In this document: positions 1-64,000 of the stretch, in pieces
Numbering within the stretch: the stretch's first letter is position 1
Layout of the letters: each line of letters begins with the position of its first letter
DNA from: Tildeniella nuda ZEHNDER 1965/U140
GTDB taxonomy: Bacteria > Cyanobacteriota > Cyanobacteriia > Leptolyngbyales > Leptolyngbyaceae
Assembly (NCBI GenBank): GCA_019358895.1
Contig: JAHHIG010000004.1
Coordinates: forward strand, 1 to 64,000
Reading direction: 5' to 3'
DNA: 64,000 bases
Translations under genes and position numbers: made by a program
Notes under the pieces: model-generated
What the model saw: the letters and a program-made list of their open reading frames with translations, nothing else
Told to the model about the DNA's origin: nothing
The model's database searches: none

Positions 1-50
1 GTTTACCGTAATGAGTATGTCCGTATTTGATGATTTGAGTTGATTGGCAC

Positions 51-2075
51 TTGGGACAGTTCATTGAGTCGATTGCGATGCTTGAAATTGCTGATTTACA
101 GTTTACCATTACTATGCATTACCACCCAAATAACGAGGTTCGCAACAATGCTGCTTATGCGCTAGGTGATTTCGGTGGAAGAGCTAGAGATGCTGTTCAG
201 CCACTCATTGAAATCTTAAAGGATCAAATCCAGACAAAGGATGTTCGATCTGGTGCAGCTTATGCATTGGGAAAAATTGATGGTCATAACAAAGAAATCA
301 TTACAGTTCTAAGAAATACTCTCAAAGATGAAAACATTGATGTTCGGATTAAGTCAGCCGCTTCTTTAGAGAATGTTGCCAAGACACTCTATGATGATGC
401 CCAAACGATACATCAGGTAGATGCTGCGTTAGCAACTACTCAAGAACTGGTAAAAGATTTAGAGATCCCTGAGTTTGAGCAACACCAAAAATCAATCAAG
501 CGTATAGTTTCAAATCTCACTAATAAAAAGAATATCATTCAAGCGCAGGCAAGATTAGAGTGGGTTGCTGTTGGAAGAAGGATATGGCTTCATCACGCAC
601 TCTTCTGGCTGATACTCGTCTTTGTCTATCCAAAATCTTCCCAAATCCAGGCAATCTTCTTCTGGAATCCCTGGATTCGTAATATTTTAGGTTTAGGTTA
701 CGTTACCTTTTTGCTCCAATGGGTGCCCTTTCTACGGCGTAAGCTCTTTGAACCATTCAAACCATCTTTACTTGCCGACGCTGGACTTGATTCCTTCAAA
801 CCAGATCTTTACTTCTCCGACTCCGAAGTTTGCCTTAAGGGGACTGATAGTAACGAAGCCATTACCGCTGTCTGCCCCGGCATTCAAGGGCAACGCATTA
901 TCGAAGGCGATTCGGGGTTGGGCAAGACAATGTTTTTGCGGCACTTGCTTCAGCAGTCCAAGCGGATTGTCGTCTATCTGCCTGCCACCAAATGTGCCGA
1001 GGGCGTGATTGAAGCGATTCAAAAGAAGCTGCACGGTGATGAGATCAAAGACACCAAGTTTTTGCAAAGCCTGATCTATAGCGGAGCCATCGACATCTGC
1101 ATCGACGGACTCAACGAAGTCAACCCCGATACGCGGGCAAAAATCACCCAGTTCGTGGAGAGTCACTTCAAGGGCAACATTCTCATGACCACGCAACCGC
1201 TGGAATGGTTGCCGCCCTCCACTGCCAAAACCTACGTCATGCAGCCCCTTCAGTTGGAGCAAATTGAGCGCTACTTGCTCTCCCGCCAGCCGTCCCTCCC
1301 AAAAGCCGCACCTGTTCAGGGCACTGCTTATGAGCAGGCGTGTCGCACCTTTTTGAGCACGATGCTGAGTGCCCCTACCGAACCGCCCCCCAGCCCCCAA
1401 CTTTGGGGGAACCAAACCGTTCAAAGTCCCCCAGAATTGGGGGATTTAGGGGGCGCGAAAGAACGGAATACAGCCAATCTCAGTAGTCTTTCCCCAGAGG
1501 AACTGAAGACCGCTCGTGCCATTCTCTCGAACCCGATGGAGTTGACGCTAGCGGCGTGGATGCTGGCAGGTGGCGTACAGCCCGATTTGTTCAATCTGCG
1601 GGAGCAGCAGTACAAGCTCATGGCAGAAGAGTATCGCCGCACCTGGAACCAGGATTTTCCGCTGAAGCACTTTTCAGAAGCGGTCTATCAACAGTGGTTG
1701 CTGGACCAAAAGGCGCTGCCAGCGGACAAGTTTTACAACGAACTGCTGTGTATGGAAGACGAGAAATTCCGCATGGTGGTGAGCCGCCAGTGGAAAGATG
1801 CGAAGGGCGAGGCGAAGAAAGAATGGTACTTCCGCCACGACAAGATTGCGGAATTCTTTTTAGTGCAAACGTTCTTGGGCAAAAGTGAAGCGATCGAAGA
1901 ACGACTCAAAACGCACGTCAGCGATTCTCGGTTTCGTGGAGTCTACTTTCTGCTGGCAACGCTTCTGCCTCTGGATGCGGCTCAACGGTTGCGCGAAGAT
2001 TTGATTCAATATGCGGCAGATACCAAAGACCACACGGTGAGCGATACCTTTGTGCAGTTGTTGCGTTCACGGTAG
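51..2075 (+). CDS. HEAT-repeat / two-TM / NACHT-type NTPase
   Basis: A predicted membrane-anchored STAND-type NTPase of unknown role. HEAT-like helical repeats fill about residues 25-115, followed by a helical linker. Two hydrophobic segments lie at about 179-193 and 211-228. The NTPase follows, with Walker A GDSGLGKTMF (286-295), Walker B DICIDGLNEV (348-357) and a sensor-like strand NILMTTQP (376-383). The C-terminal part is helical. I used the TTG at 51; ATG at 78 is an alternative. All three forward frames are closed by stops before position 42, so nothing runs in from the left edge, but the start falls close to the first HEAT repeat and a decayed N-terminus is possible. Residues 446-468 are encoded by an intergenic-type repeat. 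The next gene, convergent, is a WD40 protein. NACHT proteins often act in signalling or defence; that role is inference here. Confidence 0.75.
   Translation: MGQFIESIAMLEIADLQFTITMHYHPNNEVRNNAAYALGDFGGRARDAVQPLIEILKDQIQTKDVRSGAAYALGKIDGHNKEIITVLRNTLKDENIDVRIKSAASLENVAKTLYDDAQTIHQVDAALATTQELVKDLEIPEFEQHQKSIKRIVSNLTNKKNIIQAQARLEWVAVGRRIWLHHALFWLILVFVYPKSSQIQAIFFWNPWIRNILGLGYVTFLLQWVPFLRRKLFEPFKPSLLADAGLDSFKPDLYFSDSEVCLKGTDSNEAITAVCPGIQGQRIIEGDSGLGKTMFLRHLLQQSKRIVVYLPATKCAEGVIEAIQKKLHGDEIKDTKFLQSLIYSGAIDICIDGLNEVNPDTRAKITQFVESHFKGNILMTTQPLEWLPPSTAKTYVMQPLQLEQIERYLLSRQPSLPKAAPVQGTAYEQACRTFLSTMLSAPTEPPPSPQLWGNQTVQSPPELGDLGGAKERNTANLSSLSPEELKTARAILSNPMELTLAAWMLAGGVQPDLFNLREQQYKLMAEEYRRTWNQDFPLKHFSEAVYQQWLLDQKALPADKFYNELLCMEDEKFRMVVSRQWKDAKGEAKKEWYFRHDKIAEFFLVQTFLGKSEAIEERLKTHVSDSRFRGVYFLLATLLPLDAAQRLREDLIQYAADTKDHTVSDTFVQLLRSR
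1386..1454 (+). repeat. Intergenic-type inverted repeat inside the NACHT gene
   Basis: Two short C5/G5 hairpins lie in tandem: CCCCCAACTTTGGGGG near 1394 and CCCCCAGAATTGGGGG at 1428-1443, the second followed by ATTTAGGGGG. This type of sequence is normally found between cyanobacterial genes. Here it is read in frame and gives a Pro/Gly-rich stretch (residues 446-468) that interrupts otherwise helical protein. Confidence 0.6.
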
Positions 2076-2085
2076 TTGAAGAGAA

Positions 2086-2141
2086 GCCGGGTTTCTTTGC
2101 AGCAAGGTGAAAGGTTTATTTAGTCATCAGAGAAACCCGGT
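2086..2141. terminator. CCGGGTTTCT hairpin between convergent genes
   Basis: CCGGGTTTCT (2087-2096) pairs perfectly with AGAAACCCGG (2131-2140). It lies between the 3' ends of the NACHT gene and the convergent WD40 gene, so it could end transcription from both sides. The motif AGAAACCCGGTTTCT recurs at about 37931, so this is also a dispersed repeat. Confidence 0.45.
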
Positions 2142-2168
2142 TTCTGGGTTTGGCGCGGACAGGTGTCG

Positions 2169-2984
2169 TTATGCCACTCCCCATACGCGCACGGTGTGAT
2201 CTTCGCTGCCGCTGACGATCAGTTGTTTGTCAGTGCTGACTGCAACCGCCGTAACCAAACTGGTGTGCCCCTTCAACGTACAGAGTTCGCGTCCCGTTTT
2301 CAGGTTCCAAATTTTGATGGCGTTCTGGCTGCTGCTCATGAGATGACGATCGCCCGTCAGCGTCACAGAAGCGATCGCCCGTAGCGCTCCTTTTTCTGGT
2401 CGGATCTGCCGTCCGGTTCGTAAACACCATGCCTTCACGGTTTGATCACGACCGCGAATCGCAAAGGTTTCCCCATCGGCACTCACGGTGATGGCATAGA
2501 TAAAGGAGCGCGCGTTGAGCGTAAAGACCTCTTCTCGTGCCCACCAGTCCCACACTTTGATGGTTTCATCGCGGCTACCGCTGATGATCGATCGCCCATC
2601 TGGACTCACCGCTACCGCTGTCACACCGCTCGTGTGTCCGGTTAGCGTCCCCAAACACTCAAAGAGAACATAGGGATCATAGGATTCCAGGGCACGTTTT
2701 GCGATCGCGTCTTTGCGGGGTTGCAGCCGCAAATAGGCAACCTTTTGCACCTGAAGCGATTCATCGTGCAGCGCCTGTATGAGCAATTCCAGCTCTACCT
2801 GAGCGTCGTTTGCCTCCAGCAGTGCAGCAATTCGCTGAGCGGCGATCGGGCTACCAAAGCGTTGTTTGACACCTTCCAGCCCACCCAACACCATTGCCCC
2901 GATCGGCGACGGGCTAGAACCACCCAGCACTGCATCATCGTCTCTGGGCTGCGTTTCTCTGAGCTGCGTTTCTTTGGGCTGCAT
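2169..2984 (-). CDS. Short HEAT/ARM + WD40 repeat protein
   Basis: A 271-residue protein. Residues about 35-110 are helical and HEAT/ARM-like, with the Leu-rich pattern seen at the N-termini of cyanobacterial WD40 proteins. Four WD40 blades follow, ending in IKVWD, VKAW, IKIWN and VRVWG. A closed propeller usually needs six to eight blades, so this protein is either a remnant, an oligomer, or pairs with another WD40 protein. It probably serves as an interaction scaffold. It faces the NACHT gene tail to tail. Confidence 0.7.
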   Translation of the reverse strand: MQPKETQLRETQPRDDDAVLGGSSPSPIGAMVLGGLEGVKQRFGSPIAAQRIAALLEANDAQVELELLIQALHDESLQVQKVAYLRLQPRKDAIAKRALESYDPYVLFECLGTLTGHTSGVTAVAVSPDGRSIISGSRDETIKVWDWWAREEVFTLNARSFIYAITVSADGETFAIRGRDQTVKAWCLRTGRQIRPEKGALRAIASVTLTGDRHLMSSSQNAIKIWNLKTGRELCTLKGHTSLVTAVAVSTDKQLIVSGSEDHTVRVWGVA

Positions 2985-3090
2985 CCGTTGATTTTAGCGT
3001 TTAGCGGTGCGACACAACGAGTCCCCAGCAGGCGTACACTAAAGAGCAGCAACGTGTAAAACTCGACTTTTGAAACCCTCGATCGCGCTG

Positions 3091-3420
3091 ATGGCTGAAC
3101 CGATTCCACCGATTACGTTACCATCTGCCCAAAACCCCGTGCAGGAAGGGGAATGGCTGCGGGTCGCGTTGTTGCAATGGCTGAATCAAGAGTTTATTCC
3201 CGAAGACGCAAATCAAGACATAGCAAAACGCGCTGCTCAGATCTTTGTCCGGCAGCGCATGGAAGGAGAAAACGATCTCGGTTCGCTGGTGATGGCGATC
3301 GTCACCGAGATGGAATCCTTTGATTTTTCTAACAGTTTCTTTGGCGAATTCACGGTTGCCAACGCCGTCAGCGATCTGGTGCTGGATAGTCTGGGCATCG
3401 ATCGCTGCTGTGGACAGTGA
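3091..3420 (+). CDS. Conserved cyanobacterial hypothetical protein (109 aa)
   Basis: A small acidic soluble protein of a type I believe is conserved in cyanobacteria, with no known function. I chose ATG 3091 (MAEPIPPI) over the in-frame TTG at 3070 because the first seven codons add nothing domain-like. It has a Pro-rich N-terminus, then amphipathic helices, and no signal peptide, transmembrane segment or recognisable catalytic motif. It is divergent from the WD40 gene and convergent with rpsN; a 25-bp-stem inverted repeat follows its stop codon. Confidence 0.6.
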   Translation: MAEPIPPITLPSAQNPVQEGEWLRVALLQWLNQEFIPEDANQDIAKRAAQIFVRQRMEGENDLGSLVMAIVTEMESFDFSNSFFGEFTVANAVSDLVLDSLGIDRCCGQ

Positions 3421-3422
3421 GA

Positions 3423-3525
3423 TAGTTGTTGGTTGTTGGTTGTTAGTTATTAGATGGCGTAGCTAGAACCGAACATGGAAGGAAGTTCAAGCAAATTTTT
3501 ACTAACAACCAAAAACCAACAACTA
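3423..3525. repeat. Long STRR-type inverted repeat, possible bidirectional terminator
   Basis: The left arm (3423-3447, built of TTGTTGG-like heptamers) matches the reverse complement of the right arm (3501-3525) at 24 of 25 positions, with about 53 nt between them. It sits exactly between the convergent 3' ends of the 109-aa gene and rpsN. Confidence 0.6.
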
Positions 3526-3534
3526 AAAACTCCT

Positions 3535-3837
3535 CTACCAGCTCGACTTTACAACACCGGGCAATAATCCCTGGTGCGCCATTTCGCGCAGAACGTGGCG
3601 AGAGAGACCAAAATCGCGGTAGAAGCCTCTAGAACGACCTGTCACCCAGCAACGGTTGCGAACGCGGGTGGGAGCGCTATTGCGAGGAAGCTGCTGGATT
3701 TGACGGTGAATCGTTAGCTTTTGCTGTTGCGAGGTTGCCGCTGCAAACTGCTCTTGCAGGTCTGCACGTTTATCGGCATACTTTTCCACCATCTTCTTGC
3801 GCTTGTTTTCGCGCTCAATCATGCTCTTTTTAGCCAT
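3535..3837 (-). CDS. rpsN: 30S ribosomal protein S14
   Basis: Small-subunit ribosomal protein S14, which helps assemble the 30S head. The length is 100 residues. It begins [10 protein letters not shown] and ends with the conserved block [21 protein letters not shown] followed by [13 protein letters not shown] and a C-terminal SW. It is the long form without the CxxC zinc site, as is normal for cyanobacteria and plastids. It stands alone, not in a ribosomal operon, which is usual for cyanobacterial rpsN. Confidence 0.97.
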
Positions 3838-3945
3838 GAGTCATTCCAATACTCTGTTAGTTAAGACACAGCTTACTATTGTACTGAACTGCGCGGGCGA
3901 TATGCCAACTAAATTTCAAGCGTTGCGACAGAAGGCAGAAGTCTT

Positions 3946-4089
3946 ACGCGATGTGTAACTAATTCGCCCTCATCCCCACCCTTCTCCCCAGGGAGAAGGG
4001 CTTCCAGACCGTTCCGGTTCCCTCTCCCATCGGGAGAGGGCTAGGGTGAGGGCAGTCGGCAGGCATTTCAGGAAAGTCGCACATCGCGT
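3946..4089. repeat. 144-bp element with ACGCGATGTG terminal inverted repeats (copy 1)
   Basis: ACGCGATGTG at 3946-3955 and its exact reverse complement at 4080-4089 bound a core with two hairpins: CCCTTCTCCC/GGGAGAAGGG and CCCTCTCCCatCGGGAGAGGG. An inverted copy lies at 41012-41157 and a damaged copy starts at 62893. It has no coding capacity and looks like a non-autonomous miniature element. Confidence 0.75.
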
Positions 4090-4129
4090 GAGTCTTGATA
4101 AAAATGACTGTTTCAGCCTGATAACTGAC

Positions 4130-4873
4130 TCAGACCCCCGACTTGTTGGCGATCGCAGGCGTTGGATGGGCAGGTGTAATTGCCAAATCCTCTGGTTCAG
4201 GAGTGTCTAGCGGTTTTGGGGAAAGCGTTGCAGAGGGACAGAGATCGGCAAGAGTACAGCGATCGCACTGGGGATTGCGCGCCATGCAAACGGCTCGACC
4301 GTGATAAATGATCCGAATTGACCAGTTCTCCCAATCAGGCTGTGGCAGCAGCTTCATCAAATCGCGCTCAATGCGGATGGGGTCTTTGTGCTCAGTCAGT
4401 CCCAAGCGATAGGTCAACCGTTTAACGTGCGTATCGACCGTCACGCCAAGATTAATGCCGTGAGCATGGGCTGACACCACATTGGCTGTTTTACGAGCGA
4501 CTCCTGGCAGCTTCAGCAAGTCCTCCATCAGCTTTGGCACCTCGCCGCCAAACTCCGTCATGATCATGCGGCAGGCTGCCTGAATGTTCTTCGCCTTGTT
4601 GCGGAAGAACCCGGTTGATTTGACCAATGCCTCAATTTCTTCCAGATCAGCGCCTGCCATTGCTGCCGCATCGGGGAAGCGCCGAAAGAGTGCTGGTGTG
4701 ACCATGTTCACCCGCACGTCGGTACATTGGGCAGACAAAATGGTCGCTACCAAAAGCTGCATGGGCGTTTCGTAGTCCAGCGAGCAGGTTGCATCGGGAT
4801 AGAGTTGCTTTAGTCTCAGCAGGATCTCGATCGCCCGTTGCTGCTTGGCTGGCAATTTGCGGGAGGCGCACAT
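4130..4873 (-). CDS. nth: Endonuclease III (DNA glycosylase/AP lyase)
   Basis: A base-excision repair enzyme that removes oxidised pyrimidines and cleaves abasic sites. The helix-hairpin-helix LPGVARKTANVV carries the catalytic lysine (K128), and the catalytic aspartate is D147 in VDTHVKR. The [4Fe-4S] motif Cx6Cx2Cx5C is complete (C196, C203, C206, C212). The length is 247 residues; the last 30 or so, after the cluster, are a Pro-rich tail beyond the usual E. coli length of about 211. It is transcribed alone, downstream of the rseP gene and separated from it by heptanucleotide repeats. Confidence 0.96.
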   Translation of the reverse strand: MCASRKLPAKQQRAIEILLRLKQLYPDATCSLDYETPMQLLVATILSAQCTDVRVNMVTPALFRRFPDAAAMAGADLEEIEALVKSTGFFRNKAKNIQAACRMIMTEFGGEVPKLMEDLLKLPGVARKTANVVSAHAHGINLGVTVDTHVKRLTYRLGLTEHKDPIRIERDLMKLLPQPDWENWSIRIIYHGRAVCMARNPQCDRCTLADLCPSATLSPKPLDTPEPEDLAITPAHPTPAIANKSGV

Positions 4874-4887
4874 GGGGAAGAATAGAA

Positions 4888-5004
4888 GGGTGTGGGGTGT
4901 GGGGTGTGGGGCGTAGGGTGTGGAAAAAGTAAAGGGAGGATTATTAGAAGGCTAAAGGCTAAAGGCTAAAAGTTTTCACTCCTCACTCCTCACTCCTCAC
5001 TTCA
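4888..5004. repeat. Heptanucleotide arrays (GTGTGGG, GGCTAAA, ACTCCTC)
   Basis: Three successive 7-bp tandem arrays: GTGTGGG at 4888-4922, GGCTAAA at about 4951-4973 and ACTCCTC at about 4978-5004. They fill the gap between the rseP stop and the nth start. This is the STRR class known from cyanobacteria. Confidence 0.8.
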
Positions 5005-5005
5005 C

Positions 5006-6091
5006 TTACCGAAACAGCTTCTGCACCGACTCTAGCTGCGTGGTATCGCGGACAATCAGAAAAATGCCTAGCCCTAGCAGCAGCATTAAGCCCGTTTGCA
5101 TCACGCCATCTTGTAGCTTGGATGGTAAAGGTTTGCCGCGCAAGCCTTCGATGAGGAGGAAGGCAAGATGACCACCATCGAGGGCAGGTAGGGGCAGGAT
5201 ATTGATGATTGCCAGGTTGATGCTGATAAGAGCACCGAAGGTAAAGAGGTTGAAGGCATCCGATCGCGCCAGTTTTGCCCCTTCATCCACAATCCGCACG
5301 GGACCCGAAATTTGGTCGGCAACTGCCCCAAAGTTGGTGATGAGTTGCCCAAAGCCCTGAACGGTCAGGACGGTGATGCGCTGGAATTCGTTGGCTGCAA
5401 TGGCAAACACTTCGATCGGATTGCCCACACGGCGACGTTCGATCGTCACATTAGGTGCAAGCTGTACGCCAATTTTGGCATTGGCATCCGGCGTAACGAC
5501 CAGTGGGTTGGGAAGCGCTTTACCATCGCGCTGAATTTTGAGGGCGATCGCTTGATTTGGACGATTCTGAATTGTCGCCATTAGCGTTCTAATTGCATCG
5601 CTTGAGGCTCCCAGCTCTTTACCGTCTACTGCCAGCACGATGTCACCTGGCTTGATGCCTGCTTTGACCGCCGCTGAACTAATCTCCGACTTCACTTCGG
5701 GTACCAAGACACCCGGTTGAAAATTGATATCCTGAGTGCCAGCAATGCCGATTTGCGTTACGAGCAGAAAATAGGCGAACACCAGATTTGCGATGACACC
5801 AGCGCTGATGACGATCGCCCGATCGAGCACGGGTCGATTTTTGAGCAAATTGGGGTCATTCGGCGGAATGGTGCTGTCGGGATCATCATCGGGAAAGCCG
5901 ACGAAGCCACCTAACGGAAAGGCTCTTAGCGCGTACTCGGTCTCCGGACCTTGATACTTCCAAAGAATGGGACCAAAGCCAATGGAAAAACGGTTGGCAT
6001 AAATGCCCTGAGCGCGGGCAGCCGTAAAGTGCCCCAGTTCGTGAACCACAATGAGGATTGCTAAAACGGCGATCGCAGCCAAAACTGACAT
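5006..6091 (-). CDS. rseP: RIP site-2 zinc metalloprotease (RseP/S2P family)
   Basis: A membrane-embedded metalloprotease that cuts transmembrane helices, in the RseP/S2P family. Zinc ligands are in HELGH (H17, E18, H21), with the third ligand in NILPLPALDGGH near residue 309. A PDZ domain occupies about residues 120-205, with the carboxylate-binding region around AGIKPGDIVLAVDG. Four transmembrane segments are visible: 1-16, about 92-112, about 280-305 and the C-terminus. At 361 residues it is normal for the one-PDZ cyanobacterial/plastid type. The substrate is unknown; anti-sigma factors are the known type. Confidence 0.93.
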   Translation of the reverse strand: MSVLAAIAVLAILIVVHELGHFTAARAQGIYANRFSIGFGPILWKYQGPETEYALRAFPLGGFVGFPDDDPDSTIPPNDPNLLKNRPVLDRAIVISAGVIANLVFAYFLLVTQIGIAGTQDINFQPGVLVPEVKSEISSAAVKAGIKPGDIVLAVDGKELGASSDAIRTLMATIQNRPNQAIALKIQRDGKALPNPLVVTPDANAKIGVQLAPNVTIERRRVGNPIEVFAIAANEFQRITVLTVQGFGQLITNFGAVADQISGPVRIVDEGAKLARSDAFNLFTFGALISINLAIINILPLPALDGGHLAFLLIEGLRGKPLPSKLQDGVMQTGLMLLLGLGIFLIVRDTTQLESVQKLFR

Positions 6092-6327
6092 ACCAAACTT
6101 CCAATAAAACGGTGGTTTCGCGGTTGCAATGATAGCAACGCACTTCCAACTATTCTAGAAGCTCCGACTCAGTAAATGTTAGCTGGCACAAAATCGCCCT
6201 TAATCACGATGCTCAGAGAGCCACTAACGTGAACACCACCATCGTTAATCACAAAATAATTTCACAGACGCAGAAACTTGCTGTATACCAGTACCAGTCG
6301 CGTTGTTATCTACGGTAAGTTGCAGTT

Positions 6328-7776
6328 GTGCGTCAGTTACTGAACCCCAAACCGGATACGATTCAGCAGCAGAATGCCATGCTGAAGGCAAAACTTGCCA
6401 GAGCCGATCGGCTCATTGTGCAGCTCAGAGCAGAAACGTCGCAACTTCGTGCCCAGCTCACGCAATTGCACCGTCGTTCGGCATCACCACGAGCAAACGT
6501 GCCGCCAACAAAAGTTTCCGTGTCCAGAACGGTAGAGCGATCGCCTGTTGCCCCTACACCAAGGCTCAAGCAACCCCAGCCAAAAGCAAGTAGACGATCG
6601 CTTCGGTCGGCTGCTGGTCGTCGATCGCCTGTGCGACCAGGACTGCGATTAGCGACGCTGCTTTCGTTTGCGATCGGACTAACGGTCGCAGCGGTTTTCA
6701 ATATGCAACGCTTGCAGCAACAGGCGGTTGCACCCCCTCAGCCAACGGCAACTGCAACCCTTCAGCCGTCTGCCCAACCGCAATTGCCACCGTCAACGGC
6801 AGCGGCAGTCATGCAAAAACAGACGATCGACGAGCTGGTGTACAACGTTCAGCCATCCTCGCTAGAATCGAGCGCGGCATTGCAGTCGATCGTCGATGGA
6901 GCAGTGGCACTTGCCGCCAGCAAATCTCTCTCAACGGAACCACTCTCCATTACGCTGATTGACCTGAAAGCCAACACGATCGCGGGCTACCAAAAAGAGA
7001 AACCCCGCTACCCTGCCAGCGTTGTCAAGCTTTTTTGGTTGGTGATTTGTGAAGCACAGTTAGAAAATGGCATTTTACAGCCCGATCCAGCCCTGAGTGC
7101 TGATTTGACTGCCATGATTGTGCATTCGGACAACGATGCGGCAAGTCGGATTTTCGATCGCATCACCCAAACCACCTCCGGCAGCACACTCAGCGGCGAA
7201 GCGTATGATACCTGGCTCAAGAACCGTTTGCGGATTAATCAATTCTTTCGTGCCGCTGGTTACGACGGTCTCAGCATCAGCCAGAAAAACTATCCAATTT
7301 ATTCGCTCAAGTTAGATGGTCCCGATGGGCGAGAACTTCAGATGCGCGACGAGCAACAGCAACCCATCCGCAGCCTGATTACCACCGACCAGGCTGCCAG
7401 ACTGATGCAAGAAATTTACTCTGGCAAGTCCATTTCAGCCAGCCGCAGCCAGGAGATGATCGCTCTGCTCACCCGCGATCTGAATCCAGAGAACTGGAAA
7501 AAGCAACCGGGTAACTCGATCGCAGGCTTCCTCGGTGAACCCTTACCCGCAGACGTGCGCTTCGCCTCCAAAGTAGGCATGACCACCAAAACCCGTCACG
7601 AAGTCGCTTTCATCGAATCCAAAGACGGCAAAGTCGCGTATATTCTCGCTGTCTTTGGGGCTGACCCCACCTACAGCCAAAACTCCGAAATTCTGCCTGC
7701 CATTTCCAACGCCGTCTATACCCAAATGATGGAGCGCAGTGCTCATGCGGACGTGGTGAGAAAGGATGAAGGCTAA
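6328..7776 (+). CDS. Beta-lactamase/PBP-like serine hydrolase, membrane anchored
   Basis: A class A beta-lactamase-fold protein, more likely a cell-wall or housekeeping hydrolase than a resistance enzyme. Residues 10-50 are a probable coiled coil, followed by a basic Pro/Ser-rich stretch, a transmembrane anchor at about 107-124 and a Pro/Ala/Gln linker. The catalytic domain has SVVK (S231, K234) as the SxxK motif, SDN (267-269) and KVG in place of KTG near residue 413. The start is GTG at 6328; an ATG eighteen codons further is an alternative. The last five codons and the stop are made by AAGGATGAAGGCTAAA, the start of a heptanucleotide array, so the native C-terminus may have been replaced. 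Confidence 0.82.
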   Translation: MRQLLNPKPDTIQQQNAMLKAKLARADRLIVQLRAETSQLRAQLTQLHRRSASPRANVPPTKVSVSRTVERSPVAPTPRLKQPQPKASRRSLRSAAGRRSPVRPGLRLATLLSFAIGLTVAAVFNMQRLQQQAVAPPQPTATATLQPSAQPQLPPSTAAAVMQKQTIDELVYNVQPSSLESSAALQSIVDGAVALAASKSLSTEPLSITLIDLKANTIAGYQKEKPRYPASVVKLFWLVICEAQLENGILQPDPALSADLTAMIVHSDNDAASRIFDRITQTTSGSTLSGEAYDTWLKNRLRINQFFRAAGYDGLSISQKNYPIYSLKLDGPDGRELQMRDEQQQPIRSLITTDQAARLMQEIYSGKSISASRSQEMIALLTRDLNPENWKKQPGNSIAGFLGEPLPADVRFASKVGMTTKTRHEVAFIESKDGKVAYILAVFGADPTYSQNSEILPAISNAVYTQMMERSAHADVVRKDEG

Positions 7777-7843
7777 AGGCTAGAGGATGAAAGTTTGAAT
7801 TGCTTCTAACCACTCCCTACTCCCTACTCCCTACTCCCTACTT
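7762..7843. repeat. Heptanucleotide arrays (GGCTAAA then ACTCCCT)
   Basis: GGATGAAGGCTAAAGGCTA begins inside the last codons of the serine hydrolase. ACTCCCT is repeated about four times at 7811-7840, ending a few bases from the serS stop. The array lies between two convergent genes. Confidence 0.75.
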
Positions 7844-7844
7844 T

Positions 7845-9119
7845 CTACAACACCGATCGCCCCAAAAACGGCTGCAACACCTCTGGAATGCTGACCGTGC
7901 CATCGGGTTGCTGATAGTTCTCCAACACGGCTGCCATTGTGCGACCCACGGCTAAGCCCGAACCGTTGAGCGTGTGGACAAATTCAGTGCCCTTCTTGCC
8001 TGTTTCTTTGAAGCGAATGTTGCCGCGCCGTGCCTGAAAATCGCCAAAGTTAGAGCAGCTTGAGATTTCACGGTAGGTTCCAGCGGCAGGAAGCCAAACT
8101 TCCAGGTCATAGCATTTGGCAGCACCAAAGCCCAAGTCGCCTGTGCAGAGTTCGATCGTGCGATAGGGCAGTTTGAGCGCTTGCAGAATTGCCTCTGCGT
8201 TTTGCACCAGCGCTTGATGCTCTTGTTCAGACGTTTCGGGATGCACGATTTTGACGAGTTCGACTTTGTTGAATTGATGGAGGCGGATCAGCCCACGCGT
8301 ATCGCGTCCGTAGCTGCCCGCTTCACGCCGAAAGCAGGGCGTGTAGGCACAGTGACGAATCGGCAAATTGTCTGCTGACAGAATCTCGTCACGGTAGAGA
8401 TTGGTGACGGGCACTTCGGCAGTAGGAATCAGCCAGAGATCGTCGTCCTTGCATTGGAAGCTTTCTTCAGCAAATTTGGGCAACTGTCCCGTAGCGGTCA
8501 GCGATTGGGTATTAACCAGGAGTGGCGGCAGTACTTCAAGGTAGCCTGCGGCGGTTTGGCGATCGAGCATCAAGCCAATCAACGCCCGCTCCAATGCTGC
8601 ACCTGCACCTAGTAGCGCCACAAAACGAGCCTGAGCAATTTTGGTAGCCCGTTCTGTACTGAGAATACCGAGCTTTTCCGCAATTTCCCAGTGAGGTAGA
8701 ATCTCGTGTTGAGGTTTATATTCATCACCCCAGCGCCGCACTTCCACATTCTCAGTTTCATCTTTGCCGATCGGTGTCGTATCCCCAGGCAAATTTGGCA
8801 ACGTCAGTAACAACGCTTCAATTTGCGCTTTCAGTTCTTTTTCCTGCGGCTCCAGATCGCCCAACGTGGCTTTCACCTGGTTGCCTTCATCCTTCAGCGC
8901 CTGAATTTCAGCCGCATCCGTGCCGCCAGCCTTCATCTTTTGCCCGACCAGCTTACCAATTTCGTTGCCCCGTGCCTGAAGCCGCGATCGCTCCTGCTCC
9001 AACGATCGACGTTGTTCATCCAACTGCACGATCGGCTGAATGTCAAAGCTCCCATTGCGAGTCGCCAACTTCTCGCGCACAAGGTCTGGATTGTCTCGAA
9101 TCAGCTTCAGGTCAAGCAC
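7845..9119 (-). CDS. serS: Seryl-tRNA synthetase
   Basis: Charges tRNA-Ser and tRNA-Sec-type acceptors with serine. It is a class II synthetase of 424 residues, the normal length. Residues 1-110 form the long antiparallel coiled-coil arm that grips the tRNA variable loop. Motif 2 is [17 protein letters not shown] with HQFNKVE after it; motif 3 is [30 protein letters not shown], upstream of motif 3, is the typical serine-pocket region. It is transcribed alone and is convergent with the upstream serine hydrolase. Confidence 0.98.
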
Positions 9120-9231
9120 AAGAATCTCAGCTTTAGATAGGTATTTCTAGATTGATCAGGTAGTCATCAGATCACAAATGCCACTCTATAGTAGCCGCTT
9201 TGCCCATGCAACATTCATCCACTCCTACCTC

Positions 9232-9340
9232 CTGCCTCCCCACTCCCCCTGCCTCCCCACTCCCCCTGCCTCCCCACTCCCCCTGCCTCCCCACTCCCCC
9301 TGCCTCCCCATCTCCCCCTGCCTCCCCATCTCCCCCCTCC
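9232..9340. repeat. 17/18-bp C-rich tandem repeat
   Basis: Four units of CTGCCTCCCCACTCCCC (17 bp) are followed by two 18-bp units with ATC in place of AC. They lie between the divergent serS and Uma2 genes, about 50 bp before the Uma2 start. One strand is nearly pure pyrimidine, so the region may form triplex DNA or affect transcription. Confidence 0.8.
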
Positions 9341-9394
9341 TCCCCACCGCGCCACATCGTATACTGAGACATCCCCTTTTCTCCCCACAGCGCC

Positions 9395-10069
9395 ATGTCT
9401 CAACTGCAAACATCGCTGCAACCAGAGGTCATCTACCCCGATCGCGATGGACAACCGATGGCAGATAACACCGAACAGTTTCGTTGGATTGTGTTTATTC
9501 AACAAAACCTGGAATCGCTGTTTGCCGATGATCCCAATGTGTTTGTCGCAGGCGATTTGCTGTGGTATCCAGTAGAAGGAGACAACAAGACGCGAGTTGC
9601 ACCGGATGCGCTAGTGGCGTTTGGCAGACCGAAAGGCTATCGAGGCTCTTATCAGCAATGGCAGGAAGGCAACATCGCGCCACAAGTCGTGTTTGAGGTG
9701 CTGTCTCCTGGCAATACGCAGACGGAAATGCATCAAAAACTGCGGTTCTACGACCGTTACGGCGTGGAGGAATACTATTTGTATGACCCTTACAAAAATA
9801 ATTTGAGTGGCTGGCGGCGGCAGGACGATCACTTAGAGGTGATTGACCCGATCGACGACTGGATCAGTCCCCGCTTACGTATTCGCTTCCACCTGGCTGA
9901 ACCGGAACCACAGCTTTTTCGCCCGAATGGAGAACCCTTCACCACACTAGATCAGGAGCGGCAACGAGTGGCACAAGAGCGTCAACGAGCAGAACAAGCC
10001 GAGCAACGCGCCGCCCGACTTGCGGAACGATTACGCGCTGCGGGCATCGATCCGGATAGTTTGGAGTAG
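9395..10069 (+). CDS. Uma2 family protein (DUF820, PD-(D/E)xK fold)
   Basis: Uma2 proteins have a restriction-endonuclease-like fold and are expanded in cyanobacteria; their function is not established. Residues about 15-165 form the domain, with the acidic residue in VAPDALVAFG, the strand VVFEVLSPGNT and the helix KLRFYDRYGVEEYYLYDP, which contain the expected PD...ExL-type residues. The C-terminus (about 188-215) is a Glu/Arg/Gln coiled coil, common in this family. A 21-bp-period array begins 17 bp after the stop. Confidence 0.88.
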   Translation: MSQLQTSLQPEVIYPDRDGQPMADNTEQFRWIVFIQQNLESLFADDPNVFVAGDLLWYPVEGDNKTRVAPDALVAFGRPKGYRGSYQQWQEGNIAPQVVFEVLSPGNTQTEMHQKLRFYDRYGVEEYYLYDPYKNNLSGWRRQDDHLEVIDPIDDWISPRLRIRFHLAEPEPQLFRPNGEPFTTLDQERQRVAQERQRAEQAEQRAARLAERLRAAGIDPDSLE

Positions 10070-10086
10070 TTGGGGCGATCGCTCCT

Positions 10087-10440
10087 GCTTTGAGTTGGAA
10101 TCGTTTCGTTTCAGATGCGGATGATGCCGTTTCAACCGGGAACGATCGCGCTTCAGATAAGACCATTGCGGTTTTAAGTTGGAACGATCGCACTTCAAAT
10201 GAGACCATTGCCGTTTCAAGCGAGAACGATCGCACTTCAAACGAGAACGATGCGGTTTTAAGTGGGAACGATGCGGCTTTAAATGGGAACGATCGCACCT
10301 CAAACAGGAATATTTCTGTTTCAAGTAGAAGCGATCGTGCTTGGAACTCGAAGCTTCGACCTTTTTGCTCAAACCGCCGAGCCTGGAACTCGAAGCTTCG
10401 ACCTTTTTGCTCGGAACGCCGAGCCTGGAACTCGGAACTT
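10087..10440. repeat. 21-bp-period intergenic array A
   Basis: About 16-17 units of exactly 21 bp in register, with consensus roughly GTTTCAAgtgGGAACGATC plus GC; many units contain the HIP1-like core CGATCGC. Examples of unit starts are 10087, 10108, 10129, 10150 and 10171. The last part has a 42-bp superunit (TCGAAGCTTCGACC) that occurs twice. Since 21 is a multiple of three, long ORFs appear on both strands, but these are heptapeptide repeats and unlikely to be genes. Related arrays lie at 12996 and 37680. Confidence 0.85.
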
Positions 10441-10464
10441 GCAGCTTAGAACACAGATTGGCAC

Positions 10465-10743
10465 TCATGCTGGAATGGAGGTGACTTGAAGCTGCTGTTC
10501 GATCGCATCACACGCCACAATCACCCCGTTTTCTGCCTGAATCATCTGTCCGATCGCGGCGGCTTTGGCGGTATAGCTGGAATTGTTTAACAGTTCACGT
10601 AACTCTTTAGCGACTCGTGCGGCTGCATACTGCTTGCGAGGAAGCGTCCGCGACGTTCCCAGGCGTTCAACTCGTGCCGCATTATCTGGCTGGTCATGGC
10701 TGTAGGGCATCACCAGCGTGGGACGACCCGCCCGCAATGCCAA
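10465..10743 (-). pseudogene. C-terminal fragment of an MGT/GT1 family glycosyltransferase
   Basis: The fragment reads ALRAGRPTLVMPYSHDQPDNAARVERLG, which matches the end of the nucleotide-sugar-binding domain of UDP-glycosyltransferases, followed by the usual C-terminal helices. Intact family members have about 400 residues; only about 90 remain. The conserved HxGxGT part and the whole N-terminal domain are missing upstream, where the sequence becomes unrelated. It is a decayed gene beside an array and downstream of cpcBA, marking a rearrangement point. Confidence 0.7.
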
Positions 10744-10885
10744 GAAAAAGCCTCTGCCTAGCTAATGCACAGCCGTACACTCTGGGTAAACAGCTCATTG
10801 AATCAACAATGATTCTGCAACCTGACACAGAGGTGCAACCGACTGCAAACTCACTACGCAGAGGATTAGACACTTGGAACTGAAC

Positions 10886-10919
10886 ACTTAAAAAGCGGGT
10901 TACATTGACCACCCGTTTG
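10886..10919 (-). terminator. Candidate terminator downstream of cpcBA
   Basis: Read on the minus strand, CGGGT pairs with ACCCG across a loop of about 10 nt and is followed by a run of five T. It lies about 170 bp beyond the cpcA stop, in the direction of cpcBA transcription. The stem is short. A second perfect 7-bp hairpin (CAATCGT/ACGATTG, 10960-10980) precedes it but has no T run. Confidence 0.35.
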
Positions 10920-11085
10920 CCTTAGCGATCAACAACCACTCGCGGGTTTCACTGCCAAACAATCGTCTGCCAAACGATTGTCTTCATAATTTAATGACAG
11001 GAGCCGATCGCGGGCAAAACTCTTGGTCTGAACCAACAATCTCGTCGCCAGACCGACTCCCAGAAAAGAACGCAGGTGCGATCGC

Positions 11086-11577
11086 CTAGGTCAACGCATT
11101 AATCACGTAGTCAATATAGGAATTGAGTTCAACCGCTGGATCACCAGAGATACCGTGATTTGCCTTGATATACTTCAGCGCTTCGGTATACCAGCTTGGC
11201 GACAGTTCAAAGGTGCTGTTGATTTCAGCCAAACCGGAGATCAAATAATCATCAATCGGTCCAGTGCCGCCCACAACCAGGGCGTAGATAATAATCCGCA
11301 GATAGTAGCCGATATCACGGACGCACTTTGTTTTGCCAACGGGTGTGGAAGCGTAGTTAGGACCTTGCAGTTGAGTGGTATACGGGAATTTTTTGTATAC
11401 CTCGTTGGCTGCGGCTTCAGCCAGACTTTGCGCTTTGCCGCTCAGGGCTTTCACAGCTTCCAACGACGTTGCTGCCTGCCGGAACCGTCCGAATGCTACC
11501 TGGTATTCTGTGCTGCTTAAGAACCGTCCTTGTGAATCGGCTGCGACAAGGGCTTCCGTTAAAGGGGTTTTCGACAT
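11086..11577 (-). CDS. cpcA: Phycocyanin alpha subunit (cysteine-poor variant)
   Basis: Light-harvesting bilin protein of phycobilisome rods. It has 163 residues, one more than usual because of an extra Ser near the start ([10 protein letters not shown]). The bilin-binding cysteine is C85 in [11 protein letters not shown]. The sequence GYYLR, DDYLI and [18 protein letters not shown] is phycocyanin-like; phycoerythrocyanin alpha has DHYLR there. In typical CpcA a second, free cysteine follows (YCLV); here it is YALV, so C85 is the only cysteine. It lies 51 bp downstream of cpcB, with a purine-rich ribosome-binding site. No linker, lyase or cpcC/D/E/F gene follows, which is unusual for a main cpc operon. 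Confidence 0.93.
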
Positions 11578-11628
11578 GAATTCAATCTCTCTCTAGTTGA
11601 TGTACAAAGTGTCTGCTAATTTGGCGGT

Positions 11629-12150
11629 TTAACCAACGGCTGCTGCGGCGCGATCGAAGTAACCAGCGATCTCTGAAACCAGAGCGCTGCAATCACCTTT
11701 AGTGATGTTGTTGGTGTCATTGACAAGCTCGATCGATGCTTCCTTCAACTTTTGAATACCAACAGCAACGGAAGCACCAGGCGTACCCAGCGCCAGATAG
11801 GTTTCACGCAAACCATTCAGCGCACGGTCTTCTAGAATGCTGGCATCACCGGCAAAAATGGCGTAGGTGACGTAGCGCAAGATGATTTCTAGATCACGCA
11901 GGCAGGCGGCAGCACGACGACTGGTATACGCATTCCCACCCGGGGCAATCAATTGAGGTTGTTCTGCAAACAGCGCACGGGCTGCATTGGCAACAATGAC
12001 AGAAGAGTTGCTAGAAATGCGGTTAACGGCATCGACACGCTTGTTGCCATCTTTGACGATCGCCAGCAGCGCATCTACCTGAGCGCTGCTGAGGTATTCT
12101 CCACGCGTGTCAGCTTGAGAGACAACCTTAGCAAAGGCATCTAAGACCAT
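11629..12150 (-). CDS. cpcB: Phycocyanin beta subunit (cysteine-poor variant)
   Basis: Partner of CpcA, 173 residues. Both bilin cysteines are present: C83 (AACLRD, canonical Cys82) and C154 (GDCSAL, canonical Cys153). The methylated Asn site is kept in APGGNAYTS. Canonical Cys109 in [12 protein letters not shown] is Ala here ([12 protein letters not shown]), so only bilin cysteines remain. The Met of RRMAACLRD is also Ala. The start MLDAF is reminiscent of phycoerythrocyanin beta, but the body and the alpha partner fit phycocyanin. A clear TAGGAG ribosome-binding site precedes the ATG at 12150. A long AT-rich leader lies upstream. Confidence 0.92.
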
Positions 12151-12919
12151 AGTTTCAATCTCCTAAAAAGTGTGCAGTTGAACAGCATGATGGCTTCAAG
12201 TAGAGAAGCTGGCTTTCCTTTCGTCTCAGATGCATCAGCCTGGGAGAAGCAAAAGGACTAAAGGCTAGAGAAAGTCCTAATTCCCAAATCCCCATGTGAC
12301 ACGTATCCAAAAGACAACATCGCTTTTGGAAACCAAGAAAAAATTCTCAATTAATAAAGAGAAAAGAAAGCTTTATACAACCAAAGTCTAAAGGACTTTA
12401 TTCTGCGTTTTTCCCTACAAATTATTTTTACAACGCTGTCATCTCTTTTTTTATTAAAAATTGTTTAGCAATTCATTTTCTCATTCGATCGACAGTTTGC
12501 TTCTTGCTGAAAATTTAGGTTGTATAGCATCTTCACGCCTATGCTAAGACTTTAAGAAGCCCTCTCTGAAAGAGTTTTGCAGATTAATCAAAAGAGTTGC
12601 ATGAGAGGCATCTCTGCTTTTACTCGGCTGAAAATGTAACCTTGGTCACAAGTATTTGGTATGTTTTGACTCAAAATAAACTACGAAAATTTGTGTTTCT
12701 TTTGATAAAACATTGCGCTGCTTGCTTCGTTATCAAAAAGGAATTTAAGTTAGATAAAAATTGTGATGAAGGTTACAAGCGCTTGGTATAAAACTGCTCT
12801 TTATAGCTTGAAAACCGTTACTTCTATTTACTCTTCGGGCACTAAGCGGAGCAATGATTTGGCAGCAGAGCCGATCGCCTGATTGACTGACAAAACTCCT
12901 GCAAGCTCTGAAAGCTCGT
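12151..12919. other. AT-rich upstream region of cpcBA
   Basis: No convincing gene. From about 12300 to 12800 the sequence is clearly richer in A/T than the rest of the window, as expected for a strong promoter and a long leader, or for foreign DNA. A small hairpin AAAGTC/GACTTT lies at 12383-12399 in the cpcB leader. A 64-codon ORF on the plus strand (12597-12791) has no recognisable features. I could not fix a promoter. Confidence 0.5.
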
Positions 12920-12990
12920 CGGTTGGGTATAGCCTTCGGCATACCCTACGGGAAGCAAGCTACAAGCAAAGCGTGAGCGTCACCCAACCG
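12920..12990. repeat. 71-bp inverted-repeat element (CGGTTGGGT ends)
   Basis: CGGTTGGGT (12920-12928) and ACCCAACCG (12982-12990) bound a nested hairpin GGGTAT/ATACCC and the block CTACGGGAAGCAAGCTAC. The same block, inverted, sits inside the damaged element near 62995-63015. Confidence 0.7.
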
Positions 12991-12995
12991 AATCT

Positions 12996-13184
12996 GTTCA
13001 GAGCAAAAACGATCGCACTTCAAACAGAAAGTTTGCCGTTTCAAGCTGGAACGATGTTGTTTCAAGCAGCAGCGATCGTGCTCTGAACCCGAAACGTCAG
13101 CCTTTTTGCTCGAATCACCGAGCTTAAAACGCGATCGTTGCCGTTCTGGACATGGAACACCAAGCTTAGAACTCGGAAGTTGCA
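12996..13184. repeat. 21-bp-period intergenic array B
   Basis: Nine units of exactly 21 bp, with starts at 12996, 13017, 13038 and so on to 13164. Units two to four carry the same TTCAA...CGATCG pattern as array A. Together with array A it brackets the cpcBA region. Confidence 0.8.
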
Positions 13185-13232
13185 GTTTCTTCCAGCAGTC
13201 ACGTTAAAATTTGGTTCAAAACTCAATCTCAT

Positions 13233-13712
13233 ATGCTGACTGAACAAAACAAAGCCCTCGTGCGCCAGTTCTACAAAGCGTTTGACGATCGCAAAATGGA
13301 TCAAGCTTTAGAGCTTCTCGCTCCAAATTTTGTCGCACATCTGGCGGGAGTAGCTGAACCATTGGACGGGGAAGGCTTCAAGGAGTTTGGGATGTCCTTT
13401 TACTCAGCCTTCAGCCATGGGCAACACCGTTTTGATGAGGTCATTATTGCAGACGATAAAGTAGTGACGTGCGGAACGTTTACAGCGACGCATCTTGGAG
13501 AGTTTCAAGGTCTTCCACCAACAGGGAAGCAGGTCAGATTATCTATCATGCACATCGATCGAGTAGCAGATGGAAAAATTGTGGAGCATTGGGGGCAAGG
13601 CGATGCGCTTGGATTGATGCAACAGCTAGGCATTGTCTTCTTGCCGGGTCCAAAATTGTTGCCGTATATCTTAAAGGGTGCTGCATCCAAGCTATTTAAA
13701 AAACCTGCATAG
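13233..13712 (+). CDS. SnoaL-like / ester cyclase family protein
   Basis: A small NTF2-fold protein of 159 residues. It begins MLTEQNKALVRQFYKAFDDR, the usual helix of SnoaL-like proteins. The family signatures GTHLGEF-like (here ATHLGEFQGLPPTGKQV) and the strand VRLSIMHIDRVADGKIVEHWGQGD follow. The family includes polyketide cyclases and many proteins of unknown substrate; no biosynthetic genes lie nearby, so a substrate cannot be given. It starts 49 bp after array B. Confidence 0.8.
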   Translation: MLTEQNKALVRQFYKAFDDRKMDQALELLAPNFVAHLAGVAEPLDGEGFKEFGMSFYSAFSHGQHRFDEVIIADDKVVTCGTFTATHLGEFQGLPPTGKQVRLSIMHIDRVADGKIVEHWGQGDALGLMQQLGIVFLPGPKLLPYILKGAASKLFKKPA

Positions 13713-13800
13713 AAACGATTGGCGTTAGTACACGGTTTGTTGTGGGGAGCGATCGCCCTCAACCACATAAAATGAAGGAAAATCTTTATAAGCTGAGCGT

Positions 13801-14175
13801 ATGACTTCAGTGTCTAATGAACCCACTTTGATCATTCGGACAGAACGCGGGCTGACGATCGCAGGCACGCGCATCACTCTCTACGATGTGATGGATTATG
13901 CGACGGCTGGCTATCCACCGAAATTTATCCAGGGCTTGTTCGATCTGACGCATGAACAGATTAATGCCGCTTTAGCCTACATTGAGGTCAATCGGGTTGA
14001 GGTAGAAGCAGAATATCAGCAGGTGCTTAAAGAAGCCGAAGCACTCCAACAATACTACGAAGAGCAAAATCGTGAGCGAGTTGCCCGCATTGCTGAACAA
14101 CCGCCGAAACCTGGAACTGAAGCGGCTTGGGAGAAACTTCGGGCAGCTAAAGCAAAGCGCGCGACCAAGGCATGA
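13801..14175 (+). CDS. DUF433 protein, probable antitoxin-like partner
   Basis: DUF433 proteins have a winged-helix or Mor-like DNA-binding fold and are often paired with PIN-like toxins. The domain covers about residues 8-70: LIIRTERGLTIAGTRITLYDVMDYATAGYPPKFI, then GLFDLTHEQINAALAYIEVNR. After it, residues 70-124 form a charged helical tail (Glu/Gln/Lys), which probably binds the partner. The stop overlaps the next start by four bases (ATGA), so the two are translationally coupled. A HIP1-bearing sequence like that at 13745-13790 recurs before the alpha/beta hydrolase, suggesting a local duplication. Confidence 0.8.
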   Translation: MTSVSNEPTLIIRTERGLTIAGTRITLYDVMDYATAGYPPKFIQGLFDLTHEQINAALAYIEVNRVEVEAEYQQVLKEAEALQQYYEEQNRERVARIAEQPPKPGTEAAWEKLRAAKAKRATKA

Positions 14176-14567
14176 TTTTTTTGATTGACCATAATCTTAA
14201 AGGTCATGCTTTAGTTTTCTTTGGTGCGATCGCTAGTCAAGGCTGGCTCGATATGGTTCCGATTCGGTTTGTCACGTTTGCAGAGATGGAGTTGTCCATT
14301 GACAGTGACGATCGCGTCGTTTGGCGATTAGCTCAGAACAATCAAATGATTTTGCTGACAGCTAACCGCAGCATGAAAGGAAAGGATTCTTTAGAACAAG
14401 TTATGCGTGAAGAGACCACCGCAGTATCCTTACCTGTGATTACGCTTGGCAACGCTGATCGATTGCTAACCGACGTTGAATACCGAGGTCGATGTGTTGA
14501 GAGGCTGATTGAAATTGTGCTCGATATTGATAGCTATCGAGGTGCAAGACGAATCTTCATTCCCTAA
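14172..14567 (+). CDS. PIN-like (DUF5615-type) protein paired with DUF433
   Basis: A 131-residue protein with the opening strand MIFLIDHNLKGHA (acidic residue D6) and the second strand MILLTANRSMKGKDSL. This is the Mut7-C/DUF5615-like arrangement of a PIN-like nuclease. In many relatives an Asp stands where this protein has Asn in LLTANR, so the active site may be altered. The coupling to DUF433 suggests a toxin-antitoxin-like module; that is inference from family pairing. Confidence 0.65.
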   Translation: MIFLIDHNLKGHALVFFGAIASQGWLDMVPIRFVTFAEMELSIDSDDRVVWRLAQNNQMILLTANRSMKGKDSLEQVMREETTAVSLPVITLGNADRLLTDVEYRGRCVERLIEIVLDIDSYRGARRIFIP

Positions 14568-14668
14568 TGTGCGTAGCTTTGACGTTAGCCCACGGTTTGT
14601 GTCGAGAGCGATCGCGCTCAACCACTAGAATGAAGGGAAGTCCTTGTAACCAGTTGTGAACCGAAGCG

Positions 14669-15592
14669 ATGACAACGTCTCTACATTGGCGACACCGAGT
14701 AGGCAATCAGCGCGATTGGGTCTGGCGCGGTTGGCAGACTCGCTATACCTACCTTCGAGCCGCGCAACCGGGGAGTACAACCCCGCTGATTTTGCTGCAT
14801 GGATTTGGGGCATCGATCGGGCACTGGCGCAACAATCTGGACGCTTTAGCAGAACACCATACCGTTTACGCACTCGATATGTTGGGCTTTGGTGCCTCTG
14901 AGAAAGCAGTGGCAGCTTACAACACCGATCTCTGGGTCGAGCAGGTTTACGACTTTTGGAAAACCTTTATTCAAACGCCTGTCGTGTTGGTGGGCAATTC
15001 GATCGGCTCTCTGGTTTGCATGGCAGTTGCCGCTGCCCATCCCGAAATGGTGGCAGGGTTCGTGATGATCAGTCTGCCCGACCTATCGATGGAAGAAGAG
15101 GCGCTACCGAAACCATTGCGTCCGTTGGTTGGTAGCCTCAAGCGCTTGATTCTCTCGCCGCTGTTGCTCAAAGCACTTTTTCCGCTGGTGCGCCGACCCA
15201 AGTTTGTGCGCACCTGGGCAGCGATCGCCTACGCCCAACCCGATGCCATCACCGACGAACTCATCGACATTCTGGCAGGACCGCCTCAAGACCGGGGTTC
15301 CGCGCAGGCATTTGCCGCCATTTTCAGAGCCGTGACCGATTCTCGCTACAGTCCTCACATCAAAACCGTGCTGCCGACCCTCACAGTACCAATGCTGCTC
15401 ATTTGGGGACAGAACGATCGCATGATTCCCAAGCAGTTTGCCCGTCCCAATCAGTACGGCGAGTACAATCCCAATTTGCAGCTAATTGAACTAGAGAATG
15501 CCGGACATTGCCCCCACGATGAATGTCCTGATCAGGTGAATGAGGCAATTCTAGACTGGCTTCTCATGGAAAGGCTAAAGGCTGAAGTCTAA
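14669..15592 (+). CDS. Alpha/beta-fold hydrolase
   Basis: A 307-residue alpha/beta hydrolase. The oxyanion strand is PLILLHGFGASIGHWRNN; the nucleophile elbow is GNSIGS (Ser about 112). The acid is the Asp in WGQNDRMIP and the histidine is in ENAGHCPHDECPD. The cap region is helical. The fold is shared by esterases, dehalogenases and chlorophyll-related hydrolases; the substrate cannot be given. The last codons (ERLKAEV) come from a GGCTAAA-type heptanucleotide array that continues past the stop. Confidence 0.85.
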   Translation: MTTSLHWRHRVGNQRDWVWRGWQTRYTYLRAAQPGSTTPLILLHGFGASIGHWRNNLDALAEHHTVYALDMLGFGASEKAVAAYNTDLWVEQVYDFWKTFIQTPVVLVGNSIGSLVCMAVAAAHPEMVAGFVMISLPDLSMEEEALPKPLRPLVGSLKRLILSPLLLKALFPLVRRPKFVRTWAAIAYAQPDAITDELIDILAGPPQDRGSAQAFAAIFRAVTDSRYSPHIKTVLPTLTVPMLLIWGQNDRMIPKQFARPNQYGEYNPNLQLIELENAGHCPHDECPDQVNEAILDWLLMERLKAEV

Positions 15593-15640
15593 AAACTTTC
15601 TTTTAGCCTTTAGCCTTTAGCCTTTAGCCTTTAGCCTTTC
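15569..15640. repeat. GGCTAAA/TTTAGCC heptanucleotide inverted array
   Basis: GGCTAAAGGCT at the 3' end of the hydrolase gene is followed, after a short loop, by about five copies of TTTAGCC (15603-15639). The two parts can pair into a hairpin between the convergent hydrolase and nurA genes. It supplies the final codons of the hydrolase. Confidence 0.75.
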
Positions 15641-15642
15641 CC

Positions 15643-17022
15643 CTATGCAATGCTGCCTCGCTTCCGTGCTTCTTTGTAGGAGGTGCCGACATTTCGCAGT
15701 CCAGCGCGGATCATTTGTTGTTCCAAAAGGGCGAAAAAGCGAGTGCGATCGCCCCCTCTTACAACAGCTTGATTGTGTGCTTCTGCCAGTGCCACCGGAT
15801 AGCCATAGCCTTTTTGCACCTGCGCCAGCGTCAGACTCAGCGCCGTATCCAGCAAAATGGCATCCTCAGCGACCCAGGTAGGAAACTCCACGCGGGCAAT
15901 TTCTGTTCCCACGTGAACGTAGCAGAAGTAGATGTGATGATCGCCATACAGATCCAGAATGCGGGCAGAACTGCGCCAGAGAGGGCTGCGCTGACCGGGC
16001 TGTAGCTCCATTGCCCAGAGTGCTGCATCCTTCAACGGTTCTAACACTTGACAAGGCGCGTGCGCGAGAGGGAAGCCTTCGCGATCGCCCAAGCCAGCAC
16101 AATGCGTCGCACAATCCGGCACATCGTAAGGACACGCTTGCAACCGTAGAAAGTTGAGCGCTTCCCCACTCCGCGAGGCGCTGATGTAGCCGACTAAGGG
16201 AATGCTTGCACTACGAAGTTTCTCCCACGCTTCGAGGATAGGCGGCAGAATGCGATCGCGCGCCTCCCCCGGCAGCGAGTCAAGGAACCAGTAGATGAGA
16301 GAGCCATCGACCATTGCGAGGGAGTGGGGAGTGGGGAGTGGGGAGTAGGGAGTAGGGAGTGGGGAGTGGGGAGTAGGGAGTTTCCGCCTCCTGCCTCCTG
16401 CCTCTTGCCCCCTGCCTCCCTCTGCCTCCCCTGCTCCCTCTGCCTCCCCTGCTCCCTCTGCCTCCCCTGCTCCCTCTGCCTCCCCTGCCCTCTGCCTTCT
16501 GCCTTCTGCCTCCTGCCTCCCGATTTCTTCTCCCAACTCCGCCAGCACGATCGCCTCCGATACCGTACGCCGATAGCCCATCCATTCTTCCGTGCGGATG
16601 CCCCATTGTCGAGAGACGTAAAGATCTTCGGGACGGTAGAACACTTCGGGCAGGCTGTCGAGCAAGGGTAGACGGTTCTGCCCGTAGTGCAGCACAATGC
16701 GCCCAACGTTAATCAGGTAACAGTAAGCAATTTCGTGATGGCTGGGGGCAATTTGGGAGCCATCGGTTGCCAGGACGGTGTGGGCAGCAGGCGGCACGGG
16801 AATGCTGACACGCAGGTTGAGCGGTTCAACGGGCGCGGCGGCAGTAAAGCTGAGGCGATCGCGCCAGGTTTGCTGCTGCTCAACCAACGCATTTTGGTGA
16901 CGATGCGCCTGTCCTAAAAGCATCTGTGCCCTTTCTAATCGCTGTCTTGTCGCTGTGGCTTCGAGGGTTAGCTGCTGGCTGATGCCCTGCATTTGTTGTG
17001 CAAGCTTTGTGAGATCGAGCAT
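15643..17022 (-). CDS. nurA: NurA-domain nuclease with in-frame repeat insertion
   Basis: NurA is a 5'-3' nuclease that works in DNA end processing; cyanobacteria carry a related protein. The conserved acidic motifs are ATDGSQ (D87) and MVDGSL (D239). The C-terminal part contains YPVALAEAHNQAVV, as in the family. Between the two Asp motifs, residues 168-234 are a low-complexity stretch: EAEGAG repeats, then PTPHSPLPTPYSPLP. This is encoded by heptanucleotide repeats that normally lie between genes. The length of 459 residues is therefore about 67 more than expected. The reading frame is intact. Confidence 0.82.
   Translation of the reverse strand: MLDLTKLAQQMQGISQQLTLEATATRQRLERAQMLLGQAHRHQNALVEQQQTWRDRLSFTAAAPVEPLNLRVSIPVPPAAHTVLATDGSQIAPSHHEIAYCYLINVGRIVLHYGQNRLPLLDSLPEVFYRPEDLYVSRQWGIRTEEWMGYRRTVSEAIVLAELGEEIGRQEAEGRRQRAGEAEGAGEAEGAGEAEGAGEAEGGRGQEAGGRRRKLPTPHSPLPTPYSPLPTPHSLAMVDGSLIYWFLDSLPGEARDRILPPILEAWEKLRSASIPLVGYISASRSGEALNFLRLQACPYDVPDCATHCAGLGDREGFPLAHAPCQVLEPLKDAALWAMELQPGQRSPLWRSSARILDLYGDHHIYFCYVHVGTEIARVEFPTWVAEDAILLDTALSLTLAQVQKGYGYPVALAEAHNQAVVRGGDRTRFFALLEQQMIRAGLRNVGTSYKEARKRGSIA
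16321..16521. repeat. STRR block inserted in frame in nurA
   Basis: A 201-bp block, exactly 67 codons. It is made of GGGGAGT heptamers (16321-16380), then CTGCCTC-type units including four copies of TGCTCCCTCTGCCTCCCC-like sequence (16431-16490), then CTGCCTT units. It keeps the frame and contains no stop in the gene frame. Confidence 0.85.
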
Positions 17023-17029
17023 TGGGGGG

Positions 17030-17200
17030 TGAGGGGTGAGGAGTGAGGGGTGAAGGCTAAAGGCTAAAGGATGAAGGCTAAAAGTGAGAAGCCGAAGGCT
17101 AAAGGTGAAAGGCTAAAGGATGGATCAGCTTACCCCTGCCTTCTGCCTTCTGCCTTCTCACCCCTCTCTCCTCTCTCCTTTCTCCTTTCTTTTCTGCCTT
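17030..17200. repeat. Mixed heptanucleotide arrays between nurA and pilM
   Basis: GTGAGGA and GGCTAAA units (17030-17118), then CTGCCTT and CTCTCCT units (17139-17195). The gap of 575 bp between the divergent nurA and pilM genes holds these repeats and, from about 17200 to 17597, the likely pil promoter and leader. I see no further gene. Confidence 0.7.
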
Positions 17201-17597
17201 TTCCCAAAATTTTTTGATCAACTCTCCAAATTATGTGTACCATCGCTGGTGAGTAAGTAAGAACGCTAGATGGGGAAAGTCTTTTTTCTGACGATCGTTC
17301 TCTCAAACATCTTGGTTTAAGCGTAACGAACAATTGCGCTTGAAGCCGCGATCGATGCTCAGAAAAAGGTTGCCTAACGTAAAAGCTTTTTACTTTAAAG
17401 CGTTTCAACTCAGTGCAGACCTTTGGTTCTTTTTCTTTGTTGGAGAACAACCATTTAGCGCTATCGTTTAAGGTCTGTCTTTTTGCCTTTAGAGTGGTAA
17501 ATCTATACTGCAATGGGTATCATACTCTGACATCTAGACTTCGTTTGATTCGTTCTTATCAGCCCGCCTTTAACTGTTTAAGTGAGTAGACAGCATT

Positions 17598-18713
17598 GTG
17601 GTTAACTCTCTGAAAAATCTGCTTCCTGGAAAGCCTAAAGGTATTGGTATCGAGTTAGCGCCCGATCGAATTAGCGTTGCTCAGCTACGTAAACAAGGTC
17701 AGGGGTTTAAGCTGGCAACTTTAGCAACCGTTCCAGTGCCAGAAGGCTTGTTTCAAGAAGGTCAGATCATTGACATTGCGGGCATGGCTGAGCTGATTCA
17801 GTCAACGCTTGCGGAGAATAAGCTTAAGGTAAAGCGAGTCGCAACGGCGGTAGCAGGGGGACGGGATACCGTCACTCGCATTATTCCGATTCCGGCAGAA
17901 CTGAACGATCAAGAGCTTCGGGAAATGGTGCTTAATCAGGAGGCGGGTCTTTACCTGCCTTTCCCGCGTGAGGAGGCAGATGTTGACTATCAAAAACTGG
18001 GGCTATTTGTTGACGAAGATGGTATTGAAAAGTTTCAGGTTTTACTAGTAGCAACGCGCAAAGAAATTACGGATTCTTACGTGCGCACGTTTCAGCAAGC
18101 GGGGCTGCAAATTGATGTACTCGAAATCAGCAGTTTTTCGCTGATTCGCACCATTCGAGAGCAACTCAGGCAATTTTCACCACAAGAAGCCGTGGCGATC
18201 GTCGATATTGAGTTTGAAAGTACCGAAATTTCGATCGCGGTGGACGGCGTGCCCCAGTTCTCTCGCACGGTGCCGATCGGGACGTATCAAATTCAAAGTG
18301 CCTTATCGCGCGCCATGAACCTACCGCCTTCCAGAAGCACCGAACTGCTTCAGAGCATGACGATTCCAGTAAACCCGTCTGATAGCATGAGCGGTCCCGG
18401 CAAAATGGGGGGCAGCAACCCTGGAGCGGCTGCCATGCTGCGTATTATTGGCGAACTGGCGGACGAACTGCGGCGATCGATCGACTTCTACCTCAATCAG
18501 GGCGATAACCTGGAAGTAGCCCAACTGCTGCTTGCCGGACCCGGTGGCTCGATCGGTCAGCTTGACGAGTTTTTTACACAACGGCTCAGTCTGCCAAGCA
18601 GCCAAATTGATCCAATTACCGCGCTGGGGTTAGAAGTCGCTCAAGAGGTACCGCTCACACAGCGACCGGGGCTAGGAGTAGTGCTGGGCTTAGGATTACG
18701 GGAGGCTAGGTAA
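17598..18713 (+). CDS. pilM: Type IV pilus assembly protein PilM
   Basis: An actin-like (FtsA-fold) cytoplasmic ATP-binding protein of the type IV pilus alignment complex. It binds the N-terminus of PilN. The opening GIGIELAPDRISVAQL is the phosphate-1 loop; AVAIVDIEFESTEISI is phosphate 2; LLLAGPGGSIGQLDEF is the adenosine motif. The length is 371 residues. The start is GTG at 17598. It is the first of four tightly packed genes and the gap to pilN is one base. Confidence 0.95.
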   Translation: MVNSLKNLLPGKPKGIGIELAPDRISVAQLRKQGQGFKLATLATVPVPEGLFQEGQIIDIAGMAELIQSTLAENKLKVKRVATAVAGGRDTVTRIIPIPAELNDQELREMVLNQEAGLYLPFPREEADVDYQKLGLFVDEDGIEKFQVLLVATRKEITDSYVRTFQQAGLQIDVLEISSFSLIRTIREQLRQFSPQEAVAIVDIEFESTEISIAVDGVPQFSRTVPIGTYQIQSALSRAMNLPPSRSTELLQSMTIPVNPSDSMSGPGKMGGSNPGAAAMLRIIGELADELRRSIDFYLNQGDNLEVAQLLLAGPGGSIGQLDEFFTQRLSLPSSQIDPITALGLEVAQEVPLTQRPGLGVVLGLGLREAR

Positions 18714-18714
18714 G

Positions 18715-19545
18715 ATGTACAGTCTAGATATTAATTTTCTCAACGATCGCCCAGAATACAAACCCGAAGGCGCACGTCAAAAGACAAGAGCAGTGTCTAC
18801 AGACAGTAAACGACCGCTCTTTCTCGGCGCGGCTGTGGCTGTTGCGCTACTAGCAGCAGCGGGTGGATCACTGCTGTTTTTGCAGGCACAAAACGCCAGC
18901 CTGGAACAACGACAATCTGAGCTAGACAGCCAGTTGGGTGATTTGACTGCCAAACAAAAGCAGATCGCTGATATTAACGGTCAAACCAAGCAGATTAAGG
19001 ACGAAACAGGCGCATTGGCAAGCGTGTTTAATCTGGTTAAACCCTGGTCTGCGATGATGCAGGAAGTGCGCGATCGCATTCCTCCGGGTGTGCAAATCCT
19101 GACGATCGCACAATCAACTCCTAGCAATCAGCCGACACCACAACCATCCCCTAGTCCTTCGGCGGGTGCTCCTCCTCCGGCGGTTGCGCCAGCGGCTTCA
19201 GTGCTGCAAATTACAGGTATCGCTAACTCATTCAATGATGTCAACGATTTTCTGCTGGTGCTGCAAAAATCCAACTTTCTTAAAGCTGAAAACACAAAGC
19301 TAGTGAAAGCGACCCTCCAGAAGGAAGCTGTTAGGGTCGAGCCAGCGAAGCTGCAAAATGCCCAACAGCCCACGTTGAATGCTGACCAACTGCCACAACT
19401 GCCAAAGCAGGTGGAGTTTCAGATTGAAACGGCGTTAAGCGATGTGCCTGCGTCTGATTTGCTGCGCGAACTCGATCGCAAGGGCGCTGTTGGATTGGTG
19501 ACCCGCATTGAAGATCTGCAACGTAAGGGAGTGATTCAACCATGA
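18715..19545 (+). CDS. pilN: Type IV pilus assembly protein PilN
   Basis: An inner-membrane protein that links cytoplasmic PilM to periplasmic PilO. The N-terminus MYSLDINFLNDRPEY is the PilM-binding motif. One transmembrane segment lies at about 35-56, then a coiled coil (60-100) and a periplasmic ferredoxin-like domain, broken by a Pro/Ser/Ala-rich insert at about 140-163. It begins one base after pilM and overlaps pilO by four bases, so the set is translated as a unit. Pili of this type power motility and DNA uptake. Confidence 0.93.
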   Translation: MYSLDINFLNDRPEYKPEGARQKTRAVSTDSKRPLFLGAAVAVALLAAAGGSLLFLQAQNASLEQRQSELDSQLGDLTAKQKQIADINGQTKQIKDETGALASVFNLVKPWSAMMQEVRDRIPPGVQILTIAQSTPSNQPTPQPSPSPSAGAPPPAVAPAASVLQITGIANSFNDVNDFLLVLQKSNFLKAENTKLVKATLQKEAVRVEPAKLQNAQQPTLNADQLPQLPKQVEFQIETALSDVPASDLLRELDRKGAVGLVTRIEDLQRKGVIQP

Positions 19546-20417
19546 CCGCTGGCGGTGACTTTCTTCCCAATGATCCAAACCTGGACACTGAACCAGGCTA
19601 TCCGGTTATTTTTGGTATCGCGCTTACGCCGACCATCCTCGGCATTTTACTGGCGGTGGGTGGCATTGCTCTGGCAGCTTACCTGTTTCTTAGCCTGGTG
19701 CAGCCAGAGCTGGAAAAATACAACGACCTGAAGCAGAAAGTGGAGACCAAGGAGAATCAGGTGCAGCAGGCTGCCGCGATCGCCAAGCAGATTGCCGACG
19801 CGAACGCTAATCTTGAGGCGGCTAAAAAACAGCGCACTGAAGTCTTAAATCTCTTCTCAAACGAATCGACCCTCAACACCTTGCTCCTAGATTTAAACCG
19901 CCAGGTTGAGACGCGCAATGCAGGCGTTGCCAGACTGGAGCAGGATCGACTAGCCGCTTGTCCCGCTTGGGTACGTAACAATGTCGAAGCACTGCGTAAG
20001 AGCGGTATCGAGTTAGCACGGAGAGCCTCGTTGAAGGATTTCACACCAGACCCTAAAGCGTCCGGTGTCATCACTGACAATGCTTACGGCTCACTCGTTA
20101 ATAACAAGCTGCAGCGTCAGGTTGCGACCGTCAACCTGGAAGGCAATGTGAATCAAACGCAAGCGATCTTCCGCAATATTGAGCGACTACAGCCCTTTCT
20201 GGTGTTTAAGGACGTGAAGATTGTGGTAGGGGATGGCACCCAAACGAATACGAGTGTTAACCGACTCTTTGAGATTCGAGGCAACACCGTCCAGTTCTTG
20301 CCCAACTGTCAGCCTGAGCAAAAACTTACGACAACCTTCAGGCTAGAAGCACTATCGCCCATAGCGCCCGCAGCGCCCGCAGCAGCAGTCAAGCCCGCTC
20401 CAGCCCCAGCAAAATAA
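19542..20417 (+). CDS. pilO: Type IV pilus assembly protein PilO
   Basis: A bitopic inner-membrane protein that forms a heterodimer with PilN. A transmembrane segment lies at about 22-47 (IFGIALTPTILGILLAV...). A coiled coil covers about 52-95, followed by the periplasmic domain. The C-terminus ends in a Pro/Ala-rich tail. It overlaps pilN by four bases (ATGA). The 75-bp gap before pilQ leaves the operon intact. No pilP follows, which is normal in cyanobacteria. Confidence 0.92.
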   Translation: MTAGGDFLPNDPNLDTEPGYPVIFGIALTPTILGILLAVGGIALAAYLFLSLVQPELEKYNDLKQKVETKENQVQQAAAIAKQIADANANLEAAKKQRTEVLNLFSNESTLNTLLLDLNRQVETRNAGVARLEQDRLAACPAWVRNNVEALRKSGIELARRASLKDFTPDPKASGVITDNAYGSLVNNKLQRQVATVNLEGNVNQTQAIFRNIERLQPFLVFKDVKIVVGDGTQTNTSVNRLFEIRGNTVQFLPNCQPEQKLTTTFRLEALSPIAPAAPAAAVKPAPAPAK

Positions 20418-20492
20418 TGGCAAAAGGCATCCCATAAATTTAGGTTCGTGCCCAGCGCCCAGTCCCAGCATTAATGCAAGCAATCTAATGAT

Positions 20493-22886
20493 TTGAGTGA
20501 GGAAGGAACCGTGAAACAGTCTCTAGGATTCAATGGCATCGTGCTGGGTGGGGTCGCCGCACTGATCGCAAGCCAACCCGCCCTGGCAGCACCCGTACAG
20601 GTGACTGGTGTGCAGCTTAACCGCACCGCATCAGGGGTTGACGTGGTGCTGCAAACGAAGACGGGCGATCGTCCGCAGGTGTTTGCGGTTAACCGTGGCA
20701 ATAACTGGACAGCAGATTTACCGAGCAGTCAGCTTCGTTTGCAGGGTGGCAAGAACTTCCGTCGAGATAATCCGGCTCCGGGCATTGCCTCAGTCACCGT
20801 TGCGCCCCTGGATGCTAATAGCGTGCGCGTCACGGTGGCTGGCAAAGCGGGTGCTCCGGTCGGGCAAGTCGTACGACCGGAGCAGGGTGGGGTAACGCTA
20901 AGCGTGAATGCCTCTGGCACCAAGCAGGCAGCGGCTGCAACACCAACACCATTGCCGCAATCACCCGCTCGATCGTCGGCTGTTTTAGCACCACCAACGC
21001 CAGTCTCTTTTTCACCTGCCCCTTCTGCGTCTGCACCCCTACGAACGACAACGACCATTACCGTCCCCACACCAGGTAAGCCCCTAACGCTGGCTCAACT
21101 GACCCCCACTCAACCGACACCAGCAGCTAGCCCTGCACCCATTACTCCCGCACCAGCTAGCCCCGCGCCCACTAGCCCCTCAACCGTGCCAGCCAGACCA
21201 GCCGTTCCGACCAACCAAACGGCTCCGCTACTGCCCAATCCACAGGTTCAGATCGAGGGTCCTGGCGTTTTGCCAACTGGCGTTCAGGGCGTTTCTCCAC
21301 GGGCAGTGCCACCGCCCGTCGGAGACATTTCAACGGCACAGGTCGATGCCTCTGGAACATCGATCGACCTGGGTTCCGCAGAACGCGTGCCTCGGCTGGT
21401 TTTGCGCGATGCTCCAGCGCGAGAAGTGCTGGGACTACTGGCACGGTCAGCAGGGCTAAACCTTGCCTTCGTCGGTGATCTGCTGTCGCAAGGGCAAACT
21501 GGACAGCCAGCCCAGCCGGGACAGACAACCAGCAGCGATGGACCGAAAATTACACTCGATATTGAAAACGAGCCTGTGCAGAATGTGTTTAACTACGTGC
21601 TACAACTCACTGGCTTAGAAGCAAACCGAGTGGGTCGCACGATCTTCATCGGACCGAAACTGCCTAACTCAGCGCGAAATTTAGTGGTGCGGAGCGTGCG
21701 TCTTAACCAGGCATCCATTACCAGTGCGATCAACTTTCTGGTGACGTTGGGCGCTGAAAGTGCAGTCACCCGCGATCGCCTGGTAACCAATGCTGTGGCA
21801 ACACCCGTTGGCACCCTGGCAGGCGGCGGTGGCTCGGCAATCACACAGACGCAGACTGCCACAGAGTCTCGCATTGAGAGCCAGCGGGTGGCATATCAGG
21901 ATTCTACGCCGCTGCTCCGGGGGCTGCAAATCTCTGGGGATGAGCGCACGAACCAGGTAACGCTCATTGGTGAACCGAAAAAAGTTGGCATTGCGATCGC
22001 GCAGCTTGCCCAACTGGATATTCGTCGCCGTCAGGTGACCGTCAATGTTCGCGTCGTTGATGTCGATTTGACCAGTCTTGACCAATTCTCTGCAAATGCC
22101 TCCTTTGGCGTGAACGACACCCGCACGTCTTTGGATGCTGGTACAGCCGTACTAAACTTTGGTCGGAGTGCGCCTGCTAACACTGGGCTTGGCACTGGTG
22201 TCAATGCGATTGGTTCGGCACTGGGTGTCGGTTCGGCTTTATCGCCATTCAACTTTGCGCGTAACTTCTTGCTACAGCTACAGGCTGCTGTCACCACTGG
22301 TAACGCCAAAATCCTGACTGATCCGACCCTTTTGGTGCAAGAAGGGCAGACCGCAACCATCAATGTGACTCAGGAAGTGGTAACAAACCTGACCCAACAA
22401 ACCACTGCTTCCACAAACTCGACCCAAACCACCATTACAGTTGAAAAAGGACGAGCGGGTTTGATTTTACCGATCAAAGTCGATCGCATTGATGACAACG
22501 GCTTTATTTCCATGTCCATTGCCCCCTCTGTTTCACGCATTGGTGATCAGCAATCGATTAACATTTCCGGTAGTGCCAACGTGATTAATCTCCTGACGGA
22601 ACGCCGCCTTGAATCCGGTCAGGTGCGCCTGCGTGATGGGCAGACCCTCCTTCTAACGGGCATCATCCAGGACGAAGATCGAACAACCGTGACCAAAGTT
22701 CCCATCCTGGGTGATATTCCCATTCTGGGCGCACTGTTCCGCAGCACCAGCCGCAACAACCAGCGTCGAGAAGTGATTGTCATCGTCACGCCTCGCGTTC
22801 TGGATGACAGCCAGCAGGCAACTTTTGGCTACGGCTACGCACCCAGCCCAACCGTGCGTCAAGTGCTTGAAGATAGCAAAAAGTAA
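20493..22886 (+). CDS. pilQ: Type IV pilus secretin PilQ
   Basis: The outer-membrane channel through which the pilus leaves the cell. The N-terminus carries a signal peptide (ending ALA near residue 31). An AMIN domain (about 33-140), which binds peptidoglycan, follows. A Pro/Thr/Ser/Ala-rich linker spans about 148-270, then the STN and N1 domains (about 295-530). The secretin domain runs from about 560 to 770 with GQTLLLTGIIQDEDRTTVTKVPILGDIPILGALF, the family signature. The start is GTG at 20493. The product has 797 residues. It closes the pilMNOQ operon. Confidence 0.94.
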   Translation: MSEEGTVKQSLGFNGIVLGGVAALIASQPALAAPVQVTGVQLNRTASGVDVVLQTKTGDRPQVFAVNRGNNWTADLPSSQLRLQGGKNFRRDNPAPGIASVTVAPLDANSVRVTVAGKAGAPVGQVVRPEQGGVTLSVNASGTKQAAAATPTPLPQSPARSSAVLAPPTPVSFSPAPSASAPLRTTTTITVPTPGKPLTLAQLTPTQPTPAASPAPITPAPASPAPTSPSTVPARPAVPTNQTAPLLPNPQVQIEGPGVLPTGVQGVSPRAVPPPVGDISTAQVDASGTSIDLGSAERVPRLVLRDAPAREVLGLLARSAGLNLAFVGDLLSQGQTGQPAQPGQTTSSDGPKITLDIENEPVQNVFNYVLQLTGLEANRVGRTIFIGPKLPNSARNLVVRSVRLNQASITSAINFLVTLGAESAVTRDRLVTNAVATPVGTLAGGGGSAITQTQTATESRIESQRVAYQDSTPLLRGLQISGDERTNQVTLIGEPKKVGIAIAQLAQLDIRRRQVTVNVRVVDVDLTSLDQFSANASFGVNDTRTSLDAGTAVLNFGRSAPANTGLGTGVNAIGSALGVGSALSPFNFARNFLLQLQAAVTTGNAKILTDPTLLVQEGQTATINVTQEVVTNLTQQTTASTNSTQTTITVEKGRAGLILPIKVDRIDDNGFISMSIAPSVSRIGDQQSINISGSANVINLLTERRLESGQVRLRDGQTLLLTGIIQDEDRTTVTKVPILGDIPILGALFRSTSRNNQRREVIVIVTPRVLDDSQQATFGYGYAPSPTVRQVLEDSKK

Positions 22887-22891
22887 AGAAC

Positions 22892-23003
22892 AGGACTTAC
22901 GCACTTGCAGCCGCAAATGAGATCCTCCCTAACCCTTCTTAAAAAGGAGGGAACCTCAAAGCCACTTTTTAAGGGGTTTGGGGATCTCCTTTGCGTAAGT
23001 CCT
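22892..23003. mobile_element. 112-bp MITE with AGGACTTACGCA ends
   Basis: The perfect terminal inverted repeats AGGACTTACGCA (22892-22903) and TGCGTAAGTCCT (22992-23003) enclose a core with CCTCCC...GGAGGG pairings and no ORF. It sits just after pilQ. Elements with these ends are common in cyanobacterial genomes and are probably moved by a transposase encoded elsewhere. The rest of the gap to 23226 shows no gene. Confidence 0.75.
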
Positions 23004-23226
23004 AAAGAAGATAACTGCTAGCGGTAATGCCTTGCCCTGCCTCAAGAGCGGAACAGGTGCGAGCTAAGCCATAGCAAGGAGTCTGTTGCTACGGCTTGTG
23101 GTCTGGTCAAGTAAGGTATTTCTAGTCGATCGACTCAATCTAGCAGCGTAGATCTTTCTTACGTCCCATACCAAGAACCGATACATTCGCTAGCGTGGTG
23201 TGTAGTTGTTGCCTTACACGCCTCCC

Positions 23227-24576
23227 ATGTATCGTTTGTCCTTTTTAGTGCTGTTAGGTCTTGCTCTCGTTGCTTGTCGCACTGCGGATACCTCCCGCGC
23301 TGAGCCAACGGCTGCACCCGTCGTCTCTGCTAGTCCATCTAGTACTCTTAGTCAGACGAAAGCAGCCACAACGCCAGCCGAGAAGCTGATTCAGACAGAG
23401 ACTTTTTTGCCGCAGCCGATCGCCATTGCTCCTGCCAGCTTACCTAAACCCTACGCCAGCAGCAGTGCGTCTAAGTCGCCTAATGTCATCCCCATTCCGT
23501 CAAAGCCCACGCTCAAGGTTCCGGCTGGCTTTGTGGTGAGCGTGTTTGCCGAAGGGCTAGACCGTCCTCGCTGGTTAGCACTAACGCCAACGGGTGATGT
23601 TTTAGTGACAGAAACCCGCCAGAACCGCATCCAGCTCCTGCGCGATGCCAATCAAGATGGCGTAGCTGAGGTGCAAAAAATCTTTGCTGAAGCGCAAAAT
23701 GGCTTGAATATTCCCTTCGGGATGTCGTTCAGCGACGATGCTTTCTTCCTGGGCAATACTGCATCTGTATTGCGCTTTCCCTACACCCAAGGACAGGAGA
23801 AGCTTTCTGGCACTGGCACCAAAATCACCGATTTGCCAGGCGGTGGTTACAATCAGCACTGGACGAGGAATGTTGTGGTTTCGCCCGATCGCACCAAGCT
23901 CTATGTTTCGATCGGCTCCCAATCGAATGTGGATGAAGAACCCTCGCCTCGTGCGTCTGTGCAGGTCATGAACCTGGATGGCTCCGATCGCCAAACCTTT
24001 GCCTCTGGACTGCGGAACCCCGTCGGACTTGCCTTTCACCCCACAACACGCGAACTTTATGCCACCGTCAACGAGCGCGACGGACTGGGCGATGACTTAG
24101 TGCCTGACTACTTCACTCGCGTTCAGTCAGGGCAGTTCTACGGCTGGCCCTACGCCTACATCACGCCCGATCGCCTCGACCCAAACCATGTCCAAAACGG
24201 GCGCAGTATTCGTCCTGATTTAGCGGCTCAAACGCGTACACCTGACGTGCTATTTCAAGCGCACTCAGCGGCTCTAGGCGTACAGTTTTACAATGGTCAG
24301 ACCTTTCCAGCCAAGTATCGCAACGGCGCGTTTGTCGCCTTTCGGGGTTCCTGGAACCGCGATCGCGGCACTGGCTACAAGATTGCGTTTGTACCCTTTA
24401 AAGCAGATGGACGACCACAAGGCTACTACGAAGACTTTCTCACGGGCTTCCTCGTCAATCCATCGGGTCCCGATACCTGGGGTAGACCCGTAGGCTTGCT
24501 GACTCTCCCCGACGGCAGTTTGCTTGTCACCGAAGAGGCAAATGGACGGATCTATCGGATTCAGTATCAGGGGTAA
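23227..24576 (+). CDS. Sorbosone/glucose dehydrogenase-like PQQ beta-propeller lipoprotein
   Basis: A 449-residue exported protein similar to soluble PQQ-dependent sugar dehydrogenases (L-sorbosone dehydrogenase group), which oxidise sugars outside the cytoplasm. I chose ATG 23227, giving MYRLSFLVLLGLALVACRT with lipobox LVAC. A Ser/Thr/Pro-rich spacer follows. The propeller begins with VPAGFVVSVFAEGLDRPRWLALTPTGDVLVTE and contains FASGLRNPVGLAFHP, NERDGLGDDLVPDYFTRV and FYGWPYAYI, as in the family, and ends LPDGSLLVTEEANGRIYRI. Whether PQQ is bound is unknown; many cyanobacteria lack PQQ synthesis. Confidence 0.88.
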   Translation: MYRLSFLVLLGLALVACRTADTSRAEPTAAPVVSASPSSTLSQTKAATTPAEKLIQTETFLPQPIAIAPASLPKPYASSSASKSPNVIPIPSKPTLKVPAGFVVSVFAEGLDRPRWLALTPTGDVLVTETRQNRIQLLRDANQDGVAEVQKIFAEAQNGLNIPFGMSFSDDAFFLGNTASVLRFPYTQGQEKLSGTGTKITDLPGGGYNQHWTRNVVVSPDRTKLYVSIGSQSNVDEEPSPRASVQVMNLDGSDRQTFASGLRNPVGLAFHPTTRELYATVNERDGLGDDLVPDYFTRVQSGQFYGWPYAYITPDRLDPNHVQNGRSIRPDLAAQTRTPDVLFQAHSAALGVQFYNGQTFPAKYRNGAFVAFRGSWNRDRGTGYKIAFVPFKADGRPQGYYEDFLTGFLVNPSGPDTWGRPVGLLTLPDGSLLVTEEANGRIYRIQYQG

Positions 24577-24704
24577 AAGATGAAGGATGAAGGCTAAAGG
24601 ATGAAGGATGAAAGCCCTGAGCTTTGATGCTGAGCGCACACGTTGAAGCTTTCAGTCAGCCCTCTGCCTTCTGCCCTCTGCCCTCTGCCTTCTGCCTTCT
24701 CCCT
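24577..24704. repeat. GGATGAA/GGCTAAA and CTGCCTT/CTGCCCT heptanucleotide arrays
   Basis: GATGAAG and GGCTAAA units follow the dehydrogenase stop. CTGCCTT and CTGCCCT units (24663-24704) run up to the stop of the convergent SH3 lipoprotein gene. Confidence 0.75.
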
Positions 24705-25475
24705 CTACTTCACCGCCATCGAAAAGGCATAACGATAGCCTCTGAAGTTCGACTCTAGTTCAATCACATAGTCACCTGTTTGAGCGAGTTGTCCATTCCA
24801 GGTCGATCGCTTCTCGTCTTTTTCATGCCCTAACAGTACGGTGCCATCAGGAGCCATAATCATCGGAAAGGGACCTCGATCGTGGGTAATCGTCAACGTT
24901 TGTCCCTGCTTGACAGGCAGCACGTAGCGATGGCTACCCGATCCTACAAAGCGATCGACCACCTGTACAGCAGTGCCATCGGCGCTCAGGCTGATGCGCT
25001 CTACCTTCTGGTTGCAGCTATTCACGGTTTGCTGCTTGGAGACCCAGCCTTTCAAGGGCGACTTGATCTGGAGCCAGCCGTCCTGCTCATCGGCGATCGT
25101 TATCAGCGTACCGTTCTTGAGTTGACCGACCACATTGTCGCCGTCTATTGTGGGTGCAGAGCGGACATTTAGCGGTGGCTTGGGGTCATTCACAAGCGCC
25201 ATTTTGACCACGCATGATTCGATTGTCCGGTTTGCTGTGGACGTTGGACTGGGCGCTGTTTCAGTCGTTTGCTTTTGTGCGATCGATGAGGAAGGCGAGG
25301 CGGCAGGTGAAGGGTTGAGAGGCGATTGGCTTGCAGGTGCGGCGATCGGGGAAGCACTGGTTGATACTCCCGGCGGCTCTGTCACTGAAGACTGTGAACA
25401 GGCAACCGTTATTCCAGCAAGCGCTGCCAACGCAAGAGCACCCGCTACAGCCAGCACAGAAGCATTAGGTTTCAT
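24705..25475 (-). CDS. SH3-domain lipoprotein
   Basis: A 256-residue exported protein. The N-terminus MKPNASVLAVAGALALAALAG leads to ITVAC, a lipobox, so it is probably lipid anchored. A Ser/Pro/Thr-rich spacer (28-85) follows. The bacterial SH3 (SH3b) domain spans about 97-152 with LNVRSAPTIDGDNVVGQLKNGT and GWLQIKSPLKGWVSKQ; it may bind peptidoglycan. The C-terminal 100 residues form a beta-sandwich-like domain (YVLPVKQGQTLTI...GDYVIELESNFRGYRYAFSM), like pre-peptidase C-terminal domains. Confidence 0.85.
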   Translation of the reverse strand: MKPNASVLAVAGALALAALAGITVACSQSSVTEPPGVSTSASPIAAPASQSPLNPSPAASPSSSIAQKQTTETAPSPTSTANRTIESCVVKMALVNDPKPPLNVRSAPTIDGDNVVGQLKNGTLITIADEQDGWLQIKSPLKGWVSKQQTVNSCNQKVERISLSADGTAVQVVDRFVGSGSHRYVLPVKQGQTLTITHDRGPFPMIMAPDGTVLLGHEKDEKRSTWNGQLAQTGDYVIELESNFRGYRYAFSMAVK

Positions 25476-25801
25476 AGAAGTGAGTTCCTGGAAGAGTATC
25501 TAAGGAATGGCTACAGGGTCTTTGAAGCTAGCAACGGACGAAGCCAGACTGGATGTGCAACTTTTCTAAGTGCAACAGGATGGCGCTCTACCATCTGAGT
25601 GCCTTCGTTGACGCTCTGTTGAAACACTACATAGCGTGCCCACAGAGTGCCATTGTGTGACGATCGCCCAACCGCATCAAGCAATACCGACATACCGTTT
25701 AAAGGACTGTCACAATTTTGACCAAGATTGCAACATGGTCAGCGGCAATCGCTCAGTGTGCCATCTATATTGATCTTAGTTGTTGTCAGAGGGATCAAGG
25801 C

Positions 25802-27175
25802 TTGAGTGAACCGTCGATCGTCGAGCAAGCATGGGCAGCCCTTGAAAAATCCGTCATTTATTACCAGGGTGAGCCGATTGGCACGATCGCTGCCAGCGAC
25901 CCTGACGTGGTATCGCTGAACTACGATCAGTGCTTTGTACGCGACTTTATTTCGTCTGGGCTGCTGTACTTGATCAAAGGCAAGCCTGCCATTGTGCGTA
26001 ATTTTTTGGAGGCAACCCTCAAATTACAGCCCAAAACAGGGCAGCTTGATTGCTCAAAACCCAGCCGGGGCTTAATGCCTGCCAGCTTTAAAATTGCCTC
26101 AATCAACGGACAAGACTATCTCAAGGCGGACTTTGGCAACCATGCGATCGGACGAGTTGCGCCAGCCGATGCCTGTCTGTGGTGGATCATTCTCTTGCGG
26201 GCATATCTCATTTCCACTCAAGATTTCGAGTTGGTGCAACGCGCCGATTTTCAAGAAGGCATTCGCGTTAGCCTCGAACTGTGTCTAGTCACGCGCTTCG
26301 ATATGTATCCGATGGTGCTCGTGCCGGATGGGGCAAGTATGATCGATCGACGCATGGGGCTTTACGGACATCCGCTCGATATTCAATCATTGTTTTATGC
26401 CGCACTGCGGGCAAGCCTGGAACTGCTAGTGCCCAATGCAGAGAATCAAACCATGATCCAAGCGGTGTGTAATCGCCTACCCCTCTTACTCCGGCAGCTA
26501 CGCGAAGATTATTGGCTTGATCCAGAACGTTTGAATGTAATTTACCGCTATCAGGTAGAAGAATACGGTGAAGAGGCGCTCAACCAGTTCAATATTTACT
26601 CTGACTCGATCCCGTTCTATCGACTGGCAAAATGGATACCCGAAGCGGGTGGTTATCTGGCGGGCAATCTCGGTCCCTCGCAGCTGGATTGCCGCTTCTT
26701 TGCGTTAGGTAACTTGATGGCAATTATTGCGTCGCTCACAACGGAGCTACAGTCCCACAAGATTTTGAACTTGATTGAACTGCGCTGGAGCGACTTGATT
26801 AGCCACATGCCAATGAAGCTCTGCTACCCGGCGTTGGAAGACAATGACTGGCGCACGATCACTGGAGCCGATCCTAAAAATCGTCCCTGGTCGTATCACA
26901 ATGGGGGAAGCTGGCCCGTGTTGCTGTGGATGCTGGTAGCAGCGGCAAAAAAAATGAATCGTGGCGAATTGGCACATCACGCGATCGCCATTGCCGAACG
27001 TCGTCTGGTGCAGGACCAGTGGCCCGAATACTACGATGGTCCCGATGGTCGTCTCATTGGCAAAGAATCACGAAAATACCAGACCTGGACTATTACTGGC
27101 TATTTACTAGCAAAAGAAATCACTGCAAATCCCGATCATCTCAAGCTCATGACGTTTGATCTTGATATGAGGTGA
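25802..27175 (+). CDS. Neutral/alkaline invertase, GH100
   Basis: Hydrolyses sucrose to glucose and fructose in the cytoplasm. The GH100 signatures are clear: NYDQCFVRDFISSGLLYLIKG with the catalytic aspartate, GRGLMPASFKI, HAIGRVAPADACLWWI, MYGHPLDIQSLFYAALRA in the form LYGHPLDIQ, and WSYHNGGSWPVLLW near the end. I use TTG 25802 (MSEPSIVEQAW) because family members start close to this point; the frame is open back to TTG 25718, which would add 28 residues. Homologous plant invertases derive from cyanobacteria. No sucrose synthase or sucrose phosphate synthase gene is nearby. Confidence 0.9.
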   Translation: MSEPSIVEQAWAALEKSVIYYQGEPIGTIAASDPDVVSLNYDQCFVRDFISSGLLYLIKGKPAIVRNFLEATLKLQPKTGQLDCSKPSRGLMPASFKIASINGQDYLKADFGNHAIGRVAPADACLWWIILLRAYLISTQDFELVQRADFQEGIRVSLELCLVTRFDMYPMVLVPDGASMIDRRMGLYGHPLDIQSLFYAALRASLELLVPNAENQTMIQAVCNRLPLLLRQLREDYWLDPERLNVIYRYQVEEYGEEALNQFNIYSDSIPFYRLAKWIPEAGGYLAGNLGPSQLDCRFFALGNLMAIIASLTTELQSHKILNLIELRWSDLISHMPMKLCYPALEDNDWRTITGADPKNRPWSYHNGGSWPVLLWMLVAAAKKMNRGELAHHAIAIAERRLVQDQWPEYYDGPDGRLIGKESRKYQTWTITGYLLAKEITANPDHLKLMTFDLDMR

Positions 27176-27221
27176 CCATTGCTCCCTCTGCAAATTGCAG
27201 TCAGTCCACCGACTCACGCCT

Positions 27222-28241
27222 TCACTTCGTGGCTTGCCAAACCTTGATTGTGCCGTCGTTGCCAGTGCTGGCGATCGCTCGTCCATTCGGACTAAAGGCA
27301 ACGACAAGAGTTGGATCAACGGCGAGCGTTTTGAGCAGTGCTCCGGTTGCTGTGTCCCATAGTTTAATTGTTTTATCGCGGCTACCGCTAACGATCGTGC
27401 GTCCATCCGGGGCGATCGCTACCCCTGTGATGACATCCGAGTGACTGATTAAAGTGGCTTTTAATTGTGCTGTAGTCAAATCCCAAACTTTAACCGTGTC
27501 ATCGCCACCACTGACGACGGTGTGACCATCGGGGTGGAAGGCAAGGGTATAGATGGGGCGTTTGGAGGCGACGAACGTATGAATCGCTTCGCCTGTGGCT
27601 GCTTTCCAGAGGCGGATGGTGCCATCATAGCCGCCGCTGGCAAGGGTCTTACCGTCACGGGCAAAAACGACAGCGTTGACGGTATCGCTGTGCCCTGTGA
27701 AACTACGCTGCAATTTCCCAGTCGCCACGTCCCACAGTTCAACCGTTTTTTTCCAACTGCTGGTAGCAAGGGTCGTGCCATCGGGGCTAAAGGCGATCGC
27801 CTGTACGGGAAACGGATAGCTGGGAAACGATCGGATAAACTGTCCCGTGCTGACTTGCCATAGCCTGACTTTGCCATCATCGCCCCCCGTTGCCAGGGTT
27901 TGCCCATCGGGACTAAACGCGATCGACTCCACTCTGGAGAGCACGCTAAAGTCGCGCAGCAGGTTCCCAGTTTTGAAGTCCCACAGGTCAACATTGCCTT
28001 CAACGCTACCGCTGGCGATCGTTCGCCCATCCGGACTGATGGCGATCTGGAGGATGGGTTCGTCCGCTTTTGTGATGGTGCGGACTAATTGAGCCGACTG
28101 CCAGGGACTGGATACAGTGGTGCTGGGTGGCGCTGTCAAAGGTGGAAAGTCTGAAGAGGAGGACGTATCACAGCCTGCGAGGATGACTGCCAGAGCCGCG
28201 ATCGCCATTAATCCTGTAGAGTGTATGCGCGTTGCAGTCAT
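27222..28241 (-). CDS. WD40-repeat lipoprotein
   Basis: A seven-bladed WD40 propeller on a lipoprotein stem. I chose ATG 28241, giving MTATRIHSTGLMAIAALAVILAGCDTSSS with lipobox LAGC; the upstream ORF extension (to 28430) is not signal-like and overlaps mlaD. The blades recur every 40-42 residues, with sequences such as IAFSPDGQTLATGGDDGKVRLW and VVFARDGKTLASGGYDGTIRLW. It lies 28 bp after mlaD on the same strand, so it may be co-transcribed and act as an envelope scaffold with the lipid transporter. Confidence 0.88.
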   Translation of the reverse strand: MTATRIHSTGLMAIAALAVILAGCDTSSSSDFPPLTAPPSTTVSSPWQSAQLVRTITKADEPILQIAISPDGRTIASGSVEGNVDLWDFKTGNLLRDFSVLSRVESIAFSPDGQTLATGGDDGKVRLWQVSTGQFIRSFPSYPFPVQAIAFSPDGTTLATSSWKKTVELWDVATGKLQRSFTGHSDTVNAVVFARDGKTLASGGYDGTIRLWKAATGEAIHTFVASKRPIYTLAFHPDGHTVVSGGDDTVKVWDLTTAQLKATLISHSDVITGVAIAPDGRTIVSGSRDKTIKLWDTATGALLKTLAVDPTLVVAFSPNGRAIASTGNDGTIKVWQATK

Positions 28242-28269
28242 CTTTGTTTTCCCATGCTGCATCTTCTTT

Positions 28270-29484
28270 TTATCGTGGCACCTCAGCGATCGGTGGTGTT
28301 GGGTCAACAGTTGGCTGTACAGGAACGCTAGAGGCTGCGGATTCTTTGATCGGCACCTCGATCGCGGCGATTGGAGCAAGTAAACGCGCCACTTCTGCCT
28401 GCTGCTGGAGTTGCTGTGTGGAAGAGACAAGCTTGCTTAAGCCATTAATCAGCTTACGGAGATTGACGCGGAAACTTGGATCGCCCGTGAGTTCGTCTAA
28501 ATCCGAAGTAATTTTCCGAGTGTTCTCAAAGGTAGAGCGGGCAGAATCAAGCGTTTGCTGTAGTAGGAGTACGTTATTGGGGTTGCCAAAGTCGTTTGAG
28601 AAGGTGCGTAGATTAGCCGAGGCGGCGGCAGCGTTGGCAGACAGGGTTTCCAGGTTACGGAGAATATCGGTGCGCTTGACCTGGTTGAGTACAGGGGACA
28701 GGCTGGCGATCGCGCCTTTTAATTCACCGCTTGCCTCACTCACATTACTGAGCGTCGTGGTGAGCGAACTTCGATTGGTAGCAAGCAGTCGATTCGCTTC
28801 TTGAGCCGTCAGACCCAGTTGACGCGCCGTGATCCGAAATTCATCAAGGGTTGGACCAACGGTTTTGAGCGGTTTTGAGACTTCACGGCTCAATTTAGCA
28901 ATCCCAGCCGCCGCGTTGGAGGCATTTTTCGCTACCGAATTGACGTTGGCGGTAAACTCCGGGTCGCTGACCAGGTTGGCAATGCGAAGCACAGCCCGAA
29001 TCAATTCGTTGACGTTAAGCCGCGCCTGACCTTGCAGTCGAGAGCCATTGCAGATGATGATACTGGGGTTGCAGTTACGATCGAGCGGTTGAGCAATCTC
29101 ACCCGCCGGAAGATCTTGCAGTGGCGAAATGTCGATCGACGGTTCCCCAATTAACCCGGATTGATTCGCTTCAATGACGGCACTGCTGGGAATTAAGAGA
29201 TCAGACGGTGAGATCTTGACCTTGAGGACAACGCCTCTGGGCTGAGGTTTCACACCCACGACTTCGCCCACTTTAATCCCACGATAGGCGACGGGTGTAC
29301 CCTGCTTAATACCGCCTGCATTATCGAATTCGACAAAGGCGTTGTAGCTACGTTTTCCAGGGCTGAAGCCGCGCAGCCAAACAATCAGCAGGACAAAGAG
29401 CGCGATCGCCACCAGCACAAACAGTCCCAGGGAGCTTTCCCGGAGCGATCGCGAAAGTCGCCTGCCGCCTGTAAGATTCTGCAT
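28270..29484 (-). CDS. mlaD: MlaD/MCE family lipid transport protein
   Basis: Periplasmic substrate-binding part of an Mla-type ABC lipid transporter (plastid relatives: TGD2, Ycf22). One transmembrane anchor lies at about 19-37. The MCE domain covers about 45-120 with YNAFVEFDNAGGIKQGTPVAYRGIKVGEVVGV. A long coiled-coil/helical region (about 160-365) follows, and a Pro-rich tail. The product has 404 residues. mlaF lies upstream on the same strand, 224 bp away; mlaE (permease) is not in the window. Confidence 0.9.
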   Translation of the reverse strand: MQNLTGGRRLSRSLRESSLGLFVLVAIALFVLLIVWLRGFSPGKRSYNAFVEFDNAGGIKQGTPVAYRGIKVGEVVGVKPQPRGVVLKVKISPSDLLIPSSAVIEANQSGLIGEPSIDISPLQDLPAGEIAQPLDRNCNPSIIICNGSRLQGQARLNVNELIRAVLRIANLVSDPEFTANVNSVAKNASNAAAGIAKLSREVSKPLKTVGPTLDEFRITARQLGLTAQEANRLLATNRSSLTTTLSNVSEASGELKGAIASLSPVLNQVKRTDILRNLETLSANAAAASANLRTFSNDFGNPNNVLLLQQTLDSARSTFENTRKITSDLDELTGDPSFRVNLRKLINGLSKLVSSTQQLQQQAEVARLLAPIAAIEVPIKESAASSVPVQPTVDPTPPIAEVPR

Positions 29485-29536
29485 ACACTCTCCTCACGCT
29501 ACTAAGTTACTGGGCGTAATTAAACTGAAGATGATT

Positions 29537-29592
29537 TTGGGGGTCGAGGGGGTGGAACCCCCTGCCTGGGGGCAACGCCCCCAAACCCCTCC
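29537..29592. repeat. GC-rich double hairpin between mlaF and mlaD
   Basis: GAGGGGGT/ACCCCCT and GGGGGC/GCCCCC hairpins in a row, flanked by TTTGGGG and CCCCAAA-like arms. This is typical of dispersed cyanobacterial intergenic repeats. It could weaken readthrough from mlaF to mlaD. Confidence 0.55.
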
Positions 29593-29708
29593 CCACAATT
29601 AATTGTGGCTATCTACTTATCTGTCAAGTTTGCATTGATGGTTGAAGACGGATGATGTTTCAAGGGGTTTCCATCCCCAAAAAGCTTGACAGAACCCGAT
29701 CGCTGGCA

Positions 29709-30491
29709 TTAACCCGTCGCATGAATCGGTCCTTCTGTGCTACCGCTTGCAAATTGCCGAATCATTGGATTATCGGTGGTTTTCACCTCTTCTGCGGAGC
29801 CTTCCCACTGAATTTTGCCTTCATAGAGAAAAACAAGACGATCAACGGCACGGCGCACGGTGCTTTCCTGATGGGTCACAATGGCGTAGCTACTACAGCC
29901 GACGTTAATGCACTGGAGCTGCCGGATTACATCTTCTAACACGGTGGAGGCGATCGGGTCTAACCCGGCGGTGGGTTCATCATAGAGCAGCACTTCTGGG
30001 CGATCCCTTGGGTTATCTGGGTTGGCAATAATGGCGCGGGCAAAGCTCACACGCTTTCGCATCCCGCCGGACAGTTGAGCGGGATAGCGATCGCCGATGT
30101 CTGGCAAACCCACCATCTCCAGTTTCTCATTGACCAAGTCCCGAATGCGCTGTCGTGGCAGCTTGGAATGCCGCATGAGATAGAAGCCAACATTTTCTTC
30201 AACGGTCAATGAGTCGAACAAAGCAGATTGCTGAAACACTAGACCAATGTTGATCGGGTCTGGTGTATCGTCGATCGATCCCAGACGCGGCTGACCTTGA
30301 ACAATGATCTCGCCTTCATCGGGCACATCCAGCCCAGCAATAATCCGTAAAATTGTTGACTTACCCGTCCCTGAAGGACCAATGATGCCCAAAGCATCGC
30401 CCCGGTAGAGCGTTAGATCAACGCGGTCTAAAATGACACGGCTGCCAAAGGCTTTAGACACTCCCTTTAATTCGATTAACGGCTCAGCCAT
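29709..30491 (-). CDS. mlaF: Mla-type ABC transporter ATPase
   Basis: ATP-binding subunit of the lipid transporter that works with MlaD. Walker A is GPSGTGKST, signature LSGGMRKRVSFARAI, Walker B VLLYDEPTAGLDP and the H-loop VTHQ. The N-terminus EPLIELKGVSKAFG is typical. I chose ATG 30491 (MAEPLIELKG); the ORF opens 20 codons earlier. The length is 260 residues. The gene heads the mlaF-mlaD-WD40 cluster. Confidence 0.92.
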   Translation of the reverse strand: MAEPLIELKGVSKAFGSRVILDRVDLTLYRGDALGIIGPSGTGKSTILRIIAGLDVPDEGEIIVQGQPRLGSIDDTPDPINIGLVFQQSALFDSLTVEENVGFYLMRHSKLPRQRIRDLVNEKLEMVGLPDIGDRYPAQLSGGMRKRVSFARAIIANPDNPRDRPEVLLYDEPTAGLDPIASTVLEDVIRQLQCINVGCSSYAIVTHQESTVRRAVDRLVFLYEGKIQWEGSAEEVKTTDNPMIRQFASGSTEGPIHATG

Positions 30492-30684
30492 TAGCGTGTG
30501 AGTGACAGAGAGATTACAAAGCGTCTGAAGCGTTACGACGATGGCATACACAACGTGTGGTCAACCATACCTTTACACGGTCTTCTTGAGTTTAACAACC
30601 CCCAATCTAGTTCGATGTAGCGCCCAGTGTTTGTTGTCGATCAAGGCAATTGGCGGGATCATAGCGCGATCGTGGCTCTAAAGA

Positions 30685-30918
30685 CTGAGACAGATGGACA
30701 GCGTCTGTCTCAGCCTCACAGATTCGTAATCAAACGATAAAGATCCGCCAAACTGCTGGCATGGCGCAATAGAGCGGGGTAGAACCAGCATGGTGTCGTC
30801 TTCAAACCTCAAACAAGCGACACTCTGAGATCTGATGGCTACCTTAGCGATCGGGTTTCAGTGACTCCAAAACGTACCTGCTACCGTGCCCTCTGGTTTG
30901 AAGGGCGGTAGCTTTTTT
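30685..30918 (+). ncRNA. Candidate structured small RNA or leader ending in a terminator
   Basis: It starts with a perfect hairpin (CTGAGACAGA, nine-base loop, TCTGTCTCAG) and ends with GCTACCGTGCCCT/AGGGCGGTAGC followed by six T. No ORF of note lies inside. I see none of the consensus of RNase P, tmRNA, Yfr1 or the yybP-ykoY manganese riboswitch. It could be an independent RNA or an attenuated leader upstream of mntH. Confidence 0.35.
30880..30918 (+). terminator. Intrinsic terminator upstream of mntH
   Basis: GCTACCG(t)GCCCT pairs with AGGGCGGTAGC around a short loop and is followed by TTTTTT (30913-30918). No plus-strand gene precedes it, so it must end a non-coding transcript or act as an attenuator. 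Confidence 0.65.
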
Positions 30919-31006
30919 GATGTGCGTCAGCTCTCTAGGGCGCGTCATCAATGAACGATCAAAAGCCTACGGCATCAGCCTGACCGCGCCCGCCCCAGAA
31001 AGCAGG

Positions 31007-31065
31007 CTAGGGGCTGTAGACTTGCCATCATCAGGACTCTGATTGTAATTGATGACAGCCCCTAG
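31007..31065. promoter_or_regulatory. 59-bp palindrome upstream of mntH
   Basis: CTAGGGGCTGT (31007-31017) and ACAGCCCCTAG (31055-31065) form a perfect 11-bp stem, with an inner CATCA/TGATG pairing. It ends 109 bp before the mntH start. It could be a leader structure or a small element; there is no T run after it. Confidence 0.4.
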
Positions 31066-31174
31066 TAGATTCGCACCGACTGTTTCGATCTCTACCTTTT
31101 CGATGTCTACCTTACGGTTGTATGCAATCTAAACCAGAGTGATAAGATAAATTATGAAAGAATTATGAAAGTAG

Positions 31175-32515
31175 ATGATGCCCCTTTCTAACGAGAACGT
31201 GCAGCCTGCACCCACCTCCAGACCGAGTCTGCAAGAAGTTCACCGCAGTATCCCAATTCCCCATGCCAAAGGGTTCTGGCGGAAGATGGTAGCGTATGCT
31301 GGACCGGGTTATCTGGTTTCTGTCGGTTACATGGATCCTGGCAATTGGGCAACCGATCTGGCAGGTGGCTCCAAATTTGGCTACACGCTGCTGAGCGTCA
31401 TCTTGCTTTCAAACTTAATGGCGGTGTTGCTGCAATCGCTCTGTGTGCGTCTGGGCGTGGCAACAGGGAAAGATCTGGCGCAGATGTGCCGTGATGCTTT
31501 CAGCCCTCGTGTCAGCTTTCTGCTGTGGGTGCTGTGCGAAATTGCGATCGCTGCCTGCGACCTGGCAGAGCTTTTAGGCAGTGCGATCGCGCTTCAGCTA
31601 TTGTTTGGACTCCCGTTGGTTTGGGGTGTTGCCGTCACAGCGCTCGATGTGCTGTTGCTACTCTTCCTACAAAGCAAGGGCTTTCGCTACGTCGAAGCGC
31701 TTGTCATCGTGCTGGTGGCAACGATCGGCGCTTGCTTCACGGCGGAGATTCTGTTTGCGCGACCGGATGTAGGCAGCATTGTTCAGGGCTTTCTACCGAA
31801 CCGTGAGATTCTGCGAAACCCGGATATGCTTTACATTGCGATCGGCATTCTGGGTGCAACGGTAATGCCACACAACCTGTATTTGCACTCAGCCATCGTC
31901 CAAACCCGCGCCTGGGAACCGACTCCTGAAAAGCGGCGAGAGGCAATCCGATTTGGCACGATCGATTCTACGGTAGCGTTGACGCTGGCACTCTTCATCA
32001 ACTCTGCCATTCTGATCGTTGCGGCTGCGACCTTCTACACCGCTGGCTACCGCGAGGTCGCAGAGATTCAGGATGCGTACAAACTGCTGTCACCGTTGCT
32101 GGGAGTCAGTGCCGCCAGCACCATTTTTGGGCTGGCACTCCTTGCTTCTGGGCAAAGCTCCACGCTCACAGCAACACTAGCGGGGCAGATTGTGATGGAA
32201 GGCTTTCTGCAACTCCGACTGCCGTCCTGGTTACGCCGCCTTGCGACTCGCCTGTTGGCGATCGTGCCTGCCCTGATTGCGATCGTGTTTTTTGGTGAGC
32301 GCAGCACAGGTCAACTACTGGTGCTGAGTCAGGTGATTTTAAGCTTGCAGTTGTCGTTTGCCGTAGTGCCATTAGTCATGTTTACGAGCGATCGTCGCCT
32401 GATGGGTGAGTTTGTTAATCCGACGTGGCTAAAGGTGCTTGCCTGGTCAGTTGCCGTCATCATTGGCAGTCTAAACCTTTGGTTACTGCTTCAGACGTTT
32501 TTAGGGTGGTTGTGA
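31175..32515 (+). CDS. mntH: Nramp-family Mn2+/H+ transporter
   Basis: A divalent metal importer, mainly for manganese, which cyanobacteria need for photosystem II. Residues 54-57 are DPGN, the metal-binding motif of helix 1 (GYMDPGNWATDLAGGSKFGY). The second key motif, MPHNLYLHS, is on helix 6. About 11 hydrophobic segments are visible over 446 residues. The N-terminal 35 residues are polar. It has its own upstream region with structured elements, and is transcribed alone, convergent with thiE. Confidence 0.95.
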   Translation: MMPLSNENVQPAPTSRPSLQEVHRSIPIPHAKGFWRKMVAYAGPGYLVSVGYMDPGNWATDLAGGSKFGYTLLSVILLSNLMAVLLQSLCVRLGVATGKDLAQMCRDAFSPRVSFLLWVLCEIAIAACDLAELLGSAIALQLLFGLPLVWGVAVTALDVLLLLFLQSKGFRYVEALVIVLVATIGACFTAEILFARPDVGSIVQGFLPNREILRNPDMLYIAIGILGATVMPHNLYLHSAIVQTRAWEPTPEKRREAIRFGTIDSTVALTLALFINSAILIVAAATFYTAGYREVAEIQDAYKLLSPLLGVSAASTIFGLALLASGQSSTLTATLAGQIVMEGFLQLRLPSWLRRLATRLLAIVPALIAIVFFGERSTGQLLVLSQVILSLQLSFAVVPLVMFTSDRRLMGEFVNPTWLKVLAWSVAVIIGSLNLWLLLQTFLGWL

Positions 32516-32626
32516 GGTAAAAGGCAGAGGGCAGAGGGTAGGAGGCAGAAGGGGCAGGGGAGCGGAGGAAGCAAGGGAGGCAGAGGATAGGAAAAAAGCT
32601 GATAGCTGATAGCTGACAGCTAATGG
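32516..32626. repeat. Purine-rich GGCAGAG-type and AGCTGAT heptanucleotide arrays
   Basis: GCAGAGG-type units from 32520 to about 32590, then CTGATAG units (32600-32618), between the convergent mntH and thiE genes. Confidence 0.65.
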
Positions 32627-32627
32627 C

Positions 32628-33668
32628 TTAACGTCTGAGTTGCGAAAGGAATTGTTGCGTTGTGAGCGTTGGTTGTTCGGCGTGCATGATGGCGCGAACG
32701 ATCGCCACACGATCGACCTTCGCAGCGAGAACGTCAGGTAAATTGTTGGCATCAATGCCACCGATCGCAAACCAGGGAATCGTTGCGTGTTCGGCGGCAT
32801 AGCGCACATAGTCAAATCCAGCAGCCGGTCTGCCTGCTTTGGTTGGCGTTTCGTAAACAGGTCCAACGCCGATATAATCGGCTCCTTCCTGAATGGCACG
32901 GTGGAGATCGTCGGGACAGTGAGTGGAGCGTCCGATGAGGCACTGGGAGCCAAGGAGCTGTCGTGCAAGCGCGATCGGGATATCCTGCTGACCCAGATGC
33001 ACACCATCGGCATCAACTGCGATCGCTAGATCGACGCGATCGTTCACGATAAACAGCGCATTGTAATGACGGCAGAGTTGAGCCAGCTTTTGGGCATTGC
33101 GAAGCCGAACATCATCATCAGCGGTTTTGTCACGATACTGCACCAGCGTCAAGCCGCCTTTGAGCGCTGCTTCCACCGTGTCGAACAGATTGTCCGTGGG
33201 TGATGTGACAAGGTAAAGTTTCGCTTGTTCTAACTGTTGCCGCCGCTGATCTGCCGTCAGCTTGCTTTCTAGCGTGTAGACCCGATAGCGCATCTGCTTG
33301 CACGCCTCTCCCATGTCGGGGCGATAAACTTTTCCATATTCTTCTAAGACCCGTAACGCTTCTTGAACACGACATAAGTTGGCTTGTAGCACTGCCTGCA
33401 CGCTCGATCGCGCCGCTTCATCAGGATGGGTTAGCAACGTGCCAGCATCGCCGGGTGTATCTCTTGCTGCACGAAGATCGGGGGTATGCCAATGCGCTAG
33501 TTCCTGCCGTAGATGCTTGCACTCGTCGGTCAGAACGGCATTGTCTAGCCCAAAGCGACACCATTCTTCGATCGTTCTCAAGCCTTCACGCGCACGGTCT
33601 AAGTTGGCATCCAAAATACGGCAGAGTGAGACCTGCACAAACCGAGCTTGACTGTTTGTATTGCCCAT
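32628..33668 (-). CDS. thiE: Thiamine phosphate synthase with N-terminal domain
   Basis: Joins HMP-PP and thiazole phosphate to thiamine phosphate. Residues 1-135 are the extra helical domain typical of cyanobacterial ThiE (SLCRILDANLDRAREGLRTIEEWCRFGLDN). Residues about 145-346 are the TIM-barrel synthase: LYLVTSPTDN, GLTLVQYRDK, FIVNDRVDLAIAVDADGVHLGQQD, IGRSTHCPDD, ADYIGVGPVYETPTKAG and WFAIGGID. The length of 346 residues is normal for the bipartite form. No TPP riboswitch consensus is visible upstream. Confidence 0.95.
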   Translation of the reverse strand: MGNTNSQARFVQVSLCRILDANLDRAREGLRTIEEWCRFGLDNAVLTDECKHLRQELAHWHTPDLRAARDTPGDAGTLLTHPDEAARSSVQAVLQANLCRVQEALRVLEEYGKVYRPDMGEACKQMRYRVYTLESKLTADQRRQQLEQAKLYLVTSPTDNLFDTVEAALKGGLTLVQYRDKTADDDVRLRNAQKLAQLCRHYNALFIVNDRVDLAIAVDADGVHLGQQDIPIALARQLLGSQCLIGRSTHCPDDLHRAIQEGADYIGVGPVYETPTKAGRPAAGFDYVRYAAEHATIPWFAIGGIDANNLPDVLAAKVDRVAIVRAIMHAEQPTLTTQQFLSQLRR

Positions 33669-33726
33669 AGGAAGTATCGATCGACTGTTTTATCCAGGCT
33701 ATCGAGTTATGGGAAGGGAAACCAAC

Positions 33727-33777
33727 AGATCCCCGACTTCTCTACGAAGTCGGGGATCTTCGGGAAGTCGGGGATCT
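33727..33777. repeat. Hairpin with a duplicated right arm
   Basis: AGATCCCCGACTTC (33727-33740) pairs perfectly with GAAGTCGGGGATCT at 33746-33759, and the same right arm is repeated at 33764-33777. It is related to the terminator at 57374. It lies between the divergent thiE and DUF1565 genes; the rest of that 328-bp gap shows no gene. Confidence 0.7.
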
Positions 33778-33996
33778 TTATGCAAAACTATGTGTTTCAA
33801 CTTTGCAGGTATGGAGTAAAGTTGACCAGAGTTCATCGCGGGTCTCGTTCAAGCTCAACTGCAATGGTGTTTTTGGGCTAAGTTTCTGTTGGTTTAAATC
33901 GCTGTATCGAGAGCGAAACGAGCGGTTTTTCGCGCTTGTTTTTTGCGCTTGTACTGGGCGATCGCTCCCTCATTGCTGCTATTTGCTGCTACGAAT

Positions 33997-36123
33997 ATGG
34001 TTTATTCGGTCACGCGACATCGACTCCTGCGTTGGTGTTCTTGCTTCTGCCTTTCGACGCTAAGTGGCTACGCCCTTCTGACCAGTCTTGATTGCGGGCA
34101 CTCTCAAGCCGTTGCACAAAACGCGCCTGTGGCATTGGCACCAGGAATGAACGCAACGCAGGTTCTTCTGGTTAACCCAGCAGTCGGCAACGATGCTGTG
34201 GCGGATGGGAGCGATCGTGCCCCGTTCAAAACGATCGCACACGTGCTACAGGTCGCTCAACCTGGTACTACCATTCTTCTATCGCCAGGAACCTACAGTC
34301 AGGAAACAGGCGAAACGTTTCCGCTGCGTCTCAAGCCGGATGTGACAGTACAGGGCAGTGTTGAGACGCGCGGTCAGGGCATTGTGATTCAGGGGAGTGG
34401 GTTCTTTCTCAGCCCGACGTTTGCGCGGCAGAAAGTGGCGATCGTGGGTGCCGATCGAGCCATTCTGGCTGGAGTGACGGTCAAAAATCCCGACGCGCAA
34501 GGCTATGGTGTCTGGATTGAATCCACCAGCCCAGCCATCTTGGACAGTACCTTTACCGAAAGTGGGCATGACGGCATCTCGGTGACAGGCAGTGGTTCGC
34601 CGCTCATTCGCAACAACTATTTTTATCAGAACGGCGCGAACGGCATCACGATCTACGGTACGTCACGGGCAGAGGTGCGAGAGAACATCTTTGAACAGAC
34701 TGGGTTTGCGATCAATGTGAATCAGAAGGCGGCACCGCTGCTCATTGGCAACCGCATTACCCAAAATAAGGATGGGATTGTGGTGCAGGCGAACGCACAG
34801 CCGATCGTGCGAGATAATTCAGTTGATGGCAACACGCGAGATGGACTGGTGGCGATCGCCCAGTCGCGCCCCAACCTGGGAACCGCAACGCTACCAGGCG
34901 GCAACTCGTTTCGCAACAATGGTCAGTTTGATGTGAACGCTAAAGGGCTGCGTCAGACCATTCCTGCTTTTGGCAATGATTTGCACAAAACGATCGGCAC
35001 GTTGGATTTAACGGGTACTAGCCCTGAAGTATCGACATCATCCGGTACGCCAATGCCCTGGTCACTGTCTGCCGTGCCACGATCGCCCGTCAGCGCCGAT
35101 CAATCAACCGCTGCTAATGGCAAGAGTGCCGCAAACCGCGTTCAGAAGCCAGCGATAGGTAAACCGTCGATCGCTATGGCAGCGATCGCAGCGACCAATC
35201 AAGCGACTGCGGACACCATTCCCTTTGGACAACGGTTAGTCAGCGATCGCTCAGTCGGCACGGTTGCACAGACCATACCTCAAGCGCTGCCACGTCCATC
35301 TGCAACCAGCGAGCCAGTAGGCGATGGCATTTCTGCGGCATCGTTTCCCGTACCAATCGTGCAGCCAGTCCGATCACTGAGTCGTCCAATCGTGCCTCTA
35401 GCAGCCGTTGCCTTACCTTCCAGTGCCTCACCAGAGCCTGAGTTTCCAGTACCGTCAGCGCTTTCTGGCAGACAAACGCAGTCGCCACCGCGCGCAATGC
35501 AGGTTGTGAGAGTTGCCATTGCACCACCAACGCCTGTGCAACGGGTCTTGCAACGTACACAAGCGCCGCATACGAGCCAGCCGCCAGCTATGACACTACG
35601 TCCAGTCTCGCTGCAAGACAGTGCCCCGATCGCGGTCATCCCCAGTTCCAGAGCGATCGCTACCCGTGTTTCTACAGGGACACGCGCGATCGAGATTCCT
35701 GTTCCCGCACCGGAAGCGCGATCGACCCCATCACCGATGCCTAGACGCGCTACCGTTGCCACCTCGTCAATCTCTGCTCAGTCTGGAACATTGGCAAGCG
35801 CTGGTTTATTGCCTGTGCCCAACCCGAATGCCCCGATTGGCGTTGTGGGCAGTTTGCCCAACGTGTATCACGCGCAGCAGAATGCTTCTAGCAAAGTGTT
35901 TGCATCTCGCGCTGCGTTGGGACTGCGCTATCGCGTGGTCGTCGAGGCTGACGACAGCAAGCAAGCACAACTACGTACCACCTTTCCCAATGCCTTTCGC
36001 ACATCCATTAAGGGACGAAGCCTGGTGCAAGTAGGTGCTTTTGGCGATCGTACTAAAGCCGATCAGTTGATGCAGACCCTCAGCAGTCAGGGAGTGCAGG
36101 CGATGGTTGAAACGTTGGAATAG
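33997..36123 (+). CDS. DUF1565 beta-helix protein with C-terminal SPOR-like domain
   Basis: A large exported protein. I chose ATG 33997; the N-terminus MVYSVTRHRLLRWCSCFCLS leads to AVAQNAP, a probable signal cleavage. Residues about 55-330 are a right-handed parallel beta-helix (DUF1565 type): VNPAVGNDAVADGSDRAPFKTI, then repeated turns such as GVWIESTSPAILDSTFTESGHDGI. A disordered Pro/Ser/Ala/Val-rich region covers about 340-640. The C-terminal 70 residues (YRVVVEADDSKQ... LVQVGAFGDRTKADQLMQTL) are like a SPOR domain, which binds denuded peptidoglycan. It probably works in the envelope; the partner is unknown. Confidence 0.82.
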   Translation: MVYSVTRHRLLRWCSCFCLSTLSGYALLTSLDCGHSQAVAQNAPVALAPGMNATQVLLVNPAVGNDAVADGSDRAPFKTIAHVLQVAQPGTTILLSPGTYSQETGETFPLRLKPDVTVQGSVETRGQGIVIQGSGFFLSPTFARQKVAIVGADRAILAGVTVKNPDAQGYGVWIESTSPAILDSTFTESGHDGISVTGSGSPLIRNNYFYQNGANGITIYGTSRAEVRENIFEQTGFAINVNQKAAPLLIGNRITQNKDGIVVQANAQPIVRDNSVDGNTRDGLVAIAQSRPNLGTATLPGGNSFRNNGQFDVNAKGLRQTIPAFGNDLHKTIGTLDLTGTSPEVSTSSGTPMPWSLSAVPRSPVSADQSTAANGKSAANRVQKPAIGKPSIAMAAIAATNQATADTIPFGQRLVSDRSVGTVAQTIPQALPRPSATSEPVGDGISAASFPVPIVQPVRSLSRPIVPLAAVALPSSASPEPEFPVPSALSGRQTQSPPRAMQVVRVAIAPPTPVQRVLQRTQAPHTSQPPAMTLRPVSLQDSAPIAVIPSSRAIATRVSTGTRAIEIPVPAPEARSTPSPMPRRATVATSSISAQSGTLASAGLLPVPNPNAPIGVVGSLPNVYHAQQNASSKVFASRAALGLRYRVVVEADDSKQAQLRTTFPNAFRTSIKGRSLVQVGAFGDRTKADQLMQTLSSQGVQAMVETLE

Positions 36124-36139
36124 GGAGTGGGGAGTGTTT

Positions 36140-36180
36140 GAAGCTTAGAAGTTGTTTGAAACGTGTCTAAGTAGGAAGGC
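36140..36180. repeat. Partial end of the AGAGGTTGTTTGAAAAGT element
   Basis: TTAGAAGTTGTTTGAAACGTGTCTAAG resembles the left end of the element at 40383, including GTGTCT after the inverted repeat. Only about 30 bp are recognisable, next to the tandem array. Confidence 0.45.
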
Positions 36181-36195
36181 ACATTGAATCTAAGA

Positions 36196-36595
36196 CCTGC
36201 GTAGAATGGGCAAAGCGCAGCATGCCCATAGTCAGCTTTAGTGATGGACACGGGAAGACCCTTTGTCCATCCTACGTTTCGTGCTAAAGCTCTTAGCCTG
36301 CGTAGAATGGCAAAGCGCAGCATGCCCATAGTCAGCCTTAGTGATGGACACGGGAAGACCCTTTGTCCATCCTACGTTTCTACGTTTCGTGCTAAAGCTC
36401 TTAGCCTGCGTAGAATGGGCAAAGCGCAGCATGCCCACAGTCAGCCTTAGTGATGGACACGGGAAGACCCTTTGTCCATCCTACGTTTCATGCTAAAGCT
36501 CTTAGCCTGCGGAGAATGGGCAAAGCGCAGCATGCCCATAGTCAGCCTTAGTGATGGACACGGGAAGACCCTTTGCCCATCCTACGTTTCGTGCT
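36196..36595. repeat. Four-copy 101-bp tandem array with two hairpins per unit
   Basis: Units start with CCTGCG at 36196, 36297, 36405 and 36506. The spacing is 101, 108 and 101; the 108 is explained by one deleted G and an 8-bp TACGTTTC duplication. Each unit holds ATGGGCA/TGCCCAT and GATGGACA/TGTCCATC hairpins, separated by AGTCAGCCTTAGT. The copies are nearly identical, so the expansion is recent. The array fills the gap between the DUF1565 gene and the convergent cysteine hydrolase gene. Confidence 0.9.
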
Positions 36596-36610
36596 GCTGA
36601 CCGCTAACCG

Positions 36611-37636
36611 CTACAACAAAAGCGCATCGGTTGATTTCACTACTTGCATTCCTGCATCGGCAAAGCGTTGAAACGCAGCGGTTGCCTGGTCGGTGAAGTC
36701 TACAACGCCAGGAACGACGACGGGTGAGGTGCAGTCGTCTAGCAGATAGACTTTTTTTGCCAATTTGGGGTCGCGTACCTGAATGTTGGTGAGCAGATCG
36801 TCGATCGTCCACGCAACGCAGTGACTTTTTGCCTGCCCCGCAATGACGACGGCATCAAAATCTAGCAGTGTTTGGATGAGAGATGTATTCGTTTGAGCGA
36901 TCGCACTGCCATCGGCTCGATCCAGCACTTCAGGACGCAGCACCGAGTAGTTTTCGGTTAAGGGATTGCCACCCTTGATCTCAAAGTGAGTCTGACTGCT
37001 GCGGGCGATGTTATGGAAGAAGCACGCTTCCTCAACGGCTGAGACGAGCGCATGACCGATGCCGCCTAGCATGGAGTGATAGGGCCAAACGGTCAGGGGA
37101 TATTTGCCGTTGTCGCTCAGGCGTTGGGTGTAGTGAAGGGCGAAGGCTTGCAACGTTGCGTAGTCGCCGTTGGCGATGCTGGAGGCGATCGCCGGGTTCA
37201 CTTTCCATTTGCCATCCTTCACCTCATCAAACGCAATCATTGTCATCGGTTGCGGATGCTTGCCTGCTTCATCGACCCAAAACACAGGATGAAAGATTTG
37301 CGTTGCAGTATGCGTATCCATCGTTGGCACGATCGCGGTCAGCACGCCCAAGTTGCGGTAGATGAATTCGCACAAGCGCACATTATCTTCTACGGCACCC
37401 ATGCCTGATCGACCACCGACGAATAGCTCAAAGTCGGGAATGCAAAACGTATTTTGAGCATCGATAATGAGCAAACAGATGCGGGGCGAGTCCGTTGCTG
37501 CGGGCTGCAAATTGTGTTGTGTCGCCCAATCAGTTGCTTGTGCCGCGCGATCGCCATAGGGCACTCGCCACACTTCACCCACACGCGCAGCATCAAAAAA
37601 GGTGGGAATGGGAAGCTGAGTCGTTTGCGTGGTCAT
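36611..37636 (-). CDS. Isochorismatase-family cysteine hydrolase
   Basis: Isochorismatase-like hydrolase of 341 residues, long for a family usually of 180-220. The catalytic Asp is in [11 protein letters not shown] (about D59), the Cys is in [17 protein letters not shown] (about C268), and the basic residue is likely in the [15 protein letters not shown] region. An insert of about 100 residues ([26 protein letters not shown]...) lies between the halves. Possible activities include nicotinamidase-like amide hydrolysis; the substrate is not known. A single gene, following the 101-bp array. Confidence 0.8.
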
Positions 37637-37679
37637 AGCGCAATCTTCACCGCTGCGATGGACATCTCTCTCGATTATC

Positions 37680-37910
37680 GATCAGAAAAGTGCGACTGTG
37701 GACTCAAAACTACGCTATGACCATTGCTTTGTGCATCGATCGATCTCGAATGGATTGCCATCGATCTCAAATGTAGAGCTATCAATTTCAAATGTAGAGC
37801 TATCGATCTCGAATGTAGAGCTATCGATCTCAAATGTAGAGTCATCGCTCTCGATTGCATCCTGATCGAGCTTGAACGTGGTGCGATCACTCTTGATTGC
37901 ATCTTGATCC
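37680..37910. repeat. 21-bp-period intergenic array C
   Basis: Eleven units of exactly 21 bp start at 37680, 37701, 37722, 37743 and so on. The most regular are ATCTCAAATGTAGAGCTATC plus G at 37764-37847. The phase-conserved core TCTCAAATG resembles the TTTCAAGTG of arrays A and B, and CGATC closes most units. It fills the gap between the cysteine hydrolase and Uma2 genes. Confidence 0.85.
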
Positions 37911-37945
37911 ATTGGCGATCGCATCAACTAACAGAAACCCGGTTT

Positions 37946-38521
37946 CTAATCGCGATCGCTAAAAACTTGAGCAGTCGTCAGGTTGAGCGCGCCCAGTCGG
38001 GGAGAAGACAGCGGCTCAGCACCACTTAATGTCGCAACCTCTCGATACACATCGTCTTGCAATGTCAAAAGCAAAATGGTTTGCAGTTGCGGATCGACCA
38101 CCCAATATTCGGGAATGCCACGATCCTGATACTGCATCCGCTTGGCAGTGTAATCTCTGTCTCGCTGCAATTCTCCAGGGCTAACAATTTCAATCACCAG
38201 GTCGGGCGGAGCCATCGAGAGCCGAATGGTGTTGCGCCGCTTTAACTGGTCAATGTGCTCTGCACGAATGATGGTCAAGTCCGGGTAGCGGTTTCTCGGT
38301 TCGCCTCGCACTTCGAGTTCTAAACCGTGACTCCTAAGTCTGCGATGTCCAACGATCGGCAGGAAGATGGCAAAGAGAAAGTTGGCAATCTCAACATTCA
38401 GTCCTGATTCGGGTGGCACTTCGATCAACTCTCCATTAAAAAGCTCGTACAGGTTCTCTGTGCCATCGTCGTAGGACAGATACTCTTCAAAGCTAAGAAA
38501 GCGCTGCGTTGTCTGAGTCAT
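37946..38521 (-). CDS. Uma2 family protein (DUF820)
   Basis: A second Uma2 protein, 191 residues, PD-(D/E)xK-like. It begins with FEEYLSYDDGTENLYELFNGELIEVPPES, where the Glu in the family motif NGELIE is visible. RYPDLTIIRAEH and PPDLVIEIVSPGE follow with the core acidic residues, and AKRMQYQDRGIPEYWVVDPQ is the C-terminal helix and strand. It is not close in sequence to the copy at 9395. Array C lies just downstream of it, as array A lies just downstream of the other Uma2 gene. Confidence 0.88.
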   Translation of the reverse strand: MTQTTQRFLSFEEYLSYDDGTENLYELFNGELIEVPPESGLNVEIANFLFAIFLPIVGHRRLRSHGLELEVRGEPRNRYPDLTIIRAEHIDQLKRRNTIRLSMAPPDLVIEIVSPGELQRDRDYTAKRMQYQDRGIPEYWVVDPQLQTILLLTLQDDVYREVATLSGAEPLSSPRLGALNLTTAQVFSDRD

Positions 38522-39026
38522 TGTGTTTCGCAGAAAGGCACGATCGCCGCTGGATTGCCTTCATTTTATGCTGTTCTCTACTCGTGCTTAATGTTGGACA
38601 ACCAGTCGAAGCTATCAGCTATCAGCTATCAGCTATCAGCTATCAACTTTTCGCTCTACTTTCATCAGCACCTGACGGTCGTACTTGATTTTGATCAGTT
38701 TGACTATTTCCTCGAATGTGATGCAGTGTAGCTTCTTTGACCGTTGGCTTTAGGCTTTGCTGGTAAGAATACGATCGCCCCTGCTATACTCCCGCGAACG
38801 ATCGCCGCTGGATTGCCTTCACCAGCCTTTGGTGCCGTCATCGTCAAGGTCTGTCAGCGACGGCGATCGTTCATCACCGCAGATAACGGCTGCACTCTGT
38901 TAGAATGCAAAGCTGTGGCATCCGCGTCCGGTCTTAGCGTTACTGCCTTTTCAGCTCGTCACATTTGATTTTTCCGCCTAAGACTGACGCTGCTATGGCG
39001 GGGGCTGATGCTACTACTGGAGCTTT
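38522..39026. other. 505-bp gap before the helicase gene
   Basis: Contains CAGCTAT heptamers (38610-38645, about five copies) and a block CGATCGCCGCTGGATTGCCTTCA-like, repeated at about 38541 and 38801. A 74-codon ORF at 38744-38968 has no protein-like features. No gene seen. Confidence 0.55.
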
Positions 39027-40370
39027 ATGTCGTTTTCCACTCTCGGTCTTTCCGCTGCTATTCTCCGTGCCGTTACCGAACGCGGTTACACCGAACCAAC
39101 GCCCATTCAATTGCAGGCGATTCCGGCTGTGCTGTCGGGTGGCGACTTACTAGCAGGTGCCCAAACGGGTACTGGCAAGACCGCTGGTTTTACACTGCCG
39201 ATTTTGCATCTTCTGTCGGAGGTGAAGGGCGATCGTCCTGCTGCCTCAAGCAGCCAGCCCCGCAAGCGATCGCCCATCAGAGCATTGATTCTCACTCCAA
39301 CGCGGGAACTTGCTGCCCAAGTCGAAGAAAGTGTGCGTGAGTACGGCAAGTACGTGAAACTCACCTCCATGACCATTTTCGGTGGCGTTGGGATGAATCC
39401 CCAGGTGCAGCGGCTGAAAGGTGGTGTTGATATTCTCGTAGCAACGCCAGGGCGGCTACTCGATCATGTCCAGCAGGGTACCGTCGATTTGTCACGCATC
39501 GAGATCCTGGTGCTGGATGAAGCCGATCGCATGTTGGATATGGGCTTCATCCGCGATATTCGCCGTATTCTCGCGCTACTGCCTAAGCAACGACAGAATC
39601 TGCTGTTCTCGGCGACCTTTTCCAGCGAGATCAAAGCCTTTGCGTCTAGTCTGCTCGATCGCCCCACGATGATCGAGGCAGAGCGCCGTCATCTCACTGC
39701 CGATACGGTGGCTCAAAAAGTGTATCCGGTCGATCGTGATCAAAAGCGGCAACTGCTCACTCACCTCATCAAAGAACACAACTGGTTTCAGGTTTTAGTT
39801 TTCACGCGTACCAAGCATGGTGCCGATCGACTCGTCAAACAGCTTACCGAAGACCGCATCCTGTCGCTGGCGATTCATGGCAACAAGAGTCAGGCAGCGC
39901 GTACTCGTGCGCTGGCAAAGTTCAAAGATGGTAGCTTGCAGGTGCTGGTAGCCACTGATATTGCTGCGCGCGGCATCGATATCAACGATCTGCCCTATGT
40001 CGTCAACTTTGAGTTGCCCAATGTGCCGGAAGATTATGTTCATCGCATTGGTCGCACAGGACGCGCTGGTGCAGTCGGCGAAGCCGCATCGCTGGTCTGT
40101 GTGGATGAACTCAAGCTCCTGGCAGACATCGAACGGCTCATTAAACAGCCCCTGCCCAGAGAAATCGTTCCAGGCTTTGAACCGAACCCGCACGCAAAGC
40201 CAGAACCCATTCAAAACGGGCAGCGTGGACAAGCCTCTCGTAGCAAGCGCCCGGATCGTGCTCCGTCTCGATCGCCTCAAGCAACTCCTCAACCCCGATC
40301 AGCACGGCACTCTGAAGGGGAACATGGCGCACGATCGCCCGTCTCTCGTCGCCCGACCGGACGACACTAA
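39027..40370 (+). CDS. DEAD-box RNA helicase
   Basis: ATP-dependent RNA unwinding, probably in ribosome biogenesis or RNA turnover. It is RhlE-like: Q motif [13 protein letters not shown], motif I AQTGTGKT, Ia [15 protein letters not shown] in [19 protein letters not shown], then [12 protein letters not shown] and HRIGRTGR in the second domain. The tail after residue 380 is rich in Arg, Ser, Pro and Gln, and probably binds RNA. The length is 447 residues. No cold-shock leader was recognised upstream. Confidence 0.94.
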
Positions 40371-40382
40371 AAGCATTCGCTA

Positions 40383-40555
40383 AGAGGTTGTTTGAAAAGT
40401 GTCTGGCGGTTAAAACCGCGACTACGTAAACAAAGTCCGCCTGCGCGGACTACCGCAGAGTAAGGGTTTTATAACCTGCGTAGGCAGGTTTTGTGCGTGT
40501 AGCCGCGACTTCAGTCGCCAGAGCGACACGCATCTGGACTTTTAAAACATCCTCT
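40383..40555. mobile_element. 173-bp MITE with AGAGGTTGTTTGAAAAGT ends
   Basis: AGAGGTTGTTTGAAAAGT (40383-40400) matches the reverse complement of 40538-40555 at 15 of 18 positions. The core contains GCGGACT/AGTCCGC and GCGACT/AGTCGC pairs (for example GTCCGCCTGCGCGGAC). There is no ORF. A fragment of the same end lies at 36145. From 40556 to 41011 I see no gene; the sequence is plain, with a TCCCCCC-rich stretch near 40840. Confidence 0.65.
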
Positions 40556-41011
40556 AAGGATCAACGCCACTCTGACTGGTGGCATTGCGCTGTCAGGGTG
40601 AATTGCGATCGAGCGATTGTATTTTTCTTTACCCAGTCTTTAGCTTGACGCGTAGTAGATTCATTGGATAAAGAGTGGCTTAAAAAATCGCCGTAGCAAT
40701 CTTAAAGTTACGGTCAAAGCAGTTTTCAGGGAGACTCTATCTCTGAGACGACCCCTATTCTCTGAGATGCTTTGAGACGACACTGTTGTGGAGTGCTAAC
40801 CAACCATTGTTCGATCAACTCCTCAGTTTAAATCCCCCCGAAATCCCTCCGAAATCCCCCCTAAATGCCCATTGTCTGCTTCATAAACTGAGATGAGTTG
40901 ACGGTTTTGCATGGTTCTAACTATTGAGAGATCTTTTAGACAGGAGCTTTATGTTGGACTGAGTTCAGGCTTGTTGACAGGAGCAATTTTCGGCTCGGTC
41001 GAATGAATGTA

Positions 41012-41157
41012 ACGCGATGTGCGACTTTCCTGAAAAGCCTGCCAAAACTGCCCTCACCCTAGCCCTCTCCCGATGAGAGAGGGAACCGGAACGGTCTGGA
41101 AGCCCTTCTCCCTGGGGAGAAGGGTGGGGATGAGGGCGAATTAGTTGCACATCGCGT
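41012..41157. repeat. 146-bp element with ACGCGATGTG ends (copy 2, inverted)
   Basis: The same element as at 3946 in opposite orientation, with perfect ACGCGATGTG/CACATCGCGT ends. Its inner GAAAAGCCTGCC portion corresponds to GGCAGGCATTTC in copy 1. It lies 125 bp upstream of the GT25 gene. Confidence 0.75.
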
Positions 41158-41282
41158 AATGTATCCGTAGGTTATAAGGTGCACTTTCCTGACTGGTCAC
41201 ACTAGCAACGCTCAACTCTCAATAAACATGCGTTGAATTTATCTCGCTGTCGATTTATCCCTAAAGTTAAGGATTTCTAAAG

Positions 41283-42032
41283 ATGCAAATGAGAGACTAC
41301 GTCGATCGTATCTATGCAATCAATCTGCCTTCGAGAGGCGATCGACGTCAGCTTTTGGTGCGAGAAATGGAGACGGCTGGAATGCCCTTAACGCCAGCCA
41401 AAATCGAAATTTTTCCAGCGATTCGCCCAGATACGGCGGCGGGGTTTCCTGGAATCGGTGTGCGGGGCTGCTTTTTAAGCCATTTAGAAATTCTTAAGCT
41501 AGCACGGGCAGACGGACTAGCTAATGTTCTAGTCATCGAAGACGACTTAAGTATTGATGAGCAGTTTGCTGCCGCACAGCCCCTGCTGGTCGAACAACTT
41601 CAGCAGACCGAGTGGGATTTTGTCTATTTTGGTCATGTGGAAGCCTTGCCTACGGTGTCGCCTGCGGTCTCTCTCCAACCCTATACTGAGCGGGTGCTGA
41701 TGACGCACTTTTACGCGGTCAACGCCAGAATTTTCGATCGCCTGATTGCGTTTCTCGAAGCAGCACAACAACGTCCGGCGGGGCATCCTGATGGCGGTCC
41801 GATGTATATCGACGGAGCCTACTCGTTTTTCCGCGCTCACAATCCTGATGTTGTCACGCTGCTGGCTTCCCCTAGTTTGGGATGGCAACGCAGTTCGCGT
41901 AGTGACCTGACACCGGGTTGGATCGATCGCACCCCCGTCTTGACTCAGCTTGCGGATTTAGTGAGGGCGGGCAAGGTTTGGGTTGAAAATCAACAGCGCA
42001 GTCGTAAAAAGCTGGGTAGCGAGGCACGTTAG
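41283..42032 (+). CDS. Glycosyltransferase family 25 protein
   Basis: Probably adds a sugar to cell-surface polysaccharide or LPS. The GT25 opening is IYAINLPSRGDRRQLLVREMETAGM; the conserved GVRGCFLSHLEILKLA is next; the metal-binding DxD-like site is VLVIEDDLSI. The C-terminal region MYIDGAYSFFRAHNPDV is also typical of the family. Normal length, 249 residues. It is a single gene with no other surface-polysaccharide genes nearby. Confidence 0.9.
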   Translation: MQMRDYVDRIYAINLPSRGDRRQLLVREMETAGMPLTPAKIEIFPAIRPDTAAGFPGIGVRGCFLSHLEILKLARADGLANVLVIEDDLSIDEQFAAAQPLLVEQLQQTEWDFVYFGHVEALPTVSPAVSLQPYTERVLMTHFYAVNARIFDRLIAFLEAAQQRPAGHPDGGPMYIDGAYSFFRAHNPDVVTLLASPSLGWQRSSRSDLTPGWIDRTPVLTQLADLVRAGKVWVENQQRSRKKLGSEAR

Positions 42033-42060
42033 CAGTCAGCCCCCTCAAACATCAGTGCCC

Positions 42061-43011
42061 TCAAAGCGGGTTCTGCGTCGGTATCCCAATCGCACGTGGG
42101 AACCCGTTTGGGGTCGGTGCCATCTTTTTCAAGTAGATGCAGTGGCGAATGCTGTGGGTTAAGGGCGTTGTGAACGATTCGATCGCGTCGATCGCGCCTC
42201 CCAACTGTGCCACCGCCGCTTCCAGTGCTGTCATTTCAGCCGCCGTCCATTGTCCCCGATAGAGCACTGCTGAACCACCGTTTTTGAGGAGTGGCAACGC
42301 ATACTCGGCACAAACCGTAGCGGTCGCGACGGCTCTTACTAGCGCGAGATCGTAGGTTTGACGCTGGTGCTGCTGCCGTCCTACCTGCTCGACCCGTTCG
42401 GCTAACGTGGTGGCATTGGCAAGCCCCATACTGCCAAGCACCTGATCGAGAAAGGTCATTTTTTTGCGCGTTGAGTCCAGCAACGTAACCGCCCAGGTTG
42501 GTTGTGCGATCGCCACCGGAATACCCGGAAAACCAGCACCCGTGCCAATATCGATCGCCTTAAAGGGCGTTGAAGCGCTCACCACTTGAGCTGTACCCAT
42601 CTCCTCTGTTCCCGCCCACTCTTGTTTAGTTGCTGACCGCTGACGTTCTGTCGCCGGCAAAAACGCCTTCACTCCCACCAACGAATCCCACAGATGCTTC
42701 TCCCAAAACTCCATTGGTTCAGTGATGCGCGTGAGATTGAACTGGTGATTGCCTGCCAGGATTAAGGTGTAAAGCTGCTGAAATTGCGCTTGCTGCTGTT
42801 CATTGGGCTGCCAACCCAACGTTAGCTGCCATAGCCCTGCCATTGTTGGTAAAGGCGACGTTTGAGGCACGCGTGTAAGGGGTGCTTGCTTTGTGGCAGA
42901 AGCCGCCGCGACATCTGTACTGGTGGATGCCCCTGCGATCGCAGACCCACTTCCCAGCATGGGGCTATCTACCCCTTGCTCTGTTGCTTCCACTTCTAAC
43001 CGCGTCTCCAT
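42061..43011 (-). CDS. rsmG: 16S rRNA (guanine-N7)-methyltransferase
   Basis: Methylates G527 of 16S rRNA with S-adenosylmethionine. The SAM-binding loop is AIDIGTGAGFPGIPVAI, then WAVTLLDSTRKKMTFLDQV and DLALVRAVATATVCAEYALPLLKNGG. The family body starts near residue 57 (MAGLWQLTLGW; ATG at 42843). The first 56 residues are Ser/Ala/Thr-rich and low in structure, so the true start may be that internal ATG. A short non-family stretch (TERQRSATKQEWAGTEEMG) is also inserted at about 120. The gene runs just after the ABC ATPase gene, 12 bp apart. Confidence 0.93.
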   Translation of the reverse strand: METRLEVEATEQGVDSPMLGSGSAIAGASTSTDVAAASATKQAPLTRVPQTSPLPTMAGLWQLTLGWQPNEQQQAQFQQLYTLILAGNHQFNLTRITEPMEFWEKHLWDSLVGVKAFLPATERQRSATKQEWAGTEEMGTAQVVSASTPFKAIDIGTGAGFPGIPVAIAQPTWAVTLLDSTRKKMTFLDQVLGSMGLANATTLAERVEQVGRQQHQRQTYDLALVRAVATATVCAEYALPLLKNGGSAVLYRGQWTAAEMTALEAAVAQLGGAIDAIESFTTPLTHSIRHCIYLKKMAPTPNGFPRAIGIPTQNPL

Positions 43012-43023
43012 GCCATCACCCTT

Positions 43024-43698
43024 CTAATGCGCCACTGACGGCTTTGCTGTGTGAGCTTTCAACTCGTCGGCACTGACCGCTGCGAGATCACCGTGGCTCA
43101 GCGTCCAGCATTGATCGGCAATATCTACCAGCTCTCCTGCATCATGGGAGACAACGAGCAAACTCCAGTGAGCTTTGAGTGTTGCCAGCAACCCAATCAA
43201 CTGTTGCCGCATTGACCAGTCCAGCCCGGCGGTCGGCTCATCCAGCAGCAGCAGGTTTGGTTGACGAATGAGCTGTACAGCAAAGGCAAGACGACGCTGC
43301 TGACCACCGCTGAGCGAATCTGGCGATGTGTGAAGGGGCAGATGGGTCAGACCGACTTCAGAGAGGGCTTGCTCAATGCGATCGCTCGTTAATTCTGGAT
43401 GTCCCAAGCGCAACTCTTCCAGGATACTGCTCCCACAGAAATGGCGCTCTGGAAACTGAAAGACCAACCCGCTAAGCTGCTGTAGCTGTAGTGGAATTAG
43501 CTCTTGATCACGCCAGAAAATGTCGCCGCTCGTTTTTTCTGCCAGCCCTGCCAGAATCTCTAGTAGCGTACTTTTACCAGAGCCACTCGGACCGATCACT
43601 AAGCCCATCTGCTGAGGCGCAATCTGGAGATTAATGGCTTTAAGAATAGCGGTATGGCTGGCAGTGGGATGGTAGGTCAAGTTTTTGAGCTGGAGCAT
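43024..43698 (-). CDS. ABC transporter ATP-binding protein, ECF/CbiO-like
   Basis: ATPase subunit of 224 residues. Walker A is GPSGSGKST, the Q-loop region is LSGLVFQFPERHFCGSSILEEL (the FQFPE form is typical of ECF/CbiO-type ATPases), signature LSGGQQRRLAFA, Walker B LLLDEPTAGLDW and H-loop VVSHD. It probably energises uptake of a metal or vitamin; no permease is beside it. It resembles the cyanobacterial/plastid single ATPases of this group. Confidence 0.88.
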   Translation of the reverse strand: MLQLKNLTYHPTASHTAILKAINLQIAPQQMGLVIGPSGSGKSTLLEILAGLAEKTSGDIFWRDQELIPLQLQQLSGLVFQFPERHFCGSSILEELRLGHPELTSDRIEQALSEVGLTHLPLHTSPDSLSGGQQRRLAFAVQLIRQPNLLLLDEPTAGLDWSMRQQLIGLLATLKAHWSLLVVSHDAGELVDIADQCWTLSHGDLAAVSADELKAHTAKPSVAH

Positions 43699-43966
43699 AC
43701 CGTTGGGATGATGGGCAAGGAAGAGACGATCGATCGTGCCGGACTATTAGCGCTGGAGTGTCGTATCCCAAGTGTTACCGGAACTTGTGTTGGCTAGCTG
43801 CGTCACGGTAAGGAAGCGATCGACCTAAGCACACCGTCCCGACACGTACGCTGGGCAAGCGCTTTTCAGGGCGATTCGCTGACAACAAGTGTTCCGCATC
43901 AACGGACATTCTTTAAAGCAGGGGTTTGTACTACCACTCTAACGAACTTGGTTCCAAGTTAGTATT

Positions 43967-44006
43967 GATGTCTCAAACTCGATCAAGATGTCTCAAACTC
44001 GATCAA
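43967..44006. repeat. Perfect 20-bp tandem duplication before a start codon
   Basis: GATGTCTCAAACTCGATCAA occurs twice in a row, the second copy ending 10 bp before the ATG at 44017. The upstream gap (43699-43966) shows no gene. Confidence 0.85.
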
Positions 44007-44016
44007 CCGGAATGTT

Positions 44017-44946
44017 ATGGCTGATACGTTGACTCCCCCAAAGCAAACTGCTCCTCATCGTTTGCTGCACTTTGCTGCTGCGCTAGTCTCTCTGAGCCTA
44101 TGGACAAATCCTGCGCTGGCAAAAGACCCGTTTCGCACGGCTAACGCCAGACCGATTGGCGATCGGACAGAAGCCGCCTTTAAAGCCCTGTTTGAGCAGG
44201 GAGACTACATCAAAGCCGCTAAGGATGCCCAGCGAGCAGACGCTAGCGATCCGCTCACTCAAGCCCTTCGAGCGTATATCGGCTACATCGACTGGAAGGG
44301 TGAAAGGGATGATCAGAAAAAAGCCGCGCTGCTCGACCAATTCAAAGCCTACGCCGATCAAACTCAGCAAACAGCCACCGCGTTAGTTGCGAGAGATCCG
44401 CTACGGGGCAACCTTTACCAGGCAGTGGGACATTTTTTGGAAGGTGCTTACATCTTTAGCAAAGATGGCACTGTTAAGGGGACACCTCAAGCGCTGAGCG
44501 AAATTCAGCAAGCCTTCAAGTATCTGGACAATGCCGAAAAAGTAGACCCCAAAGATCCAGAGTTAAACCTGCTGCGGGGATACATTGATTTATTTGTTTC
44601 CTTAAACCTACCGTTCTCTAGCCCTGCTGAGGCGATCGACCGTCTGGACAAGTACGCCAGTCCACGCTACCTCGCCGATCGGGGCATGGCGCTGGGCTAT
44701 CGGGATTTAAACGAACAAGCTAAAGCACTTGCAGCCGTCGATAGCGCTCTTCGGGCAACCCCCAATAATCCCGATGTGCTTTACCTGAAGGCACAAATTC
44801 TTGTCCGCAAAGGTGACAATCGAGGCAGTCTGGCGTTTTTTGATCAGGCACTGGCAAAGCAAAACCAATTGCCGCCGGGGGTGATTAAGCAAATCAACCG
44901 AGAGCGCAACGGAGCCAAGAATCGACTGGGCAATCTAGGGCAATGA
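44017..44946 (+). CDS. Sll0314/Alr1548-like periplasmic TPR protein
   Basis: A conserved cyanobacterial protein of 309 residues, of unknown role. A signal peptide (LLHFAAALVSLSLWTNPALA) with cleavage near residue 35 points to the periplasm. Helical TPR-like repeats follow: FKALFEQGDYIKAAKDAQRAD, then AFKYLDNAEKVDPKDPELNLLRGYIDL and ALAAVDSALRATPNNPDVLYLKAQILVRKGD. The name is from my memory of the family and not certain. It is convergent with the next gene, 17 bp apart. Confidence 0.75.
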   Translation: MADTLTPPKQTAPHRLLHFAAALVSLSLWTNPALAKDPFRTANARPIGDRTEAAFKALFEQGDYIKAAKDAQRADASDPLTQALRAYIGYIDWKGERDDQKKAALLDQFKAYADQTQQTATALVARDPLRGNLYQAVGHFLEGAYIFSKDGTVKGTPQALSEIQQAFKYLDNAEKVDPKDPELNLLRGYIDLFVSLNLPFSSPAEAIDRLDKYASPRYLADRGMALGYRDLNEQAKALAAVDSALRATPNNPDVLYLKAQILVRKGDNRGSLAFFDQALAKQNQLPPGVIKQINRERNGAKNRLGNLGQ

Positions 44947-44963
44947 TCCGATCGCCCTTGTCG

Positions 44964-46595
44964 CTAATCTGCGGCTAGTCGTAGCTGAAGCGTGCCCAAA
45001 TCAAGCTCTTTAGCAGTCAGCGATCGAGCTTCAAAGAGCGCCACCATGTCTTTGAATTGAGGCTTGCCGCGACTGGCTCCAGTCAACCCTGTAGCGATGA
45101 TCAAGCCGCAGCAGCCGTTGGTCTTCTTGCATCGCTGGTCCCACTTCTTGCGAGCAGCAATGTGGTCTGGATCGTCGTAGCCAAATTCGCCAAAAAGGTG
45201 CAGTTCACCATTCTCAGTTTGAAGCAGCCCCAGGTCATACTGTTCACGCTCGAACGGGTCGGCACCCGGGTTAAAGCAAATGGCTCGCAGCCCACCTGCG
45301 GCTTTGAGATCGCCAATCAGCGTTTTCGCTTTAGGACGCGAGGTTTGGATCATCACGACTGGAAAGCCGTCTCCCGAAACCTTCACGTCTTGCAGTGGGT
45401 GATGTTCTGCTGCACCCGCTCGCAATACATCCAGCATGTCCCATGGCACCATGCCCAGACTCAAAAACGATTTGGCTGGCACTAAATCATCCCGCACGAT
45501 CGGAAAGTCTGTGTCGTCCCTTTCTTCAGCCTCCGCCATTGTGAGCAGTTCAGCCGCTAGCTCAGGCATGGTCGAGACTTTGATGGAAATTTGAGTCGTC
45601 TTGCCCGTCTCGTCGTCTGTCAAAGGAATGCGGTAACGACTGCTAACCGTTGGGAACGCGTTAGCCTCAAACTTGAGGTGATGTTGGTGTAAGAAGCGAT
45701 GGAGTGCCTCTAGCGCAACGAGCAGGGCAGCCGCTTCTTCGTCGTATAAGAAGGAGCGTAGACCTTCCAGCGGATGCAGGTTGCCAAACACGGGTTCGAT
45801 CGCGTCGATCGGCAACATAGAAAGGTCAACATCAACGTCATCGTCGTCACGATCGCTCTCAAACGTGACGAACAAACAGTCCTGACCCAAAAACGCTTCT
45901 TCCATTGCTTCCAGCGACTCATTCGCTAGCACGCGCTGCCGAAAGCGTTTGAGGGAATCAAGCGAACGATAGAACAGCACGCCAAACTCCATGCCCAACA
46001 TACCCATGACCGAGGCATAAAGCGTGCTTAAGTCCCAGCGGTTGACCTCGATCGCCAAGATCTGATGATCGGCAAAGACATCCCAGGGTGCATCGTCCCA
46101 GATGTCGATCGCTCGGTTCGACAGATCGTCTGCGTATTGTGGTGGTAACTGCGGTGGACGGCTGCTCACCGCCTCCTGAAAACCTCGAAAGATCTCGTCA
46201 ATCAGCGGTAGTGAAGGCACGTAGTCCAGCACAATGTCGAGATCTTGTAAGACCCCGCGCAAATAAAACAGCAGCTCGCGATCGCTGACGACAATCTTTT
46301 GCGGTCGCGCTGGGCTATTGGGGTTGTGAGGATGCTCCATCGCCCGCAGCAAGGTTCGTACCACTGCTTCTGGTCCTGTATCCGGTGTCACCACATCCAT
46401 TGCCCGCACCATCCCCTGGGAGCCATCGACCCACAGAATGCACTCGCCGTTAGGCTGTGGGTCGATGCTCGCATCCGTCCAATCAGTAGCAGGTGGAATG
46501 CCAGAAACCAGCGGTCGGCGATCGCCCTCCCAAACACTGGCAATCTGTGGGAGCTGCTTAAGGCGACGACGGGTCGAAAGGTTGAGCGCAGTCAT
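44964..46595 (-). CDS. Conserved cyanobacterial hypothetical protein (DUF6930-like)
   Basis: A 543-residue soluble protein without signal or transmembrane segments. The N-terminal half reads ECILWVDGSQGMVRAMDVV, then PQKIVVSDRELLFYLRGVLQDLDI and YVPSLPLIDEIFRGFQ, which I associate with DUF6930-type proteins. The acidic stretch SDRDDDDVDVDL is at about 259-270. No catalytic motif is clear; no function is assigned. It is divergent from the iscA-like gene; the 290-bp gap between them shows no further gene. Confidence 0.65.
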   Translation of the reverse strand: MTALNLSTRRRLKQLPQIASVWEGDRRPLVSGIPPATDWTDASIDPQPNGECILWVDGSQGMVRAMDVVTPDTGPEAVVRTLLRAMEHPHNPNSPARPQKIVVSDRELLFYLRGVLQDLDIVLDYVPSLPLIDEIFRGFQEAVSSRPPQLPPQYADDLSNRAIDIWDDAPWDVFADHQILAIEVNRWDLSTLYASVMGMLGMEFGVLFYRSLDSLKRFRQRVLANESLEAMEEAFLGQDCLFVTFESDRDDDDVDVDLSMLPIDAIEPVFGNLHPLEGLRSFLYDEEAAALLVALEALHRFLHQHHLKFEANAFPTVSSRYRIPLTDDETGKTTQISIKVSTMPELAAELLTMAEAEERDDTDFPIVRDDLVPAKSFLSLGMVPWDMLDVLRAGAAEHHPLQDVKVSGDGFPVVMIQTSRPKAKTLIGDLKAAGGLRAICFNPGADPFEREQYDLGLLQTENGELHLFGEFGYDDPDHIAARKKWDQRCKKTNGCCGLIIATGLTGASRGKPQFKDMVALFEARSLTAKELDLGTLQLRLAAD

Positions 46596-46885
46596 AAAAA
46601 TTCAGGAGCCAGTTAACGCTAAAAACCAAGATTGACAAAACTATTGAGAACAGATACTTATCTTAGACACTAATCCGGTTTCTACTGCGGCACTGTCGCG
46701 AGTTCTAACCGTTCGGATGCAAACAGTAAGGTGAAAGGCGTTAAGCCTCCAGAGTAAAAGAAATTGACCGTCCTAGCTAGTCAACGATCGTCTCACGCGC
46801 GTACCCAGGTATGATTTATCCCTGATACTATGGAGAGATAGGTCTGCACAGTTGAGACTGAACACTGGCAAGGAGCTTTTAAGCA

Positions 46886-47242
46886 ATGACGCAAACAGCG
46901 CAATCGCAACGGCAGGGCATTCTCATGACAGATGCCGCTTTGAAGCACGTTCTGCTGCTTCGAGAAAAGCAGGGACAAGACTTGTGCCTGCGCGTGGGTG
47001 TGAGGGGCGGAGGCTGCTCTGGCATGTCTTACACCATGAACTTTGAAGATGCCAGCAACGTTCAGTCAACCGATGAAGTGTACGACTATGACGGCTTCAA
47101 AGTGGTGTGCGACCCTAAGAGCTTGCTCTACCTCTATGGTCTCGTGCTGGACTACAGCGATGCGCTGATTGGCGGTGGCTTCCAGTTCACCAACCCAAAT
47201 GCTGACCAAACCTGCGGCTGTGGCAAATCGTTTTCAGCCTGA
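46886..47242 (+). CDS. Iron-sulfur cluster assembly protein, IscA/SufA family
   Basis: A-type Fe-S carrier of 118 residues. The three conserved cysteines are C44 (GGGCSGMSY), C110 and C112 (CGCGKSFSA). The motif [20 protein letters not shown] is typical. It hands Fe-S clusters to target proteins such as those of photosynthesis. The gene lies upstream of a TPR gene and ycf51, all on the same strand, with an inverted heptanucleotide repeat after it. Confidence 0.95.
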
Positions 47243-47261
47243 AGCACAGTTGTTAGCGGTT

Positions 47262-47309
47262 AGTTTTTAGTTTTTAGTCTGAACTGCTAACCACTAAAAA
47301 CTAAAAACT
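47262..47309. repeat. Perfect 17-bp inverted heptanucleotide repeat
   Basis: AGTTTTTAGTTTTTAGT (47262-47278) and ACTAAAAACTAAAAACT (47293-47309) are exact reverse complements around a 14-nt loop. They sit between the iscA-like gene and the TPR gene, where a terminator or processing hairpin could act. The right arm ends 14 bp before the TPR start. Confidence 0.75.
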
Positions 47310-47323
47310 TTCTATCTCTACTT

Positions 47324-47746
47324 ATGACTCAAACTGTTGACTCACTCTTTGACGAAGGCATTGAGCGCTACAAGGCAGGCGAAGCGCCTGAGACGCTGAT
47401 TCCGGTATTCCAAGCGGTGTGCGATCGCTCCCGTAAGAGTAGCTCTGCCTGGACTTGCTTGGCGTGGCTGTACCTGCTCATCGAAAAGCCCAATCAGGCG
47501 TACGAAGCGGCACAAAAAGCGGTCAAGCTGAATCCCCAAGACCCTCAGGCGCGGGTGAATTTGGTGCTGGCAATGCTGGAAACCTCTAAAAAAGGGGTGC
47601 GACAGCATATTGAAATCGTGCAGCAACTCGTGATGGCAGTACCAGAACTGCGTGATGAAGTAGCGCAAAATATTGAAGATGGCTTTGCACGCAAACCGGG
47701 CTGGCAGAGCCTGGAACGTGTCAAAGCCTGGTTGTCTGAGGCTTAG
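47324..47746 (+). CDS. Small TPR protein
   Basis: A 140-residue soluble helical protein. About two TPR units are visible: FQAVCDRSRKSSSAWTCLAWLYLLIEKPNQAYEAAQKAVKLNPQDPQARVNLVLAMLE. The N-terminus (DSLFDEGIERYKAGEAPETLIPVFQAV) is also TPR-like. The conserved order iscA-TPR-ycf51 in this window suggests the three may be co-expressed. The 17-bp gap to ycf51 supports this. Confidence 0.82.
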   Translation: MTQTVDSLFDEGIERYKAGEAPETLIPVFQAVCDRSRKSSSAWTCLAWLYLLIEKPNQAYEAAQKAVKLNPQDPQARVNLVLAMLETSKKGVRQHIEIVQQLVMAVPELRDEVAQNIEDGFARKPGWQSLERVKAWLSEA

Positions 47747-47763
47747 TTCGTCGCTCCCTTGCC

Positions 47764-48321
47764 GTGAATCGCATGTTGTTTGGTCTTCCACTGGTTACGA
47801 TCGCCCTCTGGTCAGGGTATTTCACCCTTTTTTGCGCTGTCCTGATGCTTCTCGGCTTGGTGCTAAAGTGGGGCATTCGGTTCCGCCTCGTAGGCATCAC
47901 TGGCTTTATGGGTGTGCTGACGGGCGGCTTGTTCGCACTGGGTTTAGGGCTGCACGATCGCCCTCAAATTCCTGGTGCGATCAAGTATGTCCGTGTTTTT
48001 GACTCTGGCGCTTCGCAAGTAGTGATTGTGGTACCGCCGACCATCACCGAAACGGCACTTGATGCGACGTTGCAGCAGGCAGCGATCGATCTTTACTCCA
48101 CAGGACGTTTATCGCAAGGTGCAGCGACGATGACGATCCGCGCTCGTGCGGTGCTGCACCCAAAACCAGGGGTCACTCAACCCGTGTATGTGGGACAGGT
48201 GAAGCCATCGCTTGCCTCCCCAACGGCTCAGGCAGGCATCGTCGAAATCGATCGTGACCAGCTAGCGCTGTTGCCGAAACCGTCCGCTCCAAAGTCGTCT
48301 GCCTCAAGCCCGTCAGCCTGA
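47764..48321 (+). CDS. ycf51: Ycf51 family protein
   Basis: A membrane protein of 185 residues conserved in cyanobacteria and some plastids (DUF2518), function unknown. Two to three hydrophobic segments cover about 8-30 and 37-60 (TLFCAVLMLLGLVLKWGIRFRLVGITGFMGVLTGGLFALGLG). The soluble part follows: VRVFDSGASQVVIVVPPTITETALDATLQQAAIDLYSTGRLSQG, typical of the family. The C-terminus is Pro/Ser/Lys-rich. The start is GTG at 47764. Confidence 0.85.
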   Translation: MNRMLFGLPLVTIALWSGYFTLFCAVLMLLGLVLKWGIRFRLVGITGFMGVLTGGLFALGLGLHDRPQIPGAIKYVRVFDSGASQVVIVVPPTITETALDATLQQAAIDLYSTGRLSQGAATMTIRARAVLHPKPGVTQPVYVGQVKPSLASPTAQAGIVEIDRDQLALLPKPSAPKSSASSPSA

Positions 48322-48426
48322 GCTTAAATTACAGACTCTGGACGTTTGCCTTAAACTGGTAAAACGCCTCAACCTTGGCACCAGATCCGCACTAACGCCT
48401 TTCTAGCGTTCTCTTTCGATTCTGCT

Positions 48427-49623
48427 ATGTCTCATTCAACGATTGCGTTTCAACCTCCACTCACGATCGCCCCAGCCCAGGTATTACGTGGTTATGGGTT
48501 GTTGACTCAAGTTGGTGGCGCGATCGCGCGGTTGGGTCAGCGTCCGCTTGTGATTGGTGGCAGCCAAACCCTGGTCACGCTTCAACCGCAGTTGCAGCCA
48601 GTGCTAGAGCGAGAGAGTCTCCAACCTCGCTGGGTTTCTTACAGCCCTGATTGCAGCGAAACTACGCTAGCGACTCTGGTGCAAGCGGCTGAGCAGCATC
48701 ACGCAGACGTTGTGATTGGCATGGGTGGTGGCAAGGCGCTCGATACTGCCAAGTTGGTGGCATACCAGCAGCAGCTTCCAGTGGTCACGATTCCCACATC
48801 AGCCGCAACTTGTGCCGCTTGGACAGCGCTCTCTAATGTTTATTCTGAGCAGGGTGCCTTTCAGTATGATGTGGCGCTGACGCAGTGCCCCGATTTGCTC
48901 ATACTGGATTATGACCTGGTGCAAACGGCTCCTCGTCGAACGCTAGTGGCTGGCATTGGGGATGCGATCGCCAAATGGTACGAAGCCTCCGTCAGTAGTG
49001 GGCATTCAGAGCAAAGCTTGATCATTGCAGCAGTGCAGCAGGCGCGAGTGCTGCGAGATCTTTTGTTTCAAAAAGCGGCGATCGCCCTTCAAGAACCCGG
49101 CGGGCAAGTCTGGCAAGAAGTCGTTGATGCGACCGTCCTTCTGGCTGGCGTGATTGGTGGGTTGGGTGGTGCTCAATGTCGGACTGTGGCAGCTCATGCG
49201 GTTCACAACGGCTTGACGCATTTGCTCGCCAGCCACAGCACGTTACACGGCGAAAAAGTTGCCTATGGCATTCTGGTGCAGCTACGCCTCGAAGAAATTG
49301 TGCAGGGTAATCGGTTGGCTGCGACCGCGCGCCAACAGCTCTTGAAGTTTTACAGCGAGATTGGACTGCCCCAAAGTCTTGATGATCTGGGCTTGGCAGC
49401 GGTTTCGATCGCCGATCTACAGCAGGCAGCCACGATCGCGTGTGCTGACCACTCCGATATTCACCGTCTCCCCTTCACAGTGGAACCCGCGCAACTGATG
49501 GCAGCCATGGTATCAACAACGGCGAGAGAAGTAAGGGGAGAGGAGAGAGGAGAGAGGAGTGAACAACTTACCCCTCACCCCTTACCCCTCACCCCTTACT
49601 CTCCTCATGAGGTAACGCTATGA
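48427..49623 (+). CDS. Glycerol dehydrogenase-like iron/zinc-containing alcohol dehydrogenase
   Basis: NAD(P)-linked metal-dependent dehydrogenase of the GldA group. The nucleotide motif is VIGMGGGKALDTAK; metal ligands are in GIGDAIAKW (Asp), AAHAVHNGL (His) and LHGEKVAYG (His). The product has 398 residues. The last 30 or so, from REVRGEERGERSEQLTPHP onward, are encoded by a GGAGAGA/CCCCTCA heptanucleotide array and not by family sequence. The stop overlaps the next start by four bases (ATGA). The true substrate is unknown. Confidence 0.86.
   Translation: MSHSTIAFQPPLTIAPAQVLRGYGLLTQVGGAIARLGQRPLVIGGSQTLVTLQPQLQPVLERESLQPRWVSYSPDCSETTLATLVQAAEQHHADVVIGMGGGKALDTAKLVAYQQQLPVVTIPTSAATCAAWTALSNVYSEQGAFQYDVALTQCPDLLILDYDLVQTAPRRTLVAGIGDAIAKWYEASVSSGHSEQSLIIAAVQQARVLRDLLFQKAAIALQEPGGQVWQEVVDATVLLAGVIGGLGGAQCRTVAAHAVHNGLTHLLASHSTLHGEKVAYGILVQLRLEEIVQGNRLAATARQQLLKFYSEIGLPQSLDDLGLAAVSIADLQQAATIACADHSDIHRLPFTVEPAQLMAAMVSTTAREVRGEERGERSEQLTPHPLPLTPYSPHEVTL
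49531..49612. repeat. Heptanucleotide array at the 3' end of the dehydrogenase gene
   Basis: GGGGAGAGGAGAGAGGAGAG, then CCCTCACCCCTTA units, then CTCTCCTC. The ends can pair. It is read in frame as the dehydrogenase C-terminus and ends at the ribosome-binding region of the aminotransferase gene (GAGGTAACGCTATG). Confidence 0.75.
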
Positions 49624-50831
49624 CATTAGAGTGGATTAAGCCTGCCGATCGCCTGCGATCGCTCCCTCCTTATGTCTTTGCGCGGCTGGATGAACTCAAA
49701 GTGCGTGCCAGAGAGCAGGGGTTGGATCTAATTGATTTGGGTATGGGGAACCCAGATGGACCGACACCACAGCCTGTTGTAGAGGCTGCGATCGCGGCGT
49801 TACAAAATCCCGCGAATCATGGCTATCCGCCCTTTGAAGGCACTGCCAGTTTTCGACGCACAATTACGGATTGGTATTACCGTCGCTATAACGTCAAGCT
49901 CGACCCCGAAGGCGAAGCGCTGCCGCTATTAGGTTCTAAAGAAGGCTTGACCCATCTGGCACTGGCGTACGTCAATCCCGGTGATGTCGTGTTAGTCCCC
50001 AGCCCTGCCTATCCGGCACATTTTCGGGGACCGTTGATTGCAGGGGCACAGATTCATAGCCTGGTGCTTAAGCCTGAGAACAATTGGCTGATTGATGTGG
50101 CAGCGATTCCTGAGGCGATCGCCAAACAGGCAAAAATCCTTTACTTCAATTATCCCAGCAACCCCACGGCGGCGACTGCACCCCGCGAGTTTTTTGAAGA
50201 AATCGTCGCCTTCGCTCGTCACTACGAAATCCTGCTCGTTCATGACCTTTGTTACGCTGAGCTTGCGTTTGACGGCTATCAGCCTACTAGCTTGCTCGAG
50301 ATTCCGGGTGCCAAGGAGATCGGGGTCGAGTTCCATACGCTGTCCAAAACCTACAATATGGCAGGCTGGCGAGTCGGCTTTGTGGTCGGCAATCGCCACA
50401 TTGTGCAAGGCTTACGCACACTGAAGACCAACCTGGACTACGGGATTTTTGCTGCACTGCAAACAGCCGCAGAAACAGCGCTGCAACTGCCTGATGTTTA
50501 CCTGCACGAGGTACAGGCACGCTACCGTACCCGCCGCGATTTTCTCATTCAAGGGCTTGCCGAATTGGGTTGGACAGTGCCCAAACCAAGTGCCACCATG
50601 TATCTCTGGGTTGATTGTCCACCCGGCATTGGCTCTACGGATTTTGCGCTCTCTGTGTTGCAAGAAACAGGCGTGGTGGTGACTCCTGGTAATGCCTTTG
50701 GCAGCGGTGGTGAAGGCTACGTTCGCATCAGCTTAATTGCGGATTGCGATCGCCTGGGTGAAGCTCTTCGACGTTTCAAGCAAGCAGGGATCTGCTATCA
50801 ACCCAGTGCATTAGTCTCCAGTTCTGACTGA
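49620..50831 (+). CDS. PLP-dependent aminotransferase, LL-DAP/AlaC-like
   Basis: Fold-type I aminotransferase of 403 residues. The lysine that binds pyridoxal phosphate is K243 in HTLSKTYNMAGWRVG. Other cofactor residues are in NYPSNPT (N181), HDLCYAELAF (D209, Y212) and RVGF. The opening IDLGMGNPDGPTPQ is typical of the alanine/LL-diaminopimelate aminotransferase group. Cyanobacteria have a true DapL as well; this protein may be the paralogue that makes alanine or valine-related amino acids. It starts inside the end of the dehydrogenase gene, so translation is coupled. Confidence 0.88.
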   Translation: MTLEWIKPADRLRSLPPYVFARLDELKVRAREQGLDLIDLGMGNPDGPTPQPVVEAAIAALQNPANHGYPPFEGTASFRRTITDWYYRRYNVKLDPEGEALPLLGSKEGLTHLALAYVNPGDVVLVPSPAYPAHFRGPLIAGAQIHSLVLKPENNWLIDVAAIPEAIAKQAKILYFNYPSNPTAATAPREFFEEIVAFARHYEILLVHDLCYAELAFDGYQPTSLLEIPGAKEIGVEFHTLSKTYNMAGWRVGFVVGNRHIVQGLRTLKTNLDYGIFAALQTAAETALQLPDVYLHEVQARYRTRRDFLIQGLAELGWTVPKPSATMYLWVDCPPGIGSTDFALSVLQETGVVVTPGNAFGSGGEGYVRISLIADCDRLGEALRRFKQAGICYQPSALVSSSD

Positions 50832-50918
50832 TAGTAGATAGGCTAGATTCATGATTGCTTGGTTTGGGTTACCAATCTTCAGCAGTACAGGACTTTTTGC
50901 TCTCTGACTAACCACAAT

Positions 50919-51869
50919 TCAACGTGGAACGGGAACCTGACTGAGTAAGGCATTAATGACAGCATCGACCTGAAGCCCATCGAGTTGAGCTTCGGGGCGA
51001 AGGATGAAGCGATGGCGCAAAGTGGGCGGCGCGATCGCCTTGATATCATCCGGTGTGACAAAATCGCGTCCACTCAACCAGGCGTTTGCCTTGCTTGCCT
51101 GAAGCCATGCCACGGCAGAACGCGGTGATGCACCCAACGCGAGATCGGGATGCTGGCGCGATCGCTGTACCAGTGCCAGCAGATAATCCAGCAACGGCTC
51201 GGCAACTTTAACCAATCGCACTGCCTGCCGTGCCGCCAAAATTTGCTCTACTGACAGCAGTGGTTTCAGTCTTGCCAGATCAAGACGCTTCGTTTGCAAT
51301 CCTGATTGGCTGTTGAGCAGCATTTGCCGTTCGGCTTTGGGGTCGGGATAATCGACGATGAGTTTGAAGAGGAAGCGATCGAGCTGTGCTTCTGGTAAGG
51401 GATAGGTGCCCTCAAATTCCAGCGAATTTTGGGTGGCAATGACCCAGAACAAATCGGGCAGAGCCAGACTTTGCCCATCCAGCGTCACCTGCTGTTCTTC
51501 CATTGCTTCTAGCAGCGCTGCCTGCGTTTTCGGTGGTGTGCGGTTCACTTCGTCCGCTAGCAGAATCTCGGTAAAGACGGGTCCCTTCTTCAGCGTAAAG
51601 TTTCGCGTATTCAAGTCAAAGATATTGGTGCCCAAAATATCAGAGGGCAAAATGTCGGGCGTGAGCTGAATGCGACGAAAATCTGCCTGTACCAGTTGCG
51701 CTAACACCTTCACCAGCAGTGTTTTGCCCGTCCCCGGTACGCCTTCTAAAATGACGTGCCCACCTGCCAGCAGCGCGACCAGAAACTGCTGCACCAGGGC
51801 AGTCTGCCCCACAATGACTTGACTGAGAGCTTGGGAGAGGCGATCGAAGGTGGCGTTGAGTTCGGGCAT
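50919..51869 (-). CDS. MoxR family AAA+ ATPase
   Basis: AAA+ chaperone-like ATPase of 316 residues. Walker A is EGVPGTGKTLLVK, Walker B ILLADEVNRTPPKTQAALLEAMEE, and sensor 1 WVIATQNSLEFEGTYPLPEAQLDRFLF. The C-terminal lid includes ALGASPRSAVAWL. It is the last gene of a MoxR, DUF4350, DUF4129 set; these clusters in other bacteria assist protein maturation or stress and envelope functions. The ORF is convergent with the aminotransferase gene. Confidence 0.92.
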   Translation of the reverse strand: MPELNATFDRLSQALSQVIVGQTALVQQFLVALLAGGHVILEGVPGTGKTLLVKVLAQLVQADFRRIQLTPDILPSDILGTNIFDLNTRNFTLKKGPVFTEILLADEVNRTPPKTQAALLEAMEEQQVTLDGQSLALPDLFWVIATQNSLEFEGTYPLPEAQLDRFLFKLIVDYPDPKAERQMLLNSQSGLQTKRLDLARLKPLLSVEQILAARQAVRLVKVAEPLLDYLLALVQRSRQHPDLALGASPRSAVAWLQASKANAWLSGRDFVTPDDIKAIAPPTLRHRFILRPEAQLDGLQVDAVINALLSQVPVPR

Positions 51870-51960
51870 GGGAAGTGAGGAGTGAGGAGTGAGGAGCAGG
51901 GGAAGCAGGGGAAGCAGAGGGAGCAGGGGGTGCAGGGGAAGCAGAGGGAGACACAGAAAT
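51870..51960. repeat. GTGAGGA and GCAGGGG-type purine arrays
   Basis: GGAGTGA units (51872-51893) and GGGGAAGCAG-type units (51896-51948), between DUF4350 and moxR. They may weaken readthrough. Confidence 0.65.
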
Positions 51961-51997
51961 TCAACTCAAAACTCGAAGCGTTCCTTCAGCTTTAGCC

Positions 51998-53209
51998 TTA
52001 CCTCGTTAGCTGTTGTCGAACGGCTTGCATCTGCTCCAACCACTTTAGCAAGTCTGATTCCTCGATTCGACGGGGGTGTTTGGTGGGGCTGAGGATAGCT
52101 TCTAACGGTGCAGCAGGCTGTCCCGTTTGCTGCGTCCACGCGTCTAGCAGCGTTTTTAGGGGCAATGGTTCTGTGCCTAAACCAAGGGCTTTTTGGACTT
52201 CAATTTGTTCTGCTTTGCCAATGGTATCGATCACAAATTGGTTACTCTCGGCTTTATACAAGACGGCTGCCATTGCCTGAATGTATGCTTCGCTGTTGTC
52301 GATCGCGGGTGTTGGAAGGGCGATCGCAGGACCCAATCGCCGATTTTGTCCCCAAATGAGCACCAGCAGGATGACGATCGCTTGTATGAAGACTAGCAGA
52401 AGGGGCGTTTTTGCTAAATAGCTAAGCAAATTCCCAGACTCTTGCTTGACCACATCATTATCTTTATAGCCATGCGAATATTCGTCCACCCAGATCGGCA
52501 AGTTCGGTTCCGTAACCAGCTTTGCCAGGAACTCGTAATTACCCTGAGCCTCCTGATAAGCATTGGCTGCGAGGTTCGGTGTCACAGCAGAAATGATCTG
52601 CCCCCGTCCGAACGTTTGCTGCCAGACAACAGTACCAAAGGGATCGGTTAGCAGCGGCTTAGTTTGGGTGGTGCGATCGGGTTCGCGACGACTGGTTTGA
52701 AGGCGTATAGCACCGACAGAACTGGCGATCGTGCTATCAAACGGCGCTTTGGTTACAGGGGCACTCACGCCTAGCAGCAGCAAGACATTACCGCGTTCCA
52801 CCCACGCCAGGTTGGTCACTGAGAGCGGTTCGCCACTGCTGATTTGGAGCAAGGTGATTGGCTCAGTCAGCGGGGAGGAGGCAATGAAGGGGTGAGGGGG
52901 TGAGGCTGTAATCAGAACTGTCTCTGCATCTCCGCGTCTCTGCGTCTCTGCGGTTTTATCGGAGGTTTCGATCGCAGGCAGTTTAGGCTCACTGGGCTGG
53001 AACAATGATTTCAATGGTTTCTGCCAGCGGTGAATCGTCACACCTCTAGACTCCATCAACGCATACCACGCTCCGTACCCATCGGGCGATCGCCCATAGG
53101 TAGAGCCACTTTGCAACCGCTTGCCGCCCGGAGCCGCAAAGAGACTGATGATGATCAGAGTTGCCAGGGCGATCGCTAGAAGCCAAATTTGTCGCTTAGA
53201 GAGGGGCAT
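51998..53209 (-). CDS. DUF4350 domain membrane protein
   Basis: A protein of 403 residues, with an N-terminal transmembrane segment (IWLLAIALATLIIISLFA, about 8-26) and a second (about 272-292, LLLVFIQAIVILLVLIWG). The DUF4350 domain between them begins with SGSTYGRSPDGYGAWYALMESRGVTIHRWQKPLKSL and includes GQIISAVTPNLAANAY. Residues 92-108 contain TAETQRRGDAETV, an in-frame intergenic-type repeat (CGCAGAGACGCAGAGACGC). DUF4350 genes lie between moxR and DUF4129 genes in many genomes; the function is unknown. Confidence 0.85.
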   Translation of the reverse strand: MPLSKRQIWLLAIALATLIIISLFAAPGGKRLQSGSTYGRSPDGYGAWYALMESRGVTIHRWQKPLKSLFQPSEPKLPAIETSDKTAETQRRGDAETVLITASPPHPFIASSPLTEPITLLQISSGEPLSVTNLAWVERGNVLLLLGVSAPVTKAPFDSTIASSVGAIRLQTSRREPDRTTQTKPLLTDPFGTVVWQQTFGRGQIISAVTPNLAANAYQEAQGNYEFLAKLVTEPNLPIWVDEYSHGYKDNDVVKQESGNLLSYLAKTPLLLVFIQAIVILLVLIWGQNRRLGPAIALPTPAIDNSEAYIQAMAAVLYKAESNQFVIDTIGKAEQIEVQKALGLGTEPLPLKTLLDAWTQQTGQPAAPLEAILSPTKHPRRIEESDLLKWLEQMQAVRQQLTR

Positions 53210-53345
53210 GGAAGGGAGGGGAGGCTAGGGAGGCAGGGGAGGCTAGGGAGGAGGGGAGGCAGAAGAAGCAAGGGATATGTGGGTTGGGTAATGCAAGATA
53301 GGACACTCTCCTTTCTCCCCTGCTCCCCCTGCTCCCCCCGCTCCC
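53210..53345. repeat. Mixed G/A- and C/T-rich arrays
   Basis: GGAGGGGAGGCTAGGGAGGCAG-like units (53215-53262) and CCCCTGCTCC-type units (53318-53347), with an AAGGGATATGTGGGTTGGG spacer, between the DUF4129 and DUF4350 genes. Confidence 0.6.
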
Positions 53346-53354
53346 CCTTAACTA

Positions 53355-53933
53355 TCACATTGTTTCAATCTCCTGATACGCTTGCTGGCAGCGATCGAAG
53401 TCATCTACTGAAAGGTCGGCGTTGTCGAAACAGAGCTGTTCATGGGTGCGAATAAGTACTTGATACGGAGCCGATCGGGGTAGCGTCTGTACAATTTGGA
53501 GATACTCGCCATCAGTGCGACTGGTCTCGTGTGGAATGGGTTCTACGTCATTCAAGCGTTGGAGTGCTGCCATGTAGAGGGTACGGCAGGCTTCACGGTA
53601 GTTGCCTTGCTTGGCAAAGGCGCGCGATCGCTGGAGCCATGCTGCTACCGTCGAAGTGCTGCTGTGAGGTGATCGCCGATCGGACTGTCCCACCTGGGCG
53701 ATCGGCGTTTGAAAGTAAGGACGTGCAAGCTTGTAGACCTGCCAGCTCAGCCACCCAACCAGGATGCCAGCAATCACCCAAAACAGCAGCCTCAGCAACC
53801 ACTCTGGCAGCAACCAGTTAGGCGATCGAGTGCGATCGATCGGTGCAAACAATCGCTCCAGCCACTCGCTAAACCGCTGCTGCTGCAAGTGAAGCTGCCA
53901 TCCAATACTGCTTTTCTCAAAAGAGCCTGCCAC
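53355..53933 (-). CDS. DUF4129 domain membrane protein
   Basis: 192 residues. One transmembrane segment lies at about 47-68 (LLRLLFWVIAGILVGWLSW). The DUF4129 domain is C-terminal: AKQGNYREACRTLYMAALQRLNDVEPIPHETSRTDGEYL, then SAPYQVLIRTHEQLCFDNADLSVDDFDRCQQAYQEI. It is the first gene of the DUF4129-DUF4350-moxR cluster. Such proteins are often linked with transglutaminase-like domains elsewhere; no such domain is here. Confidence 0.85.
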   Translation of the reverse strand: MAGSFEKSSIGWQLHLQQQRFSEWLERLFAPIDRTRSPNWLLPEWLLRLLFWVIAGILVGWLSWQVYKLARPYFQTPIAQVGQSDRRSPHSSTSTVAAWLQRSRAFAKQGNYREACRTLYMAALQRLNDVEPIPHETSRTDGEYLQIVQTLPRSAPYQVLIRTHEQLCFDNADLSVDDFDRCQQAYQEIETM

Positions 53934-53961
53934 AGTTCACTTCCCTCCCCTAAACACCTGA

Positions 53962-54035
53962 CCCACCCTTCATCCCCTTTCTATCTTCTATCTTCTGCCT
54001 TCTGCCCTCTGCCCTCTGCCCTCTGCCCTCTGCCC
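53962..54035. repeat. CTGCCCT heptanucleotide array
   Basis: CTTCTGCC and then about five copies of CTGCCCT (53995-54035), ending at the stop codon of the CNNM/CorC-type gene. Confidence 0.75.
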
Positions 54036-55352
54036 TCAATCAACCTCTTCAGGCTCCGGCATCGCTACCAGGATGACACGCACACGCTGACCATCTTCAA
54101 GAACCGTTAGCTGAACATCATCAATTTGCAGAGTATCGTCCGCTTCAGGAGGACGCTGCAACTCTTCCAAAAACAGCCCTGCCAGAGTTGCTGCTTCGTC
54201 CCGAGGCAATTGCACATCCAGCTCATTGTTTACTGTGGCAATGCTGGCACGAATTTTGAAGATGCCTTCGTGTTCGCTAATTTGCCGAAATTCGCGCTCT
54301 TCTTCTGCATCATACTCATCGCGGATTTCGCCCACAATTTCTTCGAGCACGTCTTCGAGCGTGACCAAACCCGCTGTCCCGCCAAACTCATCGCGCACAA
54401 CCACCAGATGCAGACGGTTTTTCTTCATCTCTGCCAGCAAATCAGTGGCTGGCTTGGTTTCGGGGATGTAATGCACGGGGCGCAGCAACTCGCGAATGCC
54501 TGGAGGTTGCTCCTGCATGGGGGACAGAGGACGGATGAGATCTTTGACGTGCAGAATGCCGACGATGTTGTCCAGGTCGTCTTCGCACACTGGTAAGCGA
54601 GTGTGGGCGTTTTCGGACACAATCTGGCAGGCTTCTTGCAAGGACGTAGTGCTTTTGAGGTACTGAATCTGTACTCTTGGCACCATAATTGCCCGTGCCG
54701 TAATGTTGCTTAACTCAACGGCACCTCGAATGATGCGTCGTTCCTGTTCGCCAACGGTGCTACCAGCTAGTCCGGCATCAACCATTGCCTTGATTTCTTC
54801 TGTACTGACAGACCCTTCCTCTTCAGTCTCAGGATTGCCTGTTAGATCTAAAATCAAATTGGTGGAAAGGCTGATCAGCTTGACGATCGGCGCGGTCAGT
54901 CGTTGCAATAACCGCAGCGGACGGATGCAAAAGAGCGCAAATTCCTCAGCATGACGGATTGCCAGCTTCTTAGGTACCAGCTCACCAAAAATCAGGCTGA
55001 TGAGCGCGATGACCACCGTCACACCAACCAGCGCAACCTTTTCAGCCAGGTCAGGAGCGATAAATGGACTCAGCACACCTGTCAGTGGAGTCGCTAAGTT
55101 CTCAGCCGCAAACGCACCGTTGAGAAAGCCCGTGAGAGTAATGACCAGTTGAATCGTAGCGAGAAAACGGGTGCTATCTTCAGTCGTCGCTAGTACCATG
55201 CGAGCGCGACGGCTACCTTGATCTGCCAAAAGCTGCAAGCGGACATCACTGGCGGAGACAAGCGCGATTTCTGCTGCCGCAAAGAAAGCATTGATGGCAA
55301 TCAGCGCAACGTTGATCCCAAGCAGTAGAGGAATATTGGTCGCTGTGTTCAT
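54036..55352 (-). CDS. CNNM/CorC-type membrane protein with CBS domains
   Basis: Hemolysin C/CorC family protein of 438 residues, thought to export or sense magnesium or cobalt. The DUF21 membrane domain covers 1-190 (NVALIAINAFFAAAEIALVSASDVRL, IFGELVPKKLAIRH). The CBS pair covers about 215-335 with IMVPRVQIQYL, RLPVCEDDLDNIVGILHVKDLIRPL and DEFGGTAGLVTLEDVLEEIVGEIRDEYD. The CorC_HlyC domain runs from about 350 to 432. This is the usual full domain set. A GTG-type alternative start is not needed; ATG 55352 fits well. Confidence 0.92.
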   Translation of the reverse strand: MNTATNIPLLLGINVALIAINAFFAAAEIALVSASDVRLQLLADQGSRRARMVLATTEDSTRFLATIQLVITLTGFLNGAFAAENLATPLTGVLSPFIAPDLAEKVALVGVTVVIALISLIFGELVPKKLAIRHAEEFALFCIRPLRLLQRLTAPIVKLISLSTNLILDLTGNPETEEEGSVSTEEIKAMVDAGLAGSTVGEQERRIIRGAVELSNITARAIMVPRVQIQYLKSTTSLQEACQIVSENAHTRLPVCEDDLDNIVGILHVKDLIRPLSPMQEQPPGIRELLRPVHYIPETKPATDLLAEMKKNRLHLVVVRDEFGGTAGLVTLEDVLEEIVGEIRDEYDAEEEREFRQISEHEGIFKIRASIATVNNELDVQLPRDEAATLAGLFLEELQRPPEADDTLQIDDVQLTVLEDGQRVRVILVAMPEPEEVD

Positions 55353-55488
55353 GTCGGAGGTTGGGGATACGACGGTCTACCACAAGACGCGTCAAATTAT
55401 CCAGCCAATAAATAAAATGAGGGACTGTCAAAAGTTTAGCGTCTATCTCGTGACCTTTTTAAGAAGGGTGAAGAGGAAGGGGTGAGGG

Positions 55489-55530
55489 GTCATGCCTGAG
55501 GGCAACGATCGCCCTTCCCTCAGGCATGAC
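55489..55530. repeat. Perfect 14-bp-stem hairpin
   Basis: GTCATGCCTGAGGG (55489-55502) and CCCTCAGGCATGAC (55517-55530) are exact reverse complements around a 14-nt loop. It lies between the alcohol dehydrogenase stop and the CNNM/CorC-type gene start. No T run follows on either strand. Confidence 0.7.
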
Positions 55531-55593
55531 CTTGACCGGGTTCTATTCCCACACCGTGTTGTCAGCCTTTGTGCAGTCCGCACCCGTTAAGAT

Positions 55594-56595
55594 TTAGTGC
55601 TTGAGCACCAGCCGATAGCGTGGTTTGCCACTGCGGAGTTTCTCCATCGCCTCATTCACCTGCTCGAAGGGAAAGGTTTCGGTAACTGGCTCAACATTGT
55701 GACGAGCGGCGAAGTCTAGCATTTTGGTGATGGTGACAGGGCTACCTGTAGGGCTACCAGAGAGGGATTTTTGTCCAATAATTAGTGGGAAGATGGCGCT
55801 GGATAAAGGACTTGGCGTTATGCCGACAAAGTGCAGTCGTCCTTTCGGGCGCAGTGCCGCGATGTACACATTCCAGTCTAAATCAGCGTTAATGGTGGAA
55901 ATAATCAGATCAAAGGTGTTTTCTACGGACTTTAGCGCCTCTGGATCGCGGGAGTTGATGAAATGGTTGGCTCCCAGTTGACGTGCCTCTGCTTCCTTAT
56001 CGGGACTGGTTGAGAAGGCAGTAACATCGCAACCCCAGGCACGCAAAAAGCCCAGTGCCATGTGCCCCAGCCCGCCAATGCCAATCACGCCTACGTGAGC
56101 GGTGGGATGGATATCGAACTGGACGATCGGGTTAAACACGGTGACACCACCACAAAACAGTGGACCGACCACCGCTGGATCGAGCTGCTCTGGCAAGGGA
56201 AACACCCAACTGTGATGGGCACGCACTTTATCGGCAAAGCCGCCAGGTCGCCCAACGATCGTGCCTTCTGCTGTCAAACAAAGGTTGTGGTCGCCTGACA
56301 TACACCACTCGCAGTCCATACAGGAGCGGGCATACCAGCCTAACCCAACTCGTTGCCCCACTTTGAGCGTGGTCACGGTATCGCCGATCGCGCCGATCGT
56401 GCCAACGACTTCATGACCGGGAATGAAGGGATATTGCGTGATGCCCCATTCATTGTTCAACATACTTAAATCGCTGTGGCAAATCCCGCAATATTCGACG
56501 TTGATTTCAACATCCAGCGCGCCTAGCGCACCCGGATCATACTCAAACGGTTTCAGTTCGCCACCAGGTTCGTGAGCAGCATACGCTTTAATCAT
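55594..56595 (-). CDS. Zinc-dependent NADP alcohol dehydrogenase
   Basis: Medium-chain dehydrogenase of the cinnamyl alcohol dehydrogenase group (cyanobacterial relatives include Synechocystis slr1192), which reduces aldehydes. Catalytic zinc ligands are in YCGICHSD (C39) and PGHEVVG (H61). The structural zinc loop CMDCEWCMSGDHNLC is complete. The coenzyme motif GIGGLGHMALGFLRAWG is followed by FSTSPDK, which fits NADPH. The length is 333 residues. A single gene, with its own upstream region. Confidence 0.93.
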   Translation of the reverse strand: MIKAYAAHEPGGELKPFEYDPGALGALDVEINVEYCGICHSDLSMLNNEWGITQYPFIPGHEVVGTIGAIGDTVTTLKVGQRVGLGWYARSCMDCEWCMSGDHNLCLTAEGTIVGRPGGFADKVRAHHSWVFPLPEQLDPAVVGPLFCGGVTVFNPIVQFDIHPTAHVGVIGIGGLGHMALGFLRAWGCDVTAFSTSPDKEAEARQLGANHFINSRDPEALKSVENTFDLIISTINADLDWNVYIAALRPKGRLHFVGITPSPLSSAIFPLIIGQKSLSGSPTGSPVTITKMLDFAARHNVEPVTETFPFEQVNEAMEKLRSGKPRYRLVLKH

Positions 56596-56958
56596 TCGTT
56601 TTAGCCTCTAGTAGCCTGTGTCGTGAGTAGACCTTTGACGAAATTATTGTACGGTGCTGACTTAAAACTGAACAGCAGCAATAGATTGGTTCCTGACGAA
56701 AGTAATGCCGATCGCGCGCTTTGACATCGCAGAACTATAACTTTTGTCAGAGGAATCGTTATCTTTTGAGCGTTAGTCTTAAGCCTGTGCTAAGAGGTGC
56801 GAGTAGCTTGAAGTTGTTGATTGCGGTAGAGTCTATCACTCACTAAGACATTGGTTTGAATGATTGTGATTCCCTTTGGTCGTGACTATAACCTTTGAGT
56901 AAGCCAAACCATCTTAAAAAAGCATGAAAAGCTGAGAGTGACTTAACGGAGTAACGGC
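56596..56958. other. 363-bp intergenic region between divergent genes
   Basis: Separates the alcohol dehydrogenase and the small membrane protein gene, which start away from each other, so it must hold both promoters. I found no convincing promoter boxes, repeat or ORF. Confidence 0.5.
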
Positions 56959-57342
56959 ATGACAAATTTGATTTCCAGATCGATCGATCGCATCGCGTCC
57001 TTACTGAAGGGACTACAAGTAAAGCAACTTTTGACCGTTGTTTTTGTCGGTTTTTTACTGCTAACCACCAACGTTGATCCTGGAAAGAACGATCAATCGT
57101 TGCCTGCAACCCTTCGCGATCGCATCAACCAAAATGATGCTGATCGACCCAAAACAACGGGGCAGTGGAACCGCGAAGCTCGTGAAGTAGAAGGCAACCC
57201 TGGTGAGCGCTTCAAGCGGATTGGCAAAGAAACCGGAGAAGCCTTCAAAGAGTTTGGTTCAGGGTATGTCAAAGGTGCTGAAAAAACGGCTGGTGATGTT
57301 CAAAGCGGGGTCGATCGAGCCGCCAGAGATCTCACCAACTAA
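56959..57342 (+). CDS. Small membrane-anchored cyanobacterial protein (possibly DUF6658)
   Basis: A 127-residue protein. One hydrophobic segment (about 24-37, LLTVVFVGFLLLTT) is close to the N-terminus. The soluble part is highly charged and amphipathic: TGQWNREAREVEGNPGERFKRIGKETGEAFKEFGSGYVKGAEKTAGDVQSGVDRAARDLT, reminiscent of LEA/apolipoprotein-like helices. I associate this with DUF6658 but am not certain. A strong terminator follows. Possible stress role by analogy only. Confidence 0.7.
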   Translation: MTNLISRSIDRIASLLKGLQVKQLLTVVFVGFLLLTTNVDPGKNDQSLPATLRDRINQNDADRPKTTGQWNREAREVEGNPGERFKRIGKETGEAFKEFGSGYVKGAEKTAGDVQSGVDRAARDLTN

Positions 57343-57373
57343 CCTTGCAACTGGCTGCTAACGCATTCATTCA

Positions 57374-57406
57374 AACCCCCGATTTCTTCAAGAAGTCGGG
57401 GGTTTT
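57374..57406 (+). terminator. Strong intrinsic terminator, probably bidirectional
   Basis: AACCCCCGA (57374-57382) pairs with TCGGGGGTT (57396-57404), inner TTCTT/AAGAA, then TTTT. It follows the small membrane protein gene and is also 31 bp beyond the convergent hpnH stop, so it may serve both. The stem resembles the hairpin at 33727. Confidence 0.85.
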
Positions 57407-57436
57407 GTGTTTACGCGATATTCAAAGACTCAAACC

Positions 57437-58459
57437 TTAGTTGGCGATACCAAAGACGCTACCGATCGCCCGCATCATGTTTTGCGGCTGCATTGCATCG
57501 ACCGCTGCCGTAGGTTCATAGCCGCAGTGCACCATGCAGTCGGCACATTGAGGATTACCGCTAGAGTGTCCATATTGGCTCCAGTCGGTGTTGTCAAGCA
57601 ATTCCTGGAAGGTTTCGTAATGCCCCTCGTTTAGCAAATAGCAGGGCTTTTGCCAGCCAAGCACACTATAGCTTGGCATTCCCCAGGGTGTGCATTCATA
57701 TTCTTTTACGCCTGTGAGAAAGTCTAGAAACAGGGGATTGTGGTTAAAGTTCCAGTTCTTTTGACCCGCCTTAAAAGGGGCGAGAATTTCGCGGAAGAGT
57801 AATTTCGTCTGTTCCCGTTTGAGGAAATGCTCCTGGTCAGGTGCCCATTCGTAGCTGTAGCCGGGGGACACCATCATGCCATCGGTGCCTAGCGTACCAA
57901 TGAAGTCAAAGAAGTCCTGCATCTCTTTTGGATCAGTGCCTTCAAAGATGGTCGTGTTGGTTGTGACCCGAAACCCTTTGGCTTTGGCGGCTTTAATCGC
58001 TTTGACGGCAACATCAAAGATGCCTTTGCGATCGACACATTTGTCGTGATGTTCGCGCAACCCATCCAGATGGACGCTGAATGTCAGGTAAGGAGAGGGC
58101 GTGAACTTATCCAGGCTCTTTTCTAGCAAAATGCCGTTGGTGCAGAGGTAAATATACTTCTTGCGATCGACCAACCCGCGCACAATTTCATCGATTTGTG
58201 GATGCAGTAACGGTTCGCCACCAGGTATGGCGACTACAGGCGCACCACACTCTTCCACGGCTGCAAAGCACTGCTCTGGTGTCATGTTCTGCCGCAGGAT
58301 TTCGGTGGGATGCTGGATTTTGCCACAACCAGGACACGCTAAATTGCAGCGAAACAGCGGCTCCAGCATCAAGGTTAAGGGATACTTCGTGCGACCCTTC
58401 AGGCGTTGAGAGACGATGTACTTACCAACTTCGATCGCCTGCTGTAAAAGGACTGCCAT
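57437..58459 (-). CDS. hpnH: Hopanoid radical SAM protein HpnH
   Basis: Makes adenosylhopane by joining an adenosyl radical to diploptene, the first step of extended hopanoids in membranes. The [4Fe-4S] motif is CNLACPGC (C38, C42, C45), CX3CX2C. Other family blocks are [33 protein letters not shown] and [22 protein letters not shown] chose ATG 58459 ([16 protein letters not shown]), 340 residues; the ORF opens 17 codons earlier in repeat-like DNA. It lies downstream of hpnA on the same strand. Confidence 0.95.
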
Positions 58460-58489
58460 GCGTTTTTCACTCCTCGAACGGGAACACGG

Positions 58490-58545
58490 ATGAAGGAAAG
58501 GATGAAGCATAAAGGCTAAAGGCTAAGTTTTTTAGACTTCATCCT
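58490..58545. repeat. Inverted heptanucleotide repeat between hpnA and hpnH
   Basis: GGATGAAG, then GGCTAAA units, then CTTCATCC give a hairpin (58498-58550). It lies in the 86-bp gap between hpnA and hpnH, both read on the minus strand. Confidence 0.6.
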
Positions 58546-59535
58546 TTAGATTTTCTTCACGTAACCATACTTCACAAACCACTCTATGCTATCGCGCAGA
58601 GCCGTAGAAATGGCGGTTTGAGGCAACCCAAGTTCCTGCACAGCTTTCGTAGCGTTGTAGTACATGGGCTGTTGCGCCATGCGAACCCCATCCAGCGGTA
58701 CAGACGGGGTTTTGCCAAGCGGTGCGAGTAGTTGTTCGTCAATCCACGCTACGGTGAGAGGAATCCAGGCAGGAATGGCGCGTTGAGGTGCGGGTTGTCC
58801 AGTCAGGGCAGCAAGCTGATCGAGCAGTTGCTTGAGGGTGAGGTTTTGATTGCCCAGGATGTAGCGATCGCCCGTCTTCCCTTTCTGCAACGCGAGTAAG
58901 TGACCCCACGCCACATCCTGCACGTGGATGAAGTTTAAGCCTGTATCGATATACGCAGGCATTTGGCGACGCAGAAAGCGCAGGATGATATCGCCTGTGG
59001 GTGTGGGTTTGATATCCCAGGCACCGATCGGGCTACTGGGGTTAACAATCACAATGTCTTGCCCTGCTTGCACCGCTTGCACCGCTTCCTGCTCTGCCAG
59101 ATATTTGGATTTTTTGTAGTGCCCCACCAGTTTTTCGACGGGACTTTGATGGGTTTCATCGACAGGTTTACCGTCACTGCTAACACCGATCGCTGCGACA
59201 GAACTGGTATACACCGTGCGCTCTACGCCTGCCTTCTGGGCTGCTGTGAGAATATTGCGCGTGCCGATGACGTTATTCTGATACAACGCTTCGCGATCGG
59301 TCTGCCACAGCGAGTAATGCGCCGCCACGTGAAAGAGAAACCGACACCCACTGATGTGCTGCCACAGGTCAGGATCATTCAGGTCACTTTTGACGATTTC
59401 AACATCTAGACCTTGTAGATTGTCTAAGTGGCTACCCGATCGCGCCAGTGCCTTGACTGCATATCCTTCTTGCAGCAATAAGCGCACCAAATTCGCGCCA
59501 ATAAACCCCGTTCCACCCGTAACAAATGCTTGCAT
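58546..59535 (-). CDS. hpnA: Hopanoid-associated sugar epimerase HpnA
   Basis: NAD-dependent epimerase/dehydratase-family protein of 329 residues. The Rossmann motif is TGGTGFIG (6-13), the catalytic YxxxK is in HYKKSKYLAE, and VYTSSVAAIG is present. Hopanoid gene clusters use this enzyme in making the sugar head group. I chose ATG 59535 (MQAFVTGG). It is next to hpnH, which supports the name. The squalene-hopene cyclase gene (shc) is not in this window. Confidence 0.9.
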   Translation of the reverse strand: MQAFVTGGTGFIGANLVRLLLQEGYAVKALARSGSHLDNLQGLDVEIVKSDLNDPDLWQHISGCRFLFHVAAHYSLWQTDREALYQNNVIGTRNILTAAQKAGVERTVYTSSVAAIGVSSDGKPVDETHQSPVEKLVGHYKKSKYLAEQEAVQAVQAGQDIVIVNPSSPIGAWDIKPTPTGDIILRFLRRQMPAYIDTGLNFIHVQDVAWGHLLALQKGKTGDRYILGNQNLTLKQLLDQLAALTGQPAPQRAIPAWIPLTVAWIDEQLLAPLGKTPSVPLDGVRMAQQPMYYNATKAVQELGLPQTAISTALRDSIEWFVKYGYVKKI

Positions 59536-59588
59536 TGAGTAATTATTGTATTTATGGCGGCATGACTTGTTGAAACAGACTGGCAAAT

Positions 59589-59798
59589 TCAGGAGGCTTC
59601 CTGCTGTTTTTTGCCTTTTAAATACTCTGCGATCGCCCCAGCGACATTATCTTCAGGCTGATATACCCGTGCATTTGGATTCTCGCTATGGCGCTTGTCG
59701 AGGTAAGTTTGTAGAGCATCATCATCATCTCGGTGCGCCAAAATATAGGCTCGAAGTTCAAGCGTTGTCATCGTTGTAAAGTCAGGTTTTATGCTCAT
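59589..59798 (-). CDS. DUF6887 family small protein
   Basis: 69 residues from ATG 59798 (MSIKPDFTTM). It has the family pattern KPDFTTMTTLELRAYILAHRDDDDAL and a charged C-terminus. The function is unknown. Its start overlaps the stop of the DUF6888 gene by four bases (ATGA), so the two are coupled. An in-frame ATG four codons upstream exists but would overlap further. Confidence 0.8.
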   Translation of the reverse strand: MSIKPDFTTMTTLELRAYILAHRDDDDALQTYLDKRHSENPNARVYQPEDNVAGAIAEYLKGKKQQEAS

Positions 59799-59968
59799 AC
59801 AAACCTCCATTTTCCATTGGGTTCAATCTCAAGATTGATGTCTTCTCTTGCTAAGAGAATTACGTTTCCAGAGCGCTTATCCACAGTCACTAAATCAATA
59901 GAGCAATACTTGCTGGTCAGGTCGTAGCAAAGCTGAAAGCATTTCAAGGCTTGCGATGTCGTGGGCAT
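59795..59968 (-). CDS. DUF6888 family small protein (57 aa)
   Basis: A 57-residue protein read on the minus strand from ATG 59968 (MPTTSQALKCFQLCYDLTS) to a TGA at 59795. The family pattern ALKCFQLCYDLTSKY...IDLVTVDK and the C-terminal PNGKWRFV are clear. It starts three bases after the RND gene stop and overlaps DUF6887, so all three may be co-transcribed. DUF6888/DUF6887 pairs are widespread in cyanobacteria and toxin-antitoxin-like in layout; no activity is known to me. Confidence 0.75.
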   Translation of the reverse strand: MPTTSQALKCFQLCYDLTSKYCSIDLVTVDKRSGNVILLAREDINLEIEPNGKWRFV

Positions 59969-59971
59969 ACT

Positions 59972-62692
59972 TTAAATCTTACTCCTTTCCCCTTTGAGCC
60001 GAAACTTCAGGTCGTCGAGGAGGGCGTAGACGACTGGCACCACAATCAGGCTCAGGAGGGTGGAAGTGATGAGTCCGCCGATGATGGCGATTGCCATTGG
60101 TGCTCTGAGTTCGGCTCCGGCTCCCAGACCGAGGGCGATCGGCATCATGCCGAGAATGGTAGCAGCGGTCGTCATGAGAATGGGGCGCAGGCGAATGGGT
60201 GCCGCTTTGAGAATGGCATCCGTACGCGATAACCCGCCGCGACGAAGTTGGTTGATGTAGTCCACCAATAAAATGGCGTTTTTGTTTGCCAAGCCCAGCA
60301 GAAAAATGATGCCGATGACGGAAATCATCCCAAAATCGCTGCGGGTGAAGAGGGATGCCAGCAATGCCCCGACGATCGACAGCGGCAGCGAGAACACGAT
60401 CACCAGGGGATCAGTCCAACTGCGGAACAGGATCAACAACACCACTAGAATGCAGACGATGGAAAGACCCAGCGTGAAGCCAAAACTGCCGAAGATTTCG
60501 CCCACTCTGGCAGAATCACCACCCAAATCGAGCGCTACAGAGGATGGTTTGACTTCGTTGGCGATCGCCAACGCACGATCGGTCGCATCACCGATCGCCA
60601 TGCCCTGTCGCAGATTAGCGCTGACATACGCCACCCGACTACCATCGCGTCGCTCAATTTCCACAATTTTGTCCGTCGTATTTGCGCTGCCCGTAGTCGT
60701 GACATCAGCAAAGCCAGGAAGTTTTTCAAGTCGCTGCTTGATGGTGTTTGCGGTTTGGCTTAAAACCAGTGGGTCATCACCGATTAGCCCTACTTGCAGC
60801 GGCTTCTCACCACCCGTATCCACAAACTGAATATCTTCGACGCTTGTGGTGACATCCTTGATGACAGGCAACTGCTGCCGAAACTGGTCTTGCAGGGTAG
60901 CCGTATGGACGGTGTGTCCCGGTCGCAGCTTAACGTAGAGCCTGCCTTTATTCGGCTGTTGCTGCGTGCCTACAGTCGTAAAGACTGTTTCGACTTGAGG
61001 CGACTTGAGCACAAACGCTTCTAGCTTTTTTGCCGTGTCTAGCGATGGGGTCAATGGATTAATGGCTGCTGCCTGCTGTGCCGCTAAAGCTGCCGGATCT
61101 ACTCCAGGGGGTAACGTTGCTGGATTTGCGGCAGCGGCTTGAGCTTGAGCGGCTTGAGCGATCGCTGCAATGGGTAAAGGAGCCGTGTAAGTGATGTTAA
61201 ATTCACCGCGATCGAGCTTGGGAATAAACCCCTTAGGAATGATGGGAATCAGCGCCAGCCCAGCCACAAAGCTCAGTAGGGCAATGCCTACAACGATGCC
61301 CCGATGAGCCAACGACCACTGCAAGAGAGTGCGGTAGCGTTGCACAAAGCCTGACCAGCCCTGTGTCGTGGGATGGTTGTGTTGTGGTCGCAGCCAGTAG
61401 ACTGCCAGTAGGGGGGAAAGCGTCCGGGCAACCAATAGCGAAATCAACACAGCCGCTGAAACGGTGATCCCAAAGGGGCGAAAGAACTGTCCGACTACGC
61501 CCTGCATCAGCCCTACTGGAAGAAAGACTGCCGCGATCGTGAGCGTTGCTGCGGTCACCGTCAAGCCAATTTCATCCGTTGCCTCGATCGCGGCTTGTCG
61601 GGGCGATTTGCCATCCTCATCCAGGTGACGGGCGATATTTTCTACATCGACGATCGCGTCATCGACAATAATCCCCACAACCAATGCCAGCGCCAATAAT
61701 GTAATTGTCTCCAGGTTGAACCCGAAGATCGCCATCACAATGAACGTGCCCAGCAATGATGTTGGGATTGCCAGCGCCGAGATCAGCGTTGCCTTCCAGT
61801 CCCAGAGAAAGGGAAAAATGACGATCGCAGAGAGCGCGATCGCTAGCCCTAGCGCATCCACGGTCGAATCGGTTGCTTCGCGGATATACTCTGCCTGAGT
61901 CGCTGCCAGGTTTAGCTGTACGTCTGGTAGCTGCGATCGCAACTGCACCACTGTCTGGTCGATCGCCTTCACCACGTCCAATGTATTCGCATCGCTGCGC
62001 TTAATCACCTCAAGCGCCAGCGCCTCCCGCCCGTTGAAACGAACTGCCGATGAACCCGCATCCAGCACAGCTTGCTCTGCCGTTTTTGGTGTTGGCGTTG
62101 GTGGTGCAGCGGTCGCTCCAGCAGGTACACCCAGCAGATTGACTTTGAGGACACCGGGCACCTGAGCGATCGCGGGCATGATCCGCCCCTCTGCTACATC
62201 GGTCAACTGAGACAGCGTTTGCTGCTTACTCTCTTGCTGCGTACTCTCAATGGCATAGCTGGCAACGGCGGATTCATTTAAGTTGACTGGCGTAACCGTA
62301 TACTTGGCTCCAGTCGGCAATTTGAGTGGCTTGAGCGTTGCGTCAACGCGCTTGACCGACTGCTCTAAATTCGTGCCAACATCAAACGACAGGCTGACGA
62401 TCGCCCGTCCTGGATAGGTTGAAGACCGCACACCATTCAAGCCTTCACGCTCAAGTTCCTGTAGCGCCTGTTCTAATGGTTTTGTAAGTTTAGTTTCCGT
62501 CTCTTGAGCAGCAGAAAGTTGTGCTGACGCATTCACCACAACCACAGGAAACGTGATGTCTGGAAACAGCGCATACTTGAGTGAACTGAATGCCAGCAGC
62601 CCCGCTACAGAGACAGTAATCCAGAAGCCCAAGGTGAGCCAGGGGTAGTCGATAGCAAGCCTGGAAAGGTTAAAACGCGATCGCAAAGACAT
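59972..62692 (-). CDS. RND efflux/transport permease
   Basis: HAE-type RND pump of 906 residues from ATG 62692 (MSLRSRFNLS). It is shorter than AcrB-like pumps (about 1,040). The N-terminal transmembrane helix (about 13-37) precedes periplasmic loop 1 (about 38-275). TM2-TM6 contain the proton-relay region VVGIIVDDAIVDVENIARHLDE. Loop 2 holds a low-complexity Ala/Gln/Pro stretch AIAQAAQAQAAAANPATLPPG near 515-535. The C-terminal helices contain LLGLANKNAILLVDYINQLR. No membrane-fusion protein or outer-membrane factor is adjacent. The drug or lipid substrate is unknown. Confidence 0.9.
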   Translation of the reverse strand: MSLRSRFNLSRLAIDYPWLTLGFWITVSVAGLLAFSSLKYALFPDITFPVVVVNASAQLSAAQETETKLTKPLEQALQELEREGLNGVRSSTYPGRAIVSLSFDVGTNLEQSVKRVDATLKPLKLPTGAKYTVTPVNLNESAVASYAIESTQQESKQQTLSQLTDVAEGRIMPAIAQVPGVLKVNLLGVPAGATAAPPTPTPKTAEQAVLDAGSSAVRFNGREALALEVIKRSDANTLDVVKAIDQTVVQLRSQLPDVQLNLAATQAEYIREATDSTVDALGLAIALSAIVIFPFLWDWKATLISALAIPTSLLGTFIVMAIFGFNLETITLLALALVVGIIVDDAIVDVENIARHLDEDGKSPRQAAIEATDEIGLTVTAATLTIAAVFLPVGLMQGVVGQFFRPFGITVSAAVLISLLVARTLSPLLAVYWLRPQHNHPTTQGWSGFVQRYRTLLQWSLAHRGIVVGIALLSFVAGLALIPIIPKGFIPKLDRGEFNITYTAPLPIAAIAQAAQAQAAAANPATLPPGVDPAALAAQQAAAINPLTPSLDTAKKLEAFVLKSPQVETVFTTVGTQQQPNKGRLYVKLRPGHTVHTATLQDQFRQQLPVIKDVTTSVEDIQFVDTGGEKPLQVGLIGDDPLVLSQTANTIKQRLEKLPGFADVTTTGSANTTDKIVEIERRDGSRVAYVSANLRQGMAIGDATDRALAIANEVKPSSVALDLGGDSARVGEIFGSFGFTLGLSIVCILVVLLILFRSWTDPLVIVFSLPLSIVGALLASLFTRSDFGMISVIGIIFLLGLANKNAILLVDYINQLRRGGLSRTDAILKAAPIRLRPILMTTAATILGMMPIALGLGAGAELRAPMAIAIIGGLITSTLLSLIVVPVVYALLDDLKFRLKGERSKI

Positions 62693-62892
62693 AGAAAAAG
62701 TCGGGCTAAACAGTATGCATAGGCTATCAGTCATCCTATCGCTTTCGGCTTCGGACGGATGATATTGGCGATCGTCTGCGACTCTTAGAGCTTGCTCAAA
62801 AATAACGGCACACTTTTGGATCAGCTATCAGCTATCAGCTTCTCGCTGACGGCTACAGACCATGCTGTTATTTCTGTACAACTCCTTACCTT

Positions 62893-63060
62893 ACGCGATG
62901 TGCAGCTAAATTCGCCCTCATCCCTACCCTTCTCCCCAGGGAGAAGGGCTTTCGGACGTTTCTGGTTCCTTCTCCTGCTGGGAGAGGGCTAGGGCGTAGC
63001 TTGCTTCCCGTAAGGGTGGGTAGTCTCAGCAAGATTTTCAGGTCATTGTTCAGTTGTACG
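62893..63060. repeat. Damaged copy 3 of the ACGCGATGTG element
   Basis: Starts with ACGCGATGTG (62893-62902) and matches copy 1 through CGCCCTCATCCCTACCCTTCTCCCC and GGGAGAGGGCTAGGG. At about 62995 it is interrupted by GTAGCTTGCTTCCCGTAAGG, the reverse of the block in the 12920 element. The right end is not recognisable. Upstream, AGCTATC heptamers lie at 62820-62840. The rest of the gap between the RND and DUF4912 genes shows no gene. Confidence 0.65.
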
Positions 63061-63105
63061 GTTGAATCCATCTCGATTAATTGCGGCATGATTTAGCTCC
63101 TGCTC

Positions 63106-63999
63106 CTAACTGCCAGGAACTCTCGTGTGTGGCGATCGTGCTAACTTCAGAAAGCGCCCATCCAGCGTGACGTAGCCCAGTTCCGCAACATAGTCGAGAT
63201 TGCTGACCGGGATGGGTACATGCTGCTCGCGCTCCCATTCGTTGCACAGAAACTGTTGAACACTGGAAGCTGAGACGGAGGCTGTGTCCGCTGCCTCATA
63301 CACCTGGAGGACTAGCTGCTGTCCACCCTGATGCTTCAGAGCATCTTTGTCAGCCTGGCTCACATTCCAATAAATATACGCATTTTGAGCATCGCGGGGC
63401 ACCAGAAAAACCTGGCTTTGGCTGATCGGTTGACTGTCCAGGGTGCGATCGCGCTCCATCCCATGTGCGGCTTCGCCAGAAAACACAGATGTAGCAGTGG
63501 CAGAATGAGTGGCTTCGAGGCTGGCTGTCCCAAAAGTTGCCAGAGTCACACTACCCGACTGAACCGTATCCCAATGGTTTACTGTGGCATTGCTGCTGTG
63601 GTCATCTGCAATCACAGTGCTATTGGAGCTGAGTGGAAAACTACTCCGATCGTCTGCCAGTACAGCACCACCTGCCAGCGCCGCGCCGCCAATCTTGATG
63701 GCATCATCAAACAGCATGGGTGGTTGTGCCTGGGTCGGAGCAGGTACGATCGTTTCAGCATCAGGCACGATCGCTTCTGGTAGCGGTTCACAGGCAGGCA
63801 CTCGTACAGGCTCCGATCGCGCGACCTGAAGCCAGCGACCATCGCTGGTAACGTAGCCCAATTCAGCCAGATAGTCCCGGTTGTCTGTCTGAATGGGGAG
63901 ATGTCGGTCTTGAGCCTGTGCCTCACAGTCAAACTCTTGCAGACTTACAGGCGGCTGATGTTGAATATCGACACCCGTCACATCGTAGAGCCGCAGCAC
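63106..63999 (-). CDS. DUF4912 domain protein (partial, cut by window end)
   Basis: The 5' part lies beyond the window. The visible part begins in a domain (LRLYDVTGVDIQHQPPVSLQEFDCEAQAQDRHLPI) and repeats it at the C-terminus (LVLQVYEAADT...VPIPVSNLDYVAELGYVTLDGRFLKLARSPHTRVP), so at least two DUF4912 copies exist, separated by a Ser/Thr/Ala-rich linker. VPRDAQNAYIYWNVSQADKDALKHQGGQQLVLQVYE is the usual start of a DUF4912 domain. The function is unknown; the protein may bind glycans or be surface-associated. The apparent start at 63999 is only a GTG in an open frame. Confidence 0.85.
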   Translation of the reverse strand: MLRLYDVTGVDIQHQPPVSLQEFDCEAQAQDRHLPIQTDNRDYLAELGYVTSDGRWLQVARSEPVRVPACEPLPEAIVPDAETIVPAPTQAQPPMLFDDAIKIGGAALAGGAVLADDRSSFPLSSNSTVIADDHSSNATVNHWDTVQSGSVTLATFGTASLEATHSATATSVFSGEAAHGMERDRTLDSQPISQSQVFLVPRDAQNAYIYWNVSQADKDALKHQGGQQLVLQVYEAADTASVSASSVQQFLCNEWEREQHVPIPVSNLDYVAELGYVTLDGRFLKLARSPHTRVPGS

Positions 64000-64000
64000 C

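Follow-up and report, generated by a model that had tools for sequence, protein, structure and literature searches.

The nurA-like gene of Tildeniella nuda ZEHNDER 1965/U140 carries, in the middle of its reading frame, a block of 7-bp repeats of the kind that lies between genes. This raises the question of whether such a block is a linker tolerated by the protein or splits the function of the gene, and of how the repeats came to occupy this position. We examined the locus in the first 64,000 nucleotides of contig JAHHIG010000004.1 (the window), together with the rest of the genome and other cyanobacteria. The original prediction was that an intergenic heptanucleotide block had been added in frame between two conserved Asp motifs of a nuclease.

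The gene at 15643–17022 encodes a NurA-domain protein

15643..17022, minus strand: nurA-like gene with a NurA domain (459-aa stop-free ORF; Pfam PF09376; structural match to NurA chains)
16762..16764, minus strand: codon of D87 (ATDGSQ), invariant in 68 of 68 aligned rows
16306..16308, minus strand: codon of D239 (MVDGSL), within the strand (residues 233–239) that comes after the insert, invariant in 68 of 68 aligned rows

The encoded protein matched the full Pfam NurA profile (PF09376, profile positions 1–254, residues 81–421) with an E value of 1.7e-45 and a score of 155.9 bits against a cut-off of 21, in agreement with the predicted assignment to the nurA nuclease family. No match was obtained in NCBIfam at E ≤ 1, and a search of PDB sequences with the NurA alignment profile as query gave no match at E ≤ 0.1. 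The better structural model, which was built on 68 aligned rows, had a mean pLDDT of 85.2 and a pTM of 0.82. A second-look structural aligner returned NurA chains in its seven top rows, with 2ygk giving a Z score of 15.9 over 278 residues at an rmsd of 5.2. Plain Foldseek placed three NurA chains on top for the first, poorer model, but with E values of 0.055 and worse; for the better model it gave nothing at E ≤ 0.001 and no NurA chain among the 50 matches listed. From the profile match and the model we conclude that this is a genuine NurA-domain protein with a predicted NurA fold.

D87 and D239, which had been numbered correctly in the original prediction, are invariant in all 68 aligned rows, as is E156; we take these three residues to be catalytic in NurA nucleases, and hence putatively so here. 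Four Cys residues (297, 304, 308 and 324) are likewise invariant in the 68 cyanobacterial rows and perhaps form a metal or Fe-S site. A search of the T. nuda genome for a HerA partner yielded DUF87/HerA-type matches (best E value 2.8e-52), with matches also obtained in 14 of 14 control genomes. Among relatives fetched by name, of which 80 of 513 were kept, the nearest were Leptolyngbya sp. FACHB-321, Stenomitos frigidus ULC18 and Lyngbya sp. HA4199-MV5 (85–88% identity over the best segment).

A two-armed heptad block lies in frame within nurA

16321..16521, minus strand: repeat block translated as residues 168–234, in frame and without a stop, recognized by its heptad units and periodicity
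16320..16383, plus strand: G-rich arm of GGGGAGT/AGGGAGT heptads, the complement of which encodes TPHSPLP/TPYSPLP
16386..16520, plus strand: C-rich arm of CTGCCTC/T heptads plus an 18-bp unit, the complement of which encodes QEAEGRRQ and EAEGAG

The block of GGGGAGT and CTGCCTC units was found where it had been predicted. It consists of five GGGGAGT and three AGGGAGT units, followed by nine CTGCCTC units, two CTGCCTT units and the 18-bp unit. Lag identity was 0.93 in the first arm (lag 7) and 0.72 in the second (best of lags 7, 9 and 18), and the periodicity of each arm exceeded that of all 2000 shuffles. The claim that the block is exactly 201 bp holds for the span itself, but the exact cut was the reader's own; measured against relatives with short loops, the insert proper comprises 65 codons (residues 169–233, 16324–16518, coordinates set by hand). 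The reading frame is kept, as claimed, within the stop-free 459-aa ORF. Both EAEGAG and PTPHSPLP had been attributed to heptads, but EAEGAG derives from the in-frame 18-bp unit. The G-rich arm holds eight G3–4 heptads, where at least four spaced G-tracts define a G-quadruplex heptad, and could adopt such a structure.

Similar blocks lie on either side of the gene.

15570..15639, no strand assigned: two-armed AAAGGCT/TTTAGCC block immediately downstream of nurA; on the nurA strand, each of the three frames contains stops
17023..17158, no strand assigned: two-armed repeat block abutting the nurA start codon; it likewise has stops in each of the three frames on the nurA strand

The second of these occupies the place where the nurA ribosome-binding site would lie.

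In the model, the NurA loop sits between a long helix and the D239-bearing strand, joining helix 144–188, which runs about 20 residues into the insert, to strand 233–239. In the better model, a pLDDT under 50 over three or more consecutive residues was limited to 201–214 and 222–227, both of which are within the insert. Modelling of the loop thus returned the NurA fold with confidence and the insert as disordered, and tolerated growth of a linker loop, one of the two outcomes that had been foreseen, is therefore the best supported reading. The other outcome, a split in function, is not supported: in 161 of 161 cyanobacterial NurA loci containing both halves of the domain, both were in one frame with no break between them. 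The only stops seen in these loci were N-terminal, in a part of one metagenome locus (L160) that did not align. The T. nuda insert is presumably translated.

The repeat units are dispersed in the genome and lie mostly outside genes

The predicted identity of type between the nurA units and intergenic repeats was borne out. GGGGAGTGGGGAGT occurred 251 times in the 6.08-Mb genome compared with 26 times for a backwards control, and the nurA block had at least 49 matches at E ≤ 0.001 when 40 of 455 first-look candidates were scored. The placement of blocks of at least 35 bp was assessed in an 864-kb sample comprising 40 stretches of 20 kb plus the window. Among the 83 blocks found, 66 were outside coding ORFs, 10 were internal to coding ORFs (nine genes, including nurA and ligA) and seven were at ORF ends. 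As 81% of the sample is coding, the blocks are strongly depleted from genes, although not absent from them. At least one of the 83 (33727–33777) is a different dispersed palindromic repeat of the GATCCCCGACTTC type.

The repetitive peptide could also have arisen at the protein level, as a low-complexity linker whose likeness to the repeats comes from repetitive GAG/GGC and CCC/ACT codons. This explanation is opposed by the 94–97% DNA identity of the nurA block to noncoding blocks across 61–98 bp, as random codon choice would not give that; further evidence on it comes from the other cyanobacterial linkers described below.

Within-genome homogenization, or copying between loci, may have contributed to the sequence of the block, an idea that counts of unit sequences support only in part. 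TCACCTCTCACCTCTCA was commonest in the genome that has this sequence in nurA (nine in G001, zero to two in the other six), but GACTCCCGACTCCC, which is present in nurA of G002, was commoner in other congeners (19 in G002 and 60 in T. nuda).

The window also contains other tandem repeats. Approximately four copies of a 101-bp repeat are present at 36196–36595, and repeats of 21/42 bp, an in-frame length, are at 10123–10438 and 37738–37909; the latter two possibly encode pentapeptide-like repeat proteins.

Two-armed blocks are polar

When blocks within 100 bp of each other were grouped, 76 clusters were obtained. In all 35 clusters with one G-rich (plus) and one C-rich (minus) side the plus side came first (29 outside genes and six touching genes). 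The remaining clusters consisted of three plus-first pairs in a row (one cluster), a single side (39 clusters) or no labelled unit (one cluster), and none was minus-first. Unit families were mixed between the arms of one cluster. The arm order reads identically on both strands, so that one half would be expected by chance. Two-armed blocks are thus polar, with the G-rich arm 5' of the C-rich arm on either strand.

As the unit-family labels had been set after inspection of the data, polarity was retested with period-7 arrays of any sequence, each labelled solely by its unit's count of G minus C. The ratio of G-first to C-first pairs was 20:0 in T. nuda, 16:0 in G010 (a member of the same family) and 21:1 in Scytonematopsis (G097), where the stretches had been picked around known repeats. 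In total, 57 of 58 pairs in the three genomes were G-first, the other neighbouring pairs being same-side or neutral. Long purine runs beside long pyrimidine runs were purine-first in 5/5, 4/4 and 3/3 cases (three sets, the last of which was chosen for inserts). In one earlier grouping, a single unit departed from the arm order in three of 31 two-armed clusters.

Two possible causes of the polarity were considered, and neither found support. Among gaps of at least 80 bp, blocks were present in 10 of 71 between convergent genes, 34 of 279 between tandem genes and 10 of 110 between divergent genes, and this lack of clear enrichment gives no indication of a role in transcription. Special foldback strength was also not found: the nurA block folds as RNA into a long rod of −90 kcal/mol, which is not better than shuffles (z −0.83), and its foldback as DNA was not above shuffles either (z 0.38).

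The NurA loop is filled by different repeats in other cyanobacteria

Of 163 NurA loci fetched, two (L065 and L091) were dropped because one half was absent, and merging of 16 duplicates among the other 161 left 145 distinct proteins; nine of 92 matching genomes with partial or weak matches were left out. The linker between the two halves was 4–89 aa long with a median of 18, being at least 25 aa in 58 proteins and shorter than 25 aa in 87. The original prediction had allowed that long low-complexity inserts might be ancient and common in the family. This holds in part, as 58 of the 145 linkers are long, but most are short and the long ones differ between lineages.

Thirty-one of the 58 long linkers were periodic at p ≤ 0.01 in a permutation test, 15 of them with period 7, and the repeats that fill the periodic loops differ between lineages. 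The loop of Microseira wollei, for example, is filled by another repeat that has 43 matches in its own genome, a count that is a lower bound (at most 40 candidates scored per genome). On a quick, unrooted flank tree of 144 rows (one of the 145 proteins had too little core), the 'long and periodic' state changed at least 15 times. This tree was built without a mixture model, 44 of its 141 inner branches were open and it gave a long-branch warning; as it is unrooted, gains and losses are not told apart.

A check for absence of the block in close relatives had been proposed. Some relatives do have short loops, including G003 of the same genus (24 aa), but T. nuda, G001, G002, G005 and G006 all have a periodic linker of 56–89 aa. 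The presence of such a block in five of the six genus members seen (in a seventh, G004, the contig stops in or beside the loop) indicates that it predates this species. Compared with T. nuda, the four congeners with long linkers had a flank identity of 92–96% and a linker identity of 33–57%.

The purine content of the linkers was also asymmetric. Among the 58 long linkers, 37 had a clearly higher purine content in the first half than in the second and none a clearly lower one, while 37 of the 87 short linkers were strongly purine-first and eight strongly the opposite. As the trend is present in short linkers too, the protein itself may account for part of it. The tendency of short linkers to be purine-rich at their start, together with the 27 of 58 long linkers that are not periodic, is what speaks for the protein-driven origin introduced above; given the identity to noncoding blocks and the period of 7, which is no multiple of 3, in 15 linkers, we consider that origin very improbable.

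A related explanation is that the linker was selected for a job of its own, such as HerA or DNA binding or tuning of the nuclease, with repeat DNA serving merely as the source. Long linkers do recur at one site beside a catalytic-type Asp, they repeatedly have a charged half that precedes a Pro/Ser-rich one, and the T. nuda model extends the helix to residue 188. Against this, the loop has no conserved residues, 87 of the 145 proteins have fewer than 25 aa at this position and similar peptides are found in loops of unrelated proteins (LigA, MutS2 and others). A selected function of the linker thus seems improbable, if less so than a protein-driven origin.

In-frame blocks are present in other housekeeping genes

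Searches with the nurA block identified in-frame blocks in genes for LigA (61 aa), MutS2 (51 aa), an SbcC/Rad50-like protein (70 aa) and an EgtB-like protein (64 aa), as well as in those for an aspartate kinase, a hydantoinase and an AMP-binding enzyme with several blocks. SbcC, EgtB, MutS2 and similar names are our interpretation of Pfam matches, and the genes are not a random sample since they were found through matches to the nurA block. The MutS2 block is located between two matched parts of the ATPase domain, and the loops of LigA and MutS2 have a layout like that of the NurA loop. Internal blocks in the 864-kb sample were in genes for a class I aminoacyl-tRNA synthetase, a nickel insertion protein, an AcrB-type transporter, an FAD-binding flavoprotein, an AMP-binding enzyme (acyl-CoA synthetase type), a histidine kinase and a PMT_2 protein. 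Three loci of the T. nuda genome (L184, L193 and L200) have several separate in-frame blocks per gene, including SAVSGQR-type arrays.

The ligA loop was 27–80 aa long in seven of seven genus members compared with 8–19 aa in 16 of 21 other measured genomes. The mutS2 loop was 51–91 aa long in seven of seven genus members; among 22 other genomes it was 5–25 aa in nine and 26–90 aa in 13, indicating that long mutS2 loops extend well beyond the genus. That these repeats can be kept within genes, as the original prediction had it, is supported, but not as the outcome of a single invasion of one gene in one species. A one-off invasion was rejected because long periodic linkers are present in most of the genus, other repeats occupy the loop in distant cyanobacteria and other genes are affected.

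Loop length was a multiple of 3 in 28 of 30 ligA loci and 29 of 30 mutS2 loci. In the mutS2 exception (L290, from G014) the loop is read in frame and the break is further downstream, and in one ligA exception (L255, from G010) the break is before the loop. The other ligA exception (L258, from G014) has a frame break and a stop within the repeat loop itself, so that either the repeats are not always tolerated or this fragmented genome contains a fault. All three breaks are in genes expected to be essential and could be assembly faults.

Repeats are hard to assemble, and the G004 contig ends in or beside the nurA loop, which might suggest that the T. nuda block is itself an assembly or sequencing artefact. 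Separate congener assemblies hold different in-frame blocks at the same site in nurA, ligA and mutS2, however, and we give an artefact next to no credence.

Stop codons restrict which units can become coding

A tandem 7-bp unit runs through all three frames, so that a stop in any one of them prevents the unit from being read through. Among the open units are ACTCCCC, ACTCCCT, GGGGAGT, AAGGCAG, CTGCCTT, GGTCAGC, TATCAGC, CTCAAAA and AATTACC, whereas AGGGAGT, GCTGACC, GCTGATA, AAGGCTA, TAGCCTT, TTTTGAG and GGTAATT contain stops. Because AGGGAGT contains a stop, a mixed GGGGAGT/AGGGAGT arm is open on its C-rich strand only, which is the strand used in nurA.

The peptide word TPHSPLP was in a stop-free frame of at least 300 aa at 14 of 80 places listed (150 of 382 candidates scored), whereas GEWGVGS was in such a frame at none of 73 places listed, with three more in frames of this length that had stops (150 of 325 scored). 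These counts are lower bounds, and the frames in them run from stop to stop; some arrays are just outside the gene proper and one gene was counted twice. Stop codons largely decide, then, which unit and which strand can become coding. AAGGCAG is open both ways, yet by our reading six blocks at or in ORFs were KAEGRRQ-like and none was LPSAFCL-like, a bias that hints at a second filter favouring polar peptides.

Origin and maintenance of the insert

The insert is probably one of the host's own two-armed heptad blocks, lodged in a NurA loop that already existed and tolerates indels, and translated as a polar, disordered linker that may be close to neutral in its effect. We propose that slippage, together with copying between foldback arms, would lengthen and shorten the arms, and that selection would discard products with a frame shift, a stop or damage to structured parts. 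Sites would then persist while their sequence turns over, as appears to be the case for the nurA, ligA and mutS2 loops. New blocks might come in through a mobile step or develop from small seeds.

The similar two-armed layout at many sites, and its occurrence in frame in several unrelated genes, could instead point to a mobile element that transposed whole into nurA in the manner of Rickettsia palindromic elements. Such an element would be expected to have a fixed consensus, which was not found, as unit families, arm lengths and spacers vary freely; moreover, congener loops hold different sequence, which fits turnover in place. Transposition of a whole element is accordingly unlikely, though it ranks above a selected linker function.

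If a host repeat block in a tolerant loop is indeed what nurA contains, this locus and its counterparts are a natural replicated experiment on noncoding repeat DNA becoming protein, in which one nuclease loop was filled by different repeats in several lineages and in which frame, stop content and disorder predict the survivors. The polarity of the arms would provide a handle on the growth of these long-known repeats. It would also warn against taking every low-complexity insert in a cyanobacterial housekeeping protein for a domain, as such inserts can be repeat DNA.

A broader and more tentative reading, for which we hold the chances to be below even, is that cyanobacterial heptad blocks, whatever their unit families, make up a single class of polar two-armed elements. 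A structure-driven or dedicated process would regenerate them at fixed sites, so that site and polarity are kept and the sequence turns over. Loops of essential proteins would then repeatedly become translated repeat DNA, filtered mainly by stops, frame and fold tolerance, and the blocks would be a standing source of new disordered protein sequence.

Comparison with known repeat systems

Heptad repeats of this kind in cyanobacteria are presumably those classed as STRR (short tandemly repeated repetitive) sequences, reportedly described by Mazel et al. in 1990 as tandem heptanucleotides dispersed in cyanobacterial genomes. The T. nuda repeats resemble them in both respects, being tandem 7-bp units dispersed in the genome, and they lie mostly outside genes.

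In the accessible parts of a survey of G-rich heptads, Nostoc PCC 7120 has dispersed 7-bp units, GGGGA(C/T)T, that are 68% intergenic with some in genes, and Xanthomonas has repeat pairs in convergent orientation (PMC4692102). The T. nuda blocks are similar in being mostly intergenic and sometimes intragenic, and the convergent Xanthomonas orientation, with the G-rich arm first, has the same polarity. They differ from those of Nostoc in their two arms, as few inverted pairs are reported there, and the available text of that account mentions neither a protein loop occupied by different repeats, nor arms of mixed family, nor filtering by stop codons (PMC4692102).

Rickettsia palindromic elements are dispersed selfish repeats found in frame in non-structured segments of unrelated housekeeping genes, according to the sections available (PMC10969869, PMC2996958). 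In-frame insertion in unrelated genes is shared by the T. nuda blocks. The Rickettsia elements are families of approximately 150 bp with a conserved peptide, whereas the blocks described here are tandem arrays with no such consensus: unit families, arm lengths and family order vary, peptide similarity is limited to short recurring words, and one loop may hold different repeats in different genomes. The enterobacterial RU elements are intergenic repeat units with a reading frame that is used inside genes, in which they are like the heptad blocks, but as far as the accessible text goes they are MITE-like with a fixed length of 103–168 bp and not heptad arrays (PMC2759123).

Our literature search found no report of heptads filling a fixed loop of a cyanobacterial protein, which, with thin coverage of subscription journals, is weak evidence of absence. 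Intragenic heptads in Nostoc (PMC4692102) and in-frame selfish repeats in Rickettsia (PMC10969869, PMC2996958) are already published. As far as the literature searched shows, what the present analysis adds is that one loop has been filled by different repeats across lineages, a list of the housekeeping genes affected, the polarity of arms of mixed family and an accounting of stop codons.
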